Shown here in pieces: positions 1 to 64,000 of a stretch of DNA of 64,000 bases (its first letter is position 1; each line of letters opens with the position of its first letter). Source of the DNA: an uncultured bacterium (GTDB lineage: Bacteria; Verrucomicrobiota; Kiritimatiellia; RFP12; UBA1067); contig CADCOC010000016.1 of NCBI GenBank assembly GCA_902802945.1, positions 1 through 64,000 on the forward strand, read 5' to 3'. The notes beneath the pieces are model-generated. The model had not been told where the DNA came from, searched no databases, and saw only the letters and a list, made by a program, of their open reading frames with translations. Both the position numbers and the translations under genes were made by a program.

Positions 1-1550
<1,550 letters not shown>

Positions 1551-1660
1551 TGGCTTACCTTTCAGTTGCTCACTGACTTTGTTGAAAATTCGTTGTTTCC
1601 ACCGCGAATGAAGTGTGGTAAGCGACCACTTTGTTAACTGTTTCGGCGGTGAAGCTTTAT

Positions 1661-1689
1661 AGTTTAGCAAAAATTACGCCGCTGGACAA
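1661..1689 (-). promoter_or_regulatory. rpoB promoter
   Basis: On the minus strand TTGTCC (-35, 1684-1689) and TAAACT (-10, 1661-1666) are separated by exactly 17 bp, with a leader of about 105 nt to the rpoB start. Two direct copies of GCGAGAGACGA (plus-strand TCGTCTCTCGC at 1713-1723 and 1745-1755) sit 32 bp apart just upstream of the -35. They could be activator sites or chance. The rest of 1551-1764 shows no gene. Confidence 0.55.
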
Positions 1690-1764
1690 GGGGGTAAAAT
1701 TAAATTTTTGGTTCGTCTCTCGCTTTTAGTTCCGCAAGTGACACTCGTCTCTCGCTCGAGTAAA

Positions 1765-4332
1765 TCAATGCTTGCCGAGCCTGACGCTCGCAAGGCTGGC
1801 GGGGCCAAGCGTCAACTCGTAGAACCCACCCACAACCTTGCCCGTACCGGGCCTGCGGACGAAGCGGCACCCGGACTCAAGTCCGTTCGGGACGAGCGTC
1901 TCCGCCGCGACGATTCTGCCGCGTCCGTCGGTCGGAATGCAGAACGTGCAGGGCTTCTCGGTCGAGAAGTTGTAGAACGTCACGTAGCGCGAGCCGTCCG
2001 GCGCATCCGTGGCGAACGCGTTCTCGGGCAGGTCGGGAATCACGGACGGCACGCCGCCGACGTGCCCCTTCCAGAGTCGCATGGCCTCGCCGATCGACGT
2101 GAGATGGCTCTCGAAGGGGCTCACCGTGATCGCCTGCTCGTTGATCGGCTGGAAGTAGCAGACGTACTTGAGTCCCCACGCCTCCCAGTTGCGCATCATC
2201 TGGGTGAGCATCTTCGCGGCGTAGAGGCCCTCGACGATCGCCTCCTTGCGGTACCACATGTACCAGATGTTCCATTCGTCGTAGGAGATGCCGACGTTCC
2301 AGGGAAGGCGCGAACGGAAGTTCGTCAGCGCCGCCTCGGCACGTTCCGCGCCCTTCGACACGAAGTCGAACAGCTTCGCCGTGCTCTCGGGCGTCGTGTA
2401 GTCGAACAGGCAGCCGTCCCATGCGTCGTAGCGGTGGTAGGAGATCACGGGCGCGACGGCGTTGAGCGCCAGTGCGCTGTTCTTGATCCAGTCTTCACCG
2501 CCGCCCGGGTACGGACCCGACGCCGTGATCGCGAGCGTGGGATCGACCTTGAGCATCGCCTCGGCATGCGGACGCACCATGTCCGTATAGCCCTGCGCGC
2601 CCTTGGGACCCTCCATGTGCCCGTAGCCCATCTCGTTGCCGAGCGACCACAGCTTCACGCGGCCCTTGCACGCCTTCACCCAGTCGGCGGAGTCCTGCGG
2701 ACTCTCCCACGCCGCGTTGAGCGTGAAGAACGGCCGCGCGCCGATCCGCTCGCAGAGCGCGAGGATGTCCTCCATGCCGATGTCGTTCTGGTCGTAGCCG
2801 AGGCCATGCGGCTGGGACTCGATCTCCGTGTAGCTCTGGAGCGGCGCGCGCTCGTCGGGATCGGGGATGAGCCCGTCGCGCCAGCGGTACTCGCCCGCGA
2901 AGTTGCCGCCCGGCCAGCGGACGATGGACGTGCCGATTTCGCGCAGGTGTTCGATCACGTCCGCGCGCATCCCGCGGAAGTTGTCCGCCGGCATCACCGA
3001 CACCGCACCGACGACGGCGTACTTCCTCCCTTTCACGCCGATGGAAATCTCCGCCGTGACGTCCTTCTCCACCGTGAAGTCGAACGCGATGCGCTTCCAG
3101 TCGCCCCGCCCCTTCGTGTTCACCGTGAATGCGCGTTCCGCAAGAACCTTCTTGCCCGACTTGACGCGCAGCACGATGGGCGTATCGACGGGTTGGAGCG
3201 TACCCACCACCGCCCTGAAGTTGTGTGCGACGCCGCCGCGGAGTCCGATGCCGCCCTGGCGGATTCCCGCCTCGCCGTTTTCGTCGAGGCATCCGATCAC
3301 CTGCGATCCGCGCTCGTTCCCGCGCGGCATCCGGCTGCGTGCCGCGTGGCGCGTCACGCTCAGGCCCTGGGCCTGATGGTAGAACGCCTTGGAGCCGTAT
3401 GGTTCCCACAGCATCGCGACACCAGCGCGCGAGGGCTTCCCGGCGAACTTGCGGTTCCGGACGAGCTGCGCGGAGAGGCCGCCCTGGAGCGCCGAGCGCG
3501 TATGCTCAATGTTCTGTCCGAAGATGAAGGCGGGAATCGGCTTCAAGGCGCGGTCCGTCGAAACCGACACCTTCGCGGGCAGCGCGTCCGGCCCGGCCTT
3601 GACGTTCGCGGCGAGCTGCTCGTCCGTGAGCGCGCCCTTCCACACGCGCACCTCGTCGTAGTCTGCGCCCGCGTCGCCGTCGCATGCGTACTGCGAGCCG
3701 CCGAGGAGGAATCGCGGGTTGACAAGGGACGCCAGCGTCCAGCCGCTGTACACCTGCCGGTGCTCGCGCTCGATCTTGCCAGTCTTCGCGTTGCGGCGCA
3801 TCGCGCGCATTGTCGTGGAACCGTTTCCGTTGTTCACGAGCGTCACGGAGATGTGGCACGGCGTCCCGACCGTGTACGGACACAACATCTTGAAAGCGGA
3901 ACGCTTCGTTCCGCTACAGCACATCTCGATGCTGTCTGTATCGGGCTTCGCGGATTCGCTCCACGCCATCGTGAAGTAGTTCTTGTTGTCCGAGCCGTAG
4001 TCGAAGATTCGTGCCCAGAAATGGACGGACCGGAGCGTCGCCCACATCTCGATCGTGACGTCGGAGCCGTCCGCCGGCAGGATGTTCCTTCCAAGGTCGA
4101 GATGCCCCGCTTCGTGCGCACCGCCGGGCAGAAGAAGTGCCGTCGCGGAAAGGTTCGCCTTGCCGACGCTCGTCGCCTCCACGCCCGTCACGGAATCTTT
4201 CACGTTCCCGGTGAAACTCCATCTGTGTGCAAGCGCCTCAGGCGTTGCTCTCTCCACTGCGCCAAACGACGCGAACGTCGCAAGCGCGGCACACGCCATG
4301 CCCATTCCCTTCAGCAGATCCATTTTTGCCAT
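1765..4332 (-). CDS. Secreted GH51-type alpha-L-arabinofuranosidase with N-terminal LamG domain
   Basis: The predicted role is release of terminal arabinofuranose from arabinoxylan or arabinan outside the cytoplasm. A signal peptide (MAKMDLLKGMGMACAALATF) is followed by a LamG/concanavalin-like domain at about residues 35-245 (AHRWSFTG ... YDEVRVWKG). The GH51 catalytic barrel follows: RWPGGNFAGEYRWRDG, the acid/base Glu in SLGNEMGYG at about residue 566, and the nucleophile Glu in ISYDEWN at about 686, then a C-terminal beta domain. I chose ATG 4332 because AAGGAG lies 9 nt upstream; a TTG at 4350 overlaps that SD and is unlikely. It is the last gene of a four-gene run (MBL hydrolase, DUF5703, CotH, this gene) with gaps of 18 to 59 nt. 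The LamG domain closely resembles one in the C10 peptidase at 41073-46139, suggesting domain shuffling. Confidence 0.92.
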   Translation of the reverse strand: MAKMDLLKGMGMACAALATFASFGAVERATPEALAHRWSFTGNVKDSVTGVEATSVGKANLSATALLLPGGAHEAGHLDLGRNILPADGSDVTIEMWATLRSVHFWARIFDYGSDNKNYFTMAWSESAKPDTDSIEMCCSGTKRSAFKMLCPYTVGTPCHISVTLVNNGNGSTTMRAMRRNAKTGKIEREHRQVYSGWTLASLVNPRFLLGGSQYACDGDAGADYDEVRVWKGALTDEQLAANVKAGPDALPAKVSVSTDRALKPIPAFIFGQNIEHTRSALQGGLSAQLVRNRKFAGKPSRAGVAMLWEPYGSKAFYHQAQGLSVTRHAARSRMPRGNERGSQVIGCLDENGEAGIRQGGIGLRGGVAHNFRAVVGTLQPVDTPIVLRVKSGKKVLAERAFTVNTKGRGDWKRIAFDFTVEKDVTAEISIGVKGRKYAVVGAVSVMPADNFRGMRADVIEHLREIGTSIVRWPGGNFAGEYRWRDGLIPDPDERAPLQSYTEIESQPHGLGYDQNDIGMEDILALCERIGARPFFTLNAAWESPQDSADWVKACKGRVKLWSLGNEMGYGHMEGPKGAQGYTDMVRPHAEAMLKVDPTLAITASGPYPGGGEDWIKNSALALNAVAPVISYHRYDAWDGCLFDYTTPESTAKLFDFVSKGAERAEAALTNFRSRLPWNVGISYDEWNIWYMWYRKEAIVEGLYAAKMLTQMMRNWEAWGLKYVCYFQPINEQAITVSPFESHLTSIGEAMRLWKGHVGGVPSVIPDLPENAFATDAPDGSRYVTFYNFSTEKPCTFCIPTDGRGRIVAAETLVPNGLESGCRFVRRPGTGKVVGGFYELTLGPASLASVRLGKH

Positions 4333-4391
4333 ATTGATTTTCTCCTTCAATTTTCTTTATGAGGCGTTCATTCGCCGCGTGCGCACATCGC

Positions 4392-7313
4392 TTAGCGGAA
4401 GATGATCGTCGTCGATTCCGAGGGACTTTGCGTGACGAGCGCATAGTTGCGCGCGACGACGTTACCCGACGAATCGTAGGCGATGAACGACACGCAGTTC
4501 GGCTCGCCCTGCGCCGCCGTGAAGGCCGCGGACGGTATCGCCGTGCTGAACACGCGGCTGCCGTCAAGTGCCTGCTTCTGAACCACGCGAATGCCGTTCA
4601 CGAAACACGAGACCGTCGCCGCAGTCGATCCGCCAACGGTAAAGCGCACACGCAACCGCCGCCCCTTTGGCAGCGTACCACTCAGATTCTCAAATGCCAC
4701 AGGCAGCGTCGTCGCGTCGGCCGTGTACGGGTGATTGGATGTGTTTTGCTTCACGCTCGCCATGAGCGTAGGCACGTCCGCGAACTGCTGGTCGAGCCAG
4801 GCGAGGCGCTGTGTGAGATAGCTCTTGAGGCGGGCGACGTCCTTCCCGAACGCGCTGGAGTTGTAGACGTTCCAGCCGTTGTTCTTGTCGTCCCACTTCG
4901 CGGAGTTGGCGAGACACGCCTCGTAGATGAAGTTGGTGTACTGGTCGATGAGGCCGCCGTCCGCCATGCAGGCGGCGAAGCGGTCGCGCACCTGCCTGTA
5001 GCGCGTGTGGAGGCGCGTGCAGAACTCGGGGCTGTCCGCCCAGTCCTTGAAGAAGGAGTACGCCGTCTTGCCGTCCGCCTCCTGGCACTTCCAGCCCGTC
5101 CCGTTACTGGAGACGCGCAGGCTCCCAACGCCCCAGTCGAAGTCCCACACAGGGCCGAACACGAGCTTCTGGCCCTGCTCCTTGTAGGCGTAGCGGCTCT
5201 TCTTCACCGCGTCGTTGTTGCCGAACATCTCCATCACGAGCCAGTAGTTCACCATCGACTCGTAGTCGCAGTAGTCGCCGATCCACTTGTCCTCGCCCGC
5301 GTTGTAGCCGTCCCACGACGTGCAGGCGTCCCAGTACTTCTTCAGGTAGTCCTGGCAGTAGTTGAACATGTCGGTGTTGGTGTAGAGGTACTCCGGCGAC
5401 TTCATCATCGTCCTGACGCCGAGCACGCCGGACGACGTGGTGAACTTCGACACCTCGTCGTACTCCTCCGAGAACTCGAAGAGGTAGCCGCCCGAGATGT
5501 CGTTCGTGAACTTCTTGAGTAGCACGGACGGCTGGCCGGTGAGCGTGACGTTGTTCGTCTTGTCGAGATACGAGAAGGTGTCCGTCTTCACCCACGTGAA
5601 GTCCTGCTCGAGCTGCGTGGCGAGTTCGTCCTCCTGATCGCCCGTGAGGATGTGTCCTGCCGTCTTTTGAGCCTTTACAAACGCCTCCGCGATGTCGCCC
5701 GCGTCACCTTCCCAGTCGTGCACGTTCACGCGTTCCTTCGCCACGCGGATCTGCTCGCCGAACTGGTACGTGCCCTGCCAGTCTCCGTTGAGGACGCACT
5801 CGACCCACGTCGACTTCATGCCGAGCGAGCCGATGTCGTTCGCGAAGTCGGCTGCGAGCTTGTTGCGCATCATGGACTGGTCGTTGTAGTTCGCAAGCAG
5901 CACCCAGTGCTTCGACTTCGGGATGCCGAACATCTCGGTCTTCTTGTCGAGCTTGAGCTTCCACGGCTTCTTGGGGTAACTACTCGTGGAGTTGCCGCGC
6001 ACGTTGATCGTCATCTTGCCGTCGTAGAGCGACTTCCACTCGTCGTTGCCCTGAACCAGGACCCACCCGTCGTGCTTCTCCTTGTTCTTGCTCGGCGTCT
6101 GCCCGTCGTCCGTCGTCATGTAGAAGACGGGCAGCTTCGAGAAGAAGAACTCCTTCTCGAGGAGCGTCGTGCCGCTCCCGTCACGCGCTGTGAACTTGAA
6201 CCAGTGCTCGTAGTCCGCCGTCGTGGGCGTGAAGGACGCCGCGCTGCCGACCGCCGCCGTCTCGTACGCCTTCGCAGGCGAACCGCGCCGCCACGTGAAC
6301 GTGTAGTCCGGCGTCAAGCCGAGGAACGTGCCGATTTCCGCCGCGAGCGGACGCCCTGCGCGCGGACGCGTCGTATCGAGCGCGATGGACGTCTCAAGGC
6401 TGCCGCCCATGAGCGACGCCGCGCCGTTCGCGTCAAATCCGACGGTGAGGTTGTTGACCGTGCCGCTCTCGGTTCCGTTCGCAAGCGACGCCGCGCCGTC
6501 GACGATCGCGATGTCGCCCGCCGCACCGGGGACAGTCCCCGCCGCCACGCCGTTGGTCGTCCAGTTCGCGGGATCGCTCCAGTCGCCTTCCGCGCCGCCC
6601 GCCCAGTGGAACACGCGCATCGCCTCGCCGTCGTCCTCCCTGCCGCCGAAGTCGGAGAAGCGTCCGGTGCCCGTGAACGAGATCGACGCGACGCCGCCCT
6701 GCACCCGCGGCGCAGACGTGCGGAACCACGACGTGCCGGAATCGTCGGCAAGCCGCACATAATCACCACCGCCGTTCTTGACGAGATAGCTCACGAGGCG
6801 GATGCCGTCAACGGTGCGCAGCTCGATGCGCCCGTCAACCCACGCGCCGTCCACCGGGGCTACGCCCTCGCCGGACATCTTCACCCACCCGTTCGTGGTG
6901 AAACCGTAGTACACCGCCGCGCCGTCCTCCTCCTTCGCAGGGGCGAGGCCCGCCGCGCCGTCGAAATCCGGGAACGAGAACGGCCCAAGCGATTCGGCAC
7001 ACAACCCGAAGTCGATGCGCTCGATGTCGCGTCCGGCAGGCGCATTCGGCTCAAACGCCAGGGCCTCCCCAATGCCGGCGTTGATGGCGATGCCGTTGCG
7101 CACGCCGTCGTGCACGTTCGTCGCGATGTCTGGGATGGGCGAATGCCACGTGCCGCCGGTCGCACCAGTATCGGAAAGCTGCTGCCCCTGCGTGTACCCA
7201 TTAAAGGACACGTTGAACCAGTCGATTTCATCCCCCAATACGCAGGCGGTGAAACCCACAGACACGCCAATGGCCAATGCCCGCAGTGTTTTGTTGTTGA
7301 TTTGATTCGACAT
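4392..7313 (-). CDS. Secreted CotH-family (atypical kinase-fold) protein
   Basis: 973 aa with a signal peptide (ALAIGVSVGFTACVLGDE). The N-terminal roughly 350 residues look like a beta-rich lectin or adhesin region with a pattern (VFHWAGGAEGDWSDPANWTT) typical of beta-strand-repeat surface proteins. From about residue 395 the CotH domain is clear: KMTINVRGNSTSSYPKKPWKLKL, SKHWVLLANYNDQSMMRN, and GPVWDFDWGVG with the metal-binding DFD at about residue 724. CotH proteins of spore formers phosphorylate coat proteins; in Gram-negative gut bacteria similar domains occur on secreted cell-surface or fibre-degradation proteins of unknown substrate. It sits in the operon between the DUF5703 and GH51 genes, so a role on cell-surface glycan or glycoprotein is an inference. 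SD AAGGGAG lies before ATG 7313. It ends ...STTIIFR, resembling the C-terminal tails of the later giant proteins. Confidence 0.85.
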   Translation of the reverse strand: MSNQINNKTLRALAIGVSVGFTACVLGDEIDWFNVSFNGYTQGQQLSDTGATGGTWHSPIPDIATNVHDGVRNGIAINAGIGEALAFEPNAPAGRDIERIDFGLCAESLGPFSFPDFDGAAGLAPAKEEDGAAVYYGFTTNGWVKMSGEGVAPVDGAWVDGRIELRTVDGIRLVSYLVKNGGGDYVRLADDSGTSWFRTSAPRVQGGVASISFTGTGRFSDFGGREDDGEAMRVFHWAGGAEGDWSDPANWTTNGVAAGTVPGAAGDIAIVDGAASLANGTESGTVNNLTVGFDANGAASLMGGSLETSIALDTTRPRAGRPLAAEIGTFLGLTPDYTFTWRRGSPAKAYETAAVGSAASFTPTTADYEHWFKFTARDGSGTTLLEKEFFFSKLPVFYMTTDDGQTPSKNKEKHDGWVLVQGNDEWKSLYDGKMTINVRGNSTSSYPKKPWKLKLDKKTEMFGIPKSKHWVLLANYNDQSMMRNKLAADFANDIGSLGMKSTWVECVLNGDWQGTYQFGEQIRVAKERVNVHDWEGDAGDIAEAFVKAQKTAGHILTGDQEDELATQLEQDFTWVKTDTFSYLDKTNNVTLTGQPSVLLKKFTNDISGGYLFEFSEEYDEVSKFTTSSGVLGVRTMMKSPEYLYTNTDMFNYCQDYLKKYWDACTSWDGYNAGEDKWIGDYCDYESMVNYWLVMEMFGNNDAVKKSRYAYKEQGQKLVFGPVWDFDWGVGSLRVSSNGTGWKCQEADGKTAYSFFKDWADSPEFCTRLHTRYRQVRDRFAACMADGGLIDQYTNFIYEACLANSAKWDDKNNGWNVYNSSAFGKDVARLKSYLTQRLAWLDQQFADVPTLMASVKQNTSNHPYTADATTLPVAFENLSGTLPKGRRLRVRFTVGGSTAATVSCFVNGIRVVQKQALDGSRVFSTAIPSAAFTAAQGEPNCVSFIAYDSSGNVVARNYALVTQSPSESTTIIFR

Positions 7314-7337
7314 GCGATTCTCCCTTCTTTTTCAAAA

Positions 7338-10115
7338 TCATTTCGTATTGCACCGGACGACATCCGCCAGACGTGCGGCGGGCGTGACGACAAGATTCTT
7401 CAGCTCTCCGTTCTCCACGCGGCCCTCCACGGTGGTGTTCTTCGGCGCGTGAAGCTTGAAGTCGCAGTTCCAGTCCTTTGGCCACGCGGGCAGGAGGAAT
7501 ATCTTGTCGCCCTCGTACTGCAGAAGCATAGACTGGAGGATGTTCTGGATGTTGCCGCCGGCGCACTGGTCGGGACGCCAGTCGAAGTTCGGTCCCCAGT
7601 ACGCAGGCCAGCGGAATCCTCTTGCGGAATTGTGGAGAACGCGGTTCGCCAGATGCTCCGCCGCTTCGTCCGCCATGCCGAGGTACGCCGCAAAGAGCTC
7701 TTCCTGCTTCCAACCCTGATAATGTCTGTCCGTACGCGCGTTGTAGGCGGCACGGCCCAGTGCGGCGTTCGGCTTTTCGAAGGAGCAGAGCCTGAACGGG
7801 AACACGCAGTACAACTCGGGATGCTCCACGTTGCTCTTCTTTGCACACCTTTCCGCCGGTGCGTACGCCACCACCGATTCGGTAGGGCGGCCAGCCCTCT
7901 GGCCGCCGAGCGTGCGCGTGGGCAGATCGGGAATGCGGGCGCGGATCTTCGCGAACAGCTCGCGGTCCGCATCCGGCAACACGTCCTTCGGCAGCGCGAG
8001 AAGACGCTCCGTCACGCGTGTGAGCCCGGCGACTTCGGGCATGGGATTCGTGCAGTCCCACCATGTCTCCAAGGCCTGCGCGGGGTTCATGTTGTAGCGG
8101 CCCTTCGCGTCGAGCTTGTAGTGCTCGTCGAAGAAGCGCACGTACTCGCGGATCGCGGGAAGCGCCTTCTGCGTGAACCAGGCGTCGTCCTGCGTGTAGG
8201 CGTGGTAGTCAAGCAACATCAGCGACACCTCGAGCTGGCCCACCCATTCGTACTTGTGCCAGCCGCCGTCCTGAAGTTTGTCGGGGCGGTCCTTCCACTC
8301 ATATTTCACACCATAGACGTACGGGAAGTGGTCGCCCCACGGCATGATGCATTCGGGAATGTACGCGCCGCCGTGTCCGAGATACTTGCGCGTGCGCTTC
8401 ACGTTGAAGTCAAGAAGCCCCACATGCATGCGGAAGAGCGGCTGGAACATCTCGCAGTCGCCGGCGGCGAACATCGGGTAGTACGGAAGGCGCGTGTTCT
8501 GCCACCAGTAGCCGTGTCCCCAGCGGCGGTAGTCGGGATCGCCGTTCTCGGAGGTGGTGAAGATCGAGCCGTTGAAGCGGATGGGGTAAACGCCCTTCCC
8601 GGCGCAAGCGGTCGTGTACCGCTGCGCGGCCCACGCGCGCGTCACGGCGGCGCATGTCGTCGGCGCGGCGATAGACGCGTCGGCAAGATCAGCCGTATGG
8701 AACTTTCCGTCAAGGTACATCTTCACCTTGCCGTCGGGGGATACGCGCACCGCCACGGACACATCGCGCCCGGCCGGCACCGTCGACGGATGGTAGACGG
8801 CCTTTTGGGCGACGAGCAGACGAAGCCGGCCGCCGAGGATGTCCACGAGCGACCCGTCGGTGCCGCCCGGCGTGATGTTGTCGATGATGCGTTGGTTGCT
8901 GCGCACGTCCTTTGCGTTGAACGTCGCGACGAGGACGAGCCCGTCCTTGTCGATGCGCGAGGCGGGGTCCACCGTGAGCGCACCCGTGAACTTCGTTCCG
9001 CCTTTGCTGTCGCGCCCGTGCGAGACGGGCAACTTGGCGTTGTAGGGGAAGGCGAAACGGGCGCGAGGCGACCGCCCTGCCGCAGGCGTGACCGCGATGT
9101 GGCTGCGGTTCCAGAATGCGCGCCAGGCCGCTTCGTGCGCGGCACGCTTCGCCGCCTCGGCGTCGAGCGCACAGCCGTAGCGGTCGAGCAGCTCGTTCGT
9201 GCGGCGCAGCCATTCCGCCTCGTCCTTGCACGGATGATAGCACGTGATTGCGGTGAGGAAGAGCGTTCGTGTGGATGTGCCGGGTGACAACAAGCGTACA
9301 ACAGCAAGATTGTTGCCATCTTGCCGTGGAACCTTGCGGTCGCCATCTTGTTGTTGTACGCTTGCTGTTTTCACCACCACCACCTTCCTCGTCACGCCGC
9401 CGAAGACGCGGTTGGAAAGCATATCCTCCCGCCCCAAATCGCCAGTCGCCTGAAAGCGGTCGTACACCTTCATCATTTCCGCCACGGTCGCGTTGCGGTT
9501 CACATGACACCATCCGCCCGGCACGAGCCTGTCTGCCGAGACGGTGTACCGCAGCGGCTTGCCGTCCACCAGAATCCTATCGCACTGGTTGCCGAGTTCC
9601 TTCCAACTGCACCCGAACTCCTTGGCGCCTCCCGGATAGAGCCGCCAATTCACCACCTTCGCCTCGGCCTTCGGCGTACCCTTCACGTCGCACACGGCAA
9701 ACGGTTCGTCGCCATGCTGCACGCGGTAGTGTACCGACACCTCGCGTCCCCCGCTGCGCCAAGAGGCGTTGAACTCGCCGTGTGCGAGCGACAACTCCTG
9801 ACGGTACGTCCCCGCGTCAACCTTCATGGAGGTGACGTAGTCGATCGCGCCCACCTTGACGTGGCGGGCGGCCTCGTTCCATGTGTCGGAACGCTGCAGC
9901 ACGGTGTGCAGCGTGCCGTCCGAAGAAAACCACGCAAGCGCGCCCAGCTCGCCGTTGCCAAGGATCATCGCGCCGCGGTCGTTCTCTGCGGGAGTTTCAA
10001 ACACAATCGGCGCAGGAGCGGCCGAAGCGCGGGAAGATTCCGCCGTGCAGGCGGCACCTCCAGACAGCACCGCCACACTTACGGCGGTCGAACAAATCAA
10101 ATGTGCCTTCAACAT
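7338..10115 (-). CDS. DUF5703 / GH95-like (alpha/alpha)6 glycosidase with inserted LamG domain
   Basis: The N-terminus (IVFETPAENDRGAMILGNGELG ... SDTWNEAARHVKVG) matches the DUF5703_N pattern. The C-terminal half has the toroid-type glycosidase signature of that family: CAGKGVYPIRFNGSIFTT, RRWGHGYWWQNTRLPYYPM, and GPNFDWRPDQCAGGNIQNILQSML. The exact substrate is unknown. Between AWRAFWNRSHIAV and AWAAQRYTTACAGKG, normally adjacent in this family, sits an extra concanavalin-like domain (about residues 345-495). ATG 10115 is preferred over 10136 because GGAGAA lies 8 nt upstream. The N-terminus may be a lipoprotein signal (LSGGAAC). Two unrelated short repeats have entered the frame: TASVQQQDG plus its inverted copy near residue 255, and a GGTAGGG hairpin near residue 740. 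Both keep the frame open. Confidence 0.78.
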   Translation of the reverse strand: MLKAHLICSTAVSVAVLSGGAACTAESSRASAAPAPIVFETPAENDRGAMILGNGELGALAWFSSDGTLHTVLQRSDTWNEAARHVKVGAIDYVTSMKVDAGTYRQELSLAHGEFNASWRSGGREVSVHYRVQHGDEPFAVCDVKGTPKAEAKVVNWRLYPGGAKEFGCSWKELGNQCDRILVDGKPLRYTVSADRLVPGGWCHVNRNATVAEMMKVYDRFQATGDLGREDMLSNRVFGGVTRKVVVVKTASVQQQDGDRKVPRQDGNNLAVVRLLSPGTSTRTLFLTAITCYHPCKDEAEWLRRTNELLDRYGCALDAEAAKRAAHEAAWRAFWNRSHIAVTPAAGRSPRARFAFPYNAKLPVSHGRDSKGGTKFTGALTVDPASRIDKDGLVLVATFNAKDVRSNQRIIDNITPGGTDGSLVDILGGRLRLLVAQKAVYHPSTVPAGRDVSVAVRVSPDGKVKMYLDGKFHTADLADASIAAPTTCAAVTRAWAAQRYTTACAGKGVYPIRFNGSIFTTSENGDPDYRRWGHGYWWQNTRLPYYPMFAAGDCEMFQPLFRMHVGLLDFNVKRTRKYLGHGGAYIPECIMPWGDHFPYVYGVKYEWKDRPDKLQDGGWHKYEWVGQLEVSLMLLDYHAYTQDDAWFTQKALPAIREYVRFFDEHYKLDAKGRYNMNPAQALETWWDCTNPMPEVAGLTRVTERLLALPKDVLPDADRELFAKIRARIPDLPTRTLGGQRAGRPTESVVAYAPAERCAKKSNVEHPELYCVFPFRLCSFEKPNAALGRAAYNARTDRHYQGWKQEELFAAYLGMADEAAEHLANRVLHNSARGFRWPAYWGPNFDWRPDQCAGGNIQNILQSMLLQYEGDKIFLLPAWPKDWNCDFKLHAPKNTTVEGRVENGELKNLVVTPAARLADVVRCNTK
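7881..7912 (-). repeat. GGTAGGG-headed palindromic element (copy 1, in frame in a gene)
   Basis: GGTAGGG is followed by a perfect hairpin: arms GGCGGCCAG (7886-7894) and CTGGCCGCC (7899-7907), loop CCCT. It encodes GGQRAGRPTE in the DUF5703 protein. The same head plus a different GC-rich stem occurs at 17314, 20331 (reverse orientation) and 25919. Confidence 0.8.
9287..9368. repeat. Inverted pair of the 24-bp TASVQQQDG-coding element
   Basis: Two copies of a 24-bp unit (core AGCGTACAACA flanked by CAA repeats) lie head to head at 9287-9310 (plus) and 9345-9368 (minus), matching at 22 of 24 positions with a 34-bp loop. Both are translated as part of the DUF5703 protein (TASVQQQDGD ... NLAVVRLLSPG). 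Further single copies lie at 40556-40579, 45657-45680 and 45702-45725 in the C10 peptidase genes. Confidence 0.85.
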
Positions 10116-10154
10116 CTTATATTCTCCAGATTTCATCTTTCGTCAAACTCCTTC

Positions 10155-11210
10155 TCACACGATGCGGTCGCCCCAGACGGGCATTGCGGCCTTGTAGCCA
10201 GCTTCGCGGAGCGAACGCACGATCTTCAGCGGCTCATCCTCAAAACCGACGCAGCGATACTTACCGCCGAGGTGTCCGAGCTCCTGATGGTGGACGGGAA
10301 CAAACATCTTGGCCGGCATCGTATTCTGCGCGGCGGCCATGAAATCGAGACCTATCGCGCAATGCCCAAAATAAATGTCCGGCTTCCCTTTCGGCTTAAG
10401 GTGGTCGTAGCGACAGCAGTCGCCTGAGTGGAAGATCGTGTAGGCGTCCGGTCCCTCGCCGCAGACAACCTCGAAGGTCGTTACGGCCCATGGCAGGTGC
10501 TTGTTGTGGTCGGCCGCCGTACAGTGGATCGTGACGTCTTTGATCTTGAACGTCTTCTCCATCTCGCGGCAGTACCAGTCCCACACGAGCATGAAGTTCG
10601 AGATGACCGGCTTCTTCGCCGCCGACATGGCCTGGAGGAGATGCGCGTTGTAGTGGTCGCCGTGGTTGTGCGTGGTGAGGATGAAGTCGAGCGTCTTTGC
10701 GAGACGCGGTGCCTTGCGGTGGCAGATGTCGATGCCGAACGTGCAGCTCTTCGTCTTCACGACGATGCCCATGTTGTAGACATACCAGATGGCCGGCTTG
10801 TCGCCCTCCACCTTCGTCTTGGCGACCTGCTCCGCCACGCGATCGAACGCGCGGTCGTACCAGCGCATCACGGGAAACTTCGCGAGGGCGGCGGACACTT
10901 TTTCCTCAGAAGCGTTTTCGCGTATGGCGTCCTTGCAGGAGAGGTCGTCCAGCATGTGGTCGATCTCCCTCTGGACGACGGGGAACGCCGCCGCGCGCTT
11001 CTCCTCGTCGGACATCGTCGTCTTCTCAAGCGTCCTGATCGCCGCCTCGACCTCCTCGCCGGCTGGCTTTACGACGTCGCTCAGGGGATTGCCCTCACCC
11101 TTCTTGATGCGCCGCTTCACCACGAGACTCTGCGCCTTTGCGAGGCCCGTCGCCGCCGTGGCTCCCAACGCGATGAACGCGCGCCTGTTGATCGTGCTTT
11201 CCTTCAGCAT
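10155..11210 (-). CDS. Exported metallo-beta-lactamase-fold hydrolase (UlaG-like)
   Basis: 351 aa. The N-terminus carries a Tat-like signal (NRRAFIALGATAATGLAKA). The MBL zinc motif THNHGDHY (HxHxDH type) is clear, with further candidate ligands in FHSGDCC and the C-terminal VPVHHQELG. The fold resembles L-ascorbate-6-phosphate lactonase (UlaG)-like proteins, a group of phosphodiesterases and lactonases; the substrate cannot be read from sequence. It is the first gene of the four-gene glycan operon (18-nt gap to the DUF5703 gene) and has its own promoter upstream, so a role in sugar-lactone or sugar-ester breakdown is plausible but inferred. The leader between promoter and start holds an imperfect inverted repeat (CGTTGC...GCAACG, 11235-11255). 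Confidence 0.85.
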   Translation of the reverse strand: MLKESTINRRAFIALGATAATGLAKAQSLVVKRRIKKGEGNPLSDVVKPAGEEVEAAIRTLEKTTMSDEEKRAAAFPVVQREIDHMLDDLSCKDAIRENASEEKVSAALAKFPVMRWYDRAFDRVAEQVAKTKVEGDKPAIWYVYNMGIVVKTKSCTFGIDICHRKAPRLAKTLDFILTTHNHGDHYNAHLLQAMSAAKKPVISNFMLVWDWYCREMEKTFKIKDVTIHCTAADHNKHLPWAVTTFEVVCGEGPDAYTIFHSGDCCRYDHLKPKGKPDIYFGHCAIGLDFMAAAQNTMPAKMFVPVHHQELGHLGGKYRCVGFEDEPLKIVRSLREAGYKAAMPVWGDRIV

Positions 11211-11258
11211 CCTTAAAACGAACCTTTCATTTTCCGTTGCGCCAAAATGGCAACGCTG

Positions 11259-11267
11259 ATTATAGCA
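11259..11267 (-). promoter_or_regulatory. Extended -10 promoter of the glycan operon
   Basis: Minus-strand TGCTATAAT is a perfect extended -10 located about 50 nt before the MBL hydrolase start. No good -35 is visible (TTCCAA 17 bp upstream at best), which is acceptable for an extended -10 promoter. Confidence 0.6.
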
Positions 11268-11328
11268 AACGCCGTGCCGTGTTGGAAGCGCAAAGTGAAG
11301 TTAGCGGGAACGGTCCGAAAGGCATGGA

Positions 11329-12633
11329 TCATTCATGGAAATCAGGATCGGACGGAGCACAACCCGGTGGACGGCCTGCCAGATCCATGATCGCAAGCGC
11401 GATGCGGTCGATGGTCCGCTCGTCCGAGACAAGAGGAGGCATCGCGTAGATGAAATTGCAGAATGGCCGAAGCCATACGTTGTGGGCGTCGATGACGTCA
11501 GAAATGTCCGCCTGCGACGGCAGGCGTTCGACCTCCACGACGGCCACAGCGCCGAGAACGCGCACATCAACGACGTTCGGATGGGACTTGAGCGGCATAA
11601 GGCGCTTGGCAAATGCGTCCTCAATCCGCTTCACGTTGGCGGCGTAGTTGGACGCAGCGAAGATGTCTAGCGAGGCGCATGCCGCCGCGCAGGCAAGCGG
11701 ATTGGCCATGTACGTGGGACCGTGCATGAAGGCCGAAGGACGTCCATTAGAGATCGTGTCCGCAACCCTGGCGGAGGCAAGCGTGGCGGCGAGCGTCATG
11801 TGCCCGCCTGTTAGCGCCTTGCCTACGGTCATTACGTCGGGTGTGACCGAGGCGTGGTCCTGCGCCCAGCGAGGGCCTGTACGGTGGAAGCCTGCCGCAA
11901 TCTCGTCGAATATCAGCAACGCTCCGCACTCGTCGCACAGCCTCCGCATCTCGCGGAGATACTGCGGATGGTAGAAGTTCATCGCGTTGGCGGCCTGGAA
12001 CACGGGTTCGCACACTAGCGCGGCGATTTCCGCGCCGTGTTCGTCGATCGCATTGGCAAGCGACCGCGCGCACGACGGAACCCACTCGCCTCCAAACGGA
12101 CACGACGGCTTATCCGCAAAGAAATGGCTCGTCATTATCCCTTTGAAGAGCGTGTGCATCCCGTCCGGATCCGAAAGCGCCATACATAGCGAGGTATCGC
12201 CATGGTAACCGCCCTTCAGCGCGAGGATGCGCCGGCGTTCGGGATGTCCGAGCGCCGTCTGGTACTGGATCGCCATCTTGGCGGCCACCTCCACGGAGAT
12301 TGAACCGGAGTCGGCAAAGAAGACGCGGTCGAGGCCAGGAGGCGCGAACGTGGCGAGCTTCTCAGCAAGGACGACCGCCGACTCGTGCGTGAAGCCCCCA
12401 AACATCACGTGGCACATCTTCTCGCTCTGGCGGCGGATTGCCTCTACGATCGCGGGATGGTTGTGTCCGTGGGCGACGCACCACCATGACGACACCGCAT
12501 CGACGAGGCGGCGCCCGTCCTCAAGCTCGATTTCCACGCCGGACGCGGCGCGTGCCATCCGCACGGGCGGGGCATCCTTCAACGAGGCGTAGGGATGCCA
12601 GATGAACGCGCGGTCGTATTCTAGCGGCGTCAT
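11329..12633 (-). CDS. bioA: Adenosylmethionine-8-amino-7-oxononanoate aminotransferase
   Basis: 434 aa, normal BioA length. It transfers the amino group of SAM to 7-keto-8-aminopelargonate, giving 7,8-diaminopelargonate, with PLP. Visible signatures are WHPYASLKDAP, SSWWCVAHGHNHP, the PLP aspartate in LLIFDEIAAGF and the Schiff-base lysine in VMTVGKALTGG (K272). The start overlaps the bioD stop as ATGA (ATG 12633-12631, TGA 12632-12630), indicating translational coupling. A longer open frame exists upstream but only shadows bioD. The order rph-bioD-bioA reads as one transcript; bioF and bioB are not in the window. The gene ends 60 nt before the next promoter with no strong terminator. Confidence 0.96.
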   Translation of the reverse strand: MTPLEYDRAFIWHPYASLKDAPPVRMARAASGVEIELEDGRRLVDAVSSWWCVAHGHNHPAIVEAIRRQSEKMCHVMFGGFTHESAVVLAEKLATFAPPGLDRVFFADSGSISVEVAAKMAIQYQTALGHPERRRILALKGGYHGDTSLCMALSDPDGMHTLFKGIMTSHFFADKPSCPFGGEWVPSCARSLANAIDEHGAEIAALVCEPVFQAANAMNFYHPQYLREMRRLCDECGALLIFDEIAAGFHRTGPRWAQDHASVTPDVMTVGKALTGGHMTLAATLASARVADTISNGRPSAFMHGPTYMANPLACAAACASLDIFAASNYAANVKRIEDAFAKRLMPLKSHPNVVDVRVLGAVAVVEVERLPSQADISDVIDAHNVWLRPFCNFIYAMPPLVSDERTIDRIALAIMDLAGRPPGCAPSDPDFHE

Positions 12634-13310
12634 GCGAACAGCCCCGTAAAATCCGCCTCGGCCGCGCAGTCGGTGCCGACGGACGGAAGCGACACGAGAA
12701 CCTGCGGGTAGCCGAGCTTCCCGAGGTGGCGCAGTATGGCGTCTCGCGCATCGGCGTCGAGACGCAGATCGGTTGAGAAATGCGTGTTGTGTACAGCGCC
12801 TACGACTCTGATGCCACGCATTTTCGCGGCGTCCAGTGAGAGCAGCGCATGGTTTATGGCGCCGAGCCGGCCACAGGTAACGAGTATGAGCGGCCATTGC
12901 CTCTCGGCGACGAAGTCAGCAGTCAACACATCTTCCGTAAGCGGCACGTCGAGTCCGCCCGCCGTCTCCACGAGCGTCACGTCATGCGCCGCCGCGCAGG
13001 CGCTCACGGCCTCGGATATCCGCGCCAGGTCCACAGTCCGTCCCTCCAGCCGCGCCGCCAGAAGAGGCGATGACGGGAAACGGAAAATCTGCGGAGCCGT
13101 CAGGCCCTGCGCGTCTTCCGGGAAACGCCTGCCGCCGCACGCGGCCCGATGTACCTCAAGGTCTTCCGAAAAACCGTCGTTTCCGGTCTGGACCATCTTC
13201 ACGGTTATGACGTCGACGCCCTTTCCTGAGAGCGTCCGGGCCATTGCGCCCGTCACAACCGTCTTTCCTATGCCTGTGTCAATTCCGGAAACAGCGTAAA
13301 CCTTTTCCAT
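12630..13310 (-). CDS. bioD: ATP-dependent dethiobiotin synthetase
   Basis: 226 aa, standard length. It closes the ureido ring of dethiobiotin from 7,8-diaminopelargonate, CO2 and ATP, the step following BioA. The N-terminal P-loop SGIDTGIGKTVVTGAM and the ETAGGLDVPL motif are diagnostic. AAGGA lies about 7 nt before the ATG. It is 31 nt downstream of rph and overlaps bioA by 4 nt. Confidence 0.96.
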   Translation of the reverse strand: MEKVYAVSGIDTGIGKTVVTGAMARTLSGKGVDVITVKMVQTGNDGFSEDLEVHRAACGGRRFPEDAQGLTAPQIFRFPSSPLLAARLEGRTVDLARISEAVSACAAAHDVTLVETAGGLDVPLTEDVLTADFVAERQWPLILVTCGRLGAINHALLSLDAAKMRGIRVVGAVHNTHFSTDLRLDADARDAILRHLGKLGYPQVLVSLPSVGTDCAAEADFTGLFA

Positions 13311-13341
13311 GTCCTGATCCTTGCATTCACCGATGCCAAAG

Positions 13342-14052
13342 TCAAGTTCCCATCAGCTTGAAGATTTTCCTAAGTCCCTTTCGAGCAAGCGCGCGGAGGG
13401 CGTCGAGCGATTCCTCCGTGAACGGATTGTGCTCGGCCGTGCCCTGGAGTTCCACGTAGCGCCCGTCGTCGGTCATGACGACGTTAAGGTCCACTTCCGC
13501 CGTAGAGTCGTGCGCATAGTCGAGGTCAAGCGTCGGCTTGCCGTCGCAAATGCCCACGGACACCGCAGCGACGCGGTGGACGATGGGGCTTTCAGAGATG
13601 ACCCCGTCCGCCAAAAGCTTCCTTACGGCGTCCTCTAGGGCGAGCATGCCGCCCGTGATGGACGCACACCGCGTGCCGCCGTCTGCCTGCAGCACGTCGC
13701 AGTCGATGGTGATCTGCAGCCCGTCGATTTTGGACGTATCCACCGCCGCGCGCAGTGAACGCCCTATGAGCCGCTGGATTTCCGCGGAACGTGCGTCCAG
13801 CTTCAGTTTCTTGATGTCGCGGTCCTTGCGTCCGCCGCCGGTGGACGACGGCAGCATCGCATACTCCGCCGTCACCCAGCCGCGCCCAGTATCGCGCAGG
13901 AACGACGGCACCTTGTCCTCGACGCTCGCAGTACACAGTACCCACGTATCGCCCCACTTCACGAGGACGCTCCCGGCGGCGTGCTTGGTAAAGCCACGTA
14001 CGAATTCAATCGGACGCAGCTGGCCGCTTTTTCTTTTTTCAGCGCTCTTCAT
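13342..14052 (-). CDS. rph: Ribonuclease PH
   Basis: 236 aa, typical of the family. It is a phosphorolytic 3'-5' exoribonuclease that trims tRNA 3' ends in a hexameric ring. Signatures are TAEYAMLPSSTGGGRKDRD, IDCDVLQADGGTRCASITGG and DLDYAHDSTAEVD. The start has SD AAGGA. It is the first gene of an rph-bioD-bioA unit; its pairing with biotin genes is probably only positional. Confidence 0.97.
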   Translation of the reverse strand: MKSAEKRKSGQLRPIEFVRGFTKHAAGSVLVKWGDTWVLCTASVEDKVPSFLRDTGRGWVTAEYAMLPSSTGGGRKDRDIKKLKLDARSAEIQRLIGRSLRAAVDTSKIDGLQITIDCDVLQADGGTRCASITGGMLALEDAVRKLLADGVISESPIVHRVAAVSVGICDGKPTLDLDYAHDSTAEVDLNVVMTDDGRYVELQGTAEHNPFTEESLDALRALARKGLRKIFKLMGT

Positions 14053-14082
14053 CCTGACAGTTCCTTCTTCTCCATGGGGGAA

Positions 14083-14088
14083 ATTATA
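14083..14088 (-). promoter_or_regulatory. -10 element of the rph-bioDA promoter
   Basis: Minus-strand GGTATAAT lies about 30 nt before the rph start. No convincing -35 is seen at 16-18 bp. The same TGG-TATAAT or GG-TATACT context recurs before speA, phd and the LRR gene. A small ACGGG/CCCGT hairpin in 14100-14172 may end the upstream glycosidase transcript. Confidence 0.45.
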
Positions 14089-14172
14089 CCAAAAATGGCG
14101 GAGGAGGTGTTCTTAAAACCATGCAAATAGGCGCGGACGGGTTAGCCCGTGCCCGTGATAGTTTCGGCCACA

Positions 14173-17100
14173 TCAGCGCGCGCCGCCGGCGCGGATCTTG
14201 TAGATTTTCGCGCCGATTTCGCGGACGGCCTCGATTGTGTCCCAGTACGGCGTGTCGCACACGTCCGTCCAGCCCACCTGCATGTTCTCCCCGTCGAAGC
14301 GGCCGGACGTTGCCTGGTCCGAGAACTGGTGCCAGTGCACGCCCACGATCTGCGGATGCTCAAGCGACGTGCGCACGTACTCCTTGTACGTCTCGGCGCG
14401 GTGCTTCTGGTCGCGGAGGAGGATCAACCCCGGACAGAACGGCCCGCGGTCGAGCGCGCCGAAGTGGAACTCGCCGATCATCACCGGCGCATCGATTCCC
14501 TCCGGCAGCTTGAAGCCGCTCATCTCCTTGCGGTAGACGTTGTAGCTCAGCACGTCGCAGTACTTCGCCGCCGCCTTTACCGTGAACGCCGGCGCACTGC
14601 CCGCCCAGCGACAGCCAAGATACAGCTTGCCGGGGTTCGCGCGTTTCAGCTCCTCGCGGATGATGCGGAAGTAGTTCTCGGCGATCTCGGACGAGAACGC
14701 CTCAAGATCGGCCTTCGCGCCTTTGAACGACTTCGGCTCCTTCATCACGCGTAGGAAATCGTCCCAGTCCTTGTACGACATCCCCCATGCGGCGTTGAGT
14801 TTGGCGACCGTGCCGTACTTCGCCTTGAGCCTGTCGCGGAAAACGGCCTTGCACGGCTGGTCGGCGGGCGACTTCAACGTGGAAACCCCGAACGTGTGCG
14901 CCGCACCCCAGTGGTGCTCATTGTCGACGAAGAAACCAAAGCACCAGGGATCGGCGATTTCGGCCTTGTACACCTCCGTCATGCGACGCGCCTCGGCACG
15001 GAACGACGGGTCGAACGGATCGCAGAACTCCCACCAGCCGCCCTTGTGCCCGGCGATCGGACGCGCGTGGATCTCGAAGCGCTCCGTGTAGGGCGTGCGG
15101 TCCATGAGGCAGATGCGCTTGTCGGACGAGTTGGCGATCGTGTTGCAGCTCCAGCTCCGCAGGCGGCGGTGCGCGAGGTCGGCCCACGTCTCGAACCATT
15201 TCTCGCCGTACTTCCGACGGATGTTCGCGGCGGAGAAGTCGTACACCTTGTCGATGCCGCGCTTGCCGTAGTAGGGCCAGAGCAGTTCGTCGCGCGTCTC
15301 GTAGAACGCGCCGAACACGGGATCGTCGCGCTTCGGCAGCTCCGCGAACCAGCCGGAACGGTCTCCCGCGGGCGTGGCGAGCGGCGTCATCGCGCTCGAC
15401 GGCAGCACGCGCACGGGGCCGTGGCTCCACCAGAGGTGTCCGTCGGGATCGACGATCCACCACTTGCCGTTCCACTTCGTCGTGGAGAAACCGCCTGTCT
15501 TCGGCAGCTGCGGACCGTCCGCCCAGCCGCCCCACTTGTCCCAGCCCTTCGGACCCGGATGAGCGGCGAGGTCCTTTTCCTCCTTCGCGCGCTGGCGGGC
15601 GAAGTCGGCGTCCGAATGGACCTTGTCCGGCCAGTCCTTGTGGCGGAACTGTCCGTACTTGTCGAGGAACGGGAAGAACTCTTTCTCTGAAAGCTTCGTC
15701 CACGCCTGCGCGGTTCCCGTCGTCAGCGGCTTCGCCTCCTCCTTCGCGACGATGCGCTTCACGCTCCACGTGTGCGGGAGCTTCGGCTGGTTGATGTAGA
15801 CCGCAACCTGCACGACGTCTTTCCGATCGAGCTGCCCGATTCCGGACTGCGGCGCGGACTTGCGCGACTTGTACATCTCGTACGGCACGCCCGCCGCGTA
15901 CGGAAGCGCCCAGACGCGGAGCGGCTTCAGCCGCTCGGCGATTGTATTGAGATTCGGATAGGACGAATTCATGTTTGTGCCCAGCACGGCGTGTGCCTCG
16001 TTTCTGATCGGAAGCTTGTACACCATGCTGCCTTTTTGTTTCCCCGGATCGCCGCCGGGATTGAGGAACCGCAACGTGTACTTCCCGTTGATGCCGCCGT
16101 TCACGAACTCCACTTCGATGCGTCCGTATCGGGAAAGGTCCCACTTGCCGGCGATGCACACCCCTGGATAGGAATCCGAAGGCTTCGTCTTCACGGTCAA
16201 CAACCCGTCGGAGAGCGAAAACTCCGCACCGTCCTGCGCGGAGATTCGCGCAGCGTCGGCCGATGCCGCATCGAACAGGACAATCTCGCCGAATTTGCAA
16301 CCGGCTACTGTTCTCACTTCGGCCTTCAGGAGATTGCGGCCGAGTTCGCGTCCGCCGTCCTGCGAATAGATGCCGTTGCAGAGCGAATAGCCGAACTCGC
16401 AGCAGATGCTCGCCCAGCAGTTCGGCTGGGCCTCGACCCACTGCCGCGACGACACGCGCCCCGCCAGTCGGTCCCGTTCCATCGTGGCCGCGTGGCCCTT
16501 GCCGACCGGGATGTCGTTCTTCCCGTCGTATGCGAGAGCGCAGCCTTTCGACAATTCAGCCCAGTGCCGCCGGAACTCGTTGACATGCGCGCTGTTCCGC
16601 GGATAGGGCGTCTCGAACGTGAACGCGCAATCCTGCTCCGGGTCATGCTTGCGGGAACGGATATGCGGAGAATGAAGGTCGAAGAACACGATCTTCTTCC
16701 CGTGCGACTCGCGCACAAGCAGTTCCTTCCAGGCCCGCACGGACGTGTAGATGCCTGCGACGTAATCGCGGTTGTGGTCGTGCGGACGCCTGTTCTTCCC
16801 CTGATCGCCATCCTCCACGCCGTCCTTGTCCATGAACGGTACAAACACGCAGTCGGCGTTATCGCGTACCCACTCGCCCTCCGGCGAGCCGGAGAGGATT
16901 TCGTCGATGATTCCCTCCATGACCGGATTCGCCGTCGTCTCGCAGGCGTGGTGGCGTGCGGTGTATGCGAACAGCCATTTCGCCTTCCCCTTCCGACACG
17001 CGATGCGCAGCAGCTCCGTGTCGCGTCGGCCGCTCTGCGACTTGCAGAGCACGTCGAACTTCACGCCTTCCTTCCCGCGCCAGCGCACGCTCGCCGCATC

Positions 17101-17535
17101 CCAGTCCTTCTGCAAATACGGAATCGACGTCGCGAAGCGCGTCTCGGTCTCGTCCGCCGCAAAGGTGTAGTCGAACGCGTTCTTCGGCTCATGCCGTTTG
17201 CCGTCCGCATTCAACCAGCGCCACGTCTTCCCGCCGTCCTTGCTGATCGCTGGGCCGAGAGAGGCAAGGTAATCGTATCCGTTCTTCGGAAACTGGAAAT
17301 GGATCGTCCGCTCGGTAGGGCGGTCGCCCCGCGACCGCCGTACAATAAAGTCCCAGTAGAACCAGTTGCCCTTCGTGTCTCGGAGGTCGGGCCGCAGCAC
17401 GATGACGTTCGCCGCCTCGTCAATCTTATCAACCTTGACATTCCCGCCGGGATAGTCCGACCGGATTTCAATCGCCGCATACGCAGTCCCCGCCGCGACG
17501 CATACCGCCGCAGCGATTGAGAACATTTTCCTCAT
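14173..17535 (-). CDS. Secreted fusion: M14-like zinc carboxypeptidase + clan GH-A (agarase-like) glycosidase
   Basis: 1120 aa with a clear signal peptide (MRKMFSIAAAVCVAAGTAYA). Residues about 60-400 resemble the cytosolic-carboxypeptidase-type M14 fold: zinc site HHACETTANPVMEG near 194-198, then HDHNRDYVAGIYTSVRAW and FFDLHSPH near 285. Residues about 410-500 look like a beta-sandwich carbohydrate-binding region. From about residue 680 a GH-A TIM barrel follows: WWIVDPDGHLWWSHGPVRV, GFFVDNEHHWG (acid/base Glu about 871), MIGEFHFGALDRG (nucleophile Glu about 1020) and HWHQFSDQATSGRFDGENMQ, the pattern of GH50-like agarases. One enzyme could cut both peptide-type and glycosidic linkages, for example in a glycoprotein or peptidoglycan-like substrate; this is an inference. 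A GGTAGGG hairpin contributes VRRSRGDRPTE near residue 64. It is 28 nt downstream of trpB and possibly co-transcribed. Confidence 0.78.
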   Translation of the reverse strand: MRKMFSIAAAVCVAAGTAYAAIEIRSDYPGGNVKVDKIDEAANVIVLRPDLRDTKGNWFYWDFIVRRSRGDRPTERTIHFQFPKNGYDYLASLGPAISKDGGKTWRWLNADGKRHEPKNAFDYTFAADETETRFATSIPYLQKDWDAASVRWRGKEGVKFDVLCKSQSGRRDTELLRIACRKGKAKWLFAYTARHHACETTANPVMEGIIDEILSGSPEGEWVRDNADCVFVPFMDKDGVEDGDQGKNRRPHDHNRDYVAGIYTSVRAWKELLVRESHGKKIVFFDLHSPHIRSRKHDPEQDCAFTFETPYPRNSAHVNEFRRHWAELSKGCALAYDGKNDIPVGKGHAATMERDRLAGRVSSRQWVEAQPNCWASICCEFGYSLCNGIYSQDGGRELGRNLLKAEVRTVAGCKFGEIVLFDAASADAARISAQDGAEFSLSDGLLTVKTKPSDSYPGVCIAGKWDLSRYGRIEVEFVNGGINGKYTLRFLNPGGDPGKQKGSMVYKLPIRNEAHAVLGTNMNSSYPNLNTIAERLKPLRVWALPYAAGVPYEMYKSRKSAPQSGIGQLDRKDVVQVAVYINQPKLPHTWSVKRIVAKEEAKPLTTGTAQAWTKLSEKEFFPFLDKYGQFRHKDWPDKVHSDADFARQRAKEEKDLAAHPGPKGWDKWGGWADGPQLPKTGGFSTTKWNGKWWIVDPDGHLWWSHGPVRVLPSSAMTPLATPAGDRSGWFAELPKRDDPVFGAFYETRDELLWPYYGKRGIDKVYDFSAANIRRKYGEKWFETWADLAHRRLRSWSCNTIANSSDKRICLMDRTPYTERFEIHARPIAGHKGGWWEFCDPFDPSFRAEARRMTEVYKAEIADPWCFGFFVDNEHHWGAAHTFGVSTLKSPADQPCKAVFRDRLKAKYGTVAKLNAAWGMSYKDWDDFLRVMKEPKSFKGAKADLEAFSSEIAENYFRIIREELKRANPGKLYLGCRWAGSAPAFTVKAAAKYCDVLSYNVYRKEMSGFKLPEGIDAPVMIGEFHFGALDRGPFCPGLILLRDQKHRAETYKEYVRTSLEHPQIVGVHWHQFSDQATSGRFDGENMQVGWTDVCDTPYWDTIEAVREIGAKIYKIRAGGAR
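17314..17345 (-). repeat. GGTAGGG-headed palindromic element (copy 2, in frame in a gene)
   Basis: GGTAGGG head with arms GGCGGTCGC (17319-17327) and GCGACCGCC (17331-17339) and loop CCC. It is translated as RRSRGDRPTE within the M14/GH protein. Confidence 0.8.
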
Positions 17536-17563
17536 ACCAATTGTTTCTCCCTGTATATTGGGG

Positions 17564-18934
17564 TTAGACCTTGGGCAACTTCGCGAAGCTGGATTCGAGG
17601 TCGGCGTCCGTCGGCAGGTAGTCGCACATCGAGCCGTCGTTGAACTTCTCGTAGGCGACCATGTCGAAATAGCCCGTGCCGGTGAGGCCGAAGAGGATCG
17701 TCTCCTCCTTGCCCTCCGCCTTGCAACGGAGCGCCTCGTCGATCGCCGCGCGGATCGCGTGGCTCGACTCCGGCGCGGGCAGGATGCCCTCCACGCGCGC
17801 GAACTGCTCAGCCGCCGCGAACACGCTCGTCTGTTCCACCGCGCGCGCCTCCATCATCTTCTGGTCGTACAACTCCGAGAGCGTGGCGCTCATGCCGTGG
17901 TAGCGGAGGCCGCCCGCGTGGCTCGCGGACGGAATGAAGTCGTGTCCGAGCGTGTACATCTTCTGGAGCGGACACACCTTGCCCGTGTCGCAGAAGTCGT
18001 AGGCGTAGCGTCCGCGCGTGAACGACGGACAGCTAGCCGGCTCCACCGCGATGATGCGGTAGTCCGCCTCGCCGCGCAGTTTCTCGCCCATGAACGGCGC
18101 GATGAGCCCGCCGAGGTTCGACCCGCCGCCCGCGCAGCCGATGATGATATCCGGCTTCACGCCCAGCTTGTCGAACGCCTTCTTCGCCTCAAGTCCGATG
18201 ATCGACTGGTGCAGCAGCACCTGCGCGAGTACCGATCCGAGCACGTAGCGGTAGCCTTCCTGCGAGACGGCGGCCTCGACCGCCTCCGAGATCGCGCAGC
18301 CGAGCGAACCCGTGGTGCCGGGGTGCGCCGCGTTGATCGCACGGCCCACGTTCGTCTTCATCGAGGGCGACGGCGTGACGTTCGCCCCGTACGTGCGCAT
18401 CACCTCGCGGCGGAACGGCTTCTGCTCGTACGAGCATTTCACCATGTACACCTGGCAGTCGAGTCCGAAGAACGCGCACGCCATCGAGAGAGCGGTGCCC
18501 CACTGCCCCGCACCGGTCTCGGTGGTGACGCCCTTCAACCCCTGCGCCTTCGCGTAGTATGCCTGAGCGACGGCGCTGTTGAGCTTGTGCGAGCCGGACG
18601 TGTTGTTGCCCTCGAACTTGTAGTATATCTTCGCCGGCGTACCGAGCGCGCGCTCGAGGAAGTAGGCGCGGATGAGCGGCGAGGGACGGAACATCCGATA
18701 GAACTTCTGCACCTCGTCGGGAATCGGGATGAACGGCGTCGTGTCGTCCAGCTCCTGCTTCACCAGCTCCGTGCAGAACACGTGCTCCAGCTCCTCGGCC
18801 GTAACGGGCTGGAGCGTGCCAGGGTTCAACAGCGGCGCTGGCTTCTTCTGCATGTCCGCGCGCAGGTTGTACCAGGCAGTGGGCACCTCGGCCTCGGTCA
18901 GATAGGTCTTGTAGGGGATGCTGTCGTTGTTCAT
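17564..18934 (-). CDS. trpB: TrpB2-type tryptophan synthase beta-like PLP enzyme
   Basis: 456 aa, longer than TrpB1 (about 400) and matching the TrpB2 subfamily found in archaea and many anaerobes. It condenses indole with serine (or O-phosphoserine in some TrpB2s) to tryptophan. The PLP lysine is K117 in GSHKLNSAVAQAYYA. The catalytic Glu lies in TETGAGQWG, and the phosphate-binding loop is CAGGGSNLGG. No trpA or other trp gene is near, so it may act as an indole salvage enzyme. SD AAAGGAAAG precedes the ATG. The upstream region carries four copies of a 13-bp repeat (18955-19070) and is the likely control region. Confidence 0.93.
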   Translation of the reverse strand: MNNDSIPYKTYLTEAEVPTAWYNLRADMQKKPAPLLNPGTLQPVTAEELEHVFCTELVKQELDDTTPFIPIPDEVQKFYRMFRPSPLIRAYFLERALGTPAKIYYKFEGNNTSGSHKLNSAVAQAYYAKAQGLKGVTTETGAGQWGTALSMACAFFGLDCQVYMVKCSYEQKPFRREVMRTYGANVTPSPSMKTNVGRAINAAHPGTTGSLGCAISEAVEAAVSQEGYRYVLGSVLAQVLLHQSIIGLEAKKAFDKLGVKPDIIIGCAGGGSNLGGLIAPFMGEKLRGEADYRIIAVEPASCPSFTRGRYAYDFCDTGKVCPLQKMYTLGHDFIPSASHAGGLRYHGMSATLSELYDQKMMEARAVEQTSVFAAAEQFARVEGILPAPESSHAIRAAIDEALRCKAEGKEETILFGLTGTGYFDMVAYEKFNDGSMCDYLPTDADLESSFAKLPKV

Positions 18935-18954
18935 TGACTTTCCTTTGGTTTTCT

Positions 18955-19070
18955 ATTGTTCACAAATCTCAATTGTTCACAAATGCCACCATTGCCACAA
19001 ATACAAATATCTGTAAAAATTGACATTTGTGATTTGTGAACAATTGTGCCAATTGCCATTTGTGAACAAT
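18955..19070 (-). promoter_or_regulatory. AT-rich control region with four ATTGTTCACAAAT repeats
   Basis: The 13-mer ATTGTTCACAAAT occurs exactly at 18955-18967 and 18972-18984, and as its reverse complement at 19032-19044 and 19058-19070, in a 143-bp AT-rich gap between trkA and trpB. Copies 2 and 3 extend to a 15-bp perfect inverted repeat. It may be an operator array or an mRNA-leader hairpin controlling trpB; no known regulator site matches. Confidence 0.65.
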
Positions 19071-19077
19071 CATAAAT

Positions 19078-19746
19078 TCAGCTCTCGTTGGCCAAGTTGT
19101 CGATCTGCTTCGTGGTGCCGAACACGATCAGCTTGTCATCCGCGTGTATTTGGTCGTTCGGACCCGGCACGATGATCGCGCGGGGCTTCTTGGGGTTCTC
19201 GTCGAGGCGCCGGATGCAGAGCACCGTCACGCCCGTGCGATTGCGCAAGTCTGCCTGCGCGAGGGTCTTGTCCTTGCAGACCTCCGGCACCTTGATTTCG
19301 GCGATTGAATATCCTTCGGAAATCTCCAGCAGGTCAAACGCCCCGCGGTTCGTGATGCTGCGCGCGAGGCGGTGCGCGCTCTCGCGGTCGGGGAAGATCA
19401 CCTGGTCGGCGCCGAGTTTCTCTAGGATTTTCCCGTGCAATTCGCTCGTTGCCTTCGCGATCACGGTACCCACGCCCAGCTCCTTGCAGTTGGCCGTCGC
19501 GAGGAGCGACGCCTCCACGTTCGAACCAATCGCCACCACTGCTACGTCGCACTCCCTCAAGCCTGCGTCCTCCAGCGCACGCGCATTCGTCGCGTCGCCC
19601 TGAACGGCACTAGAGACCACGTTTAGTGCAGACTGCACGAGGCTGCCGTTGCGCTCGAAGAGCAGGACCTCCTCGCCGCTCTCCGAAAGCGACTCAGCAA
19701 GGGCCATGCCGAAGCGACCGGCCCCGATGATTGCCACGCGATTCAC
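19078..19746 (-). CDS. trkA: TrkA/KtrA-type potassium-channel regulatory subunit (RCK_N + RCK_C)
   Basis: 222 aa with a single RCK pair. The N-terminal Rossmann fold has GAGRFGMALAESLSESG and the downstream acidic residue in LLFERN. RCK_C spans about residues 140-220. Such proteins bind nucleotides on the inner face of a TrkH/KtrB potassium channel and gate it; no channel gene is adjacent here. The start is GTG at 19746, overlapping the upstream lipoprotein stop (GTGA) with a strong SD AAGGAGG 8 nt upstream. It is the last gene of the speA-to-trkA operon. Confidence 0.9.
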   Translation of the reverse strand: MNRVAIIGAGRFGMALAESLSESGEEVLLFERNGSLVQSALNVVSSAVQGDATNARALEDAGLRECDVAVVAIGSNVEASLLATANCKELGVGTVIAKATSELHGKILEKLGADQVIFPDRESAHRLARSITNRGAFDLLEISEGYSIAEIKVPEVCKDKTLAQADLRNRTGVTVLCIRRLDENPKKPRAIIVPGPNDQIHADDKLIVFGTTKQIDNLANES

Positions 19747-20309
19747 TTTCCATCCTCCTTGTCTTCAGGCCCCCGCCCGTAAACGGGCTTCCGCCGCCGC
19801 ACAACAGGACGGCTGAACTCCAGCACCAAGTTGTAGAGTCTTTCGGCAAGCTCGGGATCTTCCTCGAACATGTTGTATGGTTCAGAAAACGTCTTGTTGT
19901 CGAAAGCCGCACGTACAGCTATGAAACGGCCCGCCGGAGGGTGTTTCGTGGATCTGAATATCTTGTCGCGGTCGAAAAGGCCGGCATTGACGAGGTTCTG
20001 GAACACCACGCGGACATGCTCGGGATCGACGGTGTACTGGCGCGTTACGATGTCGTCCCAAGTTGAGTCAGTAAAGTTCTTAGCGAAGCTGTCTGAGACA
20101 CGGCGTGACGTACCAGTCTTCACCTCGACGAGTCCCTGTCCGGTCACGCGCACGGTCGTGCGGCGGATCGGATCGCGCGTTGCGTTGTAGTAGTGTACCT
20201 CGCACCAGTTCAGCGGCGTGGTCGTCACGTTGACGTACGGATCGTCGAATAACAGCCCACAACCGGCGATGAACGCGAGGGGCAGCAGAAGCAGTGCCTT
20301 CAGTTTCAT
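19743..20309 (-). CDS. Putative lipoprotein of unknown function
   Basis: 188 aa. Signal peptide with lipobox (LLPLAFIAGC, modified Cys at 17), then a basic, beta-rich region with no family I recognise. The N-terminal half includes WCEVHYYNATRDPIRRTTVRV; the tail is basic and charged. It overlaps coaX (ATGA) and trkA (GTGA), so its translation is coupled on both sides, and an AAAGGAG SD lies inside the 3' end of coaX. The palindromic element at 20331-20356 lies only 11 nt upstream of that SD and could affect its translation. Confidence 0.75.
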   Translation of the reverse strand: MKLKALLLLPLAFIAGCGLLFDDPYVNVTTTPLNWCEVHYYNATRDPIRRTTVRVTGQGLVEVKTGTSRRVSDSFAKNFTDSTWDDIVTRQYTVDPEHVRVVFQNLVNAGLFDRDKIFRSTKHPPAGRFIAVRAAFDNKTFSEPYNMFEEDPELAERLYNLVLEFSRPVVRRRKPVYGRGPEDKEDGK

Positions 20310-21124
20310 TTATTATCACTCCTTTCCGACGGACGGCTCGGCGAGCCGTCCCTACCAAGTGCCCGCGCAGCCAAAAGGCCCGTGCCGTGCAGCGTCAGCG
20401 TAGGATCTATGGTGAACGGCAGGTCGAGATCCTTCAGCACCCAGGAGGCGTAGCCCCCTGTCGCCACGAGACGGAAGCGCGAGTCGAACGCGCGCGAAAG
20501 ATGTTCCACTATCTCGCGCACCATGCCGCGCGCGCCCACCAGCGCGCCGATGCGCATCGCCTCTTCGGTGGAGCGTCCGATCACGGGGCACTTCCCACCA
20601 AGTTTTATCCGAGGCAGTTTCGCCGTGCGCGCGCAAAAGTAGTCGCGCATGAGCGGCAGACCCGGCGCAATCACGCCGCCACGCCACGTGCAATCGGCCG
20701 TCACCGCCGCCGCCGTAAACGCCGTGCCGAAGTCACACACGAGCACCGGCGCGCCATAGCGGTCCACCGCTGCGGCCGCATCCGCAAGGCGGTCCGCGCC
20801 GATGGTCTCGGGTTTCGGGTAGTCGAGCCGCAGGGGAAAATCGCGGTACGTAATGGGAATAAGCGGCTTTCCGATGCGGCGCGCGAAGGCCCGCCAAGGC
20901 GCATCGGCCTTAGGCACCACGCTCACGTATGCGATGGCCTCCGCACAGGGCACAAGGTCTTCAACGAGTCCTGTGCACCGGTTGAATCCTGTGCGCCGGC
21001 ATATCATGCCGGCGTTTTCCTCGGCGTTTCCCCAGTCAATATGCTGCACTCTGGTCACGCGGCCGCCGGACCACAGCCCCACGGCCGTCGACGTGTTGCC
21101 AACATCGACGACGACGAGCTTCAT
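20306..21124 (-). CDS. coaX: Type III pantothenate kinase
   Basis: 272 aa from ATG 21124. It phosphorylates pantothenate, the first step of CoA synthesis. Signatures are the N-terminal phosphate loop VVDVGNTSTAVG, IGADRLADAAAAVDRYG, VCDFGTAFTAAAV and ATGGYASW. The start overlaps the nadC stop (TGATG). A start 15 nt further upstream is also open but lacks an SD. The last roughly 17 residues (GRDGSPSRPSERSDNK) are encoded by and around a palindromic repeat and look like an acquired tail. It is coupled to the next gene through ATGA. Confidence 0.94.
   Translation of the reverse strand: MKLVVVDVGNTSTAVGLWSGGRVTRVQHIDWGNAEENAGMICRRTGFNRCTGLVEDLVPCAEAIAYVSVVPKADAPWRAFARRIGKPLIPITYRDFPLRLDYPKPETIGADRLADAAAAVDRYGAPVLVCDFGTAFTAAAVTADCTWRGGVIAPGLPLMRDYFCARTAKLPRIKLGGKCPVIGRSTEEAMRIGALVGARGMVREIVEHLSRAFDSRFRLVATGGYASWVLKDLDLPFTIDPTLTLHGTGLLAARALGRDGSPSRPSERSDNK
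20331..20356 (-). repeat. GGTAGGG-headed palindromic element (copy 3, forms the coaX 3' end)
   Basis: Read on the minus strand: GGTAGGGACGG, with arms GGACGGCTCG (20331-20340) and CGAGCCGTCC (20342-20351) around a single base. It supplies the GRDGSPSRPS tail of CoaX and lies just upstream of the SD of the following lipoprotein gene. Confidence 0.8.
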
Positions 21125-22014
21125 CAGACCGCCTTCCACTCAAGCGAGAGGTCCACGGATCCCGCGCTGTGCGTGAGGCATCCGAGCGAAATCGCCGTCA
21201 CGCCCGTGGCGGCCACCTCGCGCGCGCGGTCGAGCGTGATGCCGCCCGACGCCTCGGTTTTCGAAATGCCCTTGCACATCTTCACGCACTTCTTCATGTC
21301 CGCGCAGGACATGTTGTCGAGCATGATCCACTCCGGCTTCGCCTTGAGCGCGCTCGCGCACTCGCGCAGGCTCTCCACCTCGACCTCGACGGCGAGCTTC
21401 GGAAAAGCCTTGCGCGCAGCCACCACGGCCTGATCGAGTTCGTCCGGGTCGCCGCCCTTCCAGAGGCGGCGGTGGTTGTCCTTCATCAGTACGCGGTCGT
21501 ACATGCCCATGCGGTGGTTCGTGCCGCCGCCGCAAGTGACGGCGTACTTCTCGAACACACGGAGGCCTGGCGTGGTCTTGCGCGTATCGAGGATCAGCGT
21601 GCCCCAGCGCTTCGTGGCGTCCACGAACTTGCGCGTGAGCGTAGCCGTGGCGCACATCCGCTGCATGAAGTTGAGCGCGGTGCGCTCGGCCGCGAGGATG
21701 CTCTGCGCGCGGCCCTTGAACACGAGGATCGGTTCGCGCGGCTTGACGACGGAGCCATCGGGCTTCAGGATCCGAACTTGTATCCTCGGGTCGACGGCCT
21801 TCATCACGGCCCGCGCAACGGTGGCGCCGGCCACGACGCAGCCCGTCCCCTTCGCGTAGATCTCGCCCGTCGCCTTCGCGGCGGGGTCCACAAGCGCGAG
21901 CGACGTGGCATCGCACCAGGGTTCTGACAAAGCATCCACTGCGCTGGCGAGGTCTTCGTCCAACGCAAAACGAACGGCCGCGCGTGCGCGGGCCGACTTC
22001 ATGACGTCCTTCAT
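21124..22014 (-). CDS. nadC: Nicotinate-nucleotide pyrophosphorylase (carboxylating)
   Basis: 296 aa. It converts quinolinate and PRPP to nicotinate mononucleotide in NAD synthesis. Signatures are ERTALNFMQRMCATATLT, LDTRKTTPGLRVFEKYAV, GGGTNHRMGMYDRVLMKDNH and the C-terminal EASGGITLDRAREVAATGVTAIS. A second ATG at 22002 has AAGGA before it and could be the true start. nadA and nadB are not in the window. It overlaps coaX by one base, giving a cofactor (NAD, CoA) pair within the operon. Confidence 0.96.
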   Translation of the reverse strand: MKDVMKSARARAAVRFALDEDLASAVDALSEPWCDATSLALVDPAAKATGEIYAKGTGCVVAGATVARAVMKAVDPRIQVRILKPDGSVVKPREPILVFKGRAQSILAAERTALNFMQRMCATATLTRKFVDATKRWGTLILDTRKTTPGLRVFEKYAVTCGGGTNHRMGMYDRVLMKDNHRRLWKGGDPDELDQAVVAARKAFPKLAVEVEVESLRECASALKAKPEWIMLDNMSCADMKKCVKMCKGISKTEASGGITLDRAREVAATGVTAISLGCLTHSAGSVDLSLEWKAV

Positions 22015-22027
22015 GGCTGGGAACGCT

Positions 22028-22267
22028 TTAGAAGTCTTTGATCAGTTCCCAGTTCTGGTAGAGGAGCCAAGCCACTACGCCAAGCATGGCGATGGAGGCA
22101 AGCGTGCCGATTAGGGCGCACATCGCTCCCGTCTTGCTTACGCCGGCCGGTCCCTTGGACGCGCCGGCGTCAATGTCCAGCTTGAAACGGTCCGCAATCA
22201 CGGCCCCGCCCGTAGGCGCGGCCGGAGCGGTCGTCTCGGCTCCGTCATCTGATTTCTTTAGTTTCAT
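22028..22267 (-). CDS. Small single-pass membrane protein
   Basis: 79 aa. The N-terminal half is hydrophilic and Ala/Gly/Pro-rich, followed by one hydrophobic segment (residues about 47-70, ALIGTLASIAMLGVVAWLLY) and a short tail. No known family. It lies 28 nt after mnmE and 13 nt before nadC in the same operon, which supports it being real. Confidence 0.65.
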   Translation of the reverse strand: MKLKKSDDGAETTAPAAPTGGAVIADRFKLDIDAGASKGPAGVSKTGAMCALIGTLASIAMLGVVAWLLYQNWELIKDF

Positions 22268-22295
22268 GGCGAGATAAGTTTAGCACATTTCTGGG

Positions 22296-23567
22296 TCATT
22301 TGCCAATGCAGAAACGAGAAAATAGAGAATCTAGCAAATCGTCGGCATAGACCTTTCCCGCGAGACGCCCTAGCGATTCGGCCGCCGCACGGGTACCATT
22401 GGCCGCAAGAACAAGGTCCGGCAGTCCCTCTGCCGCGCGCGCAAGCGCCTCCCGCGCCGCGCCGAGCAGCTCGCCGCGCCGGGCGGACGCCTCCGCCTGC
22501 GGCTCGTCGCCGGACGCCGCGCGCGCAGTGAGCCGCGACGCTATCGCCTCCCGCAGCGCGTCCAGTCCCTCGCCCGTCACGGCACTCACGTTCAGCCCCA
22601 CGCCGCACCCGAGGTCGCACTTTGAGTGGACGCGCAGCGCCCTTGGTACATCTAAGTCAAGCGCCACCACGAGATCCGCGCGCGCGATCAGTTCTTCCGC
22701 CCGGTCTACGCCCTCGGCCTCCACGGCGTTCGCCGCACGACGGATTCCCGCCGTGTCCACGAGACGCACCGGCCAGCCCCCGACGTCCAGCCACTCCTCG
22801 ATCGAATCCCGCGTGGTGCCCGCCTCCGCGCTCACGATCGCGCGCTTTTCGCCGAGGAGCGCGTTGAGGAGCGAGCTTTTCCCCGCGTTCGGCGGACCCG
22901 CCAGCACCACGAGCGCGCCCTCTCGCAGAATTTTTCCTTCGCGAAGCCGCTTCTGCTCCAATGCAATGCGTTCTCCAAGGGCGCCGATGTCGGCTGAGAC
23001 TTCCTCCACATAACCCGGCGGAAGCTCGTCCTCGCTGAAGTCGAGCGCGTGTTCGATGCGGCTGGAAATGTCGAGCGCCGCGGCGTAGAGATCGGCGTCC
23101 GCGCGCGCCGCTGCACCGCCGAGACGCGCCACGGCGTCATCGGCCGCGCGGTCGGTCTTGGCGTCCACGAGGTCGATCACCGCCTCGGCTTCGGAGATGT
23201 CGAGGCGTCCATTCAGGAACGCACGCTGCGTGAACTCCCCGCGCCGCGCGAGACGCGCGCCGCACGCAAGACAGGCGGAAAGCACGCGGCGGGGTGCCAC
23301 CACGCCGCCATGCGTCTGGAACTCCACTACGTCCTCGCCCGTGTAGCTCGCAGGCGCCTTGAAGACGAGCACGAGACCGTCGTCGAGGACCTTGCCGCCG
23401 TGGCGGAGCGTTGCGTGGAAGAAGCGTCCTGCGCGCGCGGCGTCCACGCGCCGGCCCGTCAGCGTCGATGCAATCTCAAACGCGTCCGGACCGCTTACGC
23501 GCACCACGGCCACGCCGCCGCGTCCGGGCGCGGTGGCCACCGCCGCAATCGTAGACGACTCGTCCAT
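22296..23567 (-). CDS. mnmE: tRNA uridine-5-carboxymethylaminomethyl modification GTPase
   Basis: 423 aa, slightly short for MnmE (about 450). With MnmG it makes the cmnm5 group on wobble U34 of tRNAs. The N-terminal THF-binding domain has TIAAVATAPGRGGVAVVRVSG and SYTGEDVVEFQTHGG, then EFTQRAFLNGRLDISEAEAV. The G domain has GPPNAGKSSLLNAL, AGTTRD and DTAG. The usual NKxD is SKCD here, a small deviation in the guanine-specificity motif. The C-terminal FCIGK with catalytic Cys is intact. It is 13 nt downstream of speE. Confidence 0.96.
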   Translation of the reverse strand: MDESSTIAAVATAPGRGGVAVVRVSGPDAFEIASTLTGRRVDAARAGRFFHATLRHGGKVLDDGLVLVFKAPASYTGEDVVEFQTHGGVVAPRRVLSACLACGARLARRGEFTQRAFLNGRLDISEAEAVIDLVDAKTDRAADDAVARLGGAAARADADLYAAALDISSRIEHALDFSEDELPPGYVEEVSADIGALGERIALEQKRLREGKILREGALVVLAGPPNAGKSSLLNALLGEKRAIVSAEAGTTRDSIEEWLDVGGWPVRLVDTAGIRRAANAVEAEGVDRAEELIARADLVVALDLDVPRALRVHSKCDLGCGVGLNVSAVTGEGLDALREAIASRLTARAASGDEPQAEASARRGELLGAAREALARAAEGLPDLVLAANGTRAAAESLGRLAGKVYADDLLDSLFSRFCIGK

Positions 23568-23580
23568 GCCGGAGCGCCCG

Positions 23581-24390
23581 TTAGCTGTGCTCCTCCTCCT
23601 TGAGGATGTCGAGCACGTAGTTCGGGAGCGCGAACGCGCCGCGGTGGAGCGCGGTGTTGTAGTAGCGCGTGTTGATGCGCAGCTTGTTCCAGCGCGCCTC
23701 GTTGAGGTCGCCGATCGGGTGGTACTTCTTGGAGGCGAAACCGAAGAGCCAGTGTCCCGACGGGTAGCTCGGGATATGGCACTGGTAGACCGTCGAGAGC
23801 GGAAACTCCACGGCGATGTGGCGGTGGGCGTCGCGCACGGACTTCTGGTGCGCGGCGTAGAACGGCGACTCGTGCTGGTTGATGAGGATGCCGTCGTCGC
23901 GGAGCGCCTTGAAGCACGTGCCGTAGAACTCGCGCGTGAAGAAGCCCTCGGCGGGGCCGTAGGGGTCGGAGGAGTCCACGATGATGAGGTCGTACTCCGC
24001 CTTCTTGCCGCGCACGTAGCGGAGCCCCTCCTCGAACCACACCCGCACGCGCTTGTCCTTGAGCTTGGCGGACGTGAACGGCAGGTATTTCTTCGCGAGC
24101 AGGACGACGTGCTTGTCGACTTCCACGAGGTCGATGGACTCGATCGACCGGTACTTCGTGAGCTCGCGCACGGTGCCGCCGTCGCCGCCGCCGATCACGA
24201 GCACGTTCTTCACGCGCGGATGGACGGCCATCGGCACGTGCGTGATCATCTCGTGGTAGATGAACTCGTCCTTCTCGGTGATCATTAGGCCGCCGTCGAG
24301 GACGAGCACGCGCCCGTAGGCGGACGTGTCGAAGATGTCGATCTGCTGCACGGCGCTCTTCTTCGAGGCGATCTGCTCGACCACCTTCAT
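23581..24390 (-). CDS. speE: Spermidine synthase
   Basis: 269 aa from ATG 24390. It transfers aminopropyl from decarboxylated SAM to putrescine or a related diamine. Motifs are LVLDGGLMITEKDEFIYHEM, VLVIGGGDGGTVRELTKY, DLIIVDSSDPYGPAEGFF and FYGTCFKALRDDGIL. The chosen start has AGGAGG 9 nt upstream, and that SD lies across the stop codon of speA, so the two are translationally linked. A longer frame starting at 24462 would overlap speA by 58 nt and lacks homologous residues. Together with speA it forms a polyamine module. Confidence 0.95.
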   Translation of the reverse strand: MKVVEQIASKKSAVQQIDIFDTSAYGRVLVLDGGLMITEKDEFIYHEMITHVPMAVHPRVKNVLVIGGGDGGTVRELTKYRSIESIDLVEVDKHVVLLAKKYLPFTSAKLKDKRVRVWFEEGLRYVRGKKAEYDLIIVDSSDPYGPAEGFFTREFYGTCFKALRDDGILINQHESPFYAAHQKSVRDAHRHIAVEFPLSTVYQCHIPSYPSGHWLFGFASKKYHPIGDLNEARWNKLRINTRYYNTALHRGAFALPNYVLDILKEEEHS

Positions 24391-24404
24391 GCATCGCAGG
24401 CCTC

Positions 24405-25886
24405 CTACGCAAGCACGTTGATGTATTCGAGGTTCATGTCCTCGGTACCGGTCATGAAGCATCCCTTCTCTTTTGCGAAGAGGATGTGCTCCAGCACGTC
24501 CGGCGTGATCCGCTCGCCGGGGGCCACGATCGGGATGCCGGGCGGGTAGCTCATCACGAACTCACCGGCGACGAGTCCGGTGGACTCCTTCATCGGCACG
24601 CGCCGTTTCTTCGCGTAGAAGGCTGTCTGCGGCGGCAACGCGATCACGGGGTCGATGTATTCGTGGTCGAAGAGGCCGATCGGGCTCTTCTCGCGCAGAC
24701 GCTTGATTTCCTCGAGGGCGGAGATGAGGCGCTCCACGTCCATCATGCGGTCGCCCGCCGAGAGGATCGCGAGGAGGTTGCCGACGTCGCCGAACTCGAT
24801 CTGGATGCCGTAGTCGTCGCGGAGATGGTCGTACACCTCGATGCCGGCGAGGCCGATGTCGCGGGTATGGACGGAAAGCTTCGTGCGGTCGAACGCGAAC
24901 ACGGCGTCGCCGTCGATGAGTTCCGGCCCGAAGGCGTAGTAGCCGCCGAGCTCGTTGATCTCCACGCGCGCGTAGTCGGCGAAGTCCATCGTCTTCTGGT
25001 ACATCTCGCGTCCGCGGAAAAAGAGGTTTTTGCGCGCGATGTCGAGCGAGGAGAGGAGCAGGTAGGAAGCGGAGGTGGACTGCGTGAGCGTGATCACCTG
25101 GCGCACGTAGTCGGGGTTCACGGGACGGCGCGTGAGCAGTACGGAGCTCTGCGTGAGCGAGCCGCCGGTCTTGTGGATGGACGCGGCGGTCATGTCGCAG
25201 CCGGCCGCCATCGCGGAAACGGGCAGCTCCTCGTGGAAGTAGAAGTGCGTACCGTGCGCCTCATCCGCCAAAACGCGCATCCCCGCCGCGTGGGCAAGCT
25301 TCACGATCTCCACGAGGTTCGAGCAGATGCCGTAGTAGGTGGGGTTGTTCACGAGCACAGCCTTCGCGGAGGGATGTTCCGCGATCGCCTTCGCCACGTC
25401 CTCGACGCGCATCCCGAGCGGGATGCCGAGGCGCTTGTCCGTGCCGGGGTTCACGTACACGGGAATCGCGCCGCACACCACGAGCGCGTTGATCGCGCTG
25501 CGGTGGACGTTGCGGGGGAGGATGATCTCGTCGCCCGCCGTACACGTGGCCATGATCATCGCCTGCACGGCGGACGTTGTGCCGTTCACCATGAAGAACG
25601 CGTCGTCCGCGCCGAACGCCTCGGCCGCGAGACGCTGCGCGTCGCGGATCACCGAGACGGGGTGTCCGAGGTTGTCAAGCGGCTTCATGGAGTTGACGTC
25701 CATCGCCATCGCGCGTTTGCCGAGGTATTCGGTCAGCTCGGGGTTGCCGCGTCCGCTCTTGTGCGCGGGCACGTCGAAGTGCGCGAGGCGGTTGATCCGC
25801 TGCGCGTCAAGCGCATCGGCGAGCGGCGTCGCCCGCTGGCGCGCCGTCCGTGCGTCTTCCGTCCTCGAAGGTACGGTTCTTGCCAT
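24405..25886 (-). CDS. speA: Fold-type I Orn/Lys/Arg decarboxylase, probably arginine decarboxylase
   Basis: 493 aa, similar in length to the SpeA/Cad group of Firmicutes and cyanobacteria. Fold-type I PLP features include FMVNGTTSAVQAMIMA, VLADEAHGTHFYFH and the Schiff-base lysine in ASIHKTGGSLTQSS. The C-terminal substrate domain has MSYPPGIPIVAPGE. With speE next to it, polyamine synthesis is the likely role; arginine over lysine or ornithine is inferred from family similarity. An agmatinase or similar would be needed elsewhere. It is the first gene of the eight-gene operon, and the leader contains a palindromic element (25919-25945). SD AAAAGGTGG precedes the ATG. Confidence 0.9.
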   Translation of the reverse strand: MARTVPSRTEDARTARQRATPLADALDAQRINRLAHFDVPAHKSGRGNPELTEYLGKRAMAMDVNSMKPLDNLGHPVSVIRDAQRLAAEAFGADDAFFMVNGTTSAVQAMIMATCTAGDEIILPRNVHRSAINALVVCGAIPVYVNPGTDKRLGIPLGMRVEDVAKAIAEHPSAKAVLVNNPTYYGICSNLVEIVKLAHAAGMRVLADEAHGTHFYFHEELPVSAMAAGCDMTAASIHKTGGSLTQSSVLLTRRPVNPDYVRQVITLTQSTSASYLLLSSLDIARKNLFFRGREMYQKTMDFADYARVEINELGGYYAFGPELIDGDAVFAFDRTKLSVHTRDIGLAGIEVYDHLRDDYGIQIEFGDVGNLLAILSAGDRMMDVERLISALEEIKRLREKSPIGLFDHEYIDPVIALPPQTAFYAKKRRVPMKESTGLVAGEFVMSYPPGIPIVAPGERITPDVLEHILFAKEKGCFMTGTEDMNLEYINVLA

Positions 25887-25918
25887 TTAATTGACCACCT
25901 TTTAAGTGTATGAACCTT

Positions 25919-25945
25919 GGTAGGGCGCGCTCGCCGAGCGCGCCG
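25919..25945 (-). repeat. GGTAGGG-headed palindromic element (copy 4, in speA leader)
   Basis: GGTAGGG head with arms GGCGCGCTCG (25924-25933) and CGAGCGCGCC (25935-25944). It is a 10-bp perfect stem with a single-base loop between the promoter and the SD of speA, so it would fold in the mRNA leader. Confidence 0.8.
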
Positions 25946-25993
25946 AACAGCCTGAATCCCATACTCCACGCGGAGCGGGTCAAAAGCGCGGAG

Positions 25994-26021
25994 ATTATAC
26001 CAAACTACGTGGGAAAATCAA
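25994..26021 (-). promoter_or_regulatory. Promoter of the speA-to-trkA operon
   Basis: Minus-strand TTGATT (26016-26021), 16-bp spacer, TGG-TATAAT extended -10 (25994-25999). The leader to speA is about 100 nt. Confidence 0.65.
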
Positions 26022-26025
26022 CGGG

Positions 26026-26060
26026 GAAAAACGAAACCCCGAAATCATTTGATTTCGGGG
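26026..26060 (-). terminator. Rho-independent terminator after tRNA-Arg
   Basis: Perfect 10-bp stem CCCCGAAATC / GATTTCGGGG (26037-26060) with a 4-nt loop, followed on the minus strand by a T-rich tract (TTTCGTTTTT). It lies 8 nt past the tRNA 3' end. Confidence 0.9.
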
Positions 26061-26068
26061 TCGTGTAT

Positions 26069-26145
26069 TGGTGCGACTGACTGGGATCGAACCAGCAACC
26101 TTCGGCTTCGGAGGCCAACGCTCTATCCAGTTGAGCTACAGTCGC
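26069..26145 (-). tRNA. tRNA-Arg(CCG)
   Basis: A cloverleaf folds on the minus strand: acceptor GCGACTG / CAGTCGC, D-arm AGCTCAACTGGATAGAGC, anticodon stem TTGGC / GCCGA with loop CTCCGAA (anticodon CCG, reads CGG), T-arm GCTGG-TTCGATC-CCAGT, discriminator A and an encoded CCA. It lies 27 nt downstream of the surface-protein gene on the same strand with no promoter visible between them. Confidence 0.97.
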
Positions 26146-26172
26146 ATTGCTGCGACCAAGAGGCCGTGCCGA

Positions 26173-26913
26173 TCAATCGCCGAACGGGAAGTAGCAGTTG
26201 AAGATCGGGAGGAACGGAACCTGGTTGTCCATGATGAGGTTCACGAGACCGATCTGGAAACCTGCCGAGCAAGTGGCCGCATAGTTGACGATGCCGATCT
26301 GCGCACCGCGGAGCTCGTCCGTCATGTTGCAGATGCCGACCGTCTGGAAGCCATGCACGCGGCGGGCGAAGTTCGCGCCAAGCGCAACCTGCCAACCCCA
26401 CATGTCCTCGCGCACCCCGCTGCCGAGACCCGCGATGGAGAGTCCGTAGAGAGACCTGTCGGTCATCGACATGAGACCGTCGACGCGGAGGCCGAGGAAG
26501 TCGCGGTTCATGCTGAACGCATCAATCGTGAGACCATAGGCCGTGCGGTTGCACAGCGTGACCGCCGCAACCTGCGCGCCGATCGCGTCGCGGTTCGCGT
26601 AGCAGAAGCCAAGCGCCGCCTGCAGGCCGATCATGTCGAGGCGCGCCGTGTCGCCCACGCCCGCAGCCTCAATGCCGTACATCTTGTTGCAGTCGCTGTA
26701 CGCGAAGTTGGCGTTCAGGCCGAACACGTCCCAGTCGAAGTCCCACGGCAGGGAGACCGGCGTTGCAAGGCCAATCATCAAAACGGTGTAGCCATAGCTC
26801 TTAGGGTCCGGCGCGCCGGCATACTCACGTTCCTGTTCCTGCGCGAGGACAGGCTGGGCGGCCAGCGCGGCGAGCGCGCCTGCAAACAGACCACACTTCA
26901 CGATACGGTTCAT
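26173..26913 (-). CDS. Secreted LA_2272-like surface repeat protein
   Basis: 246 aa. Signal peptide (MNRIVKCGLFAGALAALAAQPVLAQE), then a Gly-rich series of about 20-residue units of the type GxQxGxVN / GLxxxGLxS, ending GFQIGLVNLIMDNQVPFLP and an aromatic C-terminus. This matches the pattern of LA_2272-type surface repeat proteins, probably an outer-membrane beta-barrel or beta-solenoid of unknown function. The second of two close ATGs (26913) is chosen because AAGGAG lies 8 nt upstream; the first ATG is only 2 nt from it. A strong promoter precedes it and the tRNA-Arg follows directly. Confidence 0.75.
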   Translation of the reverse strand: MNRIVKCGLFAGALAALAAQPVLAQEQEREYAGAPDPKSYGYTVLMIGLATPVSLPWDFDWDVFGLNANFAYSDCNKMYGIEAAGVGDTARLDMIGLQAALGFCYANRDAIGAQVAAVTLCNRTAYGLTIDAFSMNRDFLGLRVDGLMSMTDRSLYGLSIAGLGSGVREDMWGWQVALGANFARRVHGFQTVGICNMTDELRGAQIGIVNYAATCSAGFQIGLVNLIMDNQVPFLPIFNCYFPFGD

Positions 26914-26930
26914 TTTCATTGCTCCTTATT

Positions 26931-26986
26931 GATTTCTGAAATCGGTGAAACGGCATTATGATACCGAATATTGGCCGCATAGTCAA
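26931..26986 (-). promoter_or_regulatory. Promoter of the surface-protein/tRNA unit with downstream palindrome
   Basis: Minus-strand TTGACT (26981-26986), 17-bp spacer, TATCAT (26958-26963) is one of the best sigma70-type promoters in the window. The perfect dyad GATTTC-T-GAAATC (26931-26943) lies in the leader just before the SD and could be an operator or hairpin. Confidence 0.75.
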
Positions 26987-27028
26987 TCCCGAAATGGTGA
27001 AATTATCATTTCTCTTTTGCGGCGTGTT

Positions 27029-27409
27029 TCAGGCCGAGTGCCGACAGACCCAGACGAGCAGGTCGTCGTAGCGCAGGCGGCGGTTCGCGAGAGCGCGCGC
27101 CGCCACGACGACTTCGTCGGACGGAGCGTCCACGGAAAGCCCGTTTGCCTCAAGGAAAACAAGCATGACAGCCATCGCCATGCGCGCGCCGTCCGCGCCG
27201 AACACGCGCTTCGCCGCGAGCTCGTGCCCGAGCTTCGCCGCCTTCTCCTCGCGCGTCGGGAAAACGTCCGCGCCGTCCGCGCCGCGCGCGAACGGCGCCG
27301 CGAGCGCGGTCTCGAGCGCGGCGGCGTCCGGCGACGGCGACTCCACCCCGGTGCGCTTCGCCACCGCTTTCTGCAGCGCAAGCACCTTGTCTTTCGTGAG
27401 ACGCGTCAT
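27029..27409 (-). CDS. Doc/Fic-like toxin homologue with degenerate active-site motif
   Basis: 126 aa from the ATG that overlaps the antitoxin stop (ATGA, 27409-27406). Helical, Doc-like order: N-terminal MTRLTKDKVLALQKAVAKRTG (Doc proteins often start with a similar leading helix), then FPTREEKAAKLGHELAAKRVF, and MAVMLVFLEANGL, which aligns with the Doc helix after the Fic motif. Where Doc has HxFx(D/E)GNKR, this protein has KRVFGADGARM: the catalytic His and the GN pair are missing. It is therefore probably not an active AMPylase or kinase, or a diverged one. The position in a two-gene antitoxin-toxin unit supports the family call. Confidence 0.7.
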   Translation of the reverse strand: MTRLTKDKVLALQKAVAKRTGVESPSPDAAALETALAAPFARGADGADVFPTREEKAAKLGHELAAKRVFGADGARMAMAVMLVFLEANGLSVDAPSDEVVVAARALANRRLRYDDLLVWVCRHSA

Positions 27410-27645
27410 GCCGAAAGTCCCTCCAAAGCGGCGCGGTGGCGCTTCAGCACGCGACGCACCGCCACGTCCACGCGCTCGTCGTCCGTGAGGTCGAGCGGAC
27501 ACGACTCGACGCCGTACATCACGTATGCCGGACGGTTGTTGCGGAATATGAGCACACGCCCACGCGCGTCCACCTTTCGCGCGACGGACGAGAAGTTCTG
27601 GTTGGCCTCCGTGACGGAGACGATCTGCCCTGTGGATACTTCCAT
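27406..27645 (-). CDS. Phd/YefM-type antitoxin
   Basis: 79 aa. The N-terminal Phd/YefM fold is evident: QIVSVTEANQNFSSVARKVD, then RVLIFRNNRPAYVMYG. It should bind its own promoter DNA and neutralise the Doc-like partner through its C-terminal helix. SD AAGGTGAG lies about 8 nt before the ATG. The promoter overlaps the end of the MATE gene. Confidence 0.85.
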   Translation of the reverse strand: MEVSTGQIVSVTEANQNFSSVARKVDARGRVLIFRNNRPAYVMYGVESCPLDLTDDERVDVAVRRVLKRHRAALEGLSA

Positions 27646-27680
27646 CGGCCACTCACCTTTTCGCTAGTTGTTCCATGCGG

Positions 27681-29111
27681 CTAGTATACCAAATCCTTCC
27701 CCCTTCGTGAACGGCCTACGCGCGCGAGGAAGCGCGCGTGGGCAAGGAACGACGGGACGGTCGCAAGACACGCCAGCACGTCCGAGATCGGCATTGACAA
27801 CCAGATCGCCGTAGCTGGCGCGCAGATGCCCGTGAGGCGCGCAAGGTACGGCAGCAGCCAGATGCACGGGATGAGGCATACGACCTGACGCAGCAGCGAA
27901 AGGAGAATGGCAGTGCGTGGCCTGCCCACGGACTGGAAGTACGTGGACGCCACGACGTTCAGACCGATGCACCATAGCATGCAATTGGAGACGCGCAGGT
28001 CTCCTGCCGCCAGTCGGATGAACTCCGCGTCCGCACCATCCGTGAACAGCCTCACGATCGGCACGGGAGCAAGCACCTCCACGGCGGCCGCGAACGTCAC
28101 GACGGCCGTGGACGTCCACAGCCCGAGGAAGAGAGCCTCTCGCACACGGCGGAAGTTCCGCGCGCCCCAGTTGTAGCCCATCACCGACGCAATGCCCTGC
28201 TGTACGCCCATGAGCGGCATGACGAAGAACATCGTCACCATCTGGAAGATGCCGAGCGATGCAACCTGCGCGGTGGCGGACGCCTCGTCCGCCGCCCAGT
28301 ACGCGAACGCGAGCTGGAGCGACACGTTCACGAGGCTTCCCGCCAGCTGCTGCAGCGCCGGCGAAAGGCCGATGCCGCACGCCTTCGCGAGATAGGCGCG
28401 GTAGATGCCGATCCTGCGCCACCGCAGACGCACGGCGCTGTGGCCCGGCCTGTAATGCCAGAGAGCCCACGCGCACGAACACGCCATCGCGATGTTTGTG
28501 GCCCACGCCGCACCAGCCACGCCCATGTCGAAGGCAAAGATGAAGATCGGATCAAGCACGAGGTTCACGCCGAAACCGACCACCATGCAAATCATCGACG
28601 GCACCACGGCCCCCTCGCTGCGCATCGTGGCGGAAAGGCCAAAGGCGATATGGGCAAAAAGGTGCGAGAAGACGACGAGGCGCAGGTACGTCTTCGCCAT
28701 CTCGAAGGCGCCTGCCGTCACGGACGCGCCGCCCGACAAGCGCAGGATCGGATCGATGAAAATGAATACGAGTGGCGGCAGGATGAAGAAGAAGAGGAGC
28801 TTCAGAGCAATCAGTTCGCCAAGTATCTTCTCGCACGCAGTGCGGTCACCCTCGCCCAACTTAATGGACAGGACGGCCGCGTGCCCCGCCCCCACGAACA
28901 CGCCGAACGCGCCAAATATCATCATCACGGGAAAGACGAGCGTGAGGCCAGCCATCGCGTCCTGTCCGCACCCCTGCCCGATGTAGATGCGGTCGACGAT
29001 CGAGTAAAGCGCGCTCAGCGTCATCGAGACGAGCGCAGGCCACGAGAAGCGCATGATAAGACGCCCCAGCGGGGCGTCCGCCAGTTCCTTAAGCCTCTCG
29101 TTAGGCTTCAT
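27681..29111 (-). CDS. MATE-family multidrug/Na+ efflux transporter
   Basis: 476 aa with about 12 hydrophobic helices arranged as two MATE halves. The N-terminus is typical (PLGRLIMRFSWPALVSMTLSALYSIVDRIYIGQ). The second half repeats the pattern (GIFQMVTMFFVMPLMGVQQGIASVMGYNWGARNFRRV). Members of this subfamily export drugs or metabolites in exchange for H+ or Na+. It is 6 nt downstream of the DUF5107 gene and is the last gene of the LRR-DUF5107-MATE unit. Confidence 0.93.
   Translation of the reverse strand: MKPNERLKELADAPLGRLIMRFSWPALVSMTLSALYSIVDRIYIGQGCGQDAMAGLTLVFPVMMIFGAFGVFVGAGHAAVLSIKLGEGDRTACEKILGELIALKLLFFFILPPLVFIFIDPILRLSGGASVTAGAFEMAKTYLRLVVFSHLFAHIAFGLSATMRSEGAVVPSMICMVVGFGVNLVLDPIFIFAFDMGVAGAAWATNIAMACSCAWALWHYRPGHSAVRLRWRRIGIYRAYLAKACGIGLSPALQQLAGSLVNVSLQLAFAYWAADEASATAQVASLGIFQMVTMFFVMPLMGVQQGIASVMGYNWGARNFRRVREALFLGLWTSTAVVTFAAAVEVLAPVPIVRLFTDGADAEFIRLAAGDLRVSNCMLWCIGLNVVASTYFQSVGRPRTAILLSLLRQVVCLIPCIWLLPYLARLTGICAPATAIWLSMPISDVLACLATVPSFLAHARFLARVGRSRRGKDLVY
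27683..27711 (-). promoter_or_regulatory. Promoter of the Phd/Doc-like unit, overlapping the MATE stop codon
   Basis: Minus-strand TTCACG (27706-27711), 17-bp spacer, TATACT (27683-27688). The -10 contains most of the MATE gene's last codons and touches its stop (GTA TAC TAG). Confidence 0.55.
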
Positions 29112-29117
29112 GCTGCG

Positions 29118-31658
29118 TCACTCGTCCTTCGGATACGGTTTGCCGCGGCCAAGGTTCTCCGGGTACTCCGCGCGCCGCACGAGCGCGGCATCGGCCTTAG
29201 CGGCGTCCCCGGCGGCAAGAGCCTGACGCGCCATGCCCGCCCACGCCTCCTGCCAGAGAGCGTGCGCGTCATTGCTGTTCTCGCTCGGCAGCACACGCAT
29301 TCCCTCCAGAAATTTCACGGCGTCCTCGAAGCGCTTCAGTCCGCAGAGCGACTTCACGTAGAGCATGCCGAGGGGGCTGTTGCCCGGATGGCGCGCAAGG
29401 TAGGACTCCGCCGTGCGCGCAGCATCTTCCCAGTACTTCTCGTCGACATACGACCGCGCGAGGTCGCGACCGATGCGCCATCCGTCCTCAAGCTCCGCCG
29501 CACGCCGAAGGTCAACGCGGCGTTCCGCTCCCTTGCGCCTCATGGCGCGGAAATGGAACAGGACGGCGTCGTCCGCGTCATCGCAGCGGGAGAGGAGCGC
29601 GTCCACCTCCTGCGCCGAACCTCCCTGCGCGGCGCGCTGCACGGCGAGCAGGTAGCGGAATTTCCAGGATGCTCCGGACTCCGCCGCCCACGCAAGCGCG
29701 GCGCGTGTGGAACGCCGGAACGGAAACGCGAAGCGCACGGAGAGCCTGGTCGCCTCCTCCAGCGCGCGCGCGGCGGCCTCGTATTTCCCCGCGTTGCGCT
29801 CAAGGTAGGCGAGACGCACCCGCGCGATGATGCTCTTCGGCGCGAGGCCGTAGAGTTCGCGCGCCTCGTCGAGAAGGCCTGCGTCCTCATACCAGTCGGC
29901 AAGGCCGATGTAGGTCTGGTCGGGGAACTCGTTGCGCACGAGGAACTTGAAGACGTCCTCGTCGAGATCGCCGATCAGCTTCTCCTCGAACCGCGCGCCG
30001 TGGAAGAGCGGCACCACCTGGCGCGCAAGACGCAGGATGCTGCGGGCTGCCTTGACGTCGCCGCGCCGGCGCGCCGCGATGACGCGTACGAGCCAGGCGT
30101 CGAAGTTGAAGCTGCCGGCCTGCGTGGCCTTCATGGCGTAGTCGCTCGCCGCCGCCCAGTCGCCCTTCCGCAACGATCCCTTCGCTAGCAGCACGTAGGC
30201 GGACGCGCGGTAGAGCGGCGAATAGGCCGCGAGGAGCAGACGCTCTCGCGCCTCTTCGTCCGCTCCCTGCGCGTGCGCGGCAAATCCGTCGAGGTAGTTC
30301 GCCTCGGCGTCGTAGGTGTCCACGGCAAGCGCGCGGGCGCAGAGCTCGCGTACTTCCGCGTAGCCGCCACGCCGCGCGGCAAGGCCCGCGAGCGTGTTGA
30401 GCGCAGGGACGAATGCAGGCTCCTTCGCGAGGCATTCCCTGAGGGACTCCTCGCCCGTCTTGTCGTCGCGCGTGCGCAGCGCCTGCTGTCCGCGGAGGTA
30501 GAGTCCGTATGCCGTCGTCCAGTCGAAGTCGTCGGGCATCTGGAGCGGACGCTCCACGCACGCGCAGCCTGACGTGAGGGAGACAAGCTGGGATGCGTCG
30601 CGCACCACGCCCCAGCGCTCCTCGAACATGTCCGTGGCACCCGGCGCGAACGTGGGGTGCTTGAACGGCGTTTTCCACGAATCGCCGTTCGGCTGGTTGA
30701 ACACGCGCCCGCTCTGTAGCTCCACATACTGTCCGTCCGAGTCAGTAAGCAGGTCCTCCCAGATGCCTCCCTCGCGCGAAAGCGCCCATAGCCAGATCTT
30801 GCGTCCGTACTTCTCCGCCGCGTAGTGGTAGGACCCGAACGCGGCCTCGGGCCACCACAGCGCGAAGATGCGGTTGTCGCCGTTGAGCACGTGATAGCTC
30901 TTCGAGCGGCCGAAGGCGTTGTTGGCGTAGACGGAGAGGTCTCGCCCTTTCCAGTCCACGTGCCAGGAATGCGCATCGCCGCCGTGGCCGATGTAGGCCG
31001 AGCCGGGAAACGCTAGCGATGGATTCCCGCGCGCGGAGTATGCGGCCGTCATCCAGTGGTAGTAGGGTCCAGGCAGGTTCGCGCCGTTGAACCACGTCGT
31101 GCGCGTGAGGAAGTAGTCGGCGTCCGGAGGGAGGTTCACCTCCACCTGCCACGTGGTGCCGTTCACGTACTCCGTGGCGGAGGCGAAGTAGCTCGCGCTG
31201 CCGTCCTGGTTCTGCCGCACGGCCCAGTCCACGGGCGTGGCGGTGTTGGGCGAGTGGCCGATGATGCCGAAGTTGAACTCAATGCCGCCCGAACACCAGG
31301 GGCCGCGCATCGCGATGTCACGGAACTTGACGGCGTGGTTGAAGTAGATGAACTCGCGCCCCGTCGCCTTGTCCAGCGCCCCCCACACCTTGCCGCCGAT
31401 CTGGGGCAGCATCGTCACCACCACGCGGTCGTTCTCAAGCGTCACGCACGTCCACGACTGCGTGGCGGAGGTCGCGCTCGACCCGTCGTAGCGGAAATAC
31501 GGGTAACGCCGCTCTGCAACGCATGGCACGGGATCAGGGTCGGAGAACGGATAGGTGGGCAGCGCAAGCGTCCCCTCCGTCACCTTCGATGCGGCGAGCA
31601 GGTTGGACGCGCACAGCGCCCCGAACAGGCAAACGGCTGACGCGGCGGGCTTCTTCAT
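29118..31658 (-). CDS. Secreted DUF5107-like (aldose-epimerase-type) protein with TPR region
   Basis: 846 aa with a signal peptide (AASAVCLFGALCASNLLAAS). Residues about 30-340 form the DUF5107 beta-sandwich (VTLENDRVVVTMLPQIGGKVWGALDKATGREFIYFN ... PWCSGGIEFNFGIIGHSPNTATPVDW). The rest is a long tetratricopeptide-like alpha solenoid (AxxxLGxxxxxxG-type helices, for example AAYSPLYRASAYVLLAKGSL). DUF5107 proteins are common next to polysaccharide-use genes and are thought to bind or process sugars. SD AGGGAG precedes the ATG. It starts 9 nt after the LRR gene and ends 6 nt before MATE. Confidence 0.88.
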   Translation of the reverse strand: MKKPAASAVCLFGALCASNLLAASKVTEGTLALPTYPFSDPDPVPCVAERRYPYFRYDGSSATSATQSWTCVTLENDRVVVTMLPQIGGKVWGALDKATGREFIYFNHAVKFRDIAMRGPWCSGGIEFNFGIIGHSPNTATPVDWAVRQNQDGSASYFASATEYVNGTTWQVEVNLPPDADYFLTRTTWFNGANLPGPYYHWMTAAYSARGNPSLAFPGSAYIGHGGDAHSWHVDWKGRDLSVYANNAFGRSKSYHVLNGDNRIFALWWPEAAFGSYHYAAEKYGRKIWLWALSREGGIWEDLLTDSDGQYVELQSGRVFNQPNGDSWKTPFKHPTFAPGATDMFEERWGVVRDASQLVSLTSGCACVERPLQMPDDFDWTTAYGLYLRGQQALRTRDDKTGEESLRECLAKEPAFVPALNTLAGLAARRGGYAEVRELCARALAVDTYDAEANYLDGFAAHAQGADEEARERLLLAAYSPLYRASAYVLLAKGSLRKGDWAAASDYAMKATQAGSFNFDAWLVRVIAARRRGDVKAARSILRLARQVVPLFHGARFEEKLIGDLDEDVFKFLVRNEFPDQTYIGLADWYEDAGLLDEARELYGLAPKSIIARVRLAYLERNAGKYEAAARALEEATRLSVRFAFPFRRSTRAALAWAAESGASWKFRYLLAVQRAAQGGSAQEVDALLSRCDDADDAVLFHFRAMRRKGAERRVDLRRAAELEDGWRIGRDLARSYVDEKYWEDAARTAESYLARHPGNSPLGMLYVKSLCGLKRFEDAVKFLEGMRVLPSENSNDAHALWQEAWAGMARQALAAGDAAKADAALVRRAEYPENLGRGKPYPKDE

Positions 31659-31667
31659 GTGCGCTCC

Positions 31668-32456
31668 CTAGAACAAGATGGCAACGTTGTCTCCGAGCGC
31701 CTTGCGCACGCGCACGACCTCCTCCGAGGGAAGCGGACAGTTGGCCAGGCTGAGCGTGGTCAGGCCCCGCAGACCGGAAAGATCGTCTGGCATGCGCGAA
31801 ATCGGGCAGCCTTTCAGCGAGAGCGACTTGAGTTTGGGCAGCGCCGTGCCCAACCAGTCAGGCACGCTCGTAATGGCGTTGTCGTCTAGCGCGAGGTCCT
31901 CCAGTTCCGACCACTCCTTCACGACTTCGGGCACTGATGTCAGCAGGTTCTTGCGCAAGTAGACACGGCGCAGGTCCTTGAGCGCGGAGAGCGATGGGGG
32001 AATCTCGCGGAGCTTGTTCTCGTTCAGACGCAGCCAACGGAGCTTAGTGGCACCAGAAAGCGAGTCTGGAACGGCCGTGATCTGGTTGCCGTCGAGGTTG
32101 AGGTAGGTAAGCGCGGGAAGCTGGGCGACCTCGTCCGGGATCGCCACAAGCTTGTTGCGCACAAGCCAGAGCGAGGTAATTCCTTTCAGCCCCCACACTT
32201 TCCCCGGCACCTTCTCAAGATTGAGCTCGGAAAGGTCAAGCTGCTGGAGAACGGAGTCGGAGAGGCCCTCGAGATCGGCGTCCGTTACGGGACGCGCCGC
32301 GCCGCGCAGGAATAGGCGCACGATCTCGGCGCGGTTCGTATTGGCGAGCGCGTCAAGCGACGTGACCGTGAAAACGTCCGCCGGACGATTGTGGTTGTCA
32401 AAGCATCCGGCGCACGCAAGGCACGCCGCCACCAAGGTAAAAAGACAATTTTTCAT
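31668..32456 (-). CDS. Leucine-rich-repeat lipoprotein
   Basis: 262 aa. Lipoprotein signal with lipobox LACAGC (Cys 18). Residues about 65-250 hold about eight LRRs of the bacterial type (LxxLxLxxNxLxxIPxxVxxL), for example LTYLNLDGNQITAVPDSLSG. The likely role is surface or periplasmic protein binding. It is the first gene of an operon with DUF5107 and MATE. The -10 lies only 7 bases before the ATG, so the transcript may be leaderless. Confidence 0.9.
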   Translation of the reverse strand: MKNCLFTLVAACLACAGCFDNHNRPADVFTVTSLDALANTNRAEIVRLFLRGAARPVTDADLEGLSDSVLQQLDLSELNLEKVPGKVWGLKGITSLWLVRNKLVAIPDEVAQLPALTYLNLDGNQITAVPDSLSGATKLRWLRLNENKLREIPPSLSALKDLRRVYLRKNLLTSVPEVVKEWSELEDLALDDNAITSVPDWLGTALPKLKSLSLKGCPISRMPDDLSGLRGLTTLSLANCPLPSEEVVRVRKALGDNVAILF

Positions 32457-32463
32457 GGCGGGT

Positions 32464-32493
32464 AGTATACCATAAAAGAAGCGCGCACGGCCA
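32464..32493 (-). promoter_or_regulatory. Promoter of the LRR-DUF5107-MATE operon
   Basis: Minus-strand TATACT (32464-32469) with a weak TTGGCC 18 bp upstream (32488-32493). Only ACCCGCC separates the -10 from ATG 32456 and no SD is visible, so a leaderless mRNA is likely. Confidence 0.5.
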
Positions 32494-32534
32494 AAAAACT
32501 TCGACTTTGCGGCAAGTGCCGCGCCGCGTTGCCG

Positions 32535-35500
32535 TTATTCAATCTTCGCCTTGTAGAACTTGAGGGCGCCCTTGTCGATGACGAACGTCGCCTCTTCTCC
32601 GTCACGGAAGTGCAAGTCGTTGTCGTTCAGCTCGTAATTCTGTATCTGGGTGTTGATCCCAGTCACGTCCGCGCCGCCGTAAACTTTGAGCGTTCCGTTG
32701 ATCGGTGCCGCTTTCGCGCCGTCCATCACCGCGAAGTTGCGCACGAGCTTCACCTTCACTGTGATTGTCTCGTCACCAACGTCAATGTCGGTGATCTTGA
32801 ACGAGCCCCAGCCGTCCACGCTGTAGCTGGCGTTCATGATGTTCTCGTTGAGGAGGTACGCCCTGGCGAACTGGTCGGACGTCAGAGTTTTGACCATCGC
32901 CGCAACGGCCGCATGGTCGCCGCGCTTGTTCAGCCATTCGGCCTGGCTGGCGGTGAGCGTCGCGGTACCGTCAGAAACGGTCACGACCTCGTCGGTCACG
33001 AATACGACCACCTTGTTCGTGTAGCTGCCGTAGATGGACCCGACAGCCCCTTCGCCGACGTAGCCAATTTTCTGTACGCATGGAGTGACATCGTTGTACG
33101 CGAACGGGAAATTTGGATTCCCGCCTGCCGTCAACGGCAAGTAGTTTCCGCTCTGCTTCACCGAAACGGAATACATCCTGTTCGTCATGTCCATTTCGAC
33201 CCGGACGGTGTAGTCGTTTCCGACGGTCGCCGTGACACCCTCCGCATCGAGCCAGACCCTTCCATTCAGATTGGTCGTGTAGACCTGGAAGCAGGCGTTA
33301 GTGCCGATGCGGACCGCCGCCTTCACGCCCTCGAAATCCTGGTCCTCCTCCGCCACGCTGTTGAACGACGCCGTCGTCTCGATGACGACGTTACGCGCAT
33401 CGGACGGATTGTCGGCGGTGAACTCGTTTCGCTCTTCGATCGCCACCTTATGGTTGACATACTCGACGGCATTGGACCAGAGGCCCGTCGCCTCCTTGTA
33501 GTCCTCGTTCTCGAAGATCCAGTACGCGGCGCGGTTCTCGGGTGTATCCGCATAACTGGCTGCGATGTTCACGTCGTTTGTGTCCCCGAAGAACTGCTTC
33601 ACGTAGTAGTTGTACGAGAACACGTCGCTCGGACGGTACCCCTCGGCGTACACCCGCGCCTTGATTGTCGTCGCGCCAGTCGCGTTCGTCACGTTGATCG
33701 CCGTGCCGGCGGTGTACACTTCGCTCTGCTCCGTCGGGTCGCTGCCGTCAACCGTGTAGCGTATGACCGCTCCGGGAACCGTGCTCGCGAGATCGACGAA
33801 CGTCGTGCGATAGCCCGGCGTGGAGGTGGACGTCGGAGCCGCCGCCTGCTCCGCGATGGTGTATGTCGCGGACACCGTGTCGCTTGCGACATAGCCCGAC
33901 TTGAACGCCTTCGCCTTGATCGTGGTTGTGCCGCTGATCGTGATCGGGGCGGAGTACGCCGCGCTGGAGGACGTAGGTTCGCTGCCGTCAAGCGTGTAGC
34001 GAATCGTCGCGCCCGCCGTCGCGCACGCGAGCGTGACGTCGACACTGTCGGTGATGAACGTCGCAGCGGCGGGCGAGAACGTGGGCTCGGGCAGCTTCGC
34101 CATCTGGAACGTCACGTTGTCGATGATGTTCGCCTTGTCGCCCGAGACGCCGGTCTGCACGAAGCGCAGGATGTGCGTTGCAGCCGCGTTGACGGTGACC
34201 TGACCCGAGTATTCGGACGGCGACGTGGCCGTCGGCGAAACAGACGCGATTTCGTTCGTCACGCTGCCGCGAATCAGCAAGGCGCGCGTCGTCACGCCGA
34301 CATATCCCGGGCGCGCCGCATACGTGAACTTGAAATCGTAGGTCGCGGCGTTCGCGATGACGAACTCCTGCGCCACGAAGGACTCCGATCCCGCGCCGTT
34401 CGTCTGGATAAACGCCGCCTTGCCCCCAAACTCGGAATGGTTCGCCACCCATGTGCAGTTCGGCGCGGCAAGGCCCGCGTTGGACGCGAAGGTCCAGTAC
34501 TTGCAGGAGAATCCGTCACCGTTCGAGTAGGACCACACGCCGGAGTTCTGCGTCACGGTGTTCTGTTCGAATCCTCCGTTGAGGATGAGGTCGCCGGTGG
34601 GCGATAGCTTGTTGAACGTGATTTCCGCGACATCGCTTTCAAGGAATCCGCTCTTGAACGCACGGGCCTTGACGGTGCAGGTGGAGGAAATCTGCAAGGC
34701 GCTTGAATAGGCCGTGCTGGAGGATGTAGGATCGGAGCCGTCGAGCGTATAGCGGATGGTGGCGCCGGAGACCGAACTTGAAATCGTGAGGTTCACGTAC
34801 CCATCGAAGATCGTGGTGTCGGTGACCGTGTTCGCGCGCGAGAACGTGGGCGCGGGGAGCTGGTTGAGCGTCAGCTCCACGCCGTACACATTGCCGACGA
34901 CAGGTGTGGGGCTGTTGGGGTAGTAAGAGGAACCCGTTTCGTTGGCCAACCGCGTGGAGACAGTACTTGCGACGGTCACGTTCGTGGAGGCAGTGACGCC
35001 GTTGTTTGACGACTGCACCGTGTATGTGCCCGATGGGACAAGAATTGCGTAGATGCCATTTGAGTCGGTTGTTGCCTGGTAGGTTGAAGAACCATTCCGC
35101 GCCGTAACCGTGGCATTCTCCACCTTGTTACCCGAAGAGTTCAACACGCGGCCGCTGAGAATCGAACGCCCCGAGTCAGAGCAGACACTCGGCGGATAGA
35201 TGTTGTAGAGGATGTTGTCGATCGAGGTGAAATCGGAATCTGCATCCGTAAGGTCGGGCGGATTGTACCAGGCATTGTCGGTTCCGGTCCATCCGAAATT
35301 GAAATGAACATAGAGCGTTCCGCTGTTATAGCCGTAGCCGTCCGCGACAATCGCATGCCCGGGAACGGACACGCCGCACGGGCTCTTCAAGTCGAGGCTG
35401 GGCAGAATCGCCCTCTTGATTTCGTCCAAGCTGCATCCGCCCTTTTTAATGATCAGGGCGGCATTCTTGTATTGGAACTGGTCGGTTAGACGAGTGGCAA

Positions 35501-36443
35501 ACAGGCCGTAATGCGCACCACTGCCATCATCTGCATAATCCATGTGCACACTCCGCCCGACATCAAGCGTCAGTTTGCCGATCGCCTTTTTCTGGGCAGT
35601 GGACGTAAGCCATGAAACAGTTGCCGGCATGTTGTCCCAGTCGTATGTACCGCCAAACGTCTTGACGTCATCATTCCAGGCCGTGTAGGAGCCACCGGCA
35701 GTCGTCTGGTAACCATCGTTGAGAGTCCAGCTGGCAGTGCCGTCAACTGTACCATAATAATCCTTTATTTTTGTGATGGACGCGGTGGGATATTTCCAGT
35801 AGCGCATGATCTGCGCACCGGCGGTGGCGACGCAACCGCAGACGTATCCAAGTGGAGTATATTGGTTCTCGCCGTGTCCGCTCTGCCCCCACTTCGTCTC
35901 CATGAGCGTGTTCACGCGCACGTCGTTGATGGAGGAACGTGAACCTGCCTGAAGCCTTGCCCCGCCCTTGGCGCTCGCCGCCCCGCGCAGCCGCGCCCAC
36001 TTGGCGGCCTTGGCACTGGAAGCGGCCGCCGCGAGCCGACGACCGCCGCTAGAAGTGCTAGAGGCGCTAGAAGTGCTAGCCGCCTCCATGGCAGCCACGT
36101 CGATGTTGAGCATCACCATCAGGGGATTCTGAGTCGCGTTCGTATTCCACGTGCTATCCTTCGAGTAGGCCAGAATCGGCTCGATTTCGGTGTCGCCCGA
36201 AGTGACGACGAAACCGCCGCCCTGGAGATTCACCACGTAGTACTTGCCTTTGCCGTCTTTCGCGTCATACGTCAGCACGCTTTCCGGCTCGGCGGTGATT
36301 TCCTCGCCGAGCGCCTCGCGCAGGTTGATCCAGCCCCGCGCCGCATCCTCGGCGACATCGGACGAGATTTCCTCGCCCAGCGCCAATGAGAGCCAGAGGG
36401 CCGACATCGAAACAGCGAGCACCGCTTTTGCTGAATGTTTCAT
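32535..36443 (-). CDS. C10 (streptopain-type) cysteine peptidase, multidomain, paralogue 1
   Basis: 1302 aa. Signal peptide (MKHSAKAVLAVSMSALWLSLALG), then an inhibitory propeptide-like region (YYVVNLQGGGFVVTSGDTEIEPILAYSK), then the C10 catalytic domain. The nucleophile Cys is near residue 202 in YVCGCVATAGAQIMRYW and the His near 362 in VPGHAIVADGYGY; both are intact. Downstream are a carboxypeptidase-regulatory-like domain, a CHB_HEX_C-type domain (ATIRYTLDGSDPTSSSTAYS), a DUF642-like carbohydrate-binding domain (DLILNGGFEQN ... IDNVTFQ), two more CHB_HEX_C domains and a C-terminal module of about 300 residues ending FYKAKIE, shared with the next two genes. Probably a secreted, zymogen-type endopeptidase acting on host, dietary or bacterial proteins. 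Unlike its paralogues it lacks the QQQDG insertion before KAAKWARLR. SD AGGAGAG precedes the ATG. Confidence 0.9.
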   Translation of the reverse strand: MKHSAKAVLAVSMSALWLSLALGEEISSDVAEDAARGWINLREALGEEITAEPESVLTYDAKDGKGKYYVVNLQGGGFVVTSGDTEIEPILAYSKDSTWNTNATQNPLMVMLNIDVAAMEAASTSSASSTSSGGRRLAAAASSAKAAKWARLRGAASAKGGARLQAGSRSSINDVRVNTLMETKWGQSGHGENQYTPLGYVCGCVATAGAQIMRYWKYPTASITKIKDYYGTVDGTASWTLNDGYQTTAGGSYTAWNDDVKTFGGTYDWDNMPATVSWLTSTAQKKAIGKLTLDVGRSVHMDYADDGSGAHYGLFATRLTDQFQYKNAALIIKKGGCSLDEIKRAILPSLDLKSPCGVSVPGHAIVADGYGYNSGTLYVHFNFGWTGTDNAWYNPPDLTDADSDFTSIDNILYNIYPPSVCSDSGRSILSGRVLNSSGNKVENATVTARNGSSTYQATTDSNGIYAILVPSGTYTVQSSNNGVTASTNVTVASTVSTRLANETGSSYYPNSPTPVVGNVYGVELTLNQLPAPTFSRANTVTDTTIFDGYVNLTISSSVSGATIRYTLDGSDPTSSSTAYSSALQISSTCTVKARAFKSGFLESDVAEITFNKLSPTGDLILNGGFEQNTVTQNSGVWSYSNGDGFSCKYWTFASNAGLAAPNCTWVANHSEFGGKAAFIQTNGAGSESFVAQEFVIANAATYDFKFTYAARPGYVGVTTRALLIRGSVTNEIASVSPTATSPSEYSGQVTVNAAATHILRFVQTGVSGDKANIIDNVTFQMAKLPEPTFSPAAATFITDSVDVTLACATAGATIRYTLDGSEPTSSSAAYSAPITISGTTTIKAKAFKSGYVASDTVSATYTIAEQAAAPTSTSTPGYRTTFVDLASTVPGAVIRYTVDGSDPTEQSEVYTAGTAINVTNATGATTIKARVYAEGYRPSDVFSYNYYVKQFFGDTNDVNIAASYADTPENRAAYWIFENEDYKEATGLWSNAVEYVNHKVAIEERNEFTADNPSDARNVVIETTASFNSVAEEDQDFEGVKAAVRIGTNACFQVYTTNLNGRVWLDAEGVTATVGNDYTVRVEMDMTNRMYSVSVKQSGNYLPLTAGGNPNFPFAYNDVTPCVQKIGYVGEGAVGSIYGSYTNKVVVFVTDEVVTVSDGTATLTASQAEWLNKRGDHAAVAAMVKTLTSDQFARAYLLNENIMNASYSVDGWGSFKITDIDVGDETITVKVKLVRNFAVMDGAKAAPINGTLKVYGGADVTGINTQIQNYELNDNDLHFRDGEEATFVIDKGALKFYKAKIE

Positions 36444-36505
36444 TTTTCTCTCCTGTTTTCTCTGCGTTTGCTGTCCCTCTGCGCCTCTGCGCGAGATTAG
36501 CCGTC
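36444..36505 (-). repeat. Conserved intergenic spacer between C10 paralogues (copy 1)
   Basis: This 62-bp gap and the 67-bp gap at 41006-41072 share the order stop-GGACGGCTAATCTCGCGCAGAG-GCGCAGAG...-SD. The CGCAGAGG-type repeat resembles a frequent PVC/cyanobacterial spacer repeat (my recollection). It produces a spurious N-terminal extension (SRTANLAQRRR) if an upstream start is chosen. Confidence 0.75.
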
Positions 36506-39500
36506 CTACTCAATCACGGCCTTATAGAACTTGATGGCGCCCTTGTCGATGACGAACGTCGCCTCTTCTCCGTCGCGGAAGTGCAGGTCGTTGTCGTTCA
36601 GCTCGTAATCCTGTATCTGGGTGTTGATCCCCGACACGTTCGCGCCGCCGTAGACCTTGAGCGTCCCGTTGATCGGCGCCGCCTTCGCGCCGTCCATTAC
36701 CGCGAAGTTGCGCACGAGCTTCACCTTCACGATGACTGCAGAAGCGCCAACGTCAATGTCGGTGATCTCAAACGAACCCCAGCCGTCCACGCTGTAGCTG
36801 GCGTTCATGATGTTCTCGTTGAGGAGATACGCCCTGGCGAACTGGTCGGACGTCAGGGTTCTGATAACCGCCGCAACGGCCGCATGGTCGCCGCGCTTGT
36901 TCAGCCAGTCCGCCTGGCTTGCGGTGAGCGTCGCGGTTCCGTCGGAAACGGTCACGACCTCATCGGTCACGAATACGACAACCCTGTTCGTGTAGCTGCC
37001 GTAGATGGATCCGACGGATCCCTCGCCATCGAACTCGAACGTCTGCACGTAAGGCGTCCCGTCGCTGTATGCGAACGGGAAGTTCGTCACCGCTCCGTCA
37101 TACAGCGTCGCATACTCCAAGCCGTTCTTCACCGCAACGGTGTAGGTCTTGTTCGTGAAGTCCAGCTCAAGCCTGACGATGTAGTCGCGGTTTGTCTCTG
37201 CAGATGCTCCTTCTGCATCGAGCCATACCCTTCCGTTCGCGTTGGTCGTATAGACCTGGAAGCAGGAGTTCGTGCCGATGCGTATGGCGGCCTTCGCTCC
37301 GTCGTAGTCTTCATGCTCTTCCGCCGCGCCGTCGAACGACAGCGTGGTCTCGATGATGACGTTGCGCGCATCGGACGGATTGTCTGCCGTGAACTCGTTC
37401 CGTTCTTCGATCGCCACCTTGTGGTTGACGTACTCGACGGCATTGGACCAAAGTCCGGTCGCCTCCTTGAAATCTTCGTCTTCGTGTACCCAGTGCGCGG
37501 CGCGGTTTTCAGGCGTATCCTCCCATGTGGCGACGTTCGCGCCGTTGGTGGGTCCGAAGAACTGCTTCACGTAGTAGTCGTAGGTAAATACGTCGCTCGG
37601 ACGGTACCCGTCCGCGAACACAACGGCCTTGACGGTCGTCGCGCCGGTTCTGTTCGTCACGTTGATGGTGCCGTCATAGACCGGACTCTCCGCCGTCGGA
37701 TCGCTGCCGTCCGTCGTGTAGCGGATCGTCGCGCCCGGCGTCGCCGTCGCGAGGTCGACGAGCGTGTTGCGGTAGCCCGCCGTGGATGTGGAGGTCGGCG
37801 TAGCCGCCTGCGGCGCAATCGTGAACGTCTGCGTAAAGACTTCGCTGTCAAAGTATCCCCTCGCAACAGCCCTGGCCTTGACTGTCGTCGTGTCGGTGAT
37901 GGTAAACGGCCCGGCATACAGCGTGCTGTTTGTCGTCGGCTCGCTTCCGTCGACGGTGTAGTAGATCGCCGCGCCCGCCGTTGCGCATTCAAGCGTGACG
38001 GGATATGAGTCCGTGTAGAACGTCGTCGCCGTGGGCGATGTCGGCGTCGCGGCGGTTGGCCACTTCGCCTGCAGGTACTCCGTCACCTCGATGCGCTCCG
38101 CGTCCGAGAGAACGCGGTTGTAAACCAGCAGTTCGCAGAGCTGCTTGCCGCCGTTGCGGTTGTTGACGTTGTAATTGTAACGGTCGCAGGTGATCGAGTT
38201 GGCCGTCGAATTCTCGCTCATCTCGCCCGCAACCACAATGAACTGTGTATCGCTGGGATATTCGTTGTAGATGTCGGCGACCTGTGCGCCGCCGTCCCAC
38301 ATTCTGCTGATCTTGGAGTAGTCGGCGGCGTATGCGCCGTTCTTGCTCTTCTCGCCGCGCGCGAACTCATAATGGCGCTCGTCGGCGCACGTGAGCCACA
38401 TCGCGCCAATGTCCTTCTGTATCTTCACGACCATGAAGAAGGTGCGGATGTTGCGGATCGCGTCGAACCCGAGATCCTTGCCGCTGCCAAGCGCACCGAA
38501 ATCGACCGTGGGTTTTCCGTACGTCGTGGTGTCGTACAGGGGCGAAGCGAGATTGTCATGCATGGGACGCGCGTAGTTGTCGCCGAAGCGGGAATCCCAC
38601 CGCGTCACTTCGCCGCTCGCGTTGGTGGTGATCGTGTCCGTGGCAGAGGCGTCGAGCCAAAGAACGGAATCGTTCATGGCGGGATATTCAAACGTCCACT
38701 TGTTCTGCAGGTATTGCGTAACGGCGACGCGCTCTTCGTCGGTCAGGACGCGATCGAAGAGGATGAGCTCTGAAAGCTGCTTGCCGCCGTTGCGGTCGAT
38801 ATACCGGTCCTGCGTGATCCTGTTCGCGTACGCGCCCTCGTTCATTTCCGCAGCGACGACGAGGAACCTCGAATCGTCCGGGCATTCCGAAGTCATGTTC
38901 GCGACCTCGTTCGTCCCGTCCCAGAAGCGTGCGAACTTCTCGCCTTCCAGCAGTGTCGGATTGTAACTCGATGTCCATTGCCCATTCTCGCCGCGCGAGA
39001 AGTGGTAGTTCCATGCGCCGTTGGAGCCATAGTCGCCAAGCCAGAACGCATCTTTAGACTTCGGCATCTTGACCACCCAGAATGCCATGCGGATGTTGCC
39101 GACCGTGCTGAACGCGAGATCCCGTCCGCTTCCCACGTCGCCGAAATCGACTGTCGGCATGCCGAATCTTGTGGCTTCGTATTTCGGATAAGAAAGAGTC
39201 ACGTTGGAACCCGTGCTTTGCCCCGCGGAGTTCGAGCCGACGCGGGAATTCCAGCGCGTGACCTCTCCGTTCGCGTTTGTTGTGATGGTGCTTGCGTCGG
39301 AGGCGTCGAGCCAGAAGGAGGCGGAGTCCTGGATGATGTCCGTCACTGCTGGAATCTGGTTGTCGAGCGTCAGCTCAAATCCATGTACATTGCCTACTTT
39401 CCCGTTCGGAGGATAAGTCTGCCCCCCCTCGTCGTTGATGTTGTCGCTGACCGAATTGATGTACTTGTAGCGGCAGGCGTTCTTGCCTCCGCTTGCGGCC

Positions 39501-41005
39501 GAGAACTTGTAGTAACCGGCGGGGAGCCACAGAAGGAAGCGGCCCGTTGACGCGGCGGATGTCGCAGTGATCGCCGCGCCCGTCGTGAGGTTCGTCGCCG
39601 TGACGGTTACGCCGCCCACAGGCGAGCCCGAGTCGTTGAGCAACGTGCCACTGACGATGGAAAGTCCGGGCTCGCGGGAAACGCCGTTCTTGTCCGTAGG
39701 CGGATAGAGATTGTAGATCACGCCGGTGATTGCGGTGAATTCATAACCATAATGCGTACACTTCAGATTCGGCGGCGTGTACCAGGCGGTGTCCGTGCCG
39801 TTCCATCCCATGTTGAAGTGCACGTAAAGCGTCTTGGACGAGTCATAACCGTAGCCGTCGCCTACGATGGCGTGCCCGGGATTGGAGATGGTGACACCGC
39901 AGGGAAGCCCCGCGTCAAAGTTGGAGAGCATGGCATTCAGCGCTTCCTCAGTCGTTATGGTCCCCCAGGGATTGCAACGAAGCGCCATGTTCTGGTACGC
40001 AAACTGCTCGACAAGGGCCCTTGCGCAAGTACAGAGGCCCGCACCGCTGCCTGTGGACTCGTAATGCATCCCGGCTGCAAGGCCGACGTCGAGGGTCAGT
40101 CGTCCGATGGCGTCATAGTGGGCGTTGGCAGACGGCGTGTTGGGCATGTTGCTCCAGTCGTATGGCACAGAGGTGTCAAAGGGAGTGACAGCCCATGGCG
40201 TCCATGAACCGCTGCCCGCCTTTTTCCAGCCGGCGGAGAGGTTCCAAGCCCCGTCAGTGTCGTCGGCGTCAACCTTGCCGGCGTAGGCCCGCACGTTGGC
40301 TTTCTTGTGGGCAGCGTCTGGCCACGACCAGTAGCGCATCAACTGAGCACCCATGGTGGCGACGCATCCGCACACATAGTTGCCAGGCGTGTACTTGTTG
40401 TAGCAGAGATTGCCATTGACGTAACTCTGCCCCCATGCCGTCGTCACAAGCGGGGCGACGCGAAGATCGACGGGTTCCTGGGTCGTTCCCTTGAGACGCA
40501 ACCCACCTTTTGCGCTCGCCGCCCCGCGCAGCCGCGCCCACTTGGCGGCCTTGCCATCTTGCTGTTGTGCGCTTGCTGTCCCCGCGAGCCGCCGACCGCC
40601 GGCAGTTCCGGCCGCATTGGCCGTATTGGCCGAACACAGTTCGGCCATCATGGCCGCCACGTCGATGTTAAGCATCGCCATGAGCGGGTTTTCGATAGCG
40701 TTGGTATTCCACACGCCTTCCTTCGAGTAGGCAAGGATCGGCTCAAGCTCGGTGTCGCCCGAAGTGACCACGAAACCGCCACCTTGGAGATTCACCACGT
40801 AGTACTTGCCCTTGCCGTCCTTCGCGTCATACGAAAGCACGCTTTCCGGCTCGGCGGTAATCGCCTCTCCAAGGGACTCCCGGAGGTTGATCCACCCTCT
40901 TGCCGCATCTTCGGCGACGTCGGACGAAACCTCCTCGCCCATCGCCAATGAGAGCCAGAGAGCCGACATTGAAACGGCGATAGCTGCTTTTACCGTTTTT
41001 TTCAT
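36506..41005 (-). CDS. C10 (streptopain-type) cysteine peptidase, multidomain, paralogue 2
   Basis: 1499 aa from ATG 41005 (SD GGAGAAG). A longer frame to 41080 only adds spacer repeat. Signal peptide and propeptide are nearly identical to paralogue 1. The catalytic Cys is near residue 211 in YVCGCVATMGAQLMRYW and the His near 378 in NPGHAIVGDGYGYDSS. After a carboxypeptidase-regulatory-like domain come two tandem concanavalin-like domains starting SFWLDASDASTITTN and VLWLDASATDTITTN, each with a WxxxxGxN and an ELxLxxRxLTDxER tail, then two CHB_HEX_C-type domains and the shared C-terminal module ending FYKAVIE. It carries one in-frame TASAQQQDG element (40556-40579) at a site where paralogue 1 has none. 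A G7 run at 39422-39428 lies in the coding frame. Confidence 0.9.
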   Translation of the reverse strand: MKKTVKAAIAVSMSALWLSLAMGEEVSSDVAEDAARGWINLRESLGEAITAEPESVLSYDAKDGKGKYYVVNLQGGGFVVTSGDTELEPILAYSKEGVWNTNAIENPLMAMLNIDVAAMMAELCSANTANAAGTAGGRRLAGTASAQQQDGKAAKWARLRGAASAKGGLRLKGTTQEPVDLRVAPLVTTAWGQSYVNGNLCYNKYTPGNYVCGCVATMGAQLMRYWSWPDAAHKKANVRAYAGKVDADDTDGAWNLSAGWKKAGSGSWTPWAVTPFDTSVPYDWSNMPNTPSANAHYDAIGRLTLDVGLAAGMHYESTGSGAGLCTCARALVEQFAYQNMALRCNPWGTITTEEALNAMLSNFDAGLPCGVTISNPGHAIVGDGYGYDSSKTLYVHFNMGWNGTDTAWYTPPNLKCTHYGYEFTAITGVIYNLYPPTDKNGVSREPGLSIVSGTLLNDSGSPVGGVTVTATNLTTGAAITATSAASTGRFLLWLPAGYYKFSAASGGKNACRYKYINSVSDNINDEGGQTYPPNGKVGNVHGFELTLDNQIPAVTDIIQDSASFWLDASDASTITTNANGEVTRWNSRVGSNSAGQSTGSNVTLSYPKYEATRFGMPTVDFGDVGSGRDLAFSTVGNIRMAFWVVKMPKSKDAFWLGDYGSNGAWNYHFSRGENGQWTSSYNPTLLEGEKFARFWDGTNEVANMTSECPDDSRFLVVAAEMNEGAYANRITQDRYIDRNGGKQLSELILFDRVLTDEERVAVTQYLQNKWTFEYPAMNDSVLWLDASATDTITTNASGEVTRWDSRFGDNYARPMHDNLASPLYDTTTYGKPTVDFGALGSGKDLGFDAIRNIRTFFMVVKIQKDIGAMWLTCADERHYEFARGEKSKNGAYAADYSKISRMWDGGAQVADIYNEYPSDTQFIVVAGEMSENSTANSITCDRYNYNVNNRNGGKQLCELLVYNRVLSDAERIEVTEYLQAKWPTAATPTSPTATTFYTDSYPVTLECATAGAAIYYTVDGSEPTTNSTLYAGPFTITDTTTVKARAVARGYFDSEVFTQTFTIAPQAATPTSTSTAGYRNTLVDLATATPGATIRYTTDGSDPTAESPVYDGTINVTNRTGATTVKAVVFADGYRPSDVFTYDYYVKQFFGPTNGANVATWEDTPENRAAHWVHEDEDFKEATGLWSNAVEYVNHKVAIEERNEFTADNPSDARNVIIETTLSFDGAAEEHEDYDGAKAAIRIGTNSCFQVYTTNANGRVWLDAEGASAETNRDYIVRLELDFTNKTYTVAVKNGLEYATLYDGAVTNFPFAYSDGTPYVQTFEFDGEGSVGSIYGSYTNRVVVFVTDEVVTVSDGTATLTASQADWLNKRGDHAAVAAVIRTLTSDQFARAYLLNENIMNASYSVDGWGSFEITDIDVGASAVIVKVKLVRNFAVMDGAKAAPINGTLKVYGGANVSGINTQIQDYELNDNDLHFRDGEEATFVIDKGAIKFYKAVIE
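40556..40579 (-). repeat. TASAQQQDG-coding element in C10 paralogue 2
   Basis: A 24-bp unit of the same family as 9287-9368, here with one change (GCGCAC for GCGTAC). It is inserted in frame between the LAG and KAAKWARLR segments that are contiguous (apart from a few Ala/Ser) in paralogue 1. Confidence 0.85.
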
Positions 41006-41072
41006 TTTTCTTCTCCGTTTTCTTTTCTCTGCGTTCTCTGTCTCTCTGCACCTCTGCGCGAGATTAGCCGTC
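41006..41072 (-). repeat. Conserved intergenic spacer between C10 paralogues (copy 2)
   Basis: Nearly identical in its left half to 36444-36505 (GGACGGCTAATCTCGCGCAG). It was duplicated together with the genes. No promoter is recognisable, which fits read-through from tolC. Confidence 0.7.
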
Positions 41073-44000
41073 CTACTCAATCACGGCCTTATAGAACTTG
41101 ATGGCGCCCTTGTCGATGATGAACGTCGCCTCTTCTCCGTCGCGGAAATGCACGTCGTTGTCGTTCAGCTCGTAATCCTGTATCTGGGTGTTGATCCCCG
41201 ACACGTTCGCGCCGCCGTAGACCTTGAGCGTTCCGTTGATCGGCGCCGCCTTCGCGCCGTCCATCACCGCGAAGTTGCGTACGAGCTTCACCTTCACGGT
41301 GACTGCAGATGCGCCAACGTCAATGTCGGTGATCTCAAACGAGCCCCAGCCGTCCACGCTGTAGCTGGCGTTCATGATGTTCTCGTTGAGGAGATACGCC
41401 CTGGCGAACTGGTCAGACGTCAAGGTTCTGATCATTGCCGCCACAGCCGCGTGGTCGCCACGTGCGTTCAGCCAGTCCGCCTGGCTCGCGGTGAGCGTCG
41501 CGGTGCCGTCGGAAACGGTCACAATCTCATCGGTCACGAACACAACCACCTTGTTCGTGTAGCTGCCGTAGATGGAAGAGACCGATCCCTCGCCGACATA
41601 GCCGATTGAGCACACGTAAGGCGTTTCGCCCGCGAACGCGAACGGGAAAATGGCGTTTCCGCCTGACGCGAGCGGCTTGAAGTCTGCGCCGTTTTTCACT
41701 GCCGCGGAGTAAGTCTTGTTCGTCACGTCAACCTCAATCCTGATGGTATAGTCGTGATTGATCTCAGCCGTGAGCCCTTCCGCAGTCGTGTCGAGCCACA
41801 CGGTTCCGTTTTCATTTGTCGTGTAGACCTGGAAGCAGGCATTCGTGCCGATGCGCACAGCCGCCTTCACGCCGTCGTAGTCCTGATGATCCTCCGCCAT
41901 GCTGTTGAACGTCGCCGTTGTCTCGATGATGACGTTGCGCGCATCGGACGGATTGTCGGCCGTGAACTCGTTCCGCTCGTCGATCGCCACCTTGTGGTTG
42001 ACGTACTCGACGGCATTGGACCAGAGGCCCGTCGCCTCCTTGTAGTTCTCGTTCTCGAATATCCAGTACGCGGCGCGGTTCTCGGGTGTATCCTCATAGC
42101 TGGCAGGATTGTCGCCGCTGGTCGGACCGAAGAACTGCTTCACGTAGTAGTCGTAGGTGAACACCTCGCTCGGACGGTACCCGTCCGCAATCACCACGGC
42201 CTTCACCGTCGTGGGACCCGACCCCGTGACGTTGATCACCGTGCCGGGCGTGTAGACCGGGCTTTCCGCCGTGGGCACGGTGCCGTTCGTCGTGTAGTGG
42301 ATTTCCGCGCCTGGGACATCGCTCGCAAGATCGACGAGCGTATTGCGGTACCCGGCATCAGAGGTCGCGGTTGGCGTCGCCGCACGGGCGGCCTGGGTGA
42401 AGGTCGCAGATGCCGTGGCGCTGTCGACGTAGTTCGACTTGAACGCCTTGGCCTTGATTGTAGTCGTCGCGTTCAGCGTGATCGCGCCTGTGTACTGCGC
42501 GCTGCTCGCCGTCGGCTCGCTCCCGTTCGTCGTGTAGCGGATCGTTGCGCCCGCCGTCGCGCAGGAGAGCGAGACAGACAGCGTATCCGTGGCGAATGTC
42601 ATCGCCGCAGGGGAGAACGTGGGCGTCTCCACTGTTGGGATAAATGTGAACGTGCCGGTATAGACGGCGCTTTCGAGAGTGGTGGAGGCAATGGCAATCG
42701 CCTTGATGGTCGTGGTGGCGGTAATCGTGATCGGCGCGGAATAGACTGTGCTCGACTTGGTGGGCTCGCTGCCGTCCGTCGTGTAGTAGATCGTCGCGCC
42801 CGTCGTCGTGCACGCAAGCGTCACGGCGTGGCTGGCCGTGGTGAACGTCGTCGCCGTGGGCGATGTGGGCGTCGCGGCGCGGGTGGTCGCCACTGTGACG
42901 TTCTCGACCGTCAGGTTCGCCGCGTTGACCGTGCCGTTGTACACGGCGAGCTTCGCGCCGGCGGCGGAACTCGTCACCTTGGCGTTCAGGCTGTCGCCGG
43001 CGATGGCGTTGACCTTCAGCTCGTACCCGTTGAGGTCGATCGTCGCGCCGCTGTCAACCGCGACGTCGCCGAGCGCGCGCCAGTCGCAGTCGGAAGAGAG
43101 CTTGACGGTCTGCGTGCCGGAACCAAACGTGAAGTGCTCGGGCGAGAACGCGTATTCGCCCGCCCCGTTGATCTTGATCGTGAGGGGCGTAACGAAATGG
43201 TGGTTGCTTTCGAGGATGCGTCCGCCGTAGCCGCCGCCGGTGTCGCCCACGATGAGGCGGAACCTGTGCCAGCCTTCCTTGACGTCGATGTTGGCGTATG
43301 CCTGCTGGCAAGACAAGCCGAAGATCGCCCACTCGTCGTCGACCATGAACGCCATGTAGTCGTCCACGAATCCATGCAGGCCCCAGTTGCCGGCCTGCGC
43401 ACGAGAGACGTAGAACCAGCCGTCGTAGCGGAACTGCTTGTTCAAAAGGCCGCTCGGATAGTTCATGCCGGGGTTGGGGATGATGCCGTTGTGGAGGTTG
43501 TCCACGCTGCCCTCGCCCTGAAGGGCGTAGTCGCCCATCGCCGCATCCTTGAACGCCCGGTTTCCGCTGTTGCCCGCTGCCTTGCTGCCCCAGTACGTCG
43601 TCGTGCCGTCATTGCCGAACTGCACCTTGCGCCAGTTGGGCGTGTAGCCGGAGGGGATGGTGAACGCGGTGTTGCCGCCGGGGATGATGACGGTCGTGTT
43701 CGCGTCGGGAAGCGCGCCGGAGATGGTGCTGCCGTTCTGGTCGAGGCAGGTCCAGTTGGCGGAGTTCGCAAGCGCGGCGGCGGTCGGCGAGGTGGTTCCG
43801 CCTTTCCATGTCGCCTTCATGGTGCGGGTGATCTCCGGCGGCGGCATGATTTCGTCCGGGCCGGCGTTCGCGTTCGCGGAGAGCTGCACGTCGCTCAGGA
43901 CGCCGTTCCAGATGCGCACCTCGTCGTACTCCGCGCAGGCGTCGCTGTCTGCAGTGTAGAAGGAGTGTCCGAGGTAGAGGACGGGGTTGGAAATCGACTG

Positions 44001-46139
44001 GATTCCGTTCGGAATGGTCATCGTCCCGGATTTCTGCAGCACGCCCGTCGCGGCGTCGCGTCGCATCCACCTGACGAACGTCGTGCCGTCGCGCTGGCGC
44101 TCGAACGTGGCGGAGATGTGGAACTGCCGTCCGAGCTTGTACGGCGCCATTGAGGTATCGACGGCAACCTCCGACGTGTTCTTGGTGCCGGCTCGTTCGT
44201 TCGTGATGTCCGTGCCATACGACCACGTAAGGCAGAAGTAATGGGTGTTGTCCGCGCCGTAGTCGAAGACGCGCGCCCAGTTGCGGGCGGCCGTCTGCGA
44301 TGCCCAGATTTCAATCGTGGCGGCTTCTGTGTTCAGGAGATTGGTGCCGAGCTTGAGCGAACCCGAGCCGTAGCCGCTGCCTGTCAGCTTCGCCTTGCCG
44401 TCGGCAATCGTGACGTTGGAGCCGACCTTCGTCGCGGTGGAACCGCCCTGCGAATCGTTGAGGTTGCCGTTGAAGCTCCAGCGGTGGGCGAGGGACGTGG
44501 AGACGGAATACGCGCCGCCAGCCGCGAGATCGAGGTCGAGTCCGTAGATGTTCTCGACGCTGCCAGAGTACGAGATGCCTCCCGCGCCCGCCGCAATGGA
44601 CGTCAGGCAGGACTTCACGCGCTGGATCACCCGCGTTGAACTGCTGCCGCTTGTCGCCGTAATGGTGTGCAGTCCGGCGGGGAGCATGAGCGCGTACTTG
44701 CCCGTGGAGGAGGCGGACGTCGTGGTGTAGGACCTACCCGTCTCGCGACACTCCGCCGTGACCGTCGCGCCGCCCACCCGGCTGCTACCGTTCTTGACGA
44801 CGCCGCTCACGATGGTCAGGTCCGGGTCGCCTTTCGACGGCGGATAGACATTGTACATGACATCCTGAATAGAGGTAAATTTACTGTTTGCCGCAGAGAG
44901 GTCTGGCGGCGCGTACCAGCCGTCGCTGCTTCCGGTCCAGCCAAAGTTAAAATGGACATAGAGCGTGCCGCTTTCGTCATAGCCGTAGCCGTCGGCGACG
45001 ATGGCATGGGCCGGGACCAGCGTCGGACAGGGAAGCCCCGCGTCAAGGCTTCCGAGCATGGCCGCACGGCTCGAGTCGTTCCACCCGCTCGTTATCTTCG
45101 AGTTGGCGTATGTGAACTGATCGACGATGCGGTGTCCGAAAACTGCACCCGGAGCGCCGCTCGCGCCGCTGTTGTTCTGGTTGTAGTTCATGAAGCACGT
45201 CATGCCGACGTCGCGGGTGAGCTTGCCGATGGCGGCCTTGTAGGTGCTGCTGTCGTAAGACGACGGACTGAGCTTAATGTACGACCAATTGTACGTGCCC
45301 CCGAAAGCAGGATTCCATGCCGTTCGCGTCGTGGCGGATGCGCTCGCATCATAGCCATTGACGTCCCATCCCTTCTGCGTACCGCTGTAGTTGCAGGAGC
45401 CGTACCAGTTGGCAGTGGCAGAGATGGAGGCAGTGGGGTATTGCCAGAACCTCATCGTCTGTCCGCCCATCGTGGCAACGCAGCCGCAAACGGCACCGCC
45501 GGGCGTGTAGTAGTTTTCGCCATGGCCCGACTGTCCCCATTTCGACTGCACGAGCTGATCGCAGCGCAGGTCGGCGGTGGGTTTGGACGCCTGGAGGCGC
45601 AGCCCGCCCTTGCTGCTCGCCGCCGCGCGCAGCCGCGCCCACTTGGCGGCCTTGCCATCTTGCTGTTGTACGCTTGCTGTCGCCGCCAACCGAAGACCAC
45701 CACTTTGCTGTTGTACACTTGCTGTCGTCTGGGCCGCGTTGGTCGAACTCAGTTCGACCATCATGGCCGCCACATCTATCTCAAGCATCGCCATGAGCGG
45801 GTTCTCGGCGGCGTTGGTGTTCCACACGCCCTCCTTCGAGTAGGCGAGGATCGGCTCCATCGCCGTATCGCCGGAGGTCACGACGAAACCGCCGCCCTCA
45901 AGGTTCACAACGTAGTATTTCCCCTTGCCGTCCTTCGCCGTGTACGCGAGGACGTTCGTCGTGGGCTGAGCGGTGAATTCCGCGCCCAACGCCTCCTTCA
46001 CGTTCACCCATCCGGCGACGGCGTTCATCGCCTCTTCGCCCGTCACCTCATCCGCGCACAGCGGGAGGGTTGCACTTGTCGCGACCGCAACCGCAAAGAT
46101 TGCCGCCGTGTTGAGGAAACTACTAAATATTTTTTGCAT
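41073..46139 (-). CDS. C10 (streptopain-type) cysteine peptidase, multidomain, paralogue 3
   Basis: 1688 aa, the longest and probably founding copy, first after tolC (20-nt gap). Its signal peptide differs (SSFLNTAAIFAVAVATSATLPLCA). The catalytic Cys is near residue 217 in AVCGCVATMGGQTMRFW and the His near 377 in VPAHAIVADGYGYDE. Domain order after the peptidase: carboxypeptidase-regulatory-like, LamG (about 543-760, AHRWSFNGNLND ... YDEVRIWNGVLSD), an NW-type beta segment, a PA14-like domain (about 863-986, QFRYDGWFYVSRAQAGNWGLHGFVDDYMAFMVDDEW), three CHB_HEX_C-type domains and the shared C-terminal module ending FYKAVIE. Two direct QQQ elements (45657-45725) sit in frame between propeptide and catalytic domain, in a linker that may tolerate insertions. 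The LamG domain is very close to that of the GH51 gene at 1765-4332. Confidence 0.9.
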   Translation of the reverse strand: MQKIFSSFLNTAAIFAVAVATSATLPLCADEVTGEEAMNAVAGWVNVKEALGAEFTAQPTTNVLAYTAKDGKGKYYVVNLEGGGFVVTSGDTAMEPILAYSKEGVWNTNAAENPLMAMLEIDVAAMMVELSSTNAAQTTASVQQQSGGLRLAATASVQQQDGKAAKWARLRAAASSKGGLRLQASKPTADLRCDQLVQSKWGQSGHGENYYTPGGAVCGCVATMGGQTMRFWQYPTASISATANWYGSCNYSGTQKGWDVNGYDASASATTRTAWNPAFGGTYNWSYIKLSPSSYDSSTYKAAIGKLTRDVGMTCFMNYNQNNSGASGAPGAVFGHRIVDQFTYANSKITSGWNDSSRAAMLGSLDAGLPCPTLVPAHAIVADGYGYDESGTLYVHFNFGWTGSSDGWYAPPDLSAANSKFTSIQDVMYNVYPPSKGDPDLTIVSGVVKNGSSRVGGATVTAECRETGRSYTTTSASSTGKYALMLPAGLHTITATSGSSSTRVIQRVKSCLTSIAAGAGGISYSGSVENIYGLDLDLAAGGAYSVSTSLAHRWSFNGNLNDSQGGSTATKVGSNVTIADGKAKLTGSGYGSGSLKLGTNLLNTEAATIEIWASQTAARNWARVFDYGADNTHYFCLTWSYGTDITNERAGTKNTSEVAVDTSMAPYKLGRQFHISATFERQRDGTTFVRWMRRDAATGVLQKSGTMTIPNGIQSISNPVLYLGHSFYTADSDACAEYDEVRIWNGVLSDVQLSANANAGPDEIMPPPEITRTMKATWKGGTTSPTAAALANSANWTCLDQNGSTISGALPDANTTVIIPGGNTAFTIPSGYTPNWRKVQFGNDGTTTYWGSKAAGNSGNRAFKDAAMGDYALQGEGSVDNLHNGIIPNPGMNYPSGLLNKQFRYDGWFYVSRAQAGNWGLHGFVDDYMAFMVDDEWAIFGLSCQQAYANIDVKEGWHRFRLIVGDTGGGYGGRILESNHHFVTPLTIKINGAGEYAFSPEHFTFGSGTQTVKLSSDCDWRALGDVAVDSGATIDLNGYELKVNAIAGDSLNAKVTSSAAGAKLAVYNGTVNAANLTVENVTVATTRAATPTSPTATTFTTASHAVTLACTTTGATIYYTTDGSEPTKSSTVYSAPITITATTTIKAIAIASTTLESAVYTGTFTFIPTVETPTFSPAAMTFATDTLSVSLSCATAGATIRYTTNGSEPTASSAQYTGAITLNATTTIKAKAFKSNYVDSATASATFTQAARAATPTATSDAGYRNTLVDLASDVPGAEIHYTTNGTVPTAESPVYTPGTVINVTGSGPTTVKAVVIADGYRPSEVFTYDYYVKQFFGPTSGDNPASYEDTPENRAAYWIFENENYKEATGLWSNAVEYVNHKVAIDERNEFTADNPSDARNVIIETTATFNSMAEDHQDYDGVKAAVRIGTNACFQVYTTNENGTVWLDTTAEGLTAEINHDYTIRIEVDVTNKTYSAAVKNGADFKPLASGGNAIFPFAFAGETPYVCSIGYVGEGSVSSIYGSYTNKVVVFVTDEIVTVSDGTATLTASQADWLNARGDHAAVAAMIRTLTSDQFARAYLLNENIMNASYSVDGWGSFEITDIDVGASAVTVKVKLVRNFAVMDGAKAAPINGTLKVYGGANVSGINTQIQDYELNDNDVHFRDGEEATFIIDKGAIKFYKAVIE
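45657..45725 (-). repeat. Two direct TASVQQQ-coding elements in C10 paralogue 3
   Basis: Copies at 45657-45680 and 45702-45725 in the same orientation, 45 bp apart, encoding TASVQQQDGK and TASVQQQSG. Both lie in the linker before the catalytic domain. Confidence 0.85.
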
Positions 46140-46159
46140 GTCGTGTCCCTTTTATGGCG

Positions 46160-47554
46160 CTATGGTTTCTGAACCGGCGACACGTGCCCGGTGAGGCGGA
46201 TGAGCTCTGCCTCGGCGATCTCGCCCGCGTAGAACGCCTTCACGCGGGCTCCGAGCGCGCTCGCGTATCCGCTCGCGGCGTCGGTGAAGTCGATGCGCGA
46301 GGCGTCACCGAGGCGGTACTGCTCCACCACGGTGTCGAGGTTCTCCTTCGCCTGCTGCACCTCGATGCGCGCAGTCGCAAGCGACTCGCGCGCGTTGTCG
46401 CGTGTCGCCGCCGCCACGGCGAGGTCGCGCGAGAGATCCTGTTCCGCCTCTTCCAGCGCCACGCGCGCAAGTTCCATCGCCACCACGGCCTCGTCAACGA
46501 GCGTCCGCTTGCGGAAACCGTCCAGAATGTTCTGCACCGCCCGGAAGCCCCACGACCAGTTCCAGGTGGGGTCGGCGAACGAGAACGCACTCGAGAAAGA
46601 AAGCGACGGGAAGAGGTCCGCGATCGCGTAGTCCACCTCGGCGGACGCCGCACGCAGCTTCGCGCGCAGCACCATGAGGGATGGCGCGTTCGTGCGCGCG
46701 AGGTTGAGCGCCTCGGCCGAATTGTAAGTCGTGGGCTTCAGGTCGGATTTCGACGTGGCAAGGGCATCCGCCGCTACGGACATAACGTCCTCGCGCGTGG
46801 CACGTTCAGCGGAGAGGCCAAGCGCGCGGATGAACGCCGCGCCGGCCGTCACCACCTCGTTAGAGGCGTTGATCGTGGCAAGCCGCGCATCCGAGAGGTC
46901 CACGCGCGCCTTCAGCACGTCAAGCTTCTTCACCTCCCCTTCCGAGAACAGCGACTCAGCCTGCCTAAGGTGCTCAGCGTACTGGAACTCGTTCGTGCGT
47001 GCGACCTCCAGCAGCGCGTCGTTCCGGAGTAGCGTGAAGTACGACTTCGCCACGTCGTTGAACACGGCGAACTCCGCATCCGCGAGATTGCGTTGCGCCG
47101 CAACGAGGTTCTCGCGCGCCTGGTGCTCCCGCGCGTCAATGCGCCCGAAGTCGTAGATGAGAAGATCAAGAGACACATCTGTTGTGAACTTGCCACTGTT
47201 CTGATGCCAGGAAAAGTGGGTCGAACGGTTCGCTGTGGACTGCGAGAAGCCGCTTGAGAGGTTCAACTGGAGGTCGCGGTCGCTCGTCACGCGCGAGAGT
47301 TCCAGCATGGCGTTGGTCACGGCGAGATGCGCAGCCTCTATGCTCGGACGGTGGTTCATCGCCCACGCCACGTAGTCGACGAGGCGAAAGCCCCGCAAAT
47401 CCACGTGCGTAACCTCTTTCGAGTTTGCACTCGCATCGTCCGCCGCCTGAGCCACGTCGGCCTGCGCCGTGCGAGCGCGCTTTATCGTGCTGCACCCGCA
47501 CGCGCACACTAGCGCCGCCGCGGCGCACAAACCTAATCTGCCTAATGAAGTCAT
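46160..47554 (-). CDS. TolC-family outer-membrane channel (lipoprotein type)
   Basis: 464 aa. Lipoprotein signal (LGLCAAAALVCACGC) followed by two TolC-type repeats of long alpha-helical coiled coil with short beta segments (NLSSGFSQSTANR..., FSSAFSFADPTWNWSWG), rich in A-R-x-L-x-x-A heptads. Such proteins form the outer-membrane duct of type I secretion systems or RND/ABC efflux pumps; no inner-membrane partner is in the window. Start: ATG 47560 or 47554. The -10 ends at 47561, so transcription should begin near 47554, making the second ATG the likely leaderless start. Its stop is 20 nt before the first C10 peptidase, so tolC and the three peptidases read as one unit. Confidence 0.88.
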   Translation of the reverse strand: MTSLGRLGLCAAAALVCACGCSTIKRARTAQADVAQAADDASANSKEVTHVDLRGFRLVDYVAWAMNHRPSIEAAHLAVTNAMLELSRVTSDRDLQLNLSSGFSQSTANRSTHFSWHQNSGKFTTDVSLDLLIYDFGRIDAREHQARENLVAAQRNLADAEFAVFNDVAKSYFTLLRNDALLEVARTNEFQYAEHLRQAESLFSEGEVKKLDVLKARVDLSDARLATINASNEVVTAGAAFIRALGLSAERATREDVMSVAADALATSKSDLKPTTYNSAEALNLARTNAPSLMVLRAKLRAASAEVDYAIADLFPSLSFSSAFSFADPTWNWSWGFRAVQNILDGFRKRTLVDEAVVAMELARVALEEAEQDLSRDLAVAAATRDNARESLATARIEVQQAKENLDTVVEQYRLGDASRIDFTDAASGYASALGARVKAFYAGEIAEAELIRLTGHVSPVQKP

Positions 47555-47560
47555 GCGCAT

Positions 47561-47591
47561 ATTATAACATACCTATGGGTATGTCAGTCAA
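47561..47591 (-). promoter_or_regulatory. tolC promoter with 19-bp spacer and central dyad (MerR-type geometry)
   Basis: Minus strand: TTGACT (47586-47591), 19-bp spacer, TG-T-TATAAT (47561-47566). The spacer contains the perfect 7+7 dyad ACATACC-CATA-GGTATGT (47567-47584). An over-long spacer with a centred dyad is the hallmark of promoters activated by MerR-family regulators. No regulator gene is adjacent. The remainder of 47592-47643 holds nothing else recognised. Confidence 0.7.
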
Positions 47592-47643
47592 CAATGTAGA
47601 CCAAATGGAACTAAAAAAGTTTGTCAACCATGAACTTAAAAAA

Positions 47644-50600
47644 TCATCTCACAACGATCATGCAGCCTTTCGACAACACTTTGATAGTTTTTCTGTCGGC
47701 GGAAAGCTTGATCTTATAGCCCTTCACGCCTGCCGCGAGCGCTGGAGCGCTTGTGAATCTCGCCGCGTTGTTCTCCGCCACCTGCGCGAAGACGAAGCCG
47801 CGCGTCAGCGGCTCGGTGAAGTCGAGCGTGGCGTTGGTGAAGTCGAGCGTGCCGCCGCCCGTGAGCGTGATCGCCCGCGCGCCCGGCGTCGCCTTCAAGA
47901 CGCAGTTGGTGATGCCGAGATCGTGCCCTGCCGTGTCAAGCGTCACGGCGTTCGCGCCGAAGACAACTGCGTTCGTGATTCCGCTGATGAACGCTGCTTT
48001 GTCTGCGTTCGCCTCGAGCGTGCCGCCGTCAAACTCCACGGTTGACGCACCCGCGCCTCCTGTGATGTCCGCCGTGACGAGCTTGCCGCTTCCGCTCAGG
48101 CGCAGTTTCGCCGTGGAACCCGATCCATGTGCGACATTCATGCCTTTCGCCGCCGTGGCCGTGCCGCCGGAGATGTCCCAAAGGCCCATCTTGATCGCAC
48201 CTTCGGAACCCAGGTTCACCCTGTTTGCCGTGATGGTAAACGTTCCGCCCGACATGATGTAGGAGCCCTCGCTGCCGGTTGACCATCCAATTGAGAGATA
48301 CCTGTTCGCATTCACCGTTCCGCCGCTCTGCACGAACATTCCGATTCCCGGAACATTTCCCTCATAGTTGTCCAGGCGACCTATCACGAAGCTATCGCCT
48401 ACCGTCAGCATGCCCGCTGTGATTTCGTAACGCGCTGTGGACGTGTTCCCTACGCCGAGGTTCAGGTGGCTAGGCAACGACACCGTACCGCCGTCCTGCC
48501 TGAACAGCGTTGGACCTGAATTGTGGTGTCCGAGCGTAATGTAACTGGACGTGGAGAACATCGCGTTGTTCGTCACGAAAATGTAAATGCCTGAATCGCC
48601 ATAAGCACCACAACGGAAATGCGTGTGACCCTGGAATTTCAGCGAAGCGTTCCCACTTACGGAAATCGTCGCCGTGTGGCCGTATCTGCCGGGATATGAA
48701 TCGCCCGTCACAGTCGTCGTACCGTTCGTCACGAAAAGTCCCGCGTCGGACGCCCAGCCAAGGCCCTGGTTAGCGATGGTGAACGTTTGGTCGTTCACGC
48801 TCTTCACCTCCAAAAAGTCTGTATAGACCGTCACCTTCGCCGTGTCGATGTAGTCCTTCTCGGAGAAGGCGTTTTCCGTCCAAAGCGCGGGCGTCGTTCC
48901 TGCAACGGAGTTCGTCACGTACGCGCCGTTATCCCCTTCAGCCGCCGTGAGGTAGGAAATCTTGAGGCTGTGTCCGTGGAGGTCGAGATACGAGCCGTCC
49001 GCGATGGTCAAGTTGGGCGCGGCAGACCAGTCGCAGTCCGCGCCAAGCGTCACCGCGCCGCCGTTGCCGCCGCCAATCTGCGTCGTCACCCACACAGGCG
49101 TCGTTCCCGCCGGAACGGTGAACGATGTCGTGCCAGAAAGCACGACGACGGTTGACTTCACGGGCAGGGCGTTTGCCACCACGCCACCCGTCGAGTTGGT
49201 ACAGGCCCAGTTCGCGGGGTCGTAGAAGTCGGTCGGATCGCCGCCACCGGTCCACCACGCGAACGCGGCGACGTTCGCGGCGAGGCCGAGTTCGATGGAC
49301 TTGCCGTCCGCCGAGACGGATGCGACGTAACCGTCGCCGACGAGCTCAACGAAATCGAGGACGTCGTCCGCACCCTCCGGCAGCACAAAACCGTCCGTCG
49401 TTGCAATCGTAAGCGAATCCTCCTGATAAGAGGTGGTGTCAATGCGAATCTTCGCGTTCTCGCCAAGTGTGACCTTGCCGCCAAACGCGACGGAGTTCGT
49501 AAGGACGAGCGTCGTGCCGCTGGCGACCACGCTGTCGCCCCCAACCGTCAGCGTCCGGGCAAGTGCGAGCGAGCCGCCGCCCGTGACCGTCAGTCCGCCC
49601 TCGCCCGTCCACGGAATGTCGCAGTGGACGTTGTGTCCTGCCGTGTCGATCGTGAGGCCGCCAGCGCCGATGGTGTAGGTTTTCGCGTAGCCGTCCGCCG
49701 ACGCGACCTTCGCCATGAACGGCGCGACCGCGGTATCGTTGTTTTTGGCGCGGATCGTCGCACCGTCAGCGACCAGCATCTGCCTGTTGTACGCAAGACA
49801 CTTAAGAACGCCAACTTCGAGGACGCCTCCCGTGAGATGCACCTCGCTGCGGCCAGGAGTCGATGTGTTCGCGCCCAAGTAGAAGTTCCCAACATCGGCG
49901 ACGCCGCCCGAAAGCTCGAACACGCCCTTGCCATTGTTGCCATTTAGACCGTTGTACACCGTCCCCATCGAAAGATCACGGTCGATCTGAAGGAGACCGC
50001 CGCTTACGCGTACGATGCCGGTCAGGTAAGTACTGCTGCATTGCGCCGCGATTCGCAGATACCCCCTGCCAGAGCCACCAGCGGCATGAAAGACGCCGCG
50101 TTTCACCTCAAGTATCGACAGACCTGGATATTGAACACCGACGAAGTTTCCACTGTTGCTGCCATTATCTGCCGTCGTAAGCGAACCGCCGTCAATCACC
50201 AGTTTCGTCGTCACGGCGTAATCACTTGCAACACCGGCATAGTTCAGGGCGATGCGGCTGTTTGCCTGTGCGGAGAAATCTGCAACAAAACCATCGGCAA
50301 ACTTAATCGTGCTACCCTGATATGCTAAGGACACACCTGCCGACGGACGCCACGTGCCGTTCGTCAACACGATTTCTTCGCCGTTGTAACGACGGGAATT
50401 TATCGTAAACGAGCCGGTGTATGTGTCACCCCCAAAATCAAGTATGCCTTCTTTTGGTATGATAGACGCGGGCTTTGTGGCATGAGAGAGGACAAGCGTG
50501 CCCTTGCCTTCCTTCTTCGGCGTAGTGGCGGTGAGTCCGCCGGAGAGCGCGAGGCGTCCGCCTTCCGCAACGTAGATGCTGCTATTGTCCGTGGAGAGCG

Positions 50601-51918
50601 TGACGGGCGCGGTGATGTCCTGCGCGGCGACACTCGCGTCCGCGATGTCCTGCGAGAACGAAAGGCCGTCGCCACCAACCGTAAACGCCCCGGCGGTGTC
50701 CGTGAACGCCAGGCGCGCGTAGGAAGATTCGGCGGGCGTGTCCGCGCCGCCAGCGGCGGCGGAATAGACGAGCGCGGAGTCGGCATCGGCCGCATCAAAG
50801 GAAAGGTAAAGCGTGTTGCCGTCGCGCAAAAGCACGCCCGCACCGCCGCCGGAGATGGTGATCTGTCCGAGCGAGCCGTCAAGCGAGGAAGTGCAGGCAA
50901 TCAGAGGATAGCGTCCCGAAGGAGATTCCGGCAGCGTCACGTTGAGCGTGGCGGGGCCAATGATTTCGAGGTTTGGCGTCGTGATAGGCGTCGTACCTGC
51001 GTCGAGCGTACCGAGGTTCAACGTGATGCCGTCGAAGATAAGGCCGTAGGTGAGCGTCGATTGCGAGAACGTGACGGCGCCGCCTCCCGTGAGGCGCAGC
51101 TTGCCGGTGCCGGTGAATGCGGGAATCGATTGCGCGAATCCTGCGGTGTCGAAGGAAGCTGGGATACCGGTGATCTGCATCGTCCGCGTCTTGGTGTTGG
51201 AGGCATTGAACGCCTCCACATTGAAGATGTTGGCCTTCGTTGCGACAAGCGTGCCGTTGTGCCATGTGAAGACTTGTCCGTTGCCCGTCCTGAAGGTGAT
51301 GTTGCCCGTCGTCAGCGTTCCGCCGTTGAGGTTGAGAGTGGACGTGCCGGTACTGACTGTTTTGGTGCCCATGTAAACCGTCCCAGCCGTCGCCTCGCCG
51401 CCGTTGATGGTGATCGTTCCAGACGCTGTGACGCCGACTTTGTCATCCCACTGCGCCGAGCTGCGCAACACGGCATCAACCTTGAGAACGCCGCTGTTGA
51501 GCGTGAGCGTAGAAGTGTTATTTTTGCCGATGCCGCTTCCCACGGCAAGGTATCCAGCTCCGTTGTCTGTCGAACACCAAAGCGTACCGCCGTTGATGTT
51601 CACGACTGCACCAGAATAGCCGTTTTCGATGCCGATGAAGTTGCAACTACTGCTGCTGTTGCCGCCAAACTTCATGTAGGCTCCCTCATTGATGGTCAAC
51701 GTACCTTGCCACAAAAGCAACCTTCCCGTCGTGTCGAGGCGATACCCCTCTCCAACGGTCGCCGTTCCCACATTTGAACTTGCGTTACCTTTGCTGCCAA
51801 CCTCATAGCTCGCGGTACTTTCTGCCGCCAGCGCATTGCCCACGCAGAGCGAAACTGCGGCGACCGCGAGAACCCAACTCGCGGACTTCACAAAAGAAAC
51901 ATTCTTCATCGCTTTCAT
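47644..51918 (-). CDS. Giant autotransporter-like beta-strand-repeat surface protein
   Basis: 1424 aa from ATG 51918 (SD GAGGAAAAG 8 nt upstream). Signal peptide SASWVLAVAAVSLCVGNALA. The body is a long series of beta-strand repeats of the type GTLTINxGxxxxGxxxxG and NGGTLTTGNITF, typical of right-handed beta-helix passenger domains. One NW-type segment (FAWWTGGGDPTDFYDPANW) lies near residue 885. No autotransporter barrel is present; the tail ends TIKVLSKGCMIVVR, resembling the C-termini of the proteins at 55471 and 60265. Probably an adhesin or S-layer-like surface protein. Its promoter holds a G10 tract between -35 and -10. Confidence 0.82.
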   Translation of the reverse strand: MKAMKNVSFVKSASWVLAVAAVSLCVGNALAAESTASYEVGSKGNASSNVGTATVGEGYRLDTTGRLLLWQGTLTINEGAYMKFGGNSSSSCNFIGIENGYSGAVVNINGGTLWCSTDNGAGYLAVGSGIGKNNTSTLTLNSGVLKVDAVLRSSAQWDDKVGVTASGTITINGGEATAGTVYMGTKTVSTGTSTLNLNGGTLTTGNITFRTGNGQVFTWHNGTLVATKANIFNVEAFNASNTKTRTMQITGIPASFDTAGFAQSIPAFTGTGKLRLTGGGAVTFSQSTLTYGLIFDGITLNLGTLDAGTTPITTPNLEIIGPATLNVTLPESPSGRYPLIACTSSLDGSLGQITISGGGAGVLLRDGNTLYLSFDAADADSALVYSAAAGGADTPAESSYARLAFTDTAGAFTVGGDGLSFSQDIADASVAAQDITAPVTLSTDNSSIYVAEGGRLALSGGLTATTPKKEGKGTLVLSHATKPASIIPKEGILDFGGDTYTGSFTINSRRYNGEEIVLTNGTWRPSAGVSLAYQGSTIKFADGFVADFSAQANSRIALNYAGVASDYAVTTKLVIDGGSLTTADNGSNSGNFVGVQYPGLSILEVKRGVFHAAGGSGRGYLRIAAQCSSTYLTGIVRVSGGLLQIDRDLSMGTVYNGLNGNNGKGVFELSGGVADVGNFYLGANTSTPGRSEVHLTGGVLEVGVLKCLAYNRQMLVADGATIRAKNNDTAVAPFMAKVASADGYAKTYTIGAGGLTIDTAGHNVHCDIPWTGEGGLTVTGGGSLALARTLTVGGDSVVASGTTLVLTNSVAFGGKVTLGENAKIRIDTTSYQEDSLTIATTDGFVLPEGADDVLDFVELVGDGYVASVSADGKSIELGLAANVAAFAWWTGGGDPTDFYDPANWACTNSTGGVVANALPVKSTVVVLSGTTSFTVPAGTTPVWVTTQIGGGNGGAVTLGADCDWSAAPNLTIADGSYLDLHGHSLKISYLTAAEGDNGAYVTNSVAGTTPALWTENAFSEKDYIDTAKVTVYTDFLEVKSVNDQTFTIANQGLGWASDAGLFVTNGTTTVTGDSYPGRYGHTATISVSGNASLKFQGHTHFRCGAYGDSGIYIFVTNNAMFSTSSYITLGHHNSGPTLFRQDGGTVSLPSHLNLGVGNTSTARYEITAGMLTVGDSFVIGRLDNYEGNVPGIGMFVQSGGTVNANRYLSIGWSTGSEGSYIMSGGTFTITANRVNLGSEGAIKMGLWDISGGTATAAKGMNVAHGSGSTAKLRLSGSGKLVTADITGGAGASTVEFDGGTLEANADKAAFISGITNAVVFGANAVTLDTAGHDLGITNCVLKATPGARAITLTGGGTLDFTNATLDFTEPLTRGFVFAQVAENNAARFTSAPALAAGVKGYKIKLSADRKTIKVLSKGCMIVVR

Positions 51919-51998
51919 CGTCTTTTCCTCGTGTGTTGAAACGTCGGCCTTTGGGGCATCTCGCAATCTTCGCCAGTGCTCCTAAAAACATAACTACT

Positions 51999-52029
51999 AT
52001 TTTACCCCCCCCCCTGTCCGTTTTGTCAA
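51999..52029 (-). promoter_or_regulatory. Promoter with G10 tract in the spacer (probable phase-variable switch)
   Basis: Minus strand: perfect -35 TTGACA (52024-52029), 19-bp spacer ending in ten consecutive G (C10 on plus, 52005-52014), -10 TAAAAT (51999-52004), about 75-nt leader to ATG 51918. Loss of two G would give the ideal 17-bp spacing. It drives the 1424-aa surface protein. The rest of 51919-52170 has no clear promoter for the divergent plus-strand gene. Confidence 0.75.
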
Positions 52030-52170
52030 GTATGAAGTCAGGCTTGGTGAATTACCGCGCCCTGCGGGGGACAAAGCAAAAAACAAAAGAGAACAGATTT
52101 CGTGTAACCTTTCGCCGCGTGGTGTGTAAACAGCAGTGAAAGAACATTCAACCTCACAGGAGGTAAAACA

Positions 52171-53487
52171 ATGGCAATAGACATAAACAACGTGAACTTC
52201 AAGATGTTCACCGACTTCGCCGCCACGGCGAAACAGAGCGCCCGCGCGCAGTTCGAAAGCAAGCTCGTCCCCGACGGCGAGGCTCGTACCATAAAGGCGG
52301 CGGGCGGACTTGACTTCGTAGGCAATGTAGGTCGGCTTTCAAAATACAAGACGACCAACGATTCCGTCCGGCGGCTCTTCCGAGAGACGGTCGCCGGGAT
52401 GTTTGGCTGCGAAGAGGACATCCCGGACAGCGTGCTGAAAGTGATGAAGCTCGAGGACTACGGTAAAGGCAAGCCACTCACCGCCCGCCGGATCACCGCA
52501 GTGAAGAACGCGATAGAGGCATTCGCCAAAGACGACAACGCGTCCGCAAAGGCCGATGGAGACAAGGCCGTGGAAAAGCTTTTCAAGTCACGCGACCTAT
52601 TCGACAGGATGCCGCAGGAGGAGAGCGACGAATTGAAGAATACCGTGCGCGAGATTTTCGACACATGCACAAGCGCCGACGCGCGGGAAATCCTGCGCAA
52701 AAACATCGTGCTGATCGTCCTTCGCGGCGACGACTCCATTCGCAGCAAGGAGGAGATCAAGGCGAAGGCCGATGCGATAAAGGCGAACTTCAGGGAGCTG
52801 CGGACGGCCGCGAAAGGCAACAGGCAGATACTGAAGGCCGGCAAGCTCATGCTTGATTCCCTCGCAGGCAAGAGCCTGCCGCCTGGCAGGATTGCCGTAC
52901 TGACGGCCTTTGCGACAGGGAAAAACGCCAAGCTGGACGCGATAAAGCGTCTCAAACCTTCGTCAGGCATAGTCTCAATCACCAAGGCACTGATTCAGGT
53001 CGCAAAAAACATCAAGGCCGCCTTTGCCACCAACGACATCAAGTTCGGCAGTTTCGAAGGCGATATGTCCAACCCGCAGAGAACCTTTGTCACGGAGGTG
53101 ATGCTTATGCGTCTCGCGCCAGACAAACTACGCGCAATCCAGGGGGCGCTCACGGGCGGCAATGCTGCACAGCTGAACTACATTGCAAGGGAAATAAGCA
53201 TGAAGGGACTCAGCGATATTCCGGCCGACGATGCAGATATCAATCTCGCCGTAATGGGCAATCCAAACGAGGAAATTCCGCAGGACCTTAGAAATGGAAT
53301 CCGGGACGCGATCTCATTTTTGACCATCGACAAGATGAACACCGCATCCTCCATAATCGGCGAAATCCTGGACGAAGAAGTCCCGGAGTTGCCGGATAAC
53401 AACGAGTGGTCGGAGGACACGCTGTATGTTGTCGAAAAGGTCAAGGATTTGCTGCTGGAGCATCCGCAAATCTTCCATGAAGCCTGA
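52171..53487 (+). CDS. Unknown alpha-helical cytoplasmic or effector-like protein
   Basis: 438 aa, the only convincing plus-strand gene here. AGGAGGT lies 8 nt before the ATG, the strongest SD in the window. There is no signal peptide, membrane segment or known family. The sequence is charged and helical, with an early block SVRRLFRETVAGMFGCEEDIP followed by KGKPLTARRITAVKNAI, a Lys-rich middle with repeated AKADAIKANF-type helices, and an acidic C-terminus. Its location between a phase-variable adhesin and repeat-laden DNA suggests an accessory function. A secreted effector without an N-terminal signal is one possibility, but only a guess. Confidence 0.8.
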   Translation: MAIDINNVNFKMFTDFAATAKQSARAQFESKLVPDGEARTIKAAGGLDFVGNVGRLSKYKTTNDSVRRLFRETVAGMFGCEEDIPDSVLKVMKLEDYGKGKPLTARRITAVKNAIEAFAKDDNASAKADGDKAVEKLFKSRDLFDRMPQEESDELKNTVREIFDTCTSADAREILRKNIVLIVLRGDDSIRSKEEIKAKADAIKANFRELRTAAKGNRQILKAGKLMLDSLAGKSLPPGRIAVLTAFATGKNAKLDAIKRLKPSSGIVSITKALIQVAKNIKAAFATNDIKFGSFEGDMSNPQRTFVTEVMLMRLAPDKLRAIQGALTGGNAAQLNYIAREISMKGLSDIPADDADINLAVMGNPNEEIPQDLRNGIRDAISFLTIDKMNTASSIIGEILDEEVPELPDNNEWSEDTLYVVEKVKDLLLEHPQIFHEA

Positions 53488-53642
53488 TTCGGCAGCACCA
53501 GGGATGTTCTTCGCCTTTTGCCACAAGTACCGCAGTAACGGAAACTCTTGGTCGATGCGCCGCTCTTGGCGTAGTTGTCCACACTGCAGCCGGAGCGCAT
53601 GAAATCCTCAAGCGTCGTACCCCAGCTTGCAAACGGATTCAC
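53488..53642 (-). other. Possible gene relic downstream of duplicated leader
   Basis: On the minus strand an open frame starts with GTG at 53642 directly after the duplicated 159-bp promoter/leader (VNPFASWGTTLEDF..., later SFRYCGTCGKRRR) and then runs antisense into the 438-aa gene. The first 50 or so residues look protein-like (CxxC pair) but no family is recognised. It may be the stump of a gene whose remainder was replaced by 52171-53487. Confidence 0.3.
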
Positions 53643-53643
53643 G

Positions 53644-53802
53644 ACGCGGCGTCATTTCCGATGCCGTTTCCTGCCTCCACAATGGCGTCATTTGCGATTT
53701 GCCTTTCAAAGCCGTTGGTCTCCCCATGGAAGGTTGGTGGTATGTTAGCATACCCTCCCGTGATTCGTCAATCCCCCGACGGGGCTTTGCGGTGTGGCAA
53801 GG
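53644..53802 (-). repeat. 159-bp duplicated promoter/leader (copy 1)
   Basis: About 87 percent identical, without gaps, to 59896-60054 by hand alignment. It contains on the minus strand TTGACG (53766-53771), an 18-bp spacer and the extended -10 TGC-TAACAT (53742-53747), then a conserved leader. Substitutions in the one shared reading frame are mostly non-synonymous, so conservation is not for protein. Bases 53803-53848 hold only short GC-rich repeats of the GGCAAGG type. Confidence 0.75.
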
Positions 53803-53848
53803 ACGCCCCGGCCTTGCAAGGACGATGGCGCCCTTGCCACATTTTCGT

Positions 53849-55270
53849 TTACGAATCTAGAAGGTCGTCAAGGGTCAGCGTGTTCTGTGCGACCGAGGCA
53901 TGCACGCCGGGCTTGATCCCTTCGGCGGCAATGACGGTTATGCGGCAATTCGCCGTCGTCCCGGTGTCGGCGCGGAACGCCTCGCGCCGGTTGAGGAGCT
54001 TCGCCTCCTCTTCGGCGGTGATCTCGTAGGGCGTCCTGTAGAACTTCATCTCGCAAAGGTTGACGTTGCCGTCCTGCCGCTCAAGCACCAGGTCGATCTG
54101 CGCACCCTTCTCTCGTTTTGAATCCGCGCGTTTCCGCCAGGAATAGACCTCGCACCCGACGCCGGAGATGCCCAGCGCCCTCTTGATCTGGTCGATGTGG
54201 AGAATGCAGACGCGCTCGAAGGACTGACCCTCCCAGTTGGCGAGGCGCGACCCGCCGACGGAGTTCATCCAGAAGTTCGGATCGCGCACGCTCCCGTTCA
54301 TGAACGAGAAATGGAAGAGCGTGAAATTGTCGGTCAGCTGGAAGAACGCGTCGCGGTTCTTCTTGTGCCATGCGTTGAACTGGCGGACGAAATCGCAGCG
54401 GACAAGCTCCTCCAGCGTCTTCTTCATCGTCCCGCCGTTGGTGATGCCGGTCTTTTCGACCAGCTCCTCCCGCGTCATGCCGGACTTGCACGAGGCCAGT
54501 GCCGTGACGATTTTGAGATGCGCCGTGGCGTCGCGGAAAAGCGAGGAATAGAGATAGCCGAATTCGTCCCGCAGCTTGCCGTGCTCCGAGAAGCAAAGCG
54601 AATCCACGTTCTGGGCAAAGCTCCGGTCACCACGAAGAAGGCTCCAGTAATACGGCACGCCGCCGAAGATCATGTACGCCTGGCAGAGTTCGTGGCGGCT
54701 GAGCGTGACGCCGAGGGACGCCGCGTATTCCGAACACTCCTTAAGAGTGAAAGGACGGAGCCATATCCTGTCCGTCAGGCGGTCGTGCAGCCCCCCCTTG
54801 TTGTGTACGATGTTCTCGACGATCCACGATGTCGCAGACCCGCAGACGACCATGAACACGTCCTTCTCCTTCCTGACCAGCATCTGGTTGTTCCAGAAGT
54901 ACTCGAATGACGACACAAGCTTTGAACGCGGCGTATCCATCCAGGGCATCTCGTCGATGAACACGACCTTGCGTCCGGCCGGTGCCGCTGCGACCAACTC
55001 CGAAAGCCGCGTAAACGCGTCAAGCCAGCTCGCGAGCCTCGGGCATTTCCGATACCCGTACTGTACGAGCGAAGCGCGAAACGCATCCAGCTGATCGCGC
55101 AAGGTCCCGTCGCGAACTCCTGTGTGGTAGAAGGTGAACTGATCCGAAAACTTCTCCCGAATCAGATACGTCTTGCCGATGCGACGCCTTCCGTATACGA
55201 CGACAAGCTGCGATTCGGGACGCGACAAGTCCCAGTCAAGCGCCTTGATTTCTTCTTTTCTGCCTATCAT
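53849..55270 (-). CDS. AAA-family ATPase with C-terminal DUF234 nuclease-like domain
   Basis: 473 aa. N-terminal archaeal-ATPase-type P-loop VVVYGRRRIGKTYLIREKF and Walker B VVFIDEMPWMD, then a winged-helix region (MTREELVEKTGITNGGTMKKTLEELVRCDFV), then the DUF234 domain with a PD-(D/E)XK-like site (QIDLVLERQD and CEMKFYRTPY). These ATPases are widespread, often multi-copy, in gut anaerobes and PVC bacteria. Their role is unclear (a mobile or defence-associated function is suspected). It has its own promoter, and repeat-rich gaps on both sides suggest an accessory insertion. A G7 run at 54788-54794 lies in the frame. Confidence 0.88.
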   Translation of the reverse strand: MIGRKEEIKALDWDLSRPESQLVVVYGRRRIGKTYLIREKFSDQFTFYHTGVRDGTLRDQLDAFRASLVQYGYRKCPRLASWLDAFTRLSELVAAAPAGRKVVFIDEMPWMDTPRSKLVSSFEYFWNNQMLVRKEKDVFMVVCGSATSWIVENIVHNKGGLHDRLTDRIWLRPFTLKECSEYAASLGVTLSRHELCQAYMIFGGVPYYWSLLRGDRSFAQNVDSLCFSEHGKLRDEFGYLYSSLFRDATAHLKIVTALASCKSGMTREELVEKTGITNGGTMKKTLEELVRCDFVRQFNAWHKKNRDAFFQLTDNFTLFHFSFMNGSVRDPNFWMNSVGGSRLANWEGQSFERVCILHIDQIKRALGISGVGCEVYSWRKRADSKREKGAQIDLVLERQDGNVNLCEMKFYRTPYEITAEEEAKLLNRREAFRADTGTTANCRITVIAAEGIKPGVHASVAQNTLTLDDLLDS

Positions 55271-55300
55271 AAGCCTACCTTCTCGTTGAAGACGGAAGAT

Positions 55301-55367
55301 ATCATATCATATTTATGAGATAATTACAACGTTCAGCATACTTTTGTTTTGAATGCTGTAATTATCT
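55301..55367 (-). promoter_or_regulatory. ATPase promoter and nested inverted repeats
   Basis: Minus strand: TTGTAA (55324-55329), 17-bp spacer, TATGAT (55301-55306). Overlapping the -35 is a two-part inverted repeat: AGATAATTAC (55318-55327) with GTAATTATCT (55358-55367), and inside it CAGCAT (55334-55339) with ATGCTG (55353-55358). It may be an operator for autoregulation or a mobile-element scar. Confidence 0.55.
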
Positions 55368-55424
55368 TGTCATTTTCGGCACTTAATTACACACCTCACA
55401 AACCATCAGGTGATATTCCATCTT

Positions 55425-55453
55425 GGCGGCGGAACGGTGGGGCGAGGCGTCCC
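55425..55453. repeat. GGCGGCGGAAyGGTGGGGCGA repeat (copy 1)
   Basis: It shares GGCGGCGGAA and GGTGGGGCGA plus CGTCC with 60062-60089. It lies between the ATPase promoter region and the stop of the 1458-aa gene; the remainder of 55368-55470 shows nothing else. Confidence 0.5.
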
Positions 55454-55470
55454 GCCGAGCGGCGGAATGA

Positions 55471-58400
55471 CTACTTGACGATCACCGTAAAGCCACGGCC
55501 AATGCAAATGTAGCCATCGGCGTCCTGCGTTGCACGGGCTCCGTTGAACCTGATTCTCCTGAGCGTCACCCTGGGGAGCGCGGTTGTCACGCGCAATCCC
55601 GGGTGCTGGAGATCGCCCGTGAGGTAAAGCGTCGAACCTTCCGGGATGGTGAGGTTTGCGCAGGTGAACGATGCGCCGTCGCCAAACGTCATGGCGGAGG
55701 ATGCGGTCAGCGTCACAGATGCGACCTCGTTCGACGTCCCCGCCGCAAGCGCGAGCGTTCCACCCTGAAGCGAAATCTGGTTGGCCGCCGCCATCGACCC
55801 TTCCGCCCGGTTGAGAAGGAGCGTCCCTTCCCTCACCTGGATCGGCTGGTTCAACGTCGCGATCCCGTCAAGGCGCATCGTCCCCGCACCGGTCTTGATG
55901 AAGGACGAGGACTTGTAGCTTCCGTCCGAGGAGATGTTTCCGGCCATCACGAAGTCCACTCCCTCGCCCGCGACGGTATCCTCAACGTCGATCGTGACGT
56001 TGTTGACGCCAGTTGACTTGTTCGTTCCCAGTACGGTGAAGTACCCGTTAAATGTCGATGCTCCCGTTCCCGAAACCTTCAAGACGGGATCGGACGCCGT
56101 AAAACCGAACTGGAACGCACCGCCCGTTACGGAGGCCGACGCCGCATTGGAGAGCGTCAGGTAGTAGATGTAGGTGGATCCCTCAGAGTGCGTCAGCGTC
56201 GCGCCATCCAGAACGACCTCGCCACTCGCGTAGTGGTACGGATATGCCTTTGCGCTCGTCGCCGTCGTTCCTGGATGCATCGTGATGGTGTCCGTTCCCT
56301 TCGTCATGCCGTCGTTGTATGTGCCCGCGCCCGAGAAGGTGAGTGTGGCATTGCCCCAGAAGTCGATCACCTTGGGAAGAGCATACTTCACGGCGACGTC
56401 ATACACGATCGGGTGCGCCTCGTCGCCCCGGACGACGAACGCGCTGTCGGTCATCGTGATTGCGCCGTTGGCCTTTACCGTCGCCGTGGGCGCGGCGGCA
56501 CCGTCCGTCGGCTCGCCGAATGCGTTGGCGTCGAACGTCACCTCCACGCCCTTGCCGGAAAGCGCGGGGAACGTCTGCGTCCCCGTCGCGGCGAACGTCA
56601 ACTTGCTCATGTCCTCGGCCGCCAGCGGCGTCACGTTCGTCACGCCAAGGATCTCAAGGGCTCCGGCCGTCGTGAAGGCGTTCGCGATCACGGACCGTCC
56701 GCCAAGCTCGCCACCTACGCCGGGGAATATCTTCGCGTTTGCGGCGAAGTTGAGGGCTTCGTTGGAAAGCACGAGCGTTTCGCCCGGAGCGGGCGTCATG
56801 TGCAGCTCCTTGATCAGGAAGCCGGTAGAGGTATACTCGTAGATGATCTTGCCATTGGAAATGCTCACAAGATGCTTCACGCCGGAGGCTGTCTCTATCG
56901 ACTCGACGCGATACGCATGCGCTCCGCGCACAATGGTCAGCACGCCGCTGCCGATGATGCGGAGATTGTCGAGGGCAACATCCTCGTCGAGCGTCAGAGT
57001 CGCGTCGCCGTCCGTCAAGTTGACAACTGCGCTGCCGTTCGTCGGCGCCGCGATGGAGGTCTCCCCGATTAGCCAAGAGGCCGCGCCCCACACGGCGGAC
57101 CCGGACAAGTCGAGCGTCGGCACCCCGGTGGATATGTCGCACGGACGCGACGGCGTGAACGTGACGCTGTTGCCCGAAACGCTTGCTCCGTCGGGAAGTC
57201 CCACGAACGGAACCGTCACCGTAGGATCGGCAACATACCGCCCGGTGAGCGTCAGTGCCACGTTGATCGGCACCCACACCTCCTCATCCGTCCAGGTCGT
57301 TCCGCCGTCCGTCGAGAATTCAAATCCGGAGATGCCCTTCGTCACGCGCACTTCGACGGCTCCATCGGCGAACCGGTAGCCGTCGGGCGATTCCGACAGG
57401 TTGAAGCGCTGGCTGTCAACGTACCAGTTGCGCAGCCTTTCATCAGCGGTCAACACACGCGACGTCATGCGCACGGCGCAGATTTCAGATTTGTCGTAGA
57501 GTTTATTGTTGCCGGCATAATCCGCGCCAATCCATATGTTCGTTTGTGTGGGATTTACGCTTCCGCCCCCCGTCTTGTGAATCTGATTCGTTGCGTTACA
57601 GTATGTCGTAGCCCCAGTCGAATCGCACACCACCGCGATGTACTGCCGCTTGTTCCATTTCGTTATGGCACTGGTCCCGAACTGGCTTCTGGAATTCCAC
57701 CCGCTTTCACGGTACTGGACACCTTGAACGAGCGGATTGCTGCTATTCTTCTGACGCAGATCAACCACAAGCTGACGATGGGAACTGTCTTCTCCGAAAA
57801 ACGTCCAATATTCGTAGCTGTCCTTTACCTGATTGCCAGGATTAGAAATCACCAGCTCCAGCGTGAACGCCTTGGAGGCGAGGGCATCCTTGGCGGCGGT
57901 GGACGAAGTCTGGAAATAGCTGCTGCCGTCCGTCTTCCATGCGTCGTCGATGAATCCGGCCGCGCCGGTCTTGGTCAGCGTCAGATTGCCCATGAGGTCA
58001 ATCCATGTCGGCGCCGCAGCCTGGTGCATTCCCACGCCCACGTTATCGATTGCGTCAAGGTGGGCGATCAGCGCGGCGGTTCCAGACTGCGCGTAGGCGG
58101 AAACCGGTTTCGTCGAACGCACGAAGTTGGCGCGAAGCTGCGCCACTCGGTCGAGAGAGATTGTGATGATCGCATCGGACGCGCTCCCGCCAGTTATCGC
58201 ACGGGTGTCGCCCGCCCAGCCCGTGAACATGTAACCCGACGCAGGCGTCGCCGTCAGCGTCACGTTCGTTCCGTAGGGGATCCAACAGCAGCCGTCTGCC
58301 TCCGGCGTGATGACGACACCCTCTCCGTCGCGCACGGCAACGCTCCCCTTCGCCGTGCTGTCAGGCGCCGCGTAAACCTTGGCGTAGAGCGTGCCGCTCT

Positions 58401-59847
58401 CGTACTTGTAGTCGTCCGCAGACCCGAAGCCGGCCGTGTAGGAAAGCGCGGTCGAGGGGCTCGGCATGGACTCGCCCTTGAATTCGCCGGTAATCACGTC
58501 CCTGAAACCGGCCGCGCCAGTTGCGTTCGTCGTCGGCGCGAAGAAATGGACGGGCGTTCCGCTTTCCTGGATGTCGATCGAGTAAATCAGCGCCTTTGAC
58601 CATCTCTGCGTAACCGTTGCGGTATAATCCGCGAAAAGCGGCAGGGTGATGCTCGTTTCCGCATCGGCTGCACAGGTTCCGCCCAGCGTCTCGCCGATGT
58701 TCCTGTTTGGATTGCGCTGCCAGAGGTTGGCCTTGCCGGTCTGCCTGTTGATCCACACATAAGCGCGGCTGGTGTTCGCGCTGCCAGTGCCTCCGCTCCC
58801 GAACGCCGAGCCGGAATAAGTGGCGCTGTCATTGATGAGGCACGCAAATTCCTTGTAGGTGCCGTTGATGTACAGATGGCAGCCCAACGCCCCTTGCTCG
58901 CCGAAAATGCGCGCCTGTTCTGCAATCTCCGTGTACTGGAAGTCCGCCGCGATACGCGTGGTGGGCTTGACGAGATACCCCGTGTCGATGCAGTTCACGC
59001 CGTATGCGCGGATGGACGCGCTCGGGCGGAACGTGTCGGCGGGATAGAGCGCGGCGTACGCCTGCGCATCTTCCGCCGTGAACGCCGTCTGGTAGAAGCG
59101 CATGTCGCGAAACGCAACGTTGAGATCGTTTACAGTACTCACCTCGCCGGACGTGTTCCCGGAGACAGTGCTGCAGAACTGAATCCCGCCGCCGAAAGCA
59201 TAGTTAACCGACGTATGGCTCTTCTGGTAAACGCCGTCCACGTAGAAGTCAAATGTCCCGGCATTGCCAGAGGTCGGCTTCTTGTACACGACGACAACGG
59301 TATGGAATCCCTTCGCCACATCGACATTCTGGTCAAGGAGTATCTGCGCCTTGCGACTTGTCGTGCCAGATGCCCGCTGGTTTTCGTCAACGAGCAGCTT
59401 TGTCGTATCTGACGACGCACAAATGGAGATGTTCTTGCGCGAGTTGACGTTTTTCCTGCCGATTGAGAAGATGACGCCGTTGTTAGTGGTGCCGGGGCGA
59501 ACGGACATCACAAACGTCCAGTCATTTCCGTTCAAGAAATTGTACAGCGTCAAGGGCCTGGAAGACGAGTCGCCCGCCGACCATCCAGTACTCATCGGGT
59601 GGGCGGCGGAGTTCGCGCCGTCGGGTCCATCAACGGGAAGTTCCGTCATGTCTCCCCTGCTACTGCTGCCGATCGTCGTATCCGAAAGCGGATCGACCGG
59701 CACCACGTCGCTGCCGCAGAACACCCTCTTGCCCGACGAAAAGTCGTAGCGGAAGTTGTAGGCGTCAAGGTCGGCGGCATGCGACACCGAGGCCGCCGCA
59801 GCCGCGCAGATCGCCGCAATCGCAGCGCGAATCATCTTTGCTTTCAT
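55471..59847 (-). CDS. Giant surface protein: concanavalin-like domains, InlB-type repeat, beta-strand repeats
   Basis: 1458 aa from ATG 59847 (AAAGG 8 nt upstream, signal peptide MIRAAIAAICAAAAASVSHA). A longer frame to 60003 only translates the duplicated leader. Residues about 75-290 form a LamG-like domain (FHTVVVVYKKPTSGNAGTFDFYVDGVYQ). About 290-500 resemble a second lectin-like region. About 560-610 hold a bacterial Ig/InlB-type repeat (VTLTATPASGYMFTGWAGD). About 640-830 are another concanavalin-like domain, and the C-terminal 600 residues are beta-strand repeats (GTLLLNRAEGSMAAANQISLQGGTL). It ends YICIGRGFTVIVK. Probably an adhesin binding glycans. It is driven by the TTGACG/TGC-TAACAT promoter in the duplicated leader. 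Confidence 0.8.
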   Translation of the reverse strand: MKAKMIRAAIAAICAAAAASVSHAADLDAYNFRYDFSSGKRVFCGSDVVPVDPLSDTTIGSSSRGDMTELPVDGPDGANSAAHPMSTGWSAGDSSSRPLTLYNFLNGNDWTFVMSVRPGTTNNGVIFSIGRKNVNSRKNISICASSDTTKLLVDENQRASGTTSRKAQILLDQNVDVAKGFHTVVVVYKKPTSGNAGTFDFYVDGVYQKSHTSVNYAFGGGIQFCSTVSGNTSGEVSTVNDLNVAFRDMRFYQTAFTAEDAQAYAALYPADTFRPSASIRAYGVNCIDTGYLVKPTTRIAADFQYTEIAEQARIFGEQGALGCHLYINGTYKEFACLINDSATYSGSAFGSGGTGSANTSRAYVWINRQTGKANLWQRNPNRNIGETLGGTCAADAETSITLPLFADYTATVTQRWSKALIYSIDIQESGTPVHFFAPTTNATGAAGFRDVITGEFKGESMPSPSTALSYTAGFGSADDYKYESGTLYAKVYAAPDSTAKGSVAVRDGEGVVITPEADGCCWIPYGTNVTLTATPASGYMFTGWAGDTRAITGGSASDAIITISLDRVAQLRANFVRSTKPVSAYAQSGTAALIAHLDAIDNVGVGMHQAAAPTWIDLMGNLTLTKTGAAGFIDDAWKTDGSSYFQTSSTAAKDALASKAFTLELVISNPGNQVKDSYEYWTFFGEDSSHRQLVVDLRQKNSSNPLVQGVQYRESGWNSRSQFGTSAITKWNKRQYIAVVCDSTGATTYCNATNQIHKTGGGSVNPTQTNIWIGADYAGNNKLYDKSEICAVRMTSRVLTADERLRNWYVDSQRFNLSESPDGYRFADGAVEVRVTKGISGFEFSTDGGTTWTDEEVWVPINVALTLTGRYVADPTVTVPFVGLPDGASVSGNSVTFTPSRPCDISTGVPTLDLSGSAVWGAASWLIGETSIAAPTNGSAVVNLTDGDATLTLDEDVALDNLRIIGSGVLTIVRGAHAYRVESIETASGVKHLVSISNGKIIYEYTSTGFLIKELHMTPAPGETLVLSNEALNFAANAKIFPGVGGELGGRSVIANAFTTAGALEILGVTNVTPLAAEDMSKLTFAATGTQTFPALSGKGVEVTFDANAFGEPTDGAAAPTATVKANGAITMTDSAFVVRGDEAHPIVYDVAVKYALPKVIDFWGNATLTFSGAGTYNDGMTKGTDTITMHPGTTATSAKAYPYHYASGEVVLDGATLTHSEGSTYIYYLTLSNAASASVTGGAFQFGFTASDPVLKVSGTGASTFNGYFTVLGTNKSTGVNNVTIDVEDTVAGEGVDFVMAGNISSDGSYKSSSFIKTGAGTMRLDGIATLNQPIQVREGTLLLNRAEGSMAAANQISLQGGTLALAAGTSNEVASVTLTASSAMTFGDGASFTCANLTIPEGSTLYLTGDLQHPGLRVTTALPRVTLRRIRFNGARATQDADGYICIGRGFTVIVK

Positions 59848-59895
59848 ACTTTTTGCCTTTCTTTCCGTTGTTGAAGATTGGTTATGTGCAATTAT

Positions 59896-60054
59896 ACGCG
59901 GCGTCGTTTCCGATGCCGTTCCATGCCTCCACAATGGCGTCATTTGCGATTTGCCGTTCAAAGCCGCTGGTCTTCCCATGGAAGTTTGGCGATATGTTAG
60001 CACATCCTTCCGTAGTTCGTCAATCCCCCGACGGCGTTTTTGCGGGTGGCAAGG
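59896..60054 (-). repeat. 159-bp duplicated promoter/leader (copy 2)
   Basis: Minus strand -35 TTGACG (60018-60023), 18-bp spacer, extended -10 TGC-TAACAT (59994-59999), then a leader of about 140 nt to ATG 59847. Copy 1 is at 53644-53802. Both promoter elements and most of the leader are conserved. Confidence 0.75.
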
Positions 60055-60061
60055 CCATCTC

Positions 60062-60089
60062 GGCGGCGGAATGGTGGGGCGATCCGTCC
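60062..60089. repeat. GGCGGCGGAAyGGTGGGGCGA repeat (copy 2)
   Basis: Partner of 55425-55453, followed directly by the tandem hairpin array. It is part of a 417-bp gene-free stretch (59848-60264) made almost entirely of repeats. Confidence 0.5.
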
Positions 60090-60108
60090 TCGGCGATCCG
60101 CCCGCCCC

Positions 60109-60179
60109 ACGGGCATCTTGCCCGTTATCGGGGTGGCGGGCGTCTCGCCCGCAACTGGGACAACGGGCATCTTGCCCGT
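60109..60179. repeat. Three tandem hairpins with exact 27-bp period
   Basis: Stem-loops ACGGGCA-TCT-TGCCCGT (60109-60125), GCGGGCG-TCT-CGCCCGC (60136-60152) and ACGGGCA-TCT-TGCCCGT (60163-60179) start every 27 bp, each with a perfect 7-bp stem and TCT loop. The middle stem has compensating changes relative to the other two. Read on the minus strand the array would encode TGKMPVVPV-AGETPATPI-TGKMPV. Confidence 0.85.
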
Positions 60180-60221
60180 TGCCAAAACAGTCTTTGCTTT
60201 AGATTTCGCTTTTGTCCGTGT

Positions 60222-60276
60222 TTTTGTCCGTGTAGAACGTGTAGAACGTGTTGTTGCGCGCGGGCTACTTGACGAT
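60222..60276. repeat. 55-bp 3'-flank repeat (copy 1)
   Basis: It runs from TTTTGTCCGTG to the last codons of the 987-aa gene. It matches 63289-63343 at 53 of 55 positions, each time spanning the last codons (IVK-stop) of a surface-protein gene. It contains GTAGAACGT twice. Confidence 0.85.
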
Positions 60277-63228
60277 TATCATGAGGCCTGAGCGTCTGAC
60301 GATGTAGCCGCTTCCGCCTTCGTCGAGCTTCGCCTTGTACCCGCCTGCTCCGAACGTGAACGCCGGCTCGCCCGTCATCTCGCCTTCCACTGCGACGACC
60401 GCCTTGCGCGACGCGCTCGCCGCCGCAGGGTCGGCGACATGGACGGGAAGCCCCGCAAGGTCCTTGTCCCCCGCGAACGTCACGGACGACGCGCCGTTCA
60501 GCGTCACGCCCGCCGAAAGCGTCACCGCGCCGAGCGTGATGTCGCTTCCGTCTGCAATCGCAAGCACGGTCGAGACCGTTCCGTTCGTAATCGTGCCCTC
60601 GCCCGACACCGTGCCGAGGCTTCTCGTTGCACCGCCCAGGCTCACCGTAGCGCCATCCGCGATCGACACGGCCACGCCGTCCGTCGCAAGGATCGTCGTG
60701 CCCGCCTGCGCGTCGAGCGCGAGCGTCCCCGTGTGCGTGCCGCCGAGCGTCCAGTCGCCATGCCCCGCCTTGCGCACGACCACGTCGCCGTCGAGCGTTC
60801 CCGTGAACGCCTGCACCGATTCGTTCGTGAGCGTAACCGTGCCGGAGAATGCGAGCGTTCCCTCGCCCGCGAGACGGCAGAGGACGGGTGCCGCCCCGTC
60901 CGCGAGCGTCAGCGTCGCATTCGTCGCCACAACCACGTCCGCGCCAGCCTTCAGCGCATCGGCGCGTGAGAGCGTGAGCGCTCCGCCGCCCGCGACGACG
61001 TTGGAGAGGTTCGGGCTTGCGCCATCGAGCGTGAACGAACCGAGGTCGTACTTCGCGAGAGTATCGGCGGTCCACGCGCTCTTGAACGCGCAGGACTGCG
61101 CCTCCACGAATCCTGCCGCGACGCCCTTCCCGTCGTTCTCCGCGCCGACGGTCAGCGCGCCGTTCGCGACGATGCCGCCCACCGTCAGATCCTGCGACGG
61201 TAGCGCCGTGCTTGTCGCGGCCGTGAAGAGCGCCGTGTTGCCAGCGCCGTTCGCCGCGTCCCAGAGCGTCCCTTCGCGCGGTTCGCCCGCGAGGTCGTTC
61301 CAGTTCGTCGCGTCCTCGCCCCATGCGCCGCTTGCTCCGCCCGCCCACACGTTGTGCGCGGAATCCGCCACGGCCCCAAGGTCACGCACCTGCATACCGT
61401 TCAGCTGGACGGAACGCTTGGTGATATTGCTGTAATGCCCAGACAACATGGATATCGTCTGCGTCGTCGCGGTTGCCGTGAAAAGTCCAGTCGCGAAGTC
61501 GCCGCGCGCGGGGCTGAACAAGTCCTCGTTTTGGAACTCGACCCTCGCCACGCCGTCAAGCGTCATGTAGCGGTCACCATAAGTTGCACCGCTACGTCCT
61601 TCATGCACCCAGATCTGCACAAGGTAGCGGTGTCCGGGCGTCAGTCGCTTCAGCGTCAACGTCGATGGCGTGGCGTCGGAGGTGCCGCCGCCGGGATAGG
61701 TTGCGGATTGGATCATCAGCTTATAGCCAGCGGACATGTCGCCGTCCGTAATTCCAAACGCACTCCCGTTTGAGTTTCCGCCAGAAGGGAACGCGATGTC
61801 GAAATCATCGGTTGACGCACTTGCGGACGGACGCTTCCATCCCTTGAACGTCACGCCGTTGACCTCCGCATCCGTCGTGTCTGACGTGAAGTTGTACGCG
61901 TAGAGCAGTTCGCCGTCGAGGCGCACATCGTCGTCGCGCTTCGTGATGGGGCTGACTCTCCAGTGCGTCGCCGCGCCGGAATCGAGGCGGCGCAATTGGA
62001 TGGCGTTTATCTGCGGATTGCCTTTGGTCACCTTGGACGTCGGCGTGTAGAGCGAGGTGATTTTCAGCGATTTCGACAGGCCTTCCGCCGTGAACACGCC
62101 TGTGATATGCTGACCGTACGTGCCGCTTGCGACGGCGAAGGCCATGCGCTTACACCCGTCGATCTCCTGCCAGCGGTACGGTCCGATATTCGTCCGCGTG
62201 TCGTTGACCCACAGCTGCACGAGATAGCGTCCGCCCGGCGCAAGACCTTCCAGCGTCACGGTCGCGGTGCCATTTGCGGACGGATACGTCGCGCCGCCCA
62301 TGAGGCGGTGGTAGTCGTCTGAAAGCGTCTGCGCGATGTCCTTGTTGAACTCGTTGACATTGCGATACGTCATGAATTCCGTGGTCATGCGCACGTCGCG
62401 GTAGATCGTCGTGCTGCTCGTGGGCGCAAGCGGCACAAACACGACGTTGTTCACGATGGCGGTTGCCGCCGTCCAGCCCGCCGCGAACACGCACTCGCCG
62501 TCGAGGCGCACGTCGTCGTCGTCCGTGATGTTCTTCACGTCCTCCCACGCGATCAGCCCCGGCGTGACGTCGCGCAGCTGGAGGGAGGCGAACTGTGAAA
62601 CGCCCGACGCGTTGCTGGTATCGATGCATCCGACGATGGTGAAGCTCTGCGAGTCTCCAGTTGCGGTGAACGCGCCCGTGATATGCTGGCCGAATCCGTT
62701 GGACGTGCGAAGCCGGAGAACCTCCGTGCCATCGACCTTGATGTAGCGGACGTTGCCGGGATTGGCACGGCTGTCGTTCGTCCACAGCTGGACGATGTAG
62801 GCGTGCCCCTGAATCAGGTTCTTCAGCGTGACCGTGTTTGTAACGGTCCCTCCGGTGGCGGAGGTGGAGTACACTCCCGCCCTTATCAACTGGAGATATC
62901 CCTCGCTCGCGCCTGCCGGTACGGTCGTCGCGAAGTTGTTGCTGTCGATGTACTGCGATGCGACATTAAGACCGACGTCGGCCATCGTCGCAACGCCGTC
63001 GGGAAAACCATTCCTGTTGACGCCGGCGGCGAACGAAACACCGTTCACGATGGCGGCCTTGTTCGCGTATGCGTAGCGCAGCACGCCGTCGGTGCGCACG
63101 TCCGCGTCGCCGACGATGTTCTTCGCGTGTTCCCAACGGATGCCGTCGGCATTCGCAACAAACGGAAGAATTGCACCTGCCGCGATTGCCGCCGCCGAGA
63201 CGACTGCTTTCCATGTTTGGTTTTTCAT
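60265..63228 (-). CDS. Giant surface protein with three N-terminal repeats and beta-strand repeat tail
   Basis: 987 aa. Signal peptide TWKAVVSAAAIAAGAILPFVANA. Residues about 28-625 are three tandem repeats of about 200 residues, starting IRWEHAKNIVGDADVRTDG, IAWEDVKNITDDDDVRLDG and THWRVSPITKRDDDVRLDG, each with a VNGVxF and an LxxGHxYxVQLWxND segment, perhaps a jelly-roll module. Then an NW-type segment (NVWAGGASGAWGEDATNW), beta-strand repeats (GTLAFSGTVTLTNE) and the tail YIVRRSGLMIIVK. No SD is obvious before the ATG. The 3' end and flank are duplicated at 63289-63343. Function is unknown, presumably an adhesin or surface-layer component. Confidence 0.78.
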   Translation of the reverse strand: MKNQTWKAVVSAAAIAAGAILPFVANADGIRWEHAKNIVGDADVRTDGVLRYAYANKAAIVNGVSFAAGVNRNGFPDGVATMADVGLNVASQYIDSNNFATTVPAGASEGYLQLIRAGVYSTSATGGTVTNTVTLKNLIQGHAYIVQLWTNDSRANPGNVRYIKVDGTEVLRLRTSNGFGQHITGAFTATGDSQSFTIVGCIDTSNASGVSQFASLQLRDVTPGLIAWEDVKNITDDDDVRLDGECVFAAGWTAATAIVNNVVFVPLAPTSSTTIYRDVRMTTEFMTYRNVNEFNKDIAQTLSDDYHRLMGGATYPSANGTATVTLEGLAPGGRYLVQLWVNDTRTNIGPYRWQEIDGCKRMAFAVASGTYGQHITGVFTAEGLSKSLKITSLYTPTSKVTKGNPQINAIQLRRLDSGAATHWRVSPITKRDDDVRLDGELLYAYNFTSDTTDAEVNGVTFKGWKRPSASASTDDFDIAFPSGGNSNGSAFGITDGDMSAGYKLMIQSATYPGGGTSDATPSTLTLKRLTPGHRYLVQIWVHEGRSGATYGDRYMTLDGVARVEFQNEDLFSPARGDFATGLFTATATTQTISMLSGHYSNITKRSVQLNGMQVRDLGAVADSAHNVWAGGASGAWGEDATNWNDLAGEPREGTLWDAANGAGNTALFTAATSTALPSQDLTVGGIVANGALTVGAENDGKGVAAGFVEAQSCAFKSAWTADTLAKYDLGSFTLDGASPNLSNVVAGGGALTLSRADALKAGADVVVATNATLTLADGAAPVLCRLAGEGTLAFSGTVTLTNESVQAFTGTLDGDVVVRKAGHGDWTLGGTHTGTLALDAQAGTTILATDGVAVSIADGATVSLGGATRSLGTVSGEGTITNGTVSTVLAIADGSDITLGAVTLSAGVTLNGASSVTFAGDKDLAGLPVHVADPAAASASRKAVVAVEGEMTGEPAFTFGAGGYKAKLDEGGSGYIVRRSGLMIIVK

Positions 63229-63288
63229 GTTGTTGTTTTTCTTTCGGTTAGTGGATGATTGGTTTCTCGCCTTTGCTTTGGCCGTTGC

Positions 63289-63343
63289 TTTTGTCCGTGT
63301 AGAACATGTAGAACGTGTAGTTGCGCGCGGGCTACTTGACGAT
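63289..63343. repeat. 55-bp 3'-flank repeat (copy 2)
   Basis: Partner of 60222-60276, here spanning the stop of the truncated gene remnant at 63332-63436. It shows that a second gene with the same 3' end once stood here. Confidence 0.85.
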
Positions 63344-63436
63344 GAGCATGAAACCCTTGGTCGTGCGCTTGATCGTCACGCCGGGAACGGTCTTCACGTA
63401 AACGTTTGAATAACGGACGATTTGCGAAGGCCGATG
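63332..63436 (-). pseudogene. C-terminal remnant of a further giant surface protein
   Basis: In frame from just after a TGA at 63437-63439 to TAG at 63332: the 34 residues end VTIKRTTKGFMLIVK, matching the C-terminal motif of the three giant proteins nearby. No start codon with SD and no body remain. Bases 63229-63288 and 63437-63556 contain nothing else I can identify. Confidence 0.6.
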
Positions 63437-63556
63437 TCAGAAGTCTGAAGTCCTTCCAACGCGCCCACACGCGGCGTTTTAGCGCGGTTCCGTGCGGTTC
63501 CGTGGAGGGTGGCGGTCATGGTGTGGTTTATGCCGTTGTCTTTCTCACTTTACACT

Positions 63557-64000
63557 CTACATCGACGCCTTTAGTTGCGTGACCTGCGCAAGCGAAAGGC
63601 CAGTGTATCTTGCGACGTCCTTCAAAGCGAGAATGCCGTCCTTCAGCATCCGCTTCGCCGTCGCAAGCATATTCTCGCGCTTGCCCTCGCGCTTACCCTC
63701 GGCAATGCCCTCGCGCTTGCCCTCGGCAATGCCCTCGCGCTTACCCTCGGCAATGCCCTCGGCCTTGCTCTCGGCCGCACGGCGTTCCGCGAATTCCTCA
63801 ACTGCTTTGCACATGATGCGCCTCCCTTCTTCTGAATTTTTAAACTGACTAACTCTCTTCTTGAGAATCTCGAAATACATCTCAGCCGCGTCGCGGCATC
63901 TCATATCATGCATCAATTTTCCGATGTCCGTCGTGCTTTGCGCCGCGCCGTTCACGTAGATTATGTGAGTTCCGTCACGAAGCCTATCTCCGTTCGTCTC
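63557..64000 (-). CDS. Rpn/PD-(D/E)XK-family putative nuclease/transposase (C-terminal part, start outside window)
   Basis: The frame is open to the right edge and begins ...RLRDGTHIIYVNGAAQSTTDIGKLMHDMRCRDAAEMYFEI, the hallmark of the middle of Rpn-family proteins (the GDGTHIIYVNG and LGKLMHDF-type motifs). A short repeat EGIAEGKREG occurs about three times (plus-strand 18-bp unit within 63690-63775), followed by the C-terminal DVARYTGLSLAQVTQL helix. Rpn proteins promote recombination and are highly multi-copy. The 18-bp tandem repeats in the tail are typical and can change number by slippage. The catalytic N-terminal half lies beyond 64000. Confidence 0.88.
   Translation of the reverse strand, partial: ETNGDRLRDGTHIIYVNGAAQSTTDIGKLMHDMRCRDAAEMYFEILKKRVSQFKNSEEGRRIMCKAVEEFAERRAAESKAEGIAEGKREGIAEGKREGIAEGKREGKRENMLATAKRMLKDGILALKDVARYTGLSLAQVTQLKASM

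What the first reader, a model, noticed from the sequence alone, without database searches (positions are those of the whole stretch)
51999..52029. Probable phase-variable promoter: G10 tract between perfect -35 and -10 of a giant surface protein
TTGACA and TAAAAT are 19 bp apart with ten consecutive G in the spacer. In Neisseria (porA, opc) the same layout switches expression when the tract changes by one or two bases. Here the target is a 1424-aa beta-strand-repeat surface protein. Phase variation by spacer slippage would be notable in a PVC-type gut bacterium.
Basis: partly seen in the sequence, partly recalled or inferred. Interest (0 to 1): 0.8.

Follow-up and report, generated by a model that had tools for sequence, protein, structure and literature searches.

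The report
Slippage-switchable promoter for giant surface protein
An uncultured bacterium carries a run of ten Gs between the two halves of a promoter that drives a giant secreted protein, and because the same layout sits in front of many such proteins across its family it is probably a random on/off switch, a device known mainly from pathogens.

Summary
Chance is excluded.

It is one member of a family of promoters. In 162 genomes of the order, TTGACA / G8+ / TANAAT occurs 32 times (1 reversed-control hit), only in the window's family. 30 of 32 spacers are 16-19 nt, and about 27 of 31 readable targets are secreted-protein genes. Some genera put the tract next to the -35 instead of the -10, so spacer length looks like the shared property.

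Signs of G-tract slippage appear in coding tracts of the same lineage. A multigene family carries the tract inside the signal peptide: G9 is in frame, and G10 (once in each of three genomes, including this one) shifts an otherwise open frame of 1000-1581 aa.

Best reading: porA/tp0126-type phase variation by spacer slippage, part of a multi-locus repertoire. Not shown: tract-length variation within one population, or expression. Unexplained: G only, never C, and interrupted G-rich spacers persist, so a fixed G-rich element remains a rival.

The parts
52024..52029 (-). -35 hexamer TTGACA
   Evidence: sequence
52005..52014 (-). G10 homopolymer, the 3' part of the 19-nt spacer (52005-52023)
   Evidence: sequence; recurs in relatives
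51999..52004 (-). -10 hexamer TAAAAT
   Evidence: sequence; predicted start site about 51992 (inferred)
51927..51930 (-). probable ribosome-binding site GAGG
   Evidence: sequence
47644..51918 (-). target gene, 1424 aa, signal peptide MKAMKNVSFVKSASWVLAVAAVSLCVGNALA, C-terminus KGCMIVVR
   Evidence: no Pfam or NCBIfam match
52171..53487 (+). divergent neighbour gene, 438 aa, not part of the switch; its 5' region is 96% identical in G010, where the target gene has a promoter without a tract

Best explanation
A sigma-70-type promoter whose -35/-10 spacing is set by a slippage-prone G tract. Replication slippage adds or removes a G (inferred); the spacing moves between about 17-18 nt (G8-G9, efficient) and 19 or more, or 16 or less (weaker or off), so individual cells randomly and reversibly make or do not make the giant secreted protein. 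As assembled (G10, spacing 19) the window copy is one base longer than the lineage norm of 18 and is predicted weak or off; G9 or G8 would be on. It belongs to a repertoire of G-tract-controlled secreted proteins in this bacterial family, some switched at the promoter, others by frameshift in the signal peptide. Shown: anatomy, recurrence, spacing constraint, pure versus interrupted tracts, frameshifted coding tracts. Inferred: slippage at this locus in the population, effect on transcription, biological role.
For: Exact layout, 0 of 100 shuffles. 32 tract promoters against 1 reversed control in 162 genomes of the order, all in one family; 30 of 32 spacers at 16-19 nt where the pattern allowed 8-29. 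About 27 of 31 readable targets have signal peptides, and those read to the end share a C-terminal motif. Tract next to the -10 in some genera and next to the -35 in others, both with normal spacing. Spacing 19 in 3 of 10 pure-tract promoters and 0 of 46 other TTGACA/TAAAAT promoters of the genus (Fisher p 0.004). Coding G tracts of the same lineage: G9 in frame, G10 off with an otherwise open frame of 1000-1581 aa in three genomes. Precedent: the tp0126 poly-G spacer is optimal at 17 nt, and porA is similar (PMC7864442).
Against: No read-level or same-species length variation could be examined. Only G tracts occur, never C, although spacing alone would not care. Interrupted G-rich spacers are retained in 12 promoters of the genus, mostly at 18 nt, which a fixed G-rich element would also explain. 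Overall spread of spacer lengths does not differ significantly (Levene p 0.29). The G010 ortholog has a promoter without a tract. Short-read assembly may miscount a G tract by one.
Confidence: 0.77

Rival explanations
1. The G-rich spacer is a fixed promoter element (a binding site for a regulator, or a structure favoured by the lineage's RNA polymerase) that defines a regulon of secreted proteins; the homopolymer is incidental and does not switch.
For: G only and never C; G-rich but interrupted spacers are retained in the genus, mostly at 18 nt; targets are functionally coherent.
Against: The tract lies next to the -10 in some genera and next to the -35 in others, so it has no fixed position; lengths vary from G8 to G12 among similar promoters; coding tracts of the same kind show frameshifts, so such tracts do change length in this lineage.
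Confidence: 0.15
2. The tract was once a switch or arose by slippage, but here it is only a mutational by-product; the promoter tolerates 16-19 nt with little effect.
For: Spacings of 16-19 nt are all found; the G010 ortholog does without a tract.
Against: Recurrence in front of one class of proteins in several genera; in G097 18 of 22 overlapping G9 words of the genome lie in eight promoter spacers.
Confidence: 0.05
3. Chance homopolymer or sequencing or assembly artefact.
For: G runs of 9 or more occur elsewhere in the genome, many in dispersed repeats.
Against: 0 of 100 shuffles; 32 matches against 1 control across the order, in many independent assemblies; unique sequence on both sides of the tract.
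Confidence: 0.03

Closest known systems
Neisseria meningitidis porA promoter
   Same: Poly-G tract between -35 and -10 whose length sets the spacing of a surface-protein promoter (PMC7864442 citing van der Ende 1995)
   Different: One gene in a pathogen with experimental proof; here many genes across several genera of an uncultured lineage, without expression data
Treponema pallidum tp0126 (OmpW homologue) promoter
   Same: Poly-G between -35 and -10; best transcription at 17 nt spacing (PMC7864442)
   Different: Different phylum; here the lineage norm appears to be 18 nt and the targets are very large secreted proteins
Neisseria meningitidis opc promoter
   Same: Homopolymer length controls transcription of an outer-membrane protein
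   Different: Poly-C that encompasses the -35 region, not a spacer tract (PMC7864442)
Coding-tract contingency genes (as in Campylobacter, Helicobacter, Neisseria)
   Same: The companion MEKLICNSRRGG.. family switches frame at a G9/G10 tract near the start codon
   Different: Tract sits inside a signal peptide shared by a multigene family of large secreted proteins; different bacterial lineage

Membership tests
porA/tp0126-type spacer-tract phase-variable promoters | homopolymer wholly between -35 and -10 | tested here: met
porA/tp0126-type spacer-tract phase-variable promoters | tract lengths keep the spacing in and just outside the working range (about 16-19 nt) | tested here: met
   30 of 32 promoters
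porA/tp0126-type spacer-tract phase-variable promoters | controls an outer-membrane or surface-exposed protein | tested here: inconclusive
   signal peptide and shared C-terminal motif; surface location not shown, no family match for the window protein
porA/tp0126-type spacer-tract phase-variable promoters | tract length differs between related copies of the promoter | tested here: met
   G013/G010/G000 orthologs and paralogs; between species, not within one
porA/tp0126-type spacer-tract phase-variable promoters | tract length varies within a strain or population | not testable with these tools
   no reads and one genome per species
porA/tp0126-type spacer-tract phase-variable promoters | expression depends on tract length | not testable with these tools
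   needs RNA or reporter data
opc-type promoters | poly-C overlapping the -35 | tested here: not met
   the tract is G and lies 9 nt downstream of an intact -35; no C-tract spacers in the family
coding-tract contingency genes (companion family, not the window gene) | tract near the 5' end with off alleles whose downstream frame is otherwise open | tested here: met
   G000:C9, G010:C288, G013:C111; the frames in the last two run to the end of the contig or fetched stretch
invertible promoters | inverted repeats flanking the promoter closely | tested here: not met
   only a 13-nt imperfect pair 587 nt apart, one arm inside the neighbour gene

The most novel reading that the evidence does not exclude
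A whole family of uncultured bacteria controls large secreted proteins with a dedicated G-tract system working at several levels at once: promoter spacer, signal-peptide reading frame, and possibly a G tract upstream of the -35 within a conserved motif. A common promoter type is shared by many genes, making a multi-locus slippage repertoire outside the known pathogens.
Probability: 0.6. Interest if true: 0.85.

Novelty: new member of a known kind. Interest (0 to 1): 0.74.

Why it matters
[quoted passage not shown] These genomes belong to uncultured lineages that I have no reason to link to disease, and they hold many candidate G-tract switches on secreted proteins. The claim can be tested directly on existing sequencing reads, without cultures. 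A search of the held open-access library for papers naming both phase variation and Kiritimatiell- returned none (that the lineage belongs there is an assumption, not tested).

Tried and rejected
C-tract spacer promoters: none in 115 genomes. Loss of mismatch repair as a source of mutability: MutS_V found in all 12 genomes tested. Invertible promoter: no suitable flanking repeats. Pfam and NCBIfam on the window protein: no match. Contig ends as a sign of mixed tract lengths: several tracts lie near contig ends, but most of those inspected also lie in dispersed repeats, so this was not used as evidence. Levene test for wider spread of pure-tract spacers: not significant (p 0.29). The one outside homologue, L064, shows no G tract in the stretch read upstream of its start. 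My first own-genome pattern search used a wrong offset and found nothing. Papers on phase variation in Verrucomicrobia: none relevant found.

Full report
Observation. On the minus strand the window reads TTGACA-AAACGGACA-GGGGGGGGGG-TAAAAT at 52029-51999. The spacer is 19 nt and ends in ten G. Eighty nt downstream of the -10 an ATG at 51918, preceded by GAGG, opens a 1424-aa ORF ending at 47644, with a classical signal peptide. No Pfam or NCBIfam family matches it. The pattern TTGACA..G6+..TAAAAT occurs once in the window and never in 100 dinucleotide shuffles. The genome (5.8 Mb, 300 contigs) has 23 G runs of 9 or more. Extrapolating the decay of G/C runs in the window would give about 0.5 runs of 10 or more in the genome; 9 exist (rough, one window only).

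It recurs. A blastn search of the region in relatives returned, besides the neighbouring genes, the 50-60 nt around the promoter in front of other secreted-protein genes in the same genus. A pattern search with any GGGG in the spacer gave 30 matches in 16 genus genomes against 2 reversed-control matches. With G8 or longer and TANAAT, 162 genomes of the order gave 32 matches against 1 control. All are in the window's family (genera g1, g2, g6, g9, g18); none in the 47 genomes of other families of the order. A phylum-wide sample of 388 genomes added only two outside the family. Although spacers of 8-29 nt were allowed, 30 of 32 are 16-19 nt; pattern freedom alone would put about 20-31% there.

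Targets. Of 31 targets long enough to read, about 27 start with a signal peptide (hydropathy heuristic, start codons chosen by script, one of the 31 being a G7 promoter). For comparison, 13 of 28 non-overlapping long ORFs of this secretion-rich window pass a similar test. Where the gene could be read to its end, most proteins are 864-2224 aa and end in a common motif of the form G-(hydrophobic run)-(R/K), as the window protein does (KGCMIVVR). Two carry the autotransporter-type beta-strand repeat TIGR02601; one of these also passes the Pfam cut-off for PATR.

Spacing rather than a fixed motif. In the window's genus and in g2 and g18 the tract mostly abuts the -10; in g6 and g9 it mostly follows the -35 (TTGACA-G9-12-TAATTGC-TAAAAT). 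In G097 eight such promoters have spacings of 16, 17, 17, 18, 18, 18, 19 and 19 nt, and they hold 18 of the 22 overlapping G9 words in that genome (the remaining four words were not located). Ordinary TTGACA/TAAAAT promoters of three g1 genomes lie mostly at 18 nt, then 17. Spacing 19, as in the window, occurs in 3 of 10 pure-tract promoters and in none of 46 others (Fisher p 0.004). Related promoters compare likewise: pure G10 at 19 against interrupted copies at 18 (G013:C73:3114 vs G010:C50; G010:C80:16486 vs G000:C76 and G013:C73:10771), and pure G10 at 18 against GGGGAGGGG at 17 (G013:C98:3239 vs C179). These are small numbers and the test was chosen after seeing the data; overall spread does not differ significantly (Levene p 0.29).

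Slippage in the same lineage. A multigene family in G000, G010 and G013 carries the tract right after the start codon, inside the signal peptide (MEKLICNSRRGGAKTSSFAR...). Nearly all pure G9 copies are in frame (G010:C255 stops after 120 codons for another reason; G010:C141 was mis-called by the script, which took an upstream ATG). One copy in each genome has G10 and stops after 16 codons, yet the frame behind the tract stays open for 1581 aa (G000:C9), at least 1004 (G010:C288) and at least 1010 (G013:C111). All interrupted tracts keep the frame. The frame behind the G000:C9 tract encodes a C10-type peptidase domain. A second family in G013 has two off copies. Frameshifted but otherwise open genes are what reversible switching predicts; recent inactivation or a one-base assembly error could mimic single cases.

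Mechanism. Most likely the tract gains or loses G by replication slippage and so moves the -35/-10 spacing in and out of the working range, as in tp0126 of Treponema and porA of Neisseria (PMC7864442). The tract is upstream of the predicted start site, so it would not be transcribed. As assembled (19 nt) the window promoter is probably weak or off, and G9 or G8 would be on. Anatomy, recurrence and spacing constraint are shown; slippage at this locus, effect on transcription and purpose are inferred.

Doubts. No reads and no second strain of the species could be examined; assembled lengths may be off by one. C tracts were not found in these spacers, and interrupted G-rich spacers persist, so a fixed role for G-rich sequence is not excluded (about 15%). 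MutS is present. In G010 the orthologous gene has a different promoter, TTGACA-16-TATAAT without a tract, next to a neighbour gene whose 5' region is 96% identical, so the switch is not essential to the gene.

Novelty. The device is known; the lineage, the number of loci and the combination of promoter and signal-peptide tracts on large secreted proteins are new as far as these searches show. [quoted passage not shown]

Noticed in passing
L042:7300 (G000:C9), L188/L189 (G000:C107), L164-L186 (G010, G013): Multigene family with a G9/G10 tract inside the signal peptide (MEKLICNSRRGGAKTSSFAR...); G10 copies are frameshifted with a long open frame behind the tract, one with a C10 peptidase domain.
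   Followed up: yes
L234 (G013:C49:16701), L235 (G013:C62:19185), L248 (G093:C276): Further signal-peptide G tracts: two G013 genes out of frame as assembled, one G093 gene in frame at G11.
   Followed up: partly
L254-L258, L261-L264 (G093): Conserved module GTTGCAAAAAGTTA-G9/10-TAATTTATTGCAAATA upstream of TTGACG-type promoters at about ten loci: a G tract upstream of the -35 within an imperfect palindrome.
   Followed up: no
L031, L032, L036, L009, L015 (G000); L230, L236, L239, L241 (G013): G10-G15 tracts inside dispersed repeats (TCAGGCAGTGA-Gn-TATTTGCG and GCGCAGTTAGC-Gn-CACAATTTT); nature of the element unknown.
   Followed up: no
L103/L193 (G000:C77:105-132): Second own-genome tract promoter (G8, spacing 16) at a contig end; six nt past the -10 the sequence changes to what looks like an insertion-sequence end (GAGACACGG..), also seen beyond the tracts of C152 and C164.
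   Followed up: partly
L240 (G013:C206:5392-5419): G28 run directly after a GT repeat, about 350 nt from a contig end; may be an artefact.
   Followed up: no
window 55474-59982 and 60268-63231, C-termini: Other large secreted proteins of the window end like the tract-controlled ones (GFTVIVK, GLMIIVK, KGCMIVVR): a possible C-terminal sorting or anchoring motif.
   Followed up: partly
G000, G010, G013: A second repeated promoter type, TTGACA-N18-TAAAAT with ATAGTG before the -10 and no G tract, occurs many times with spacing fixed at 18.
   Followed up: no
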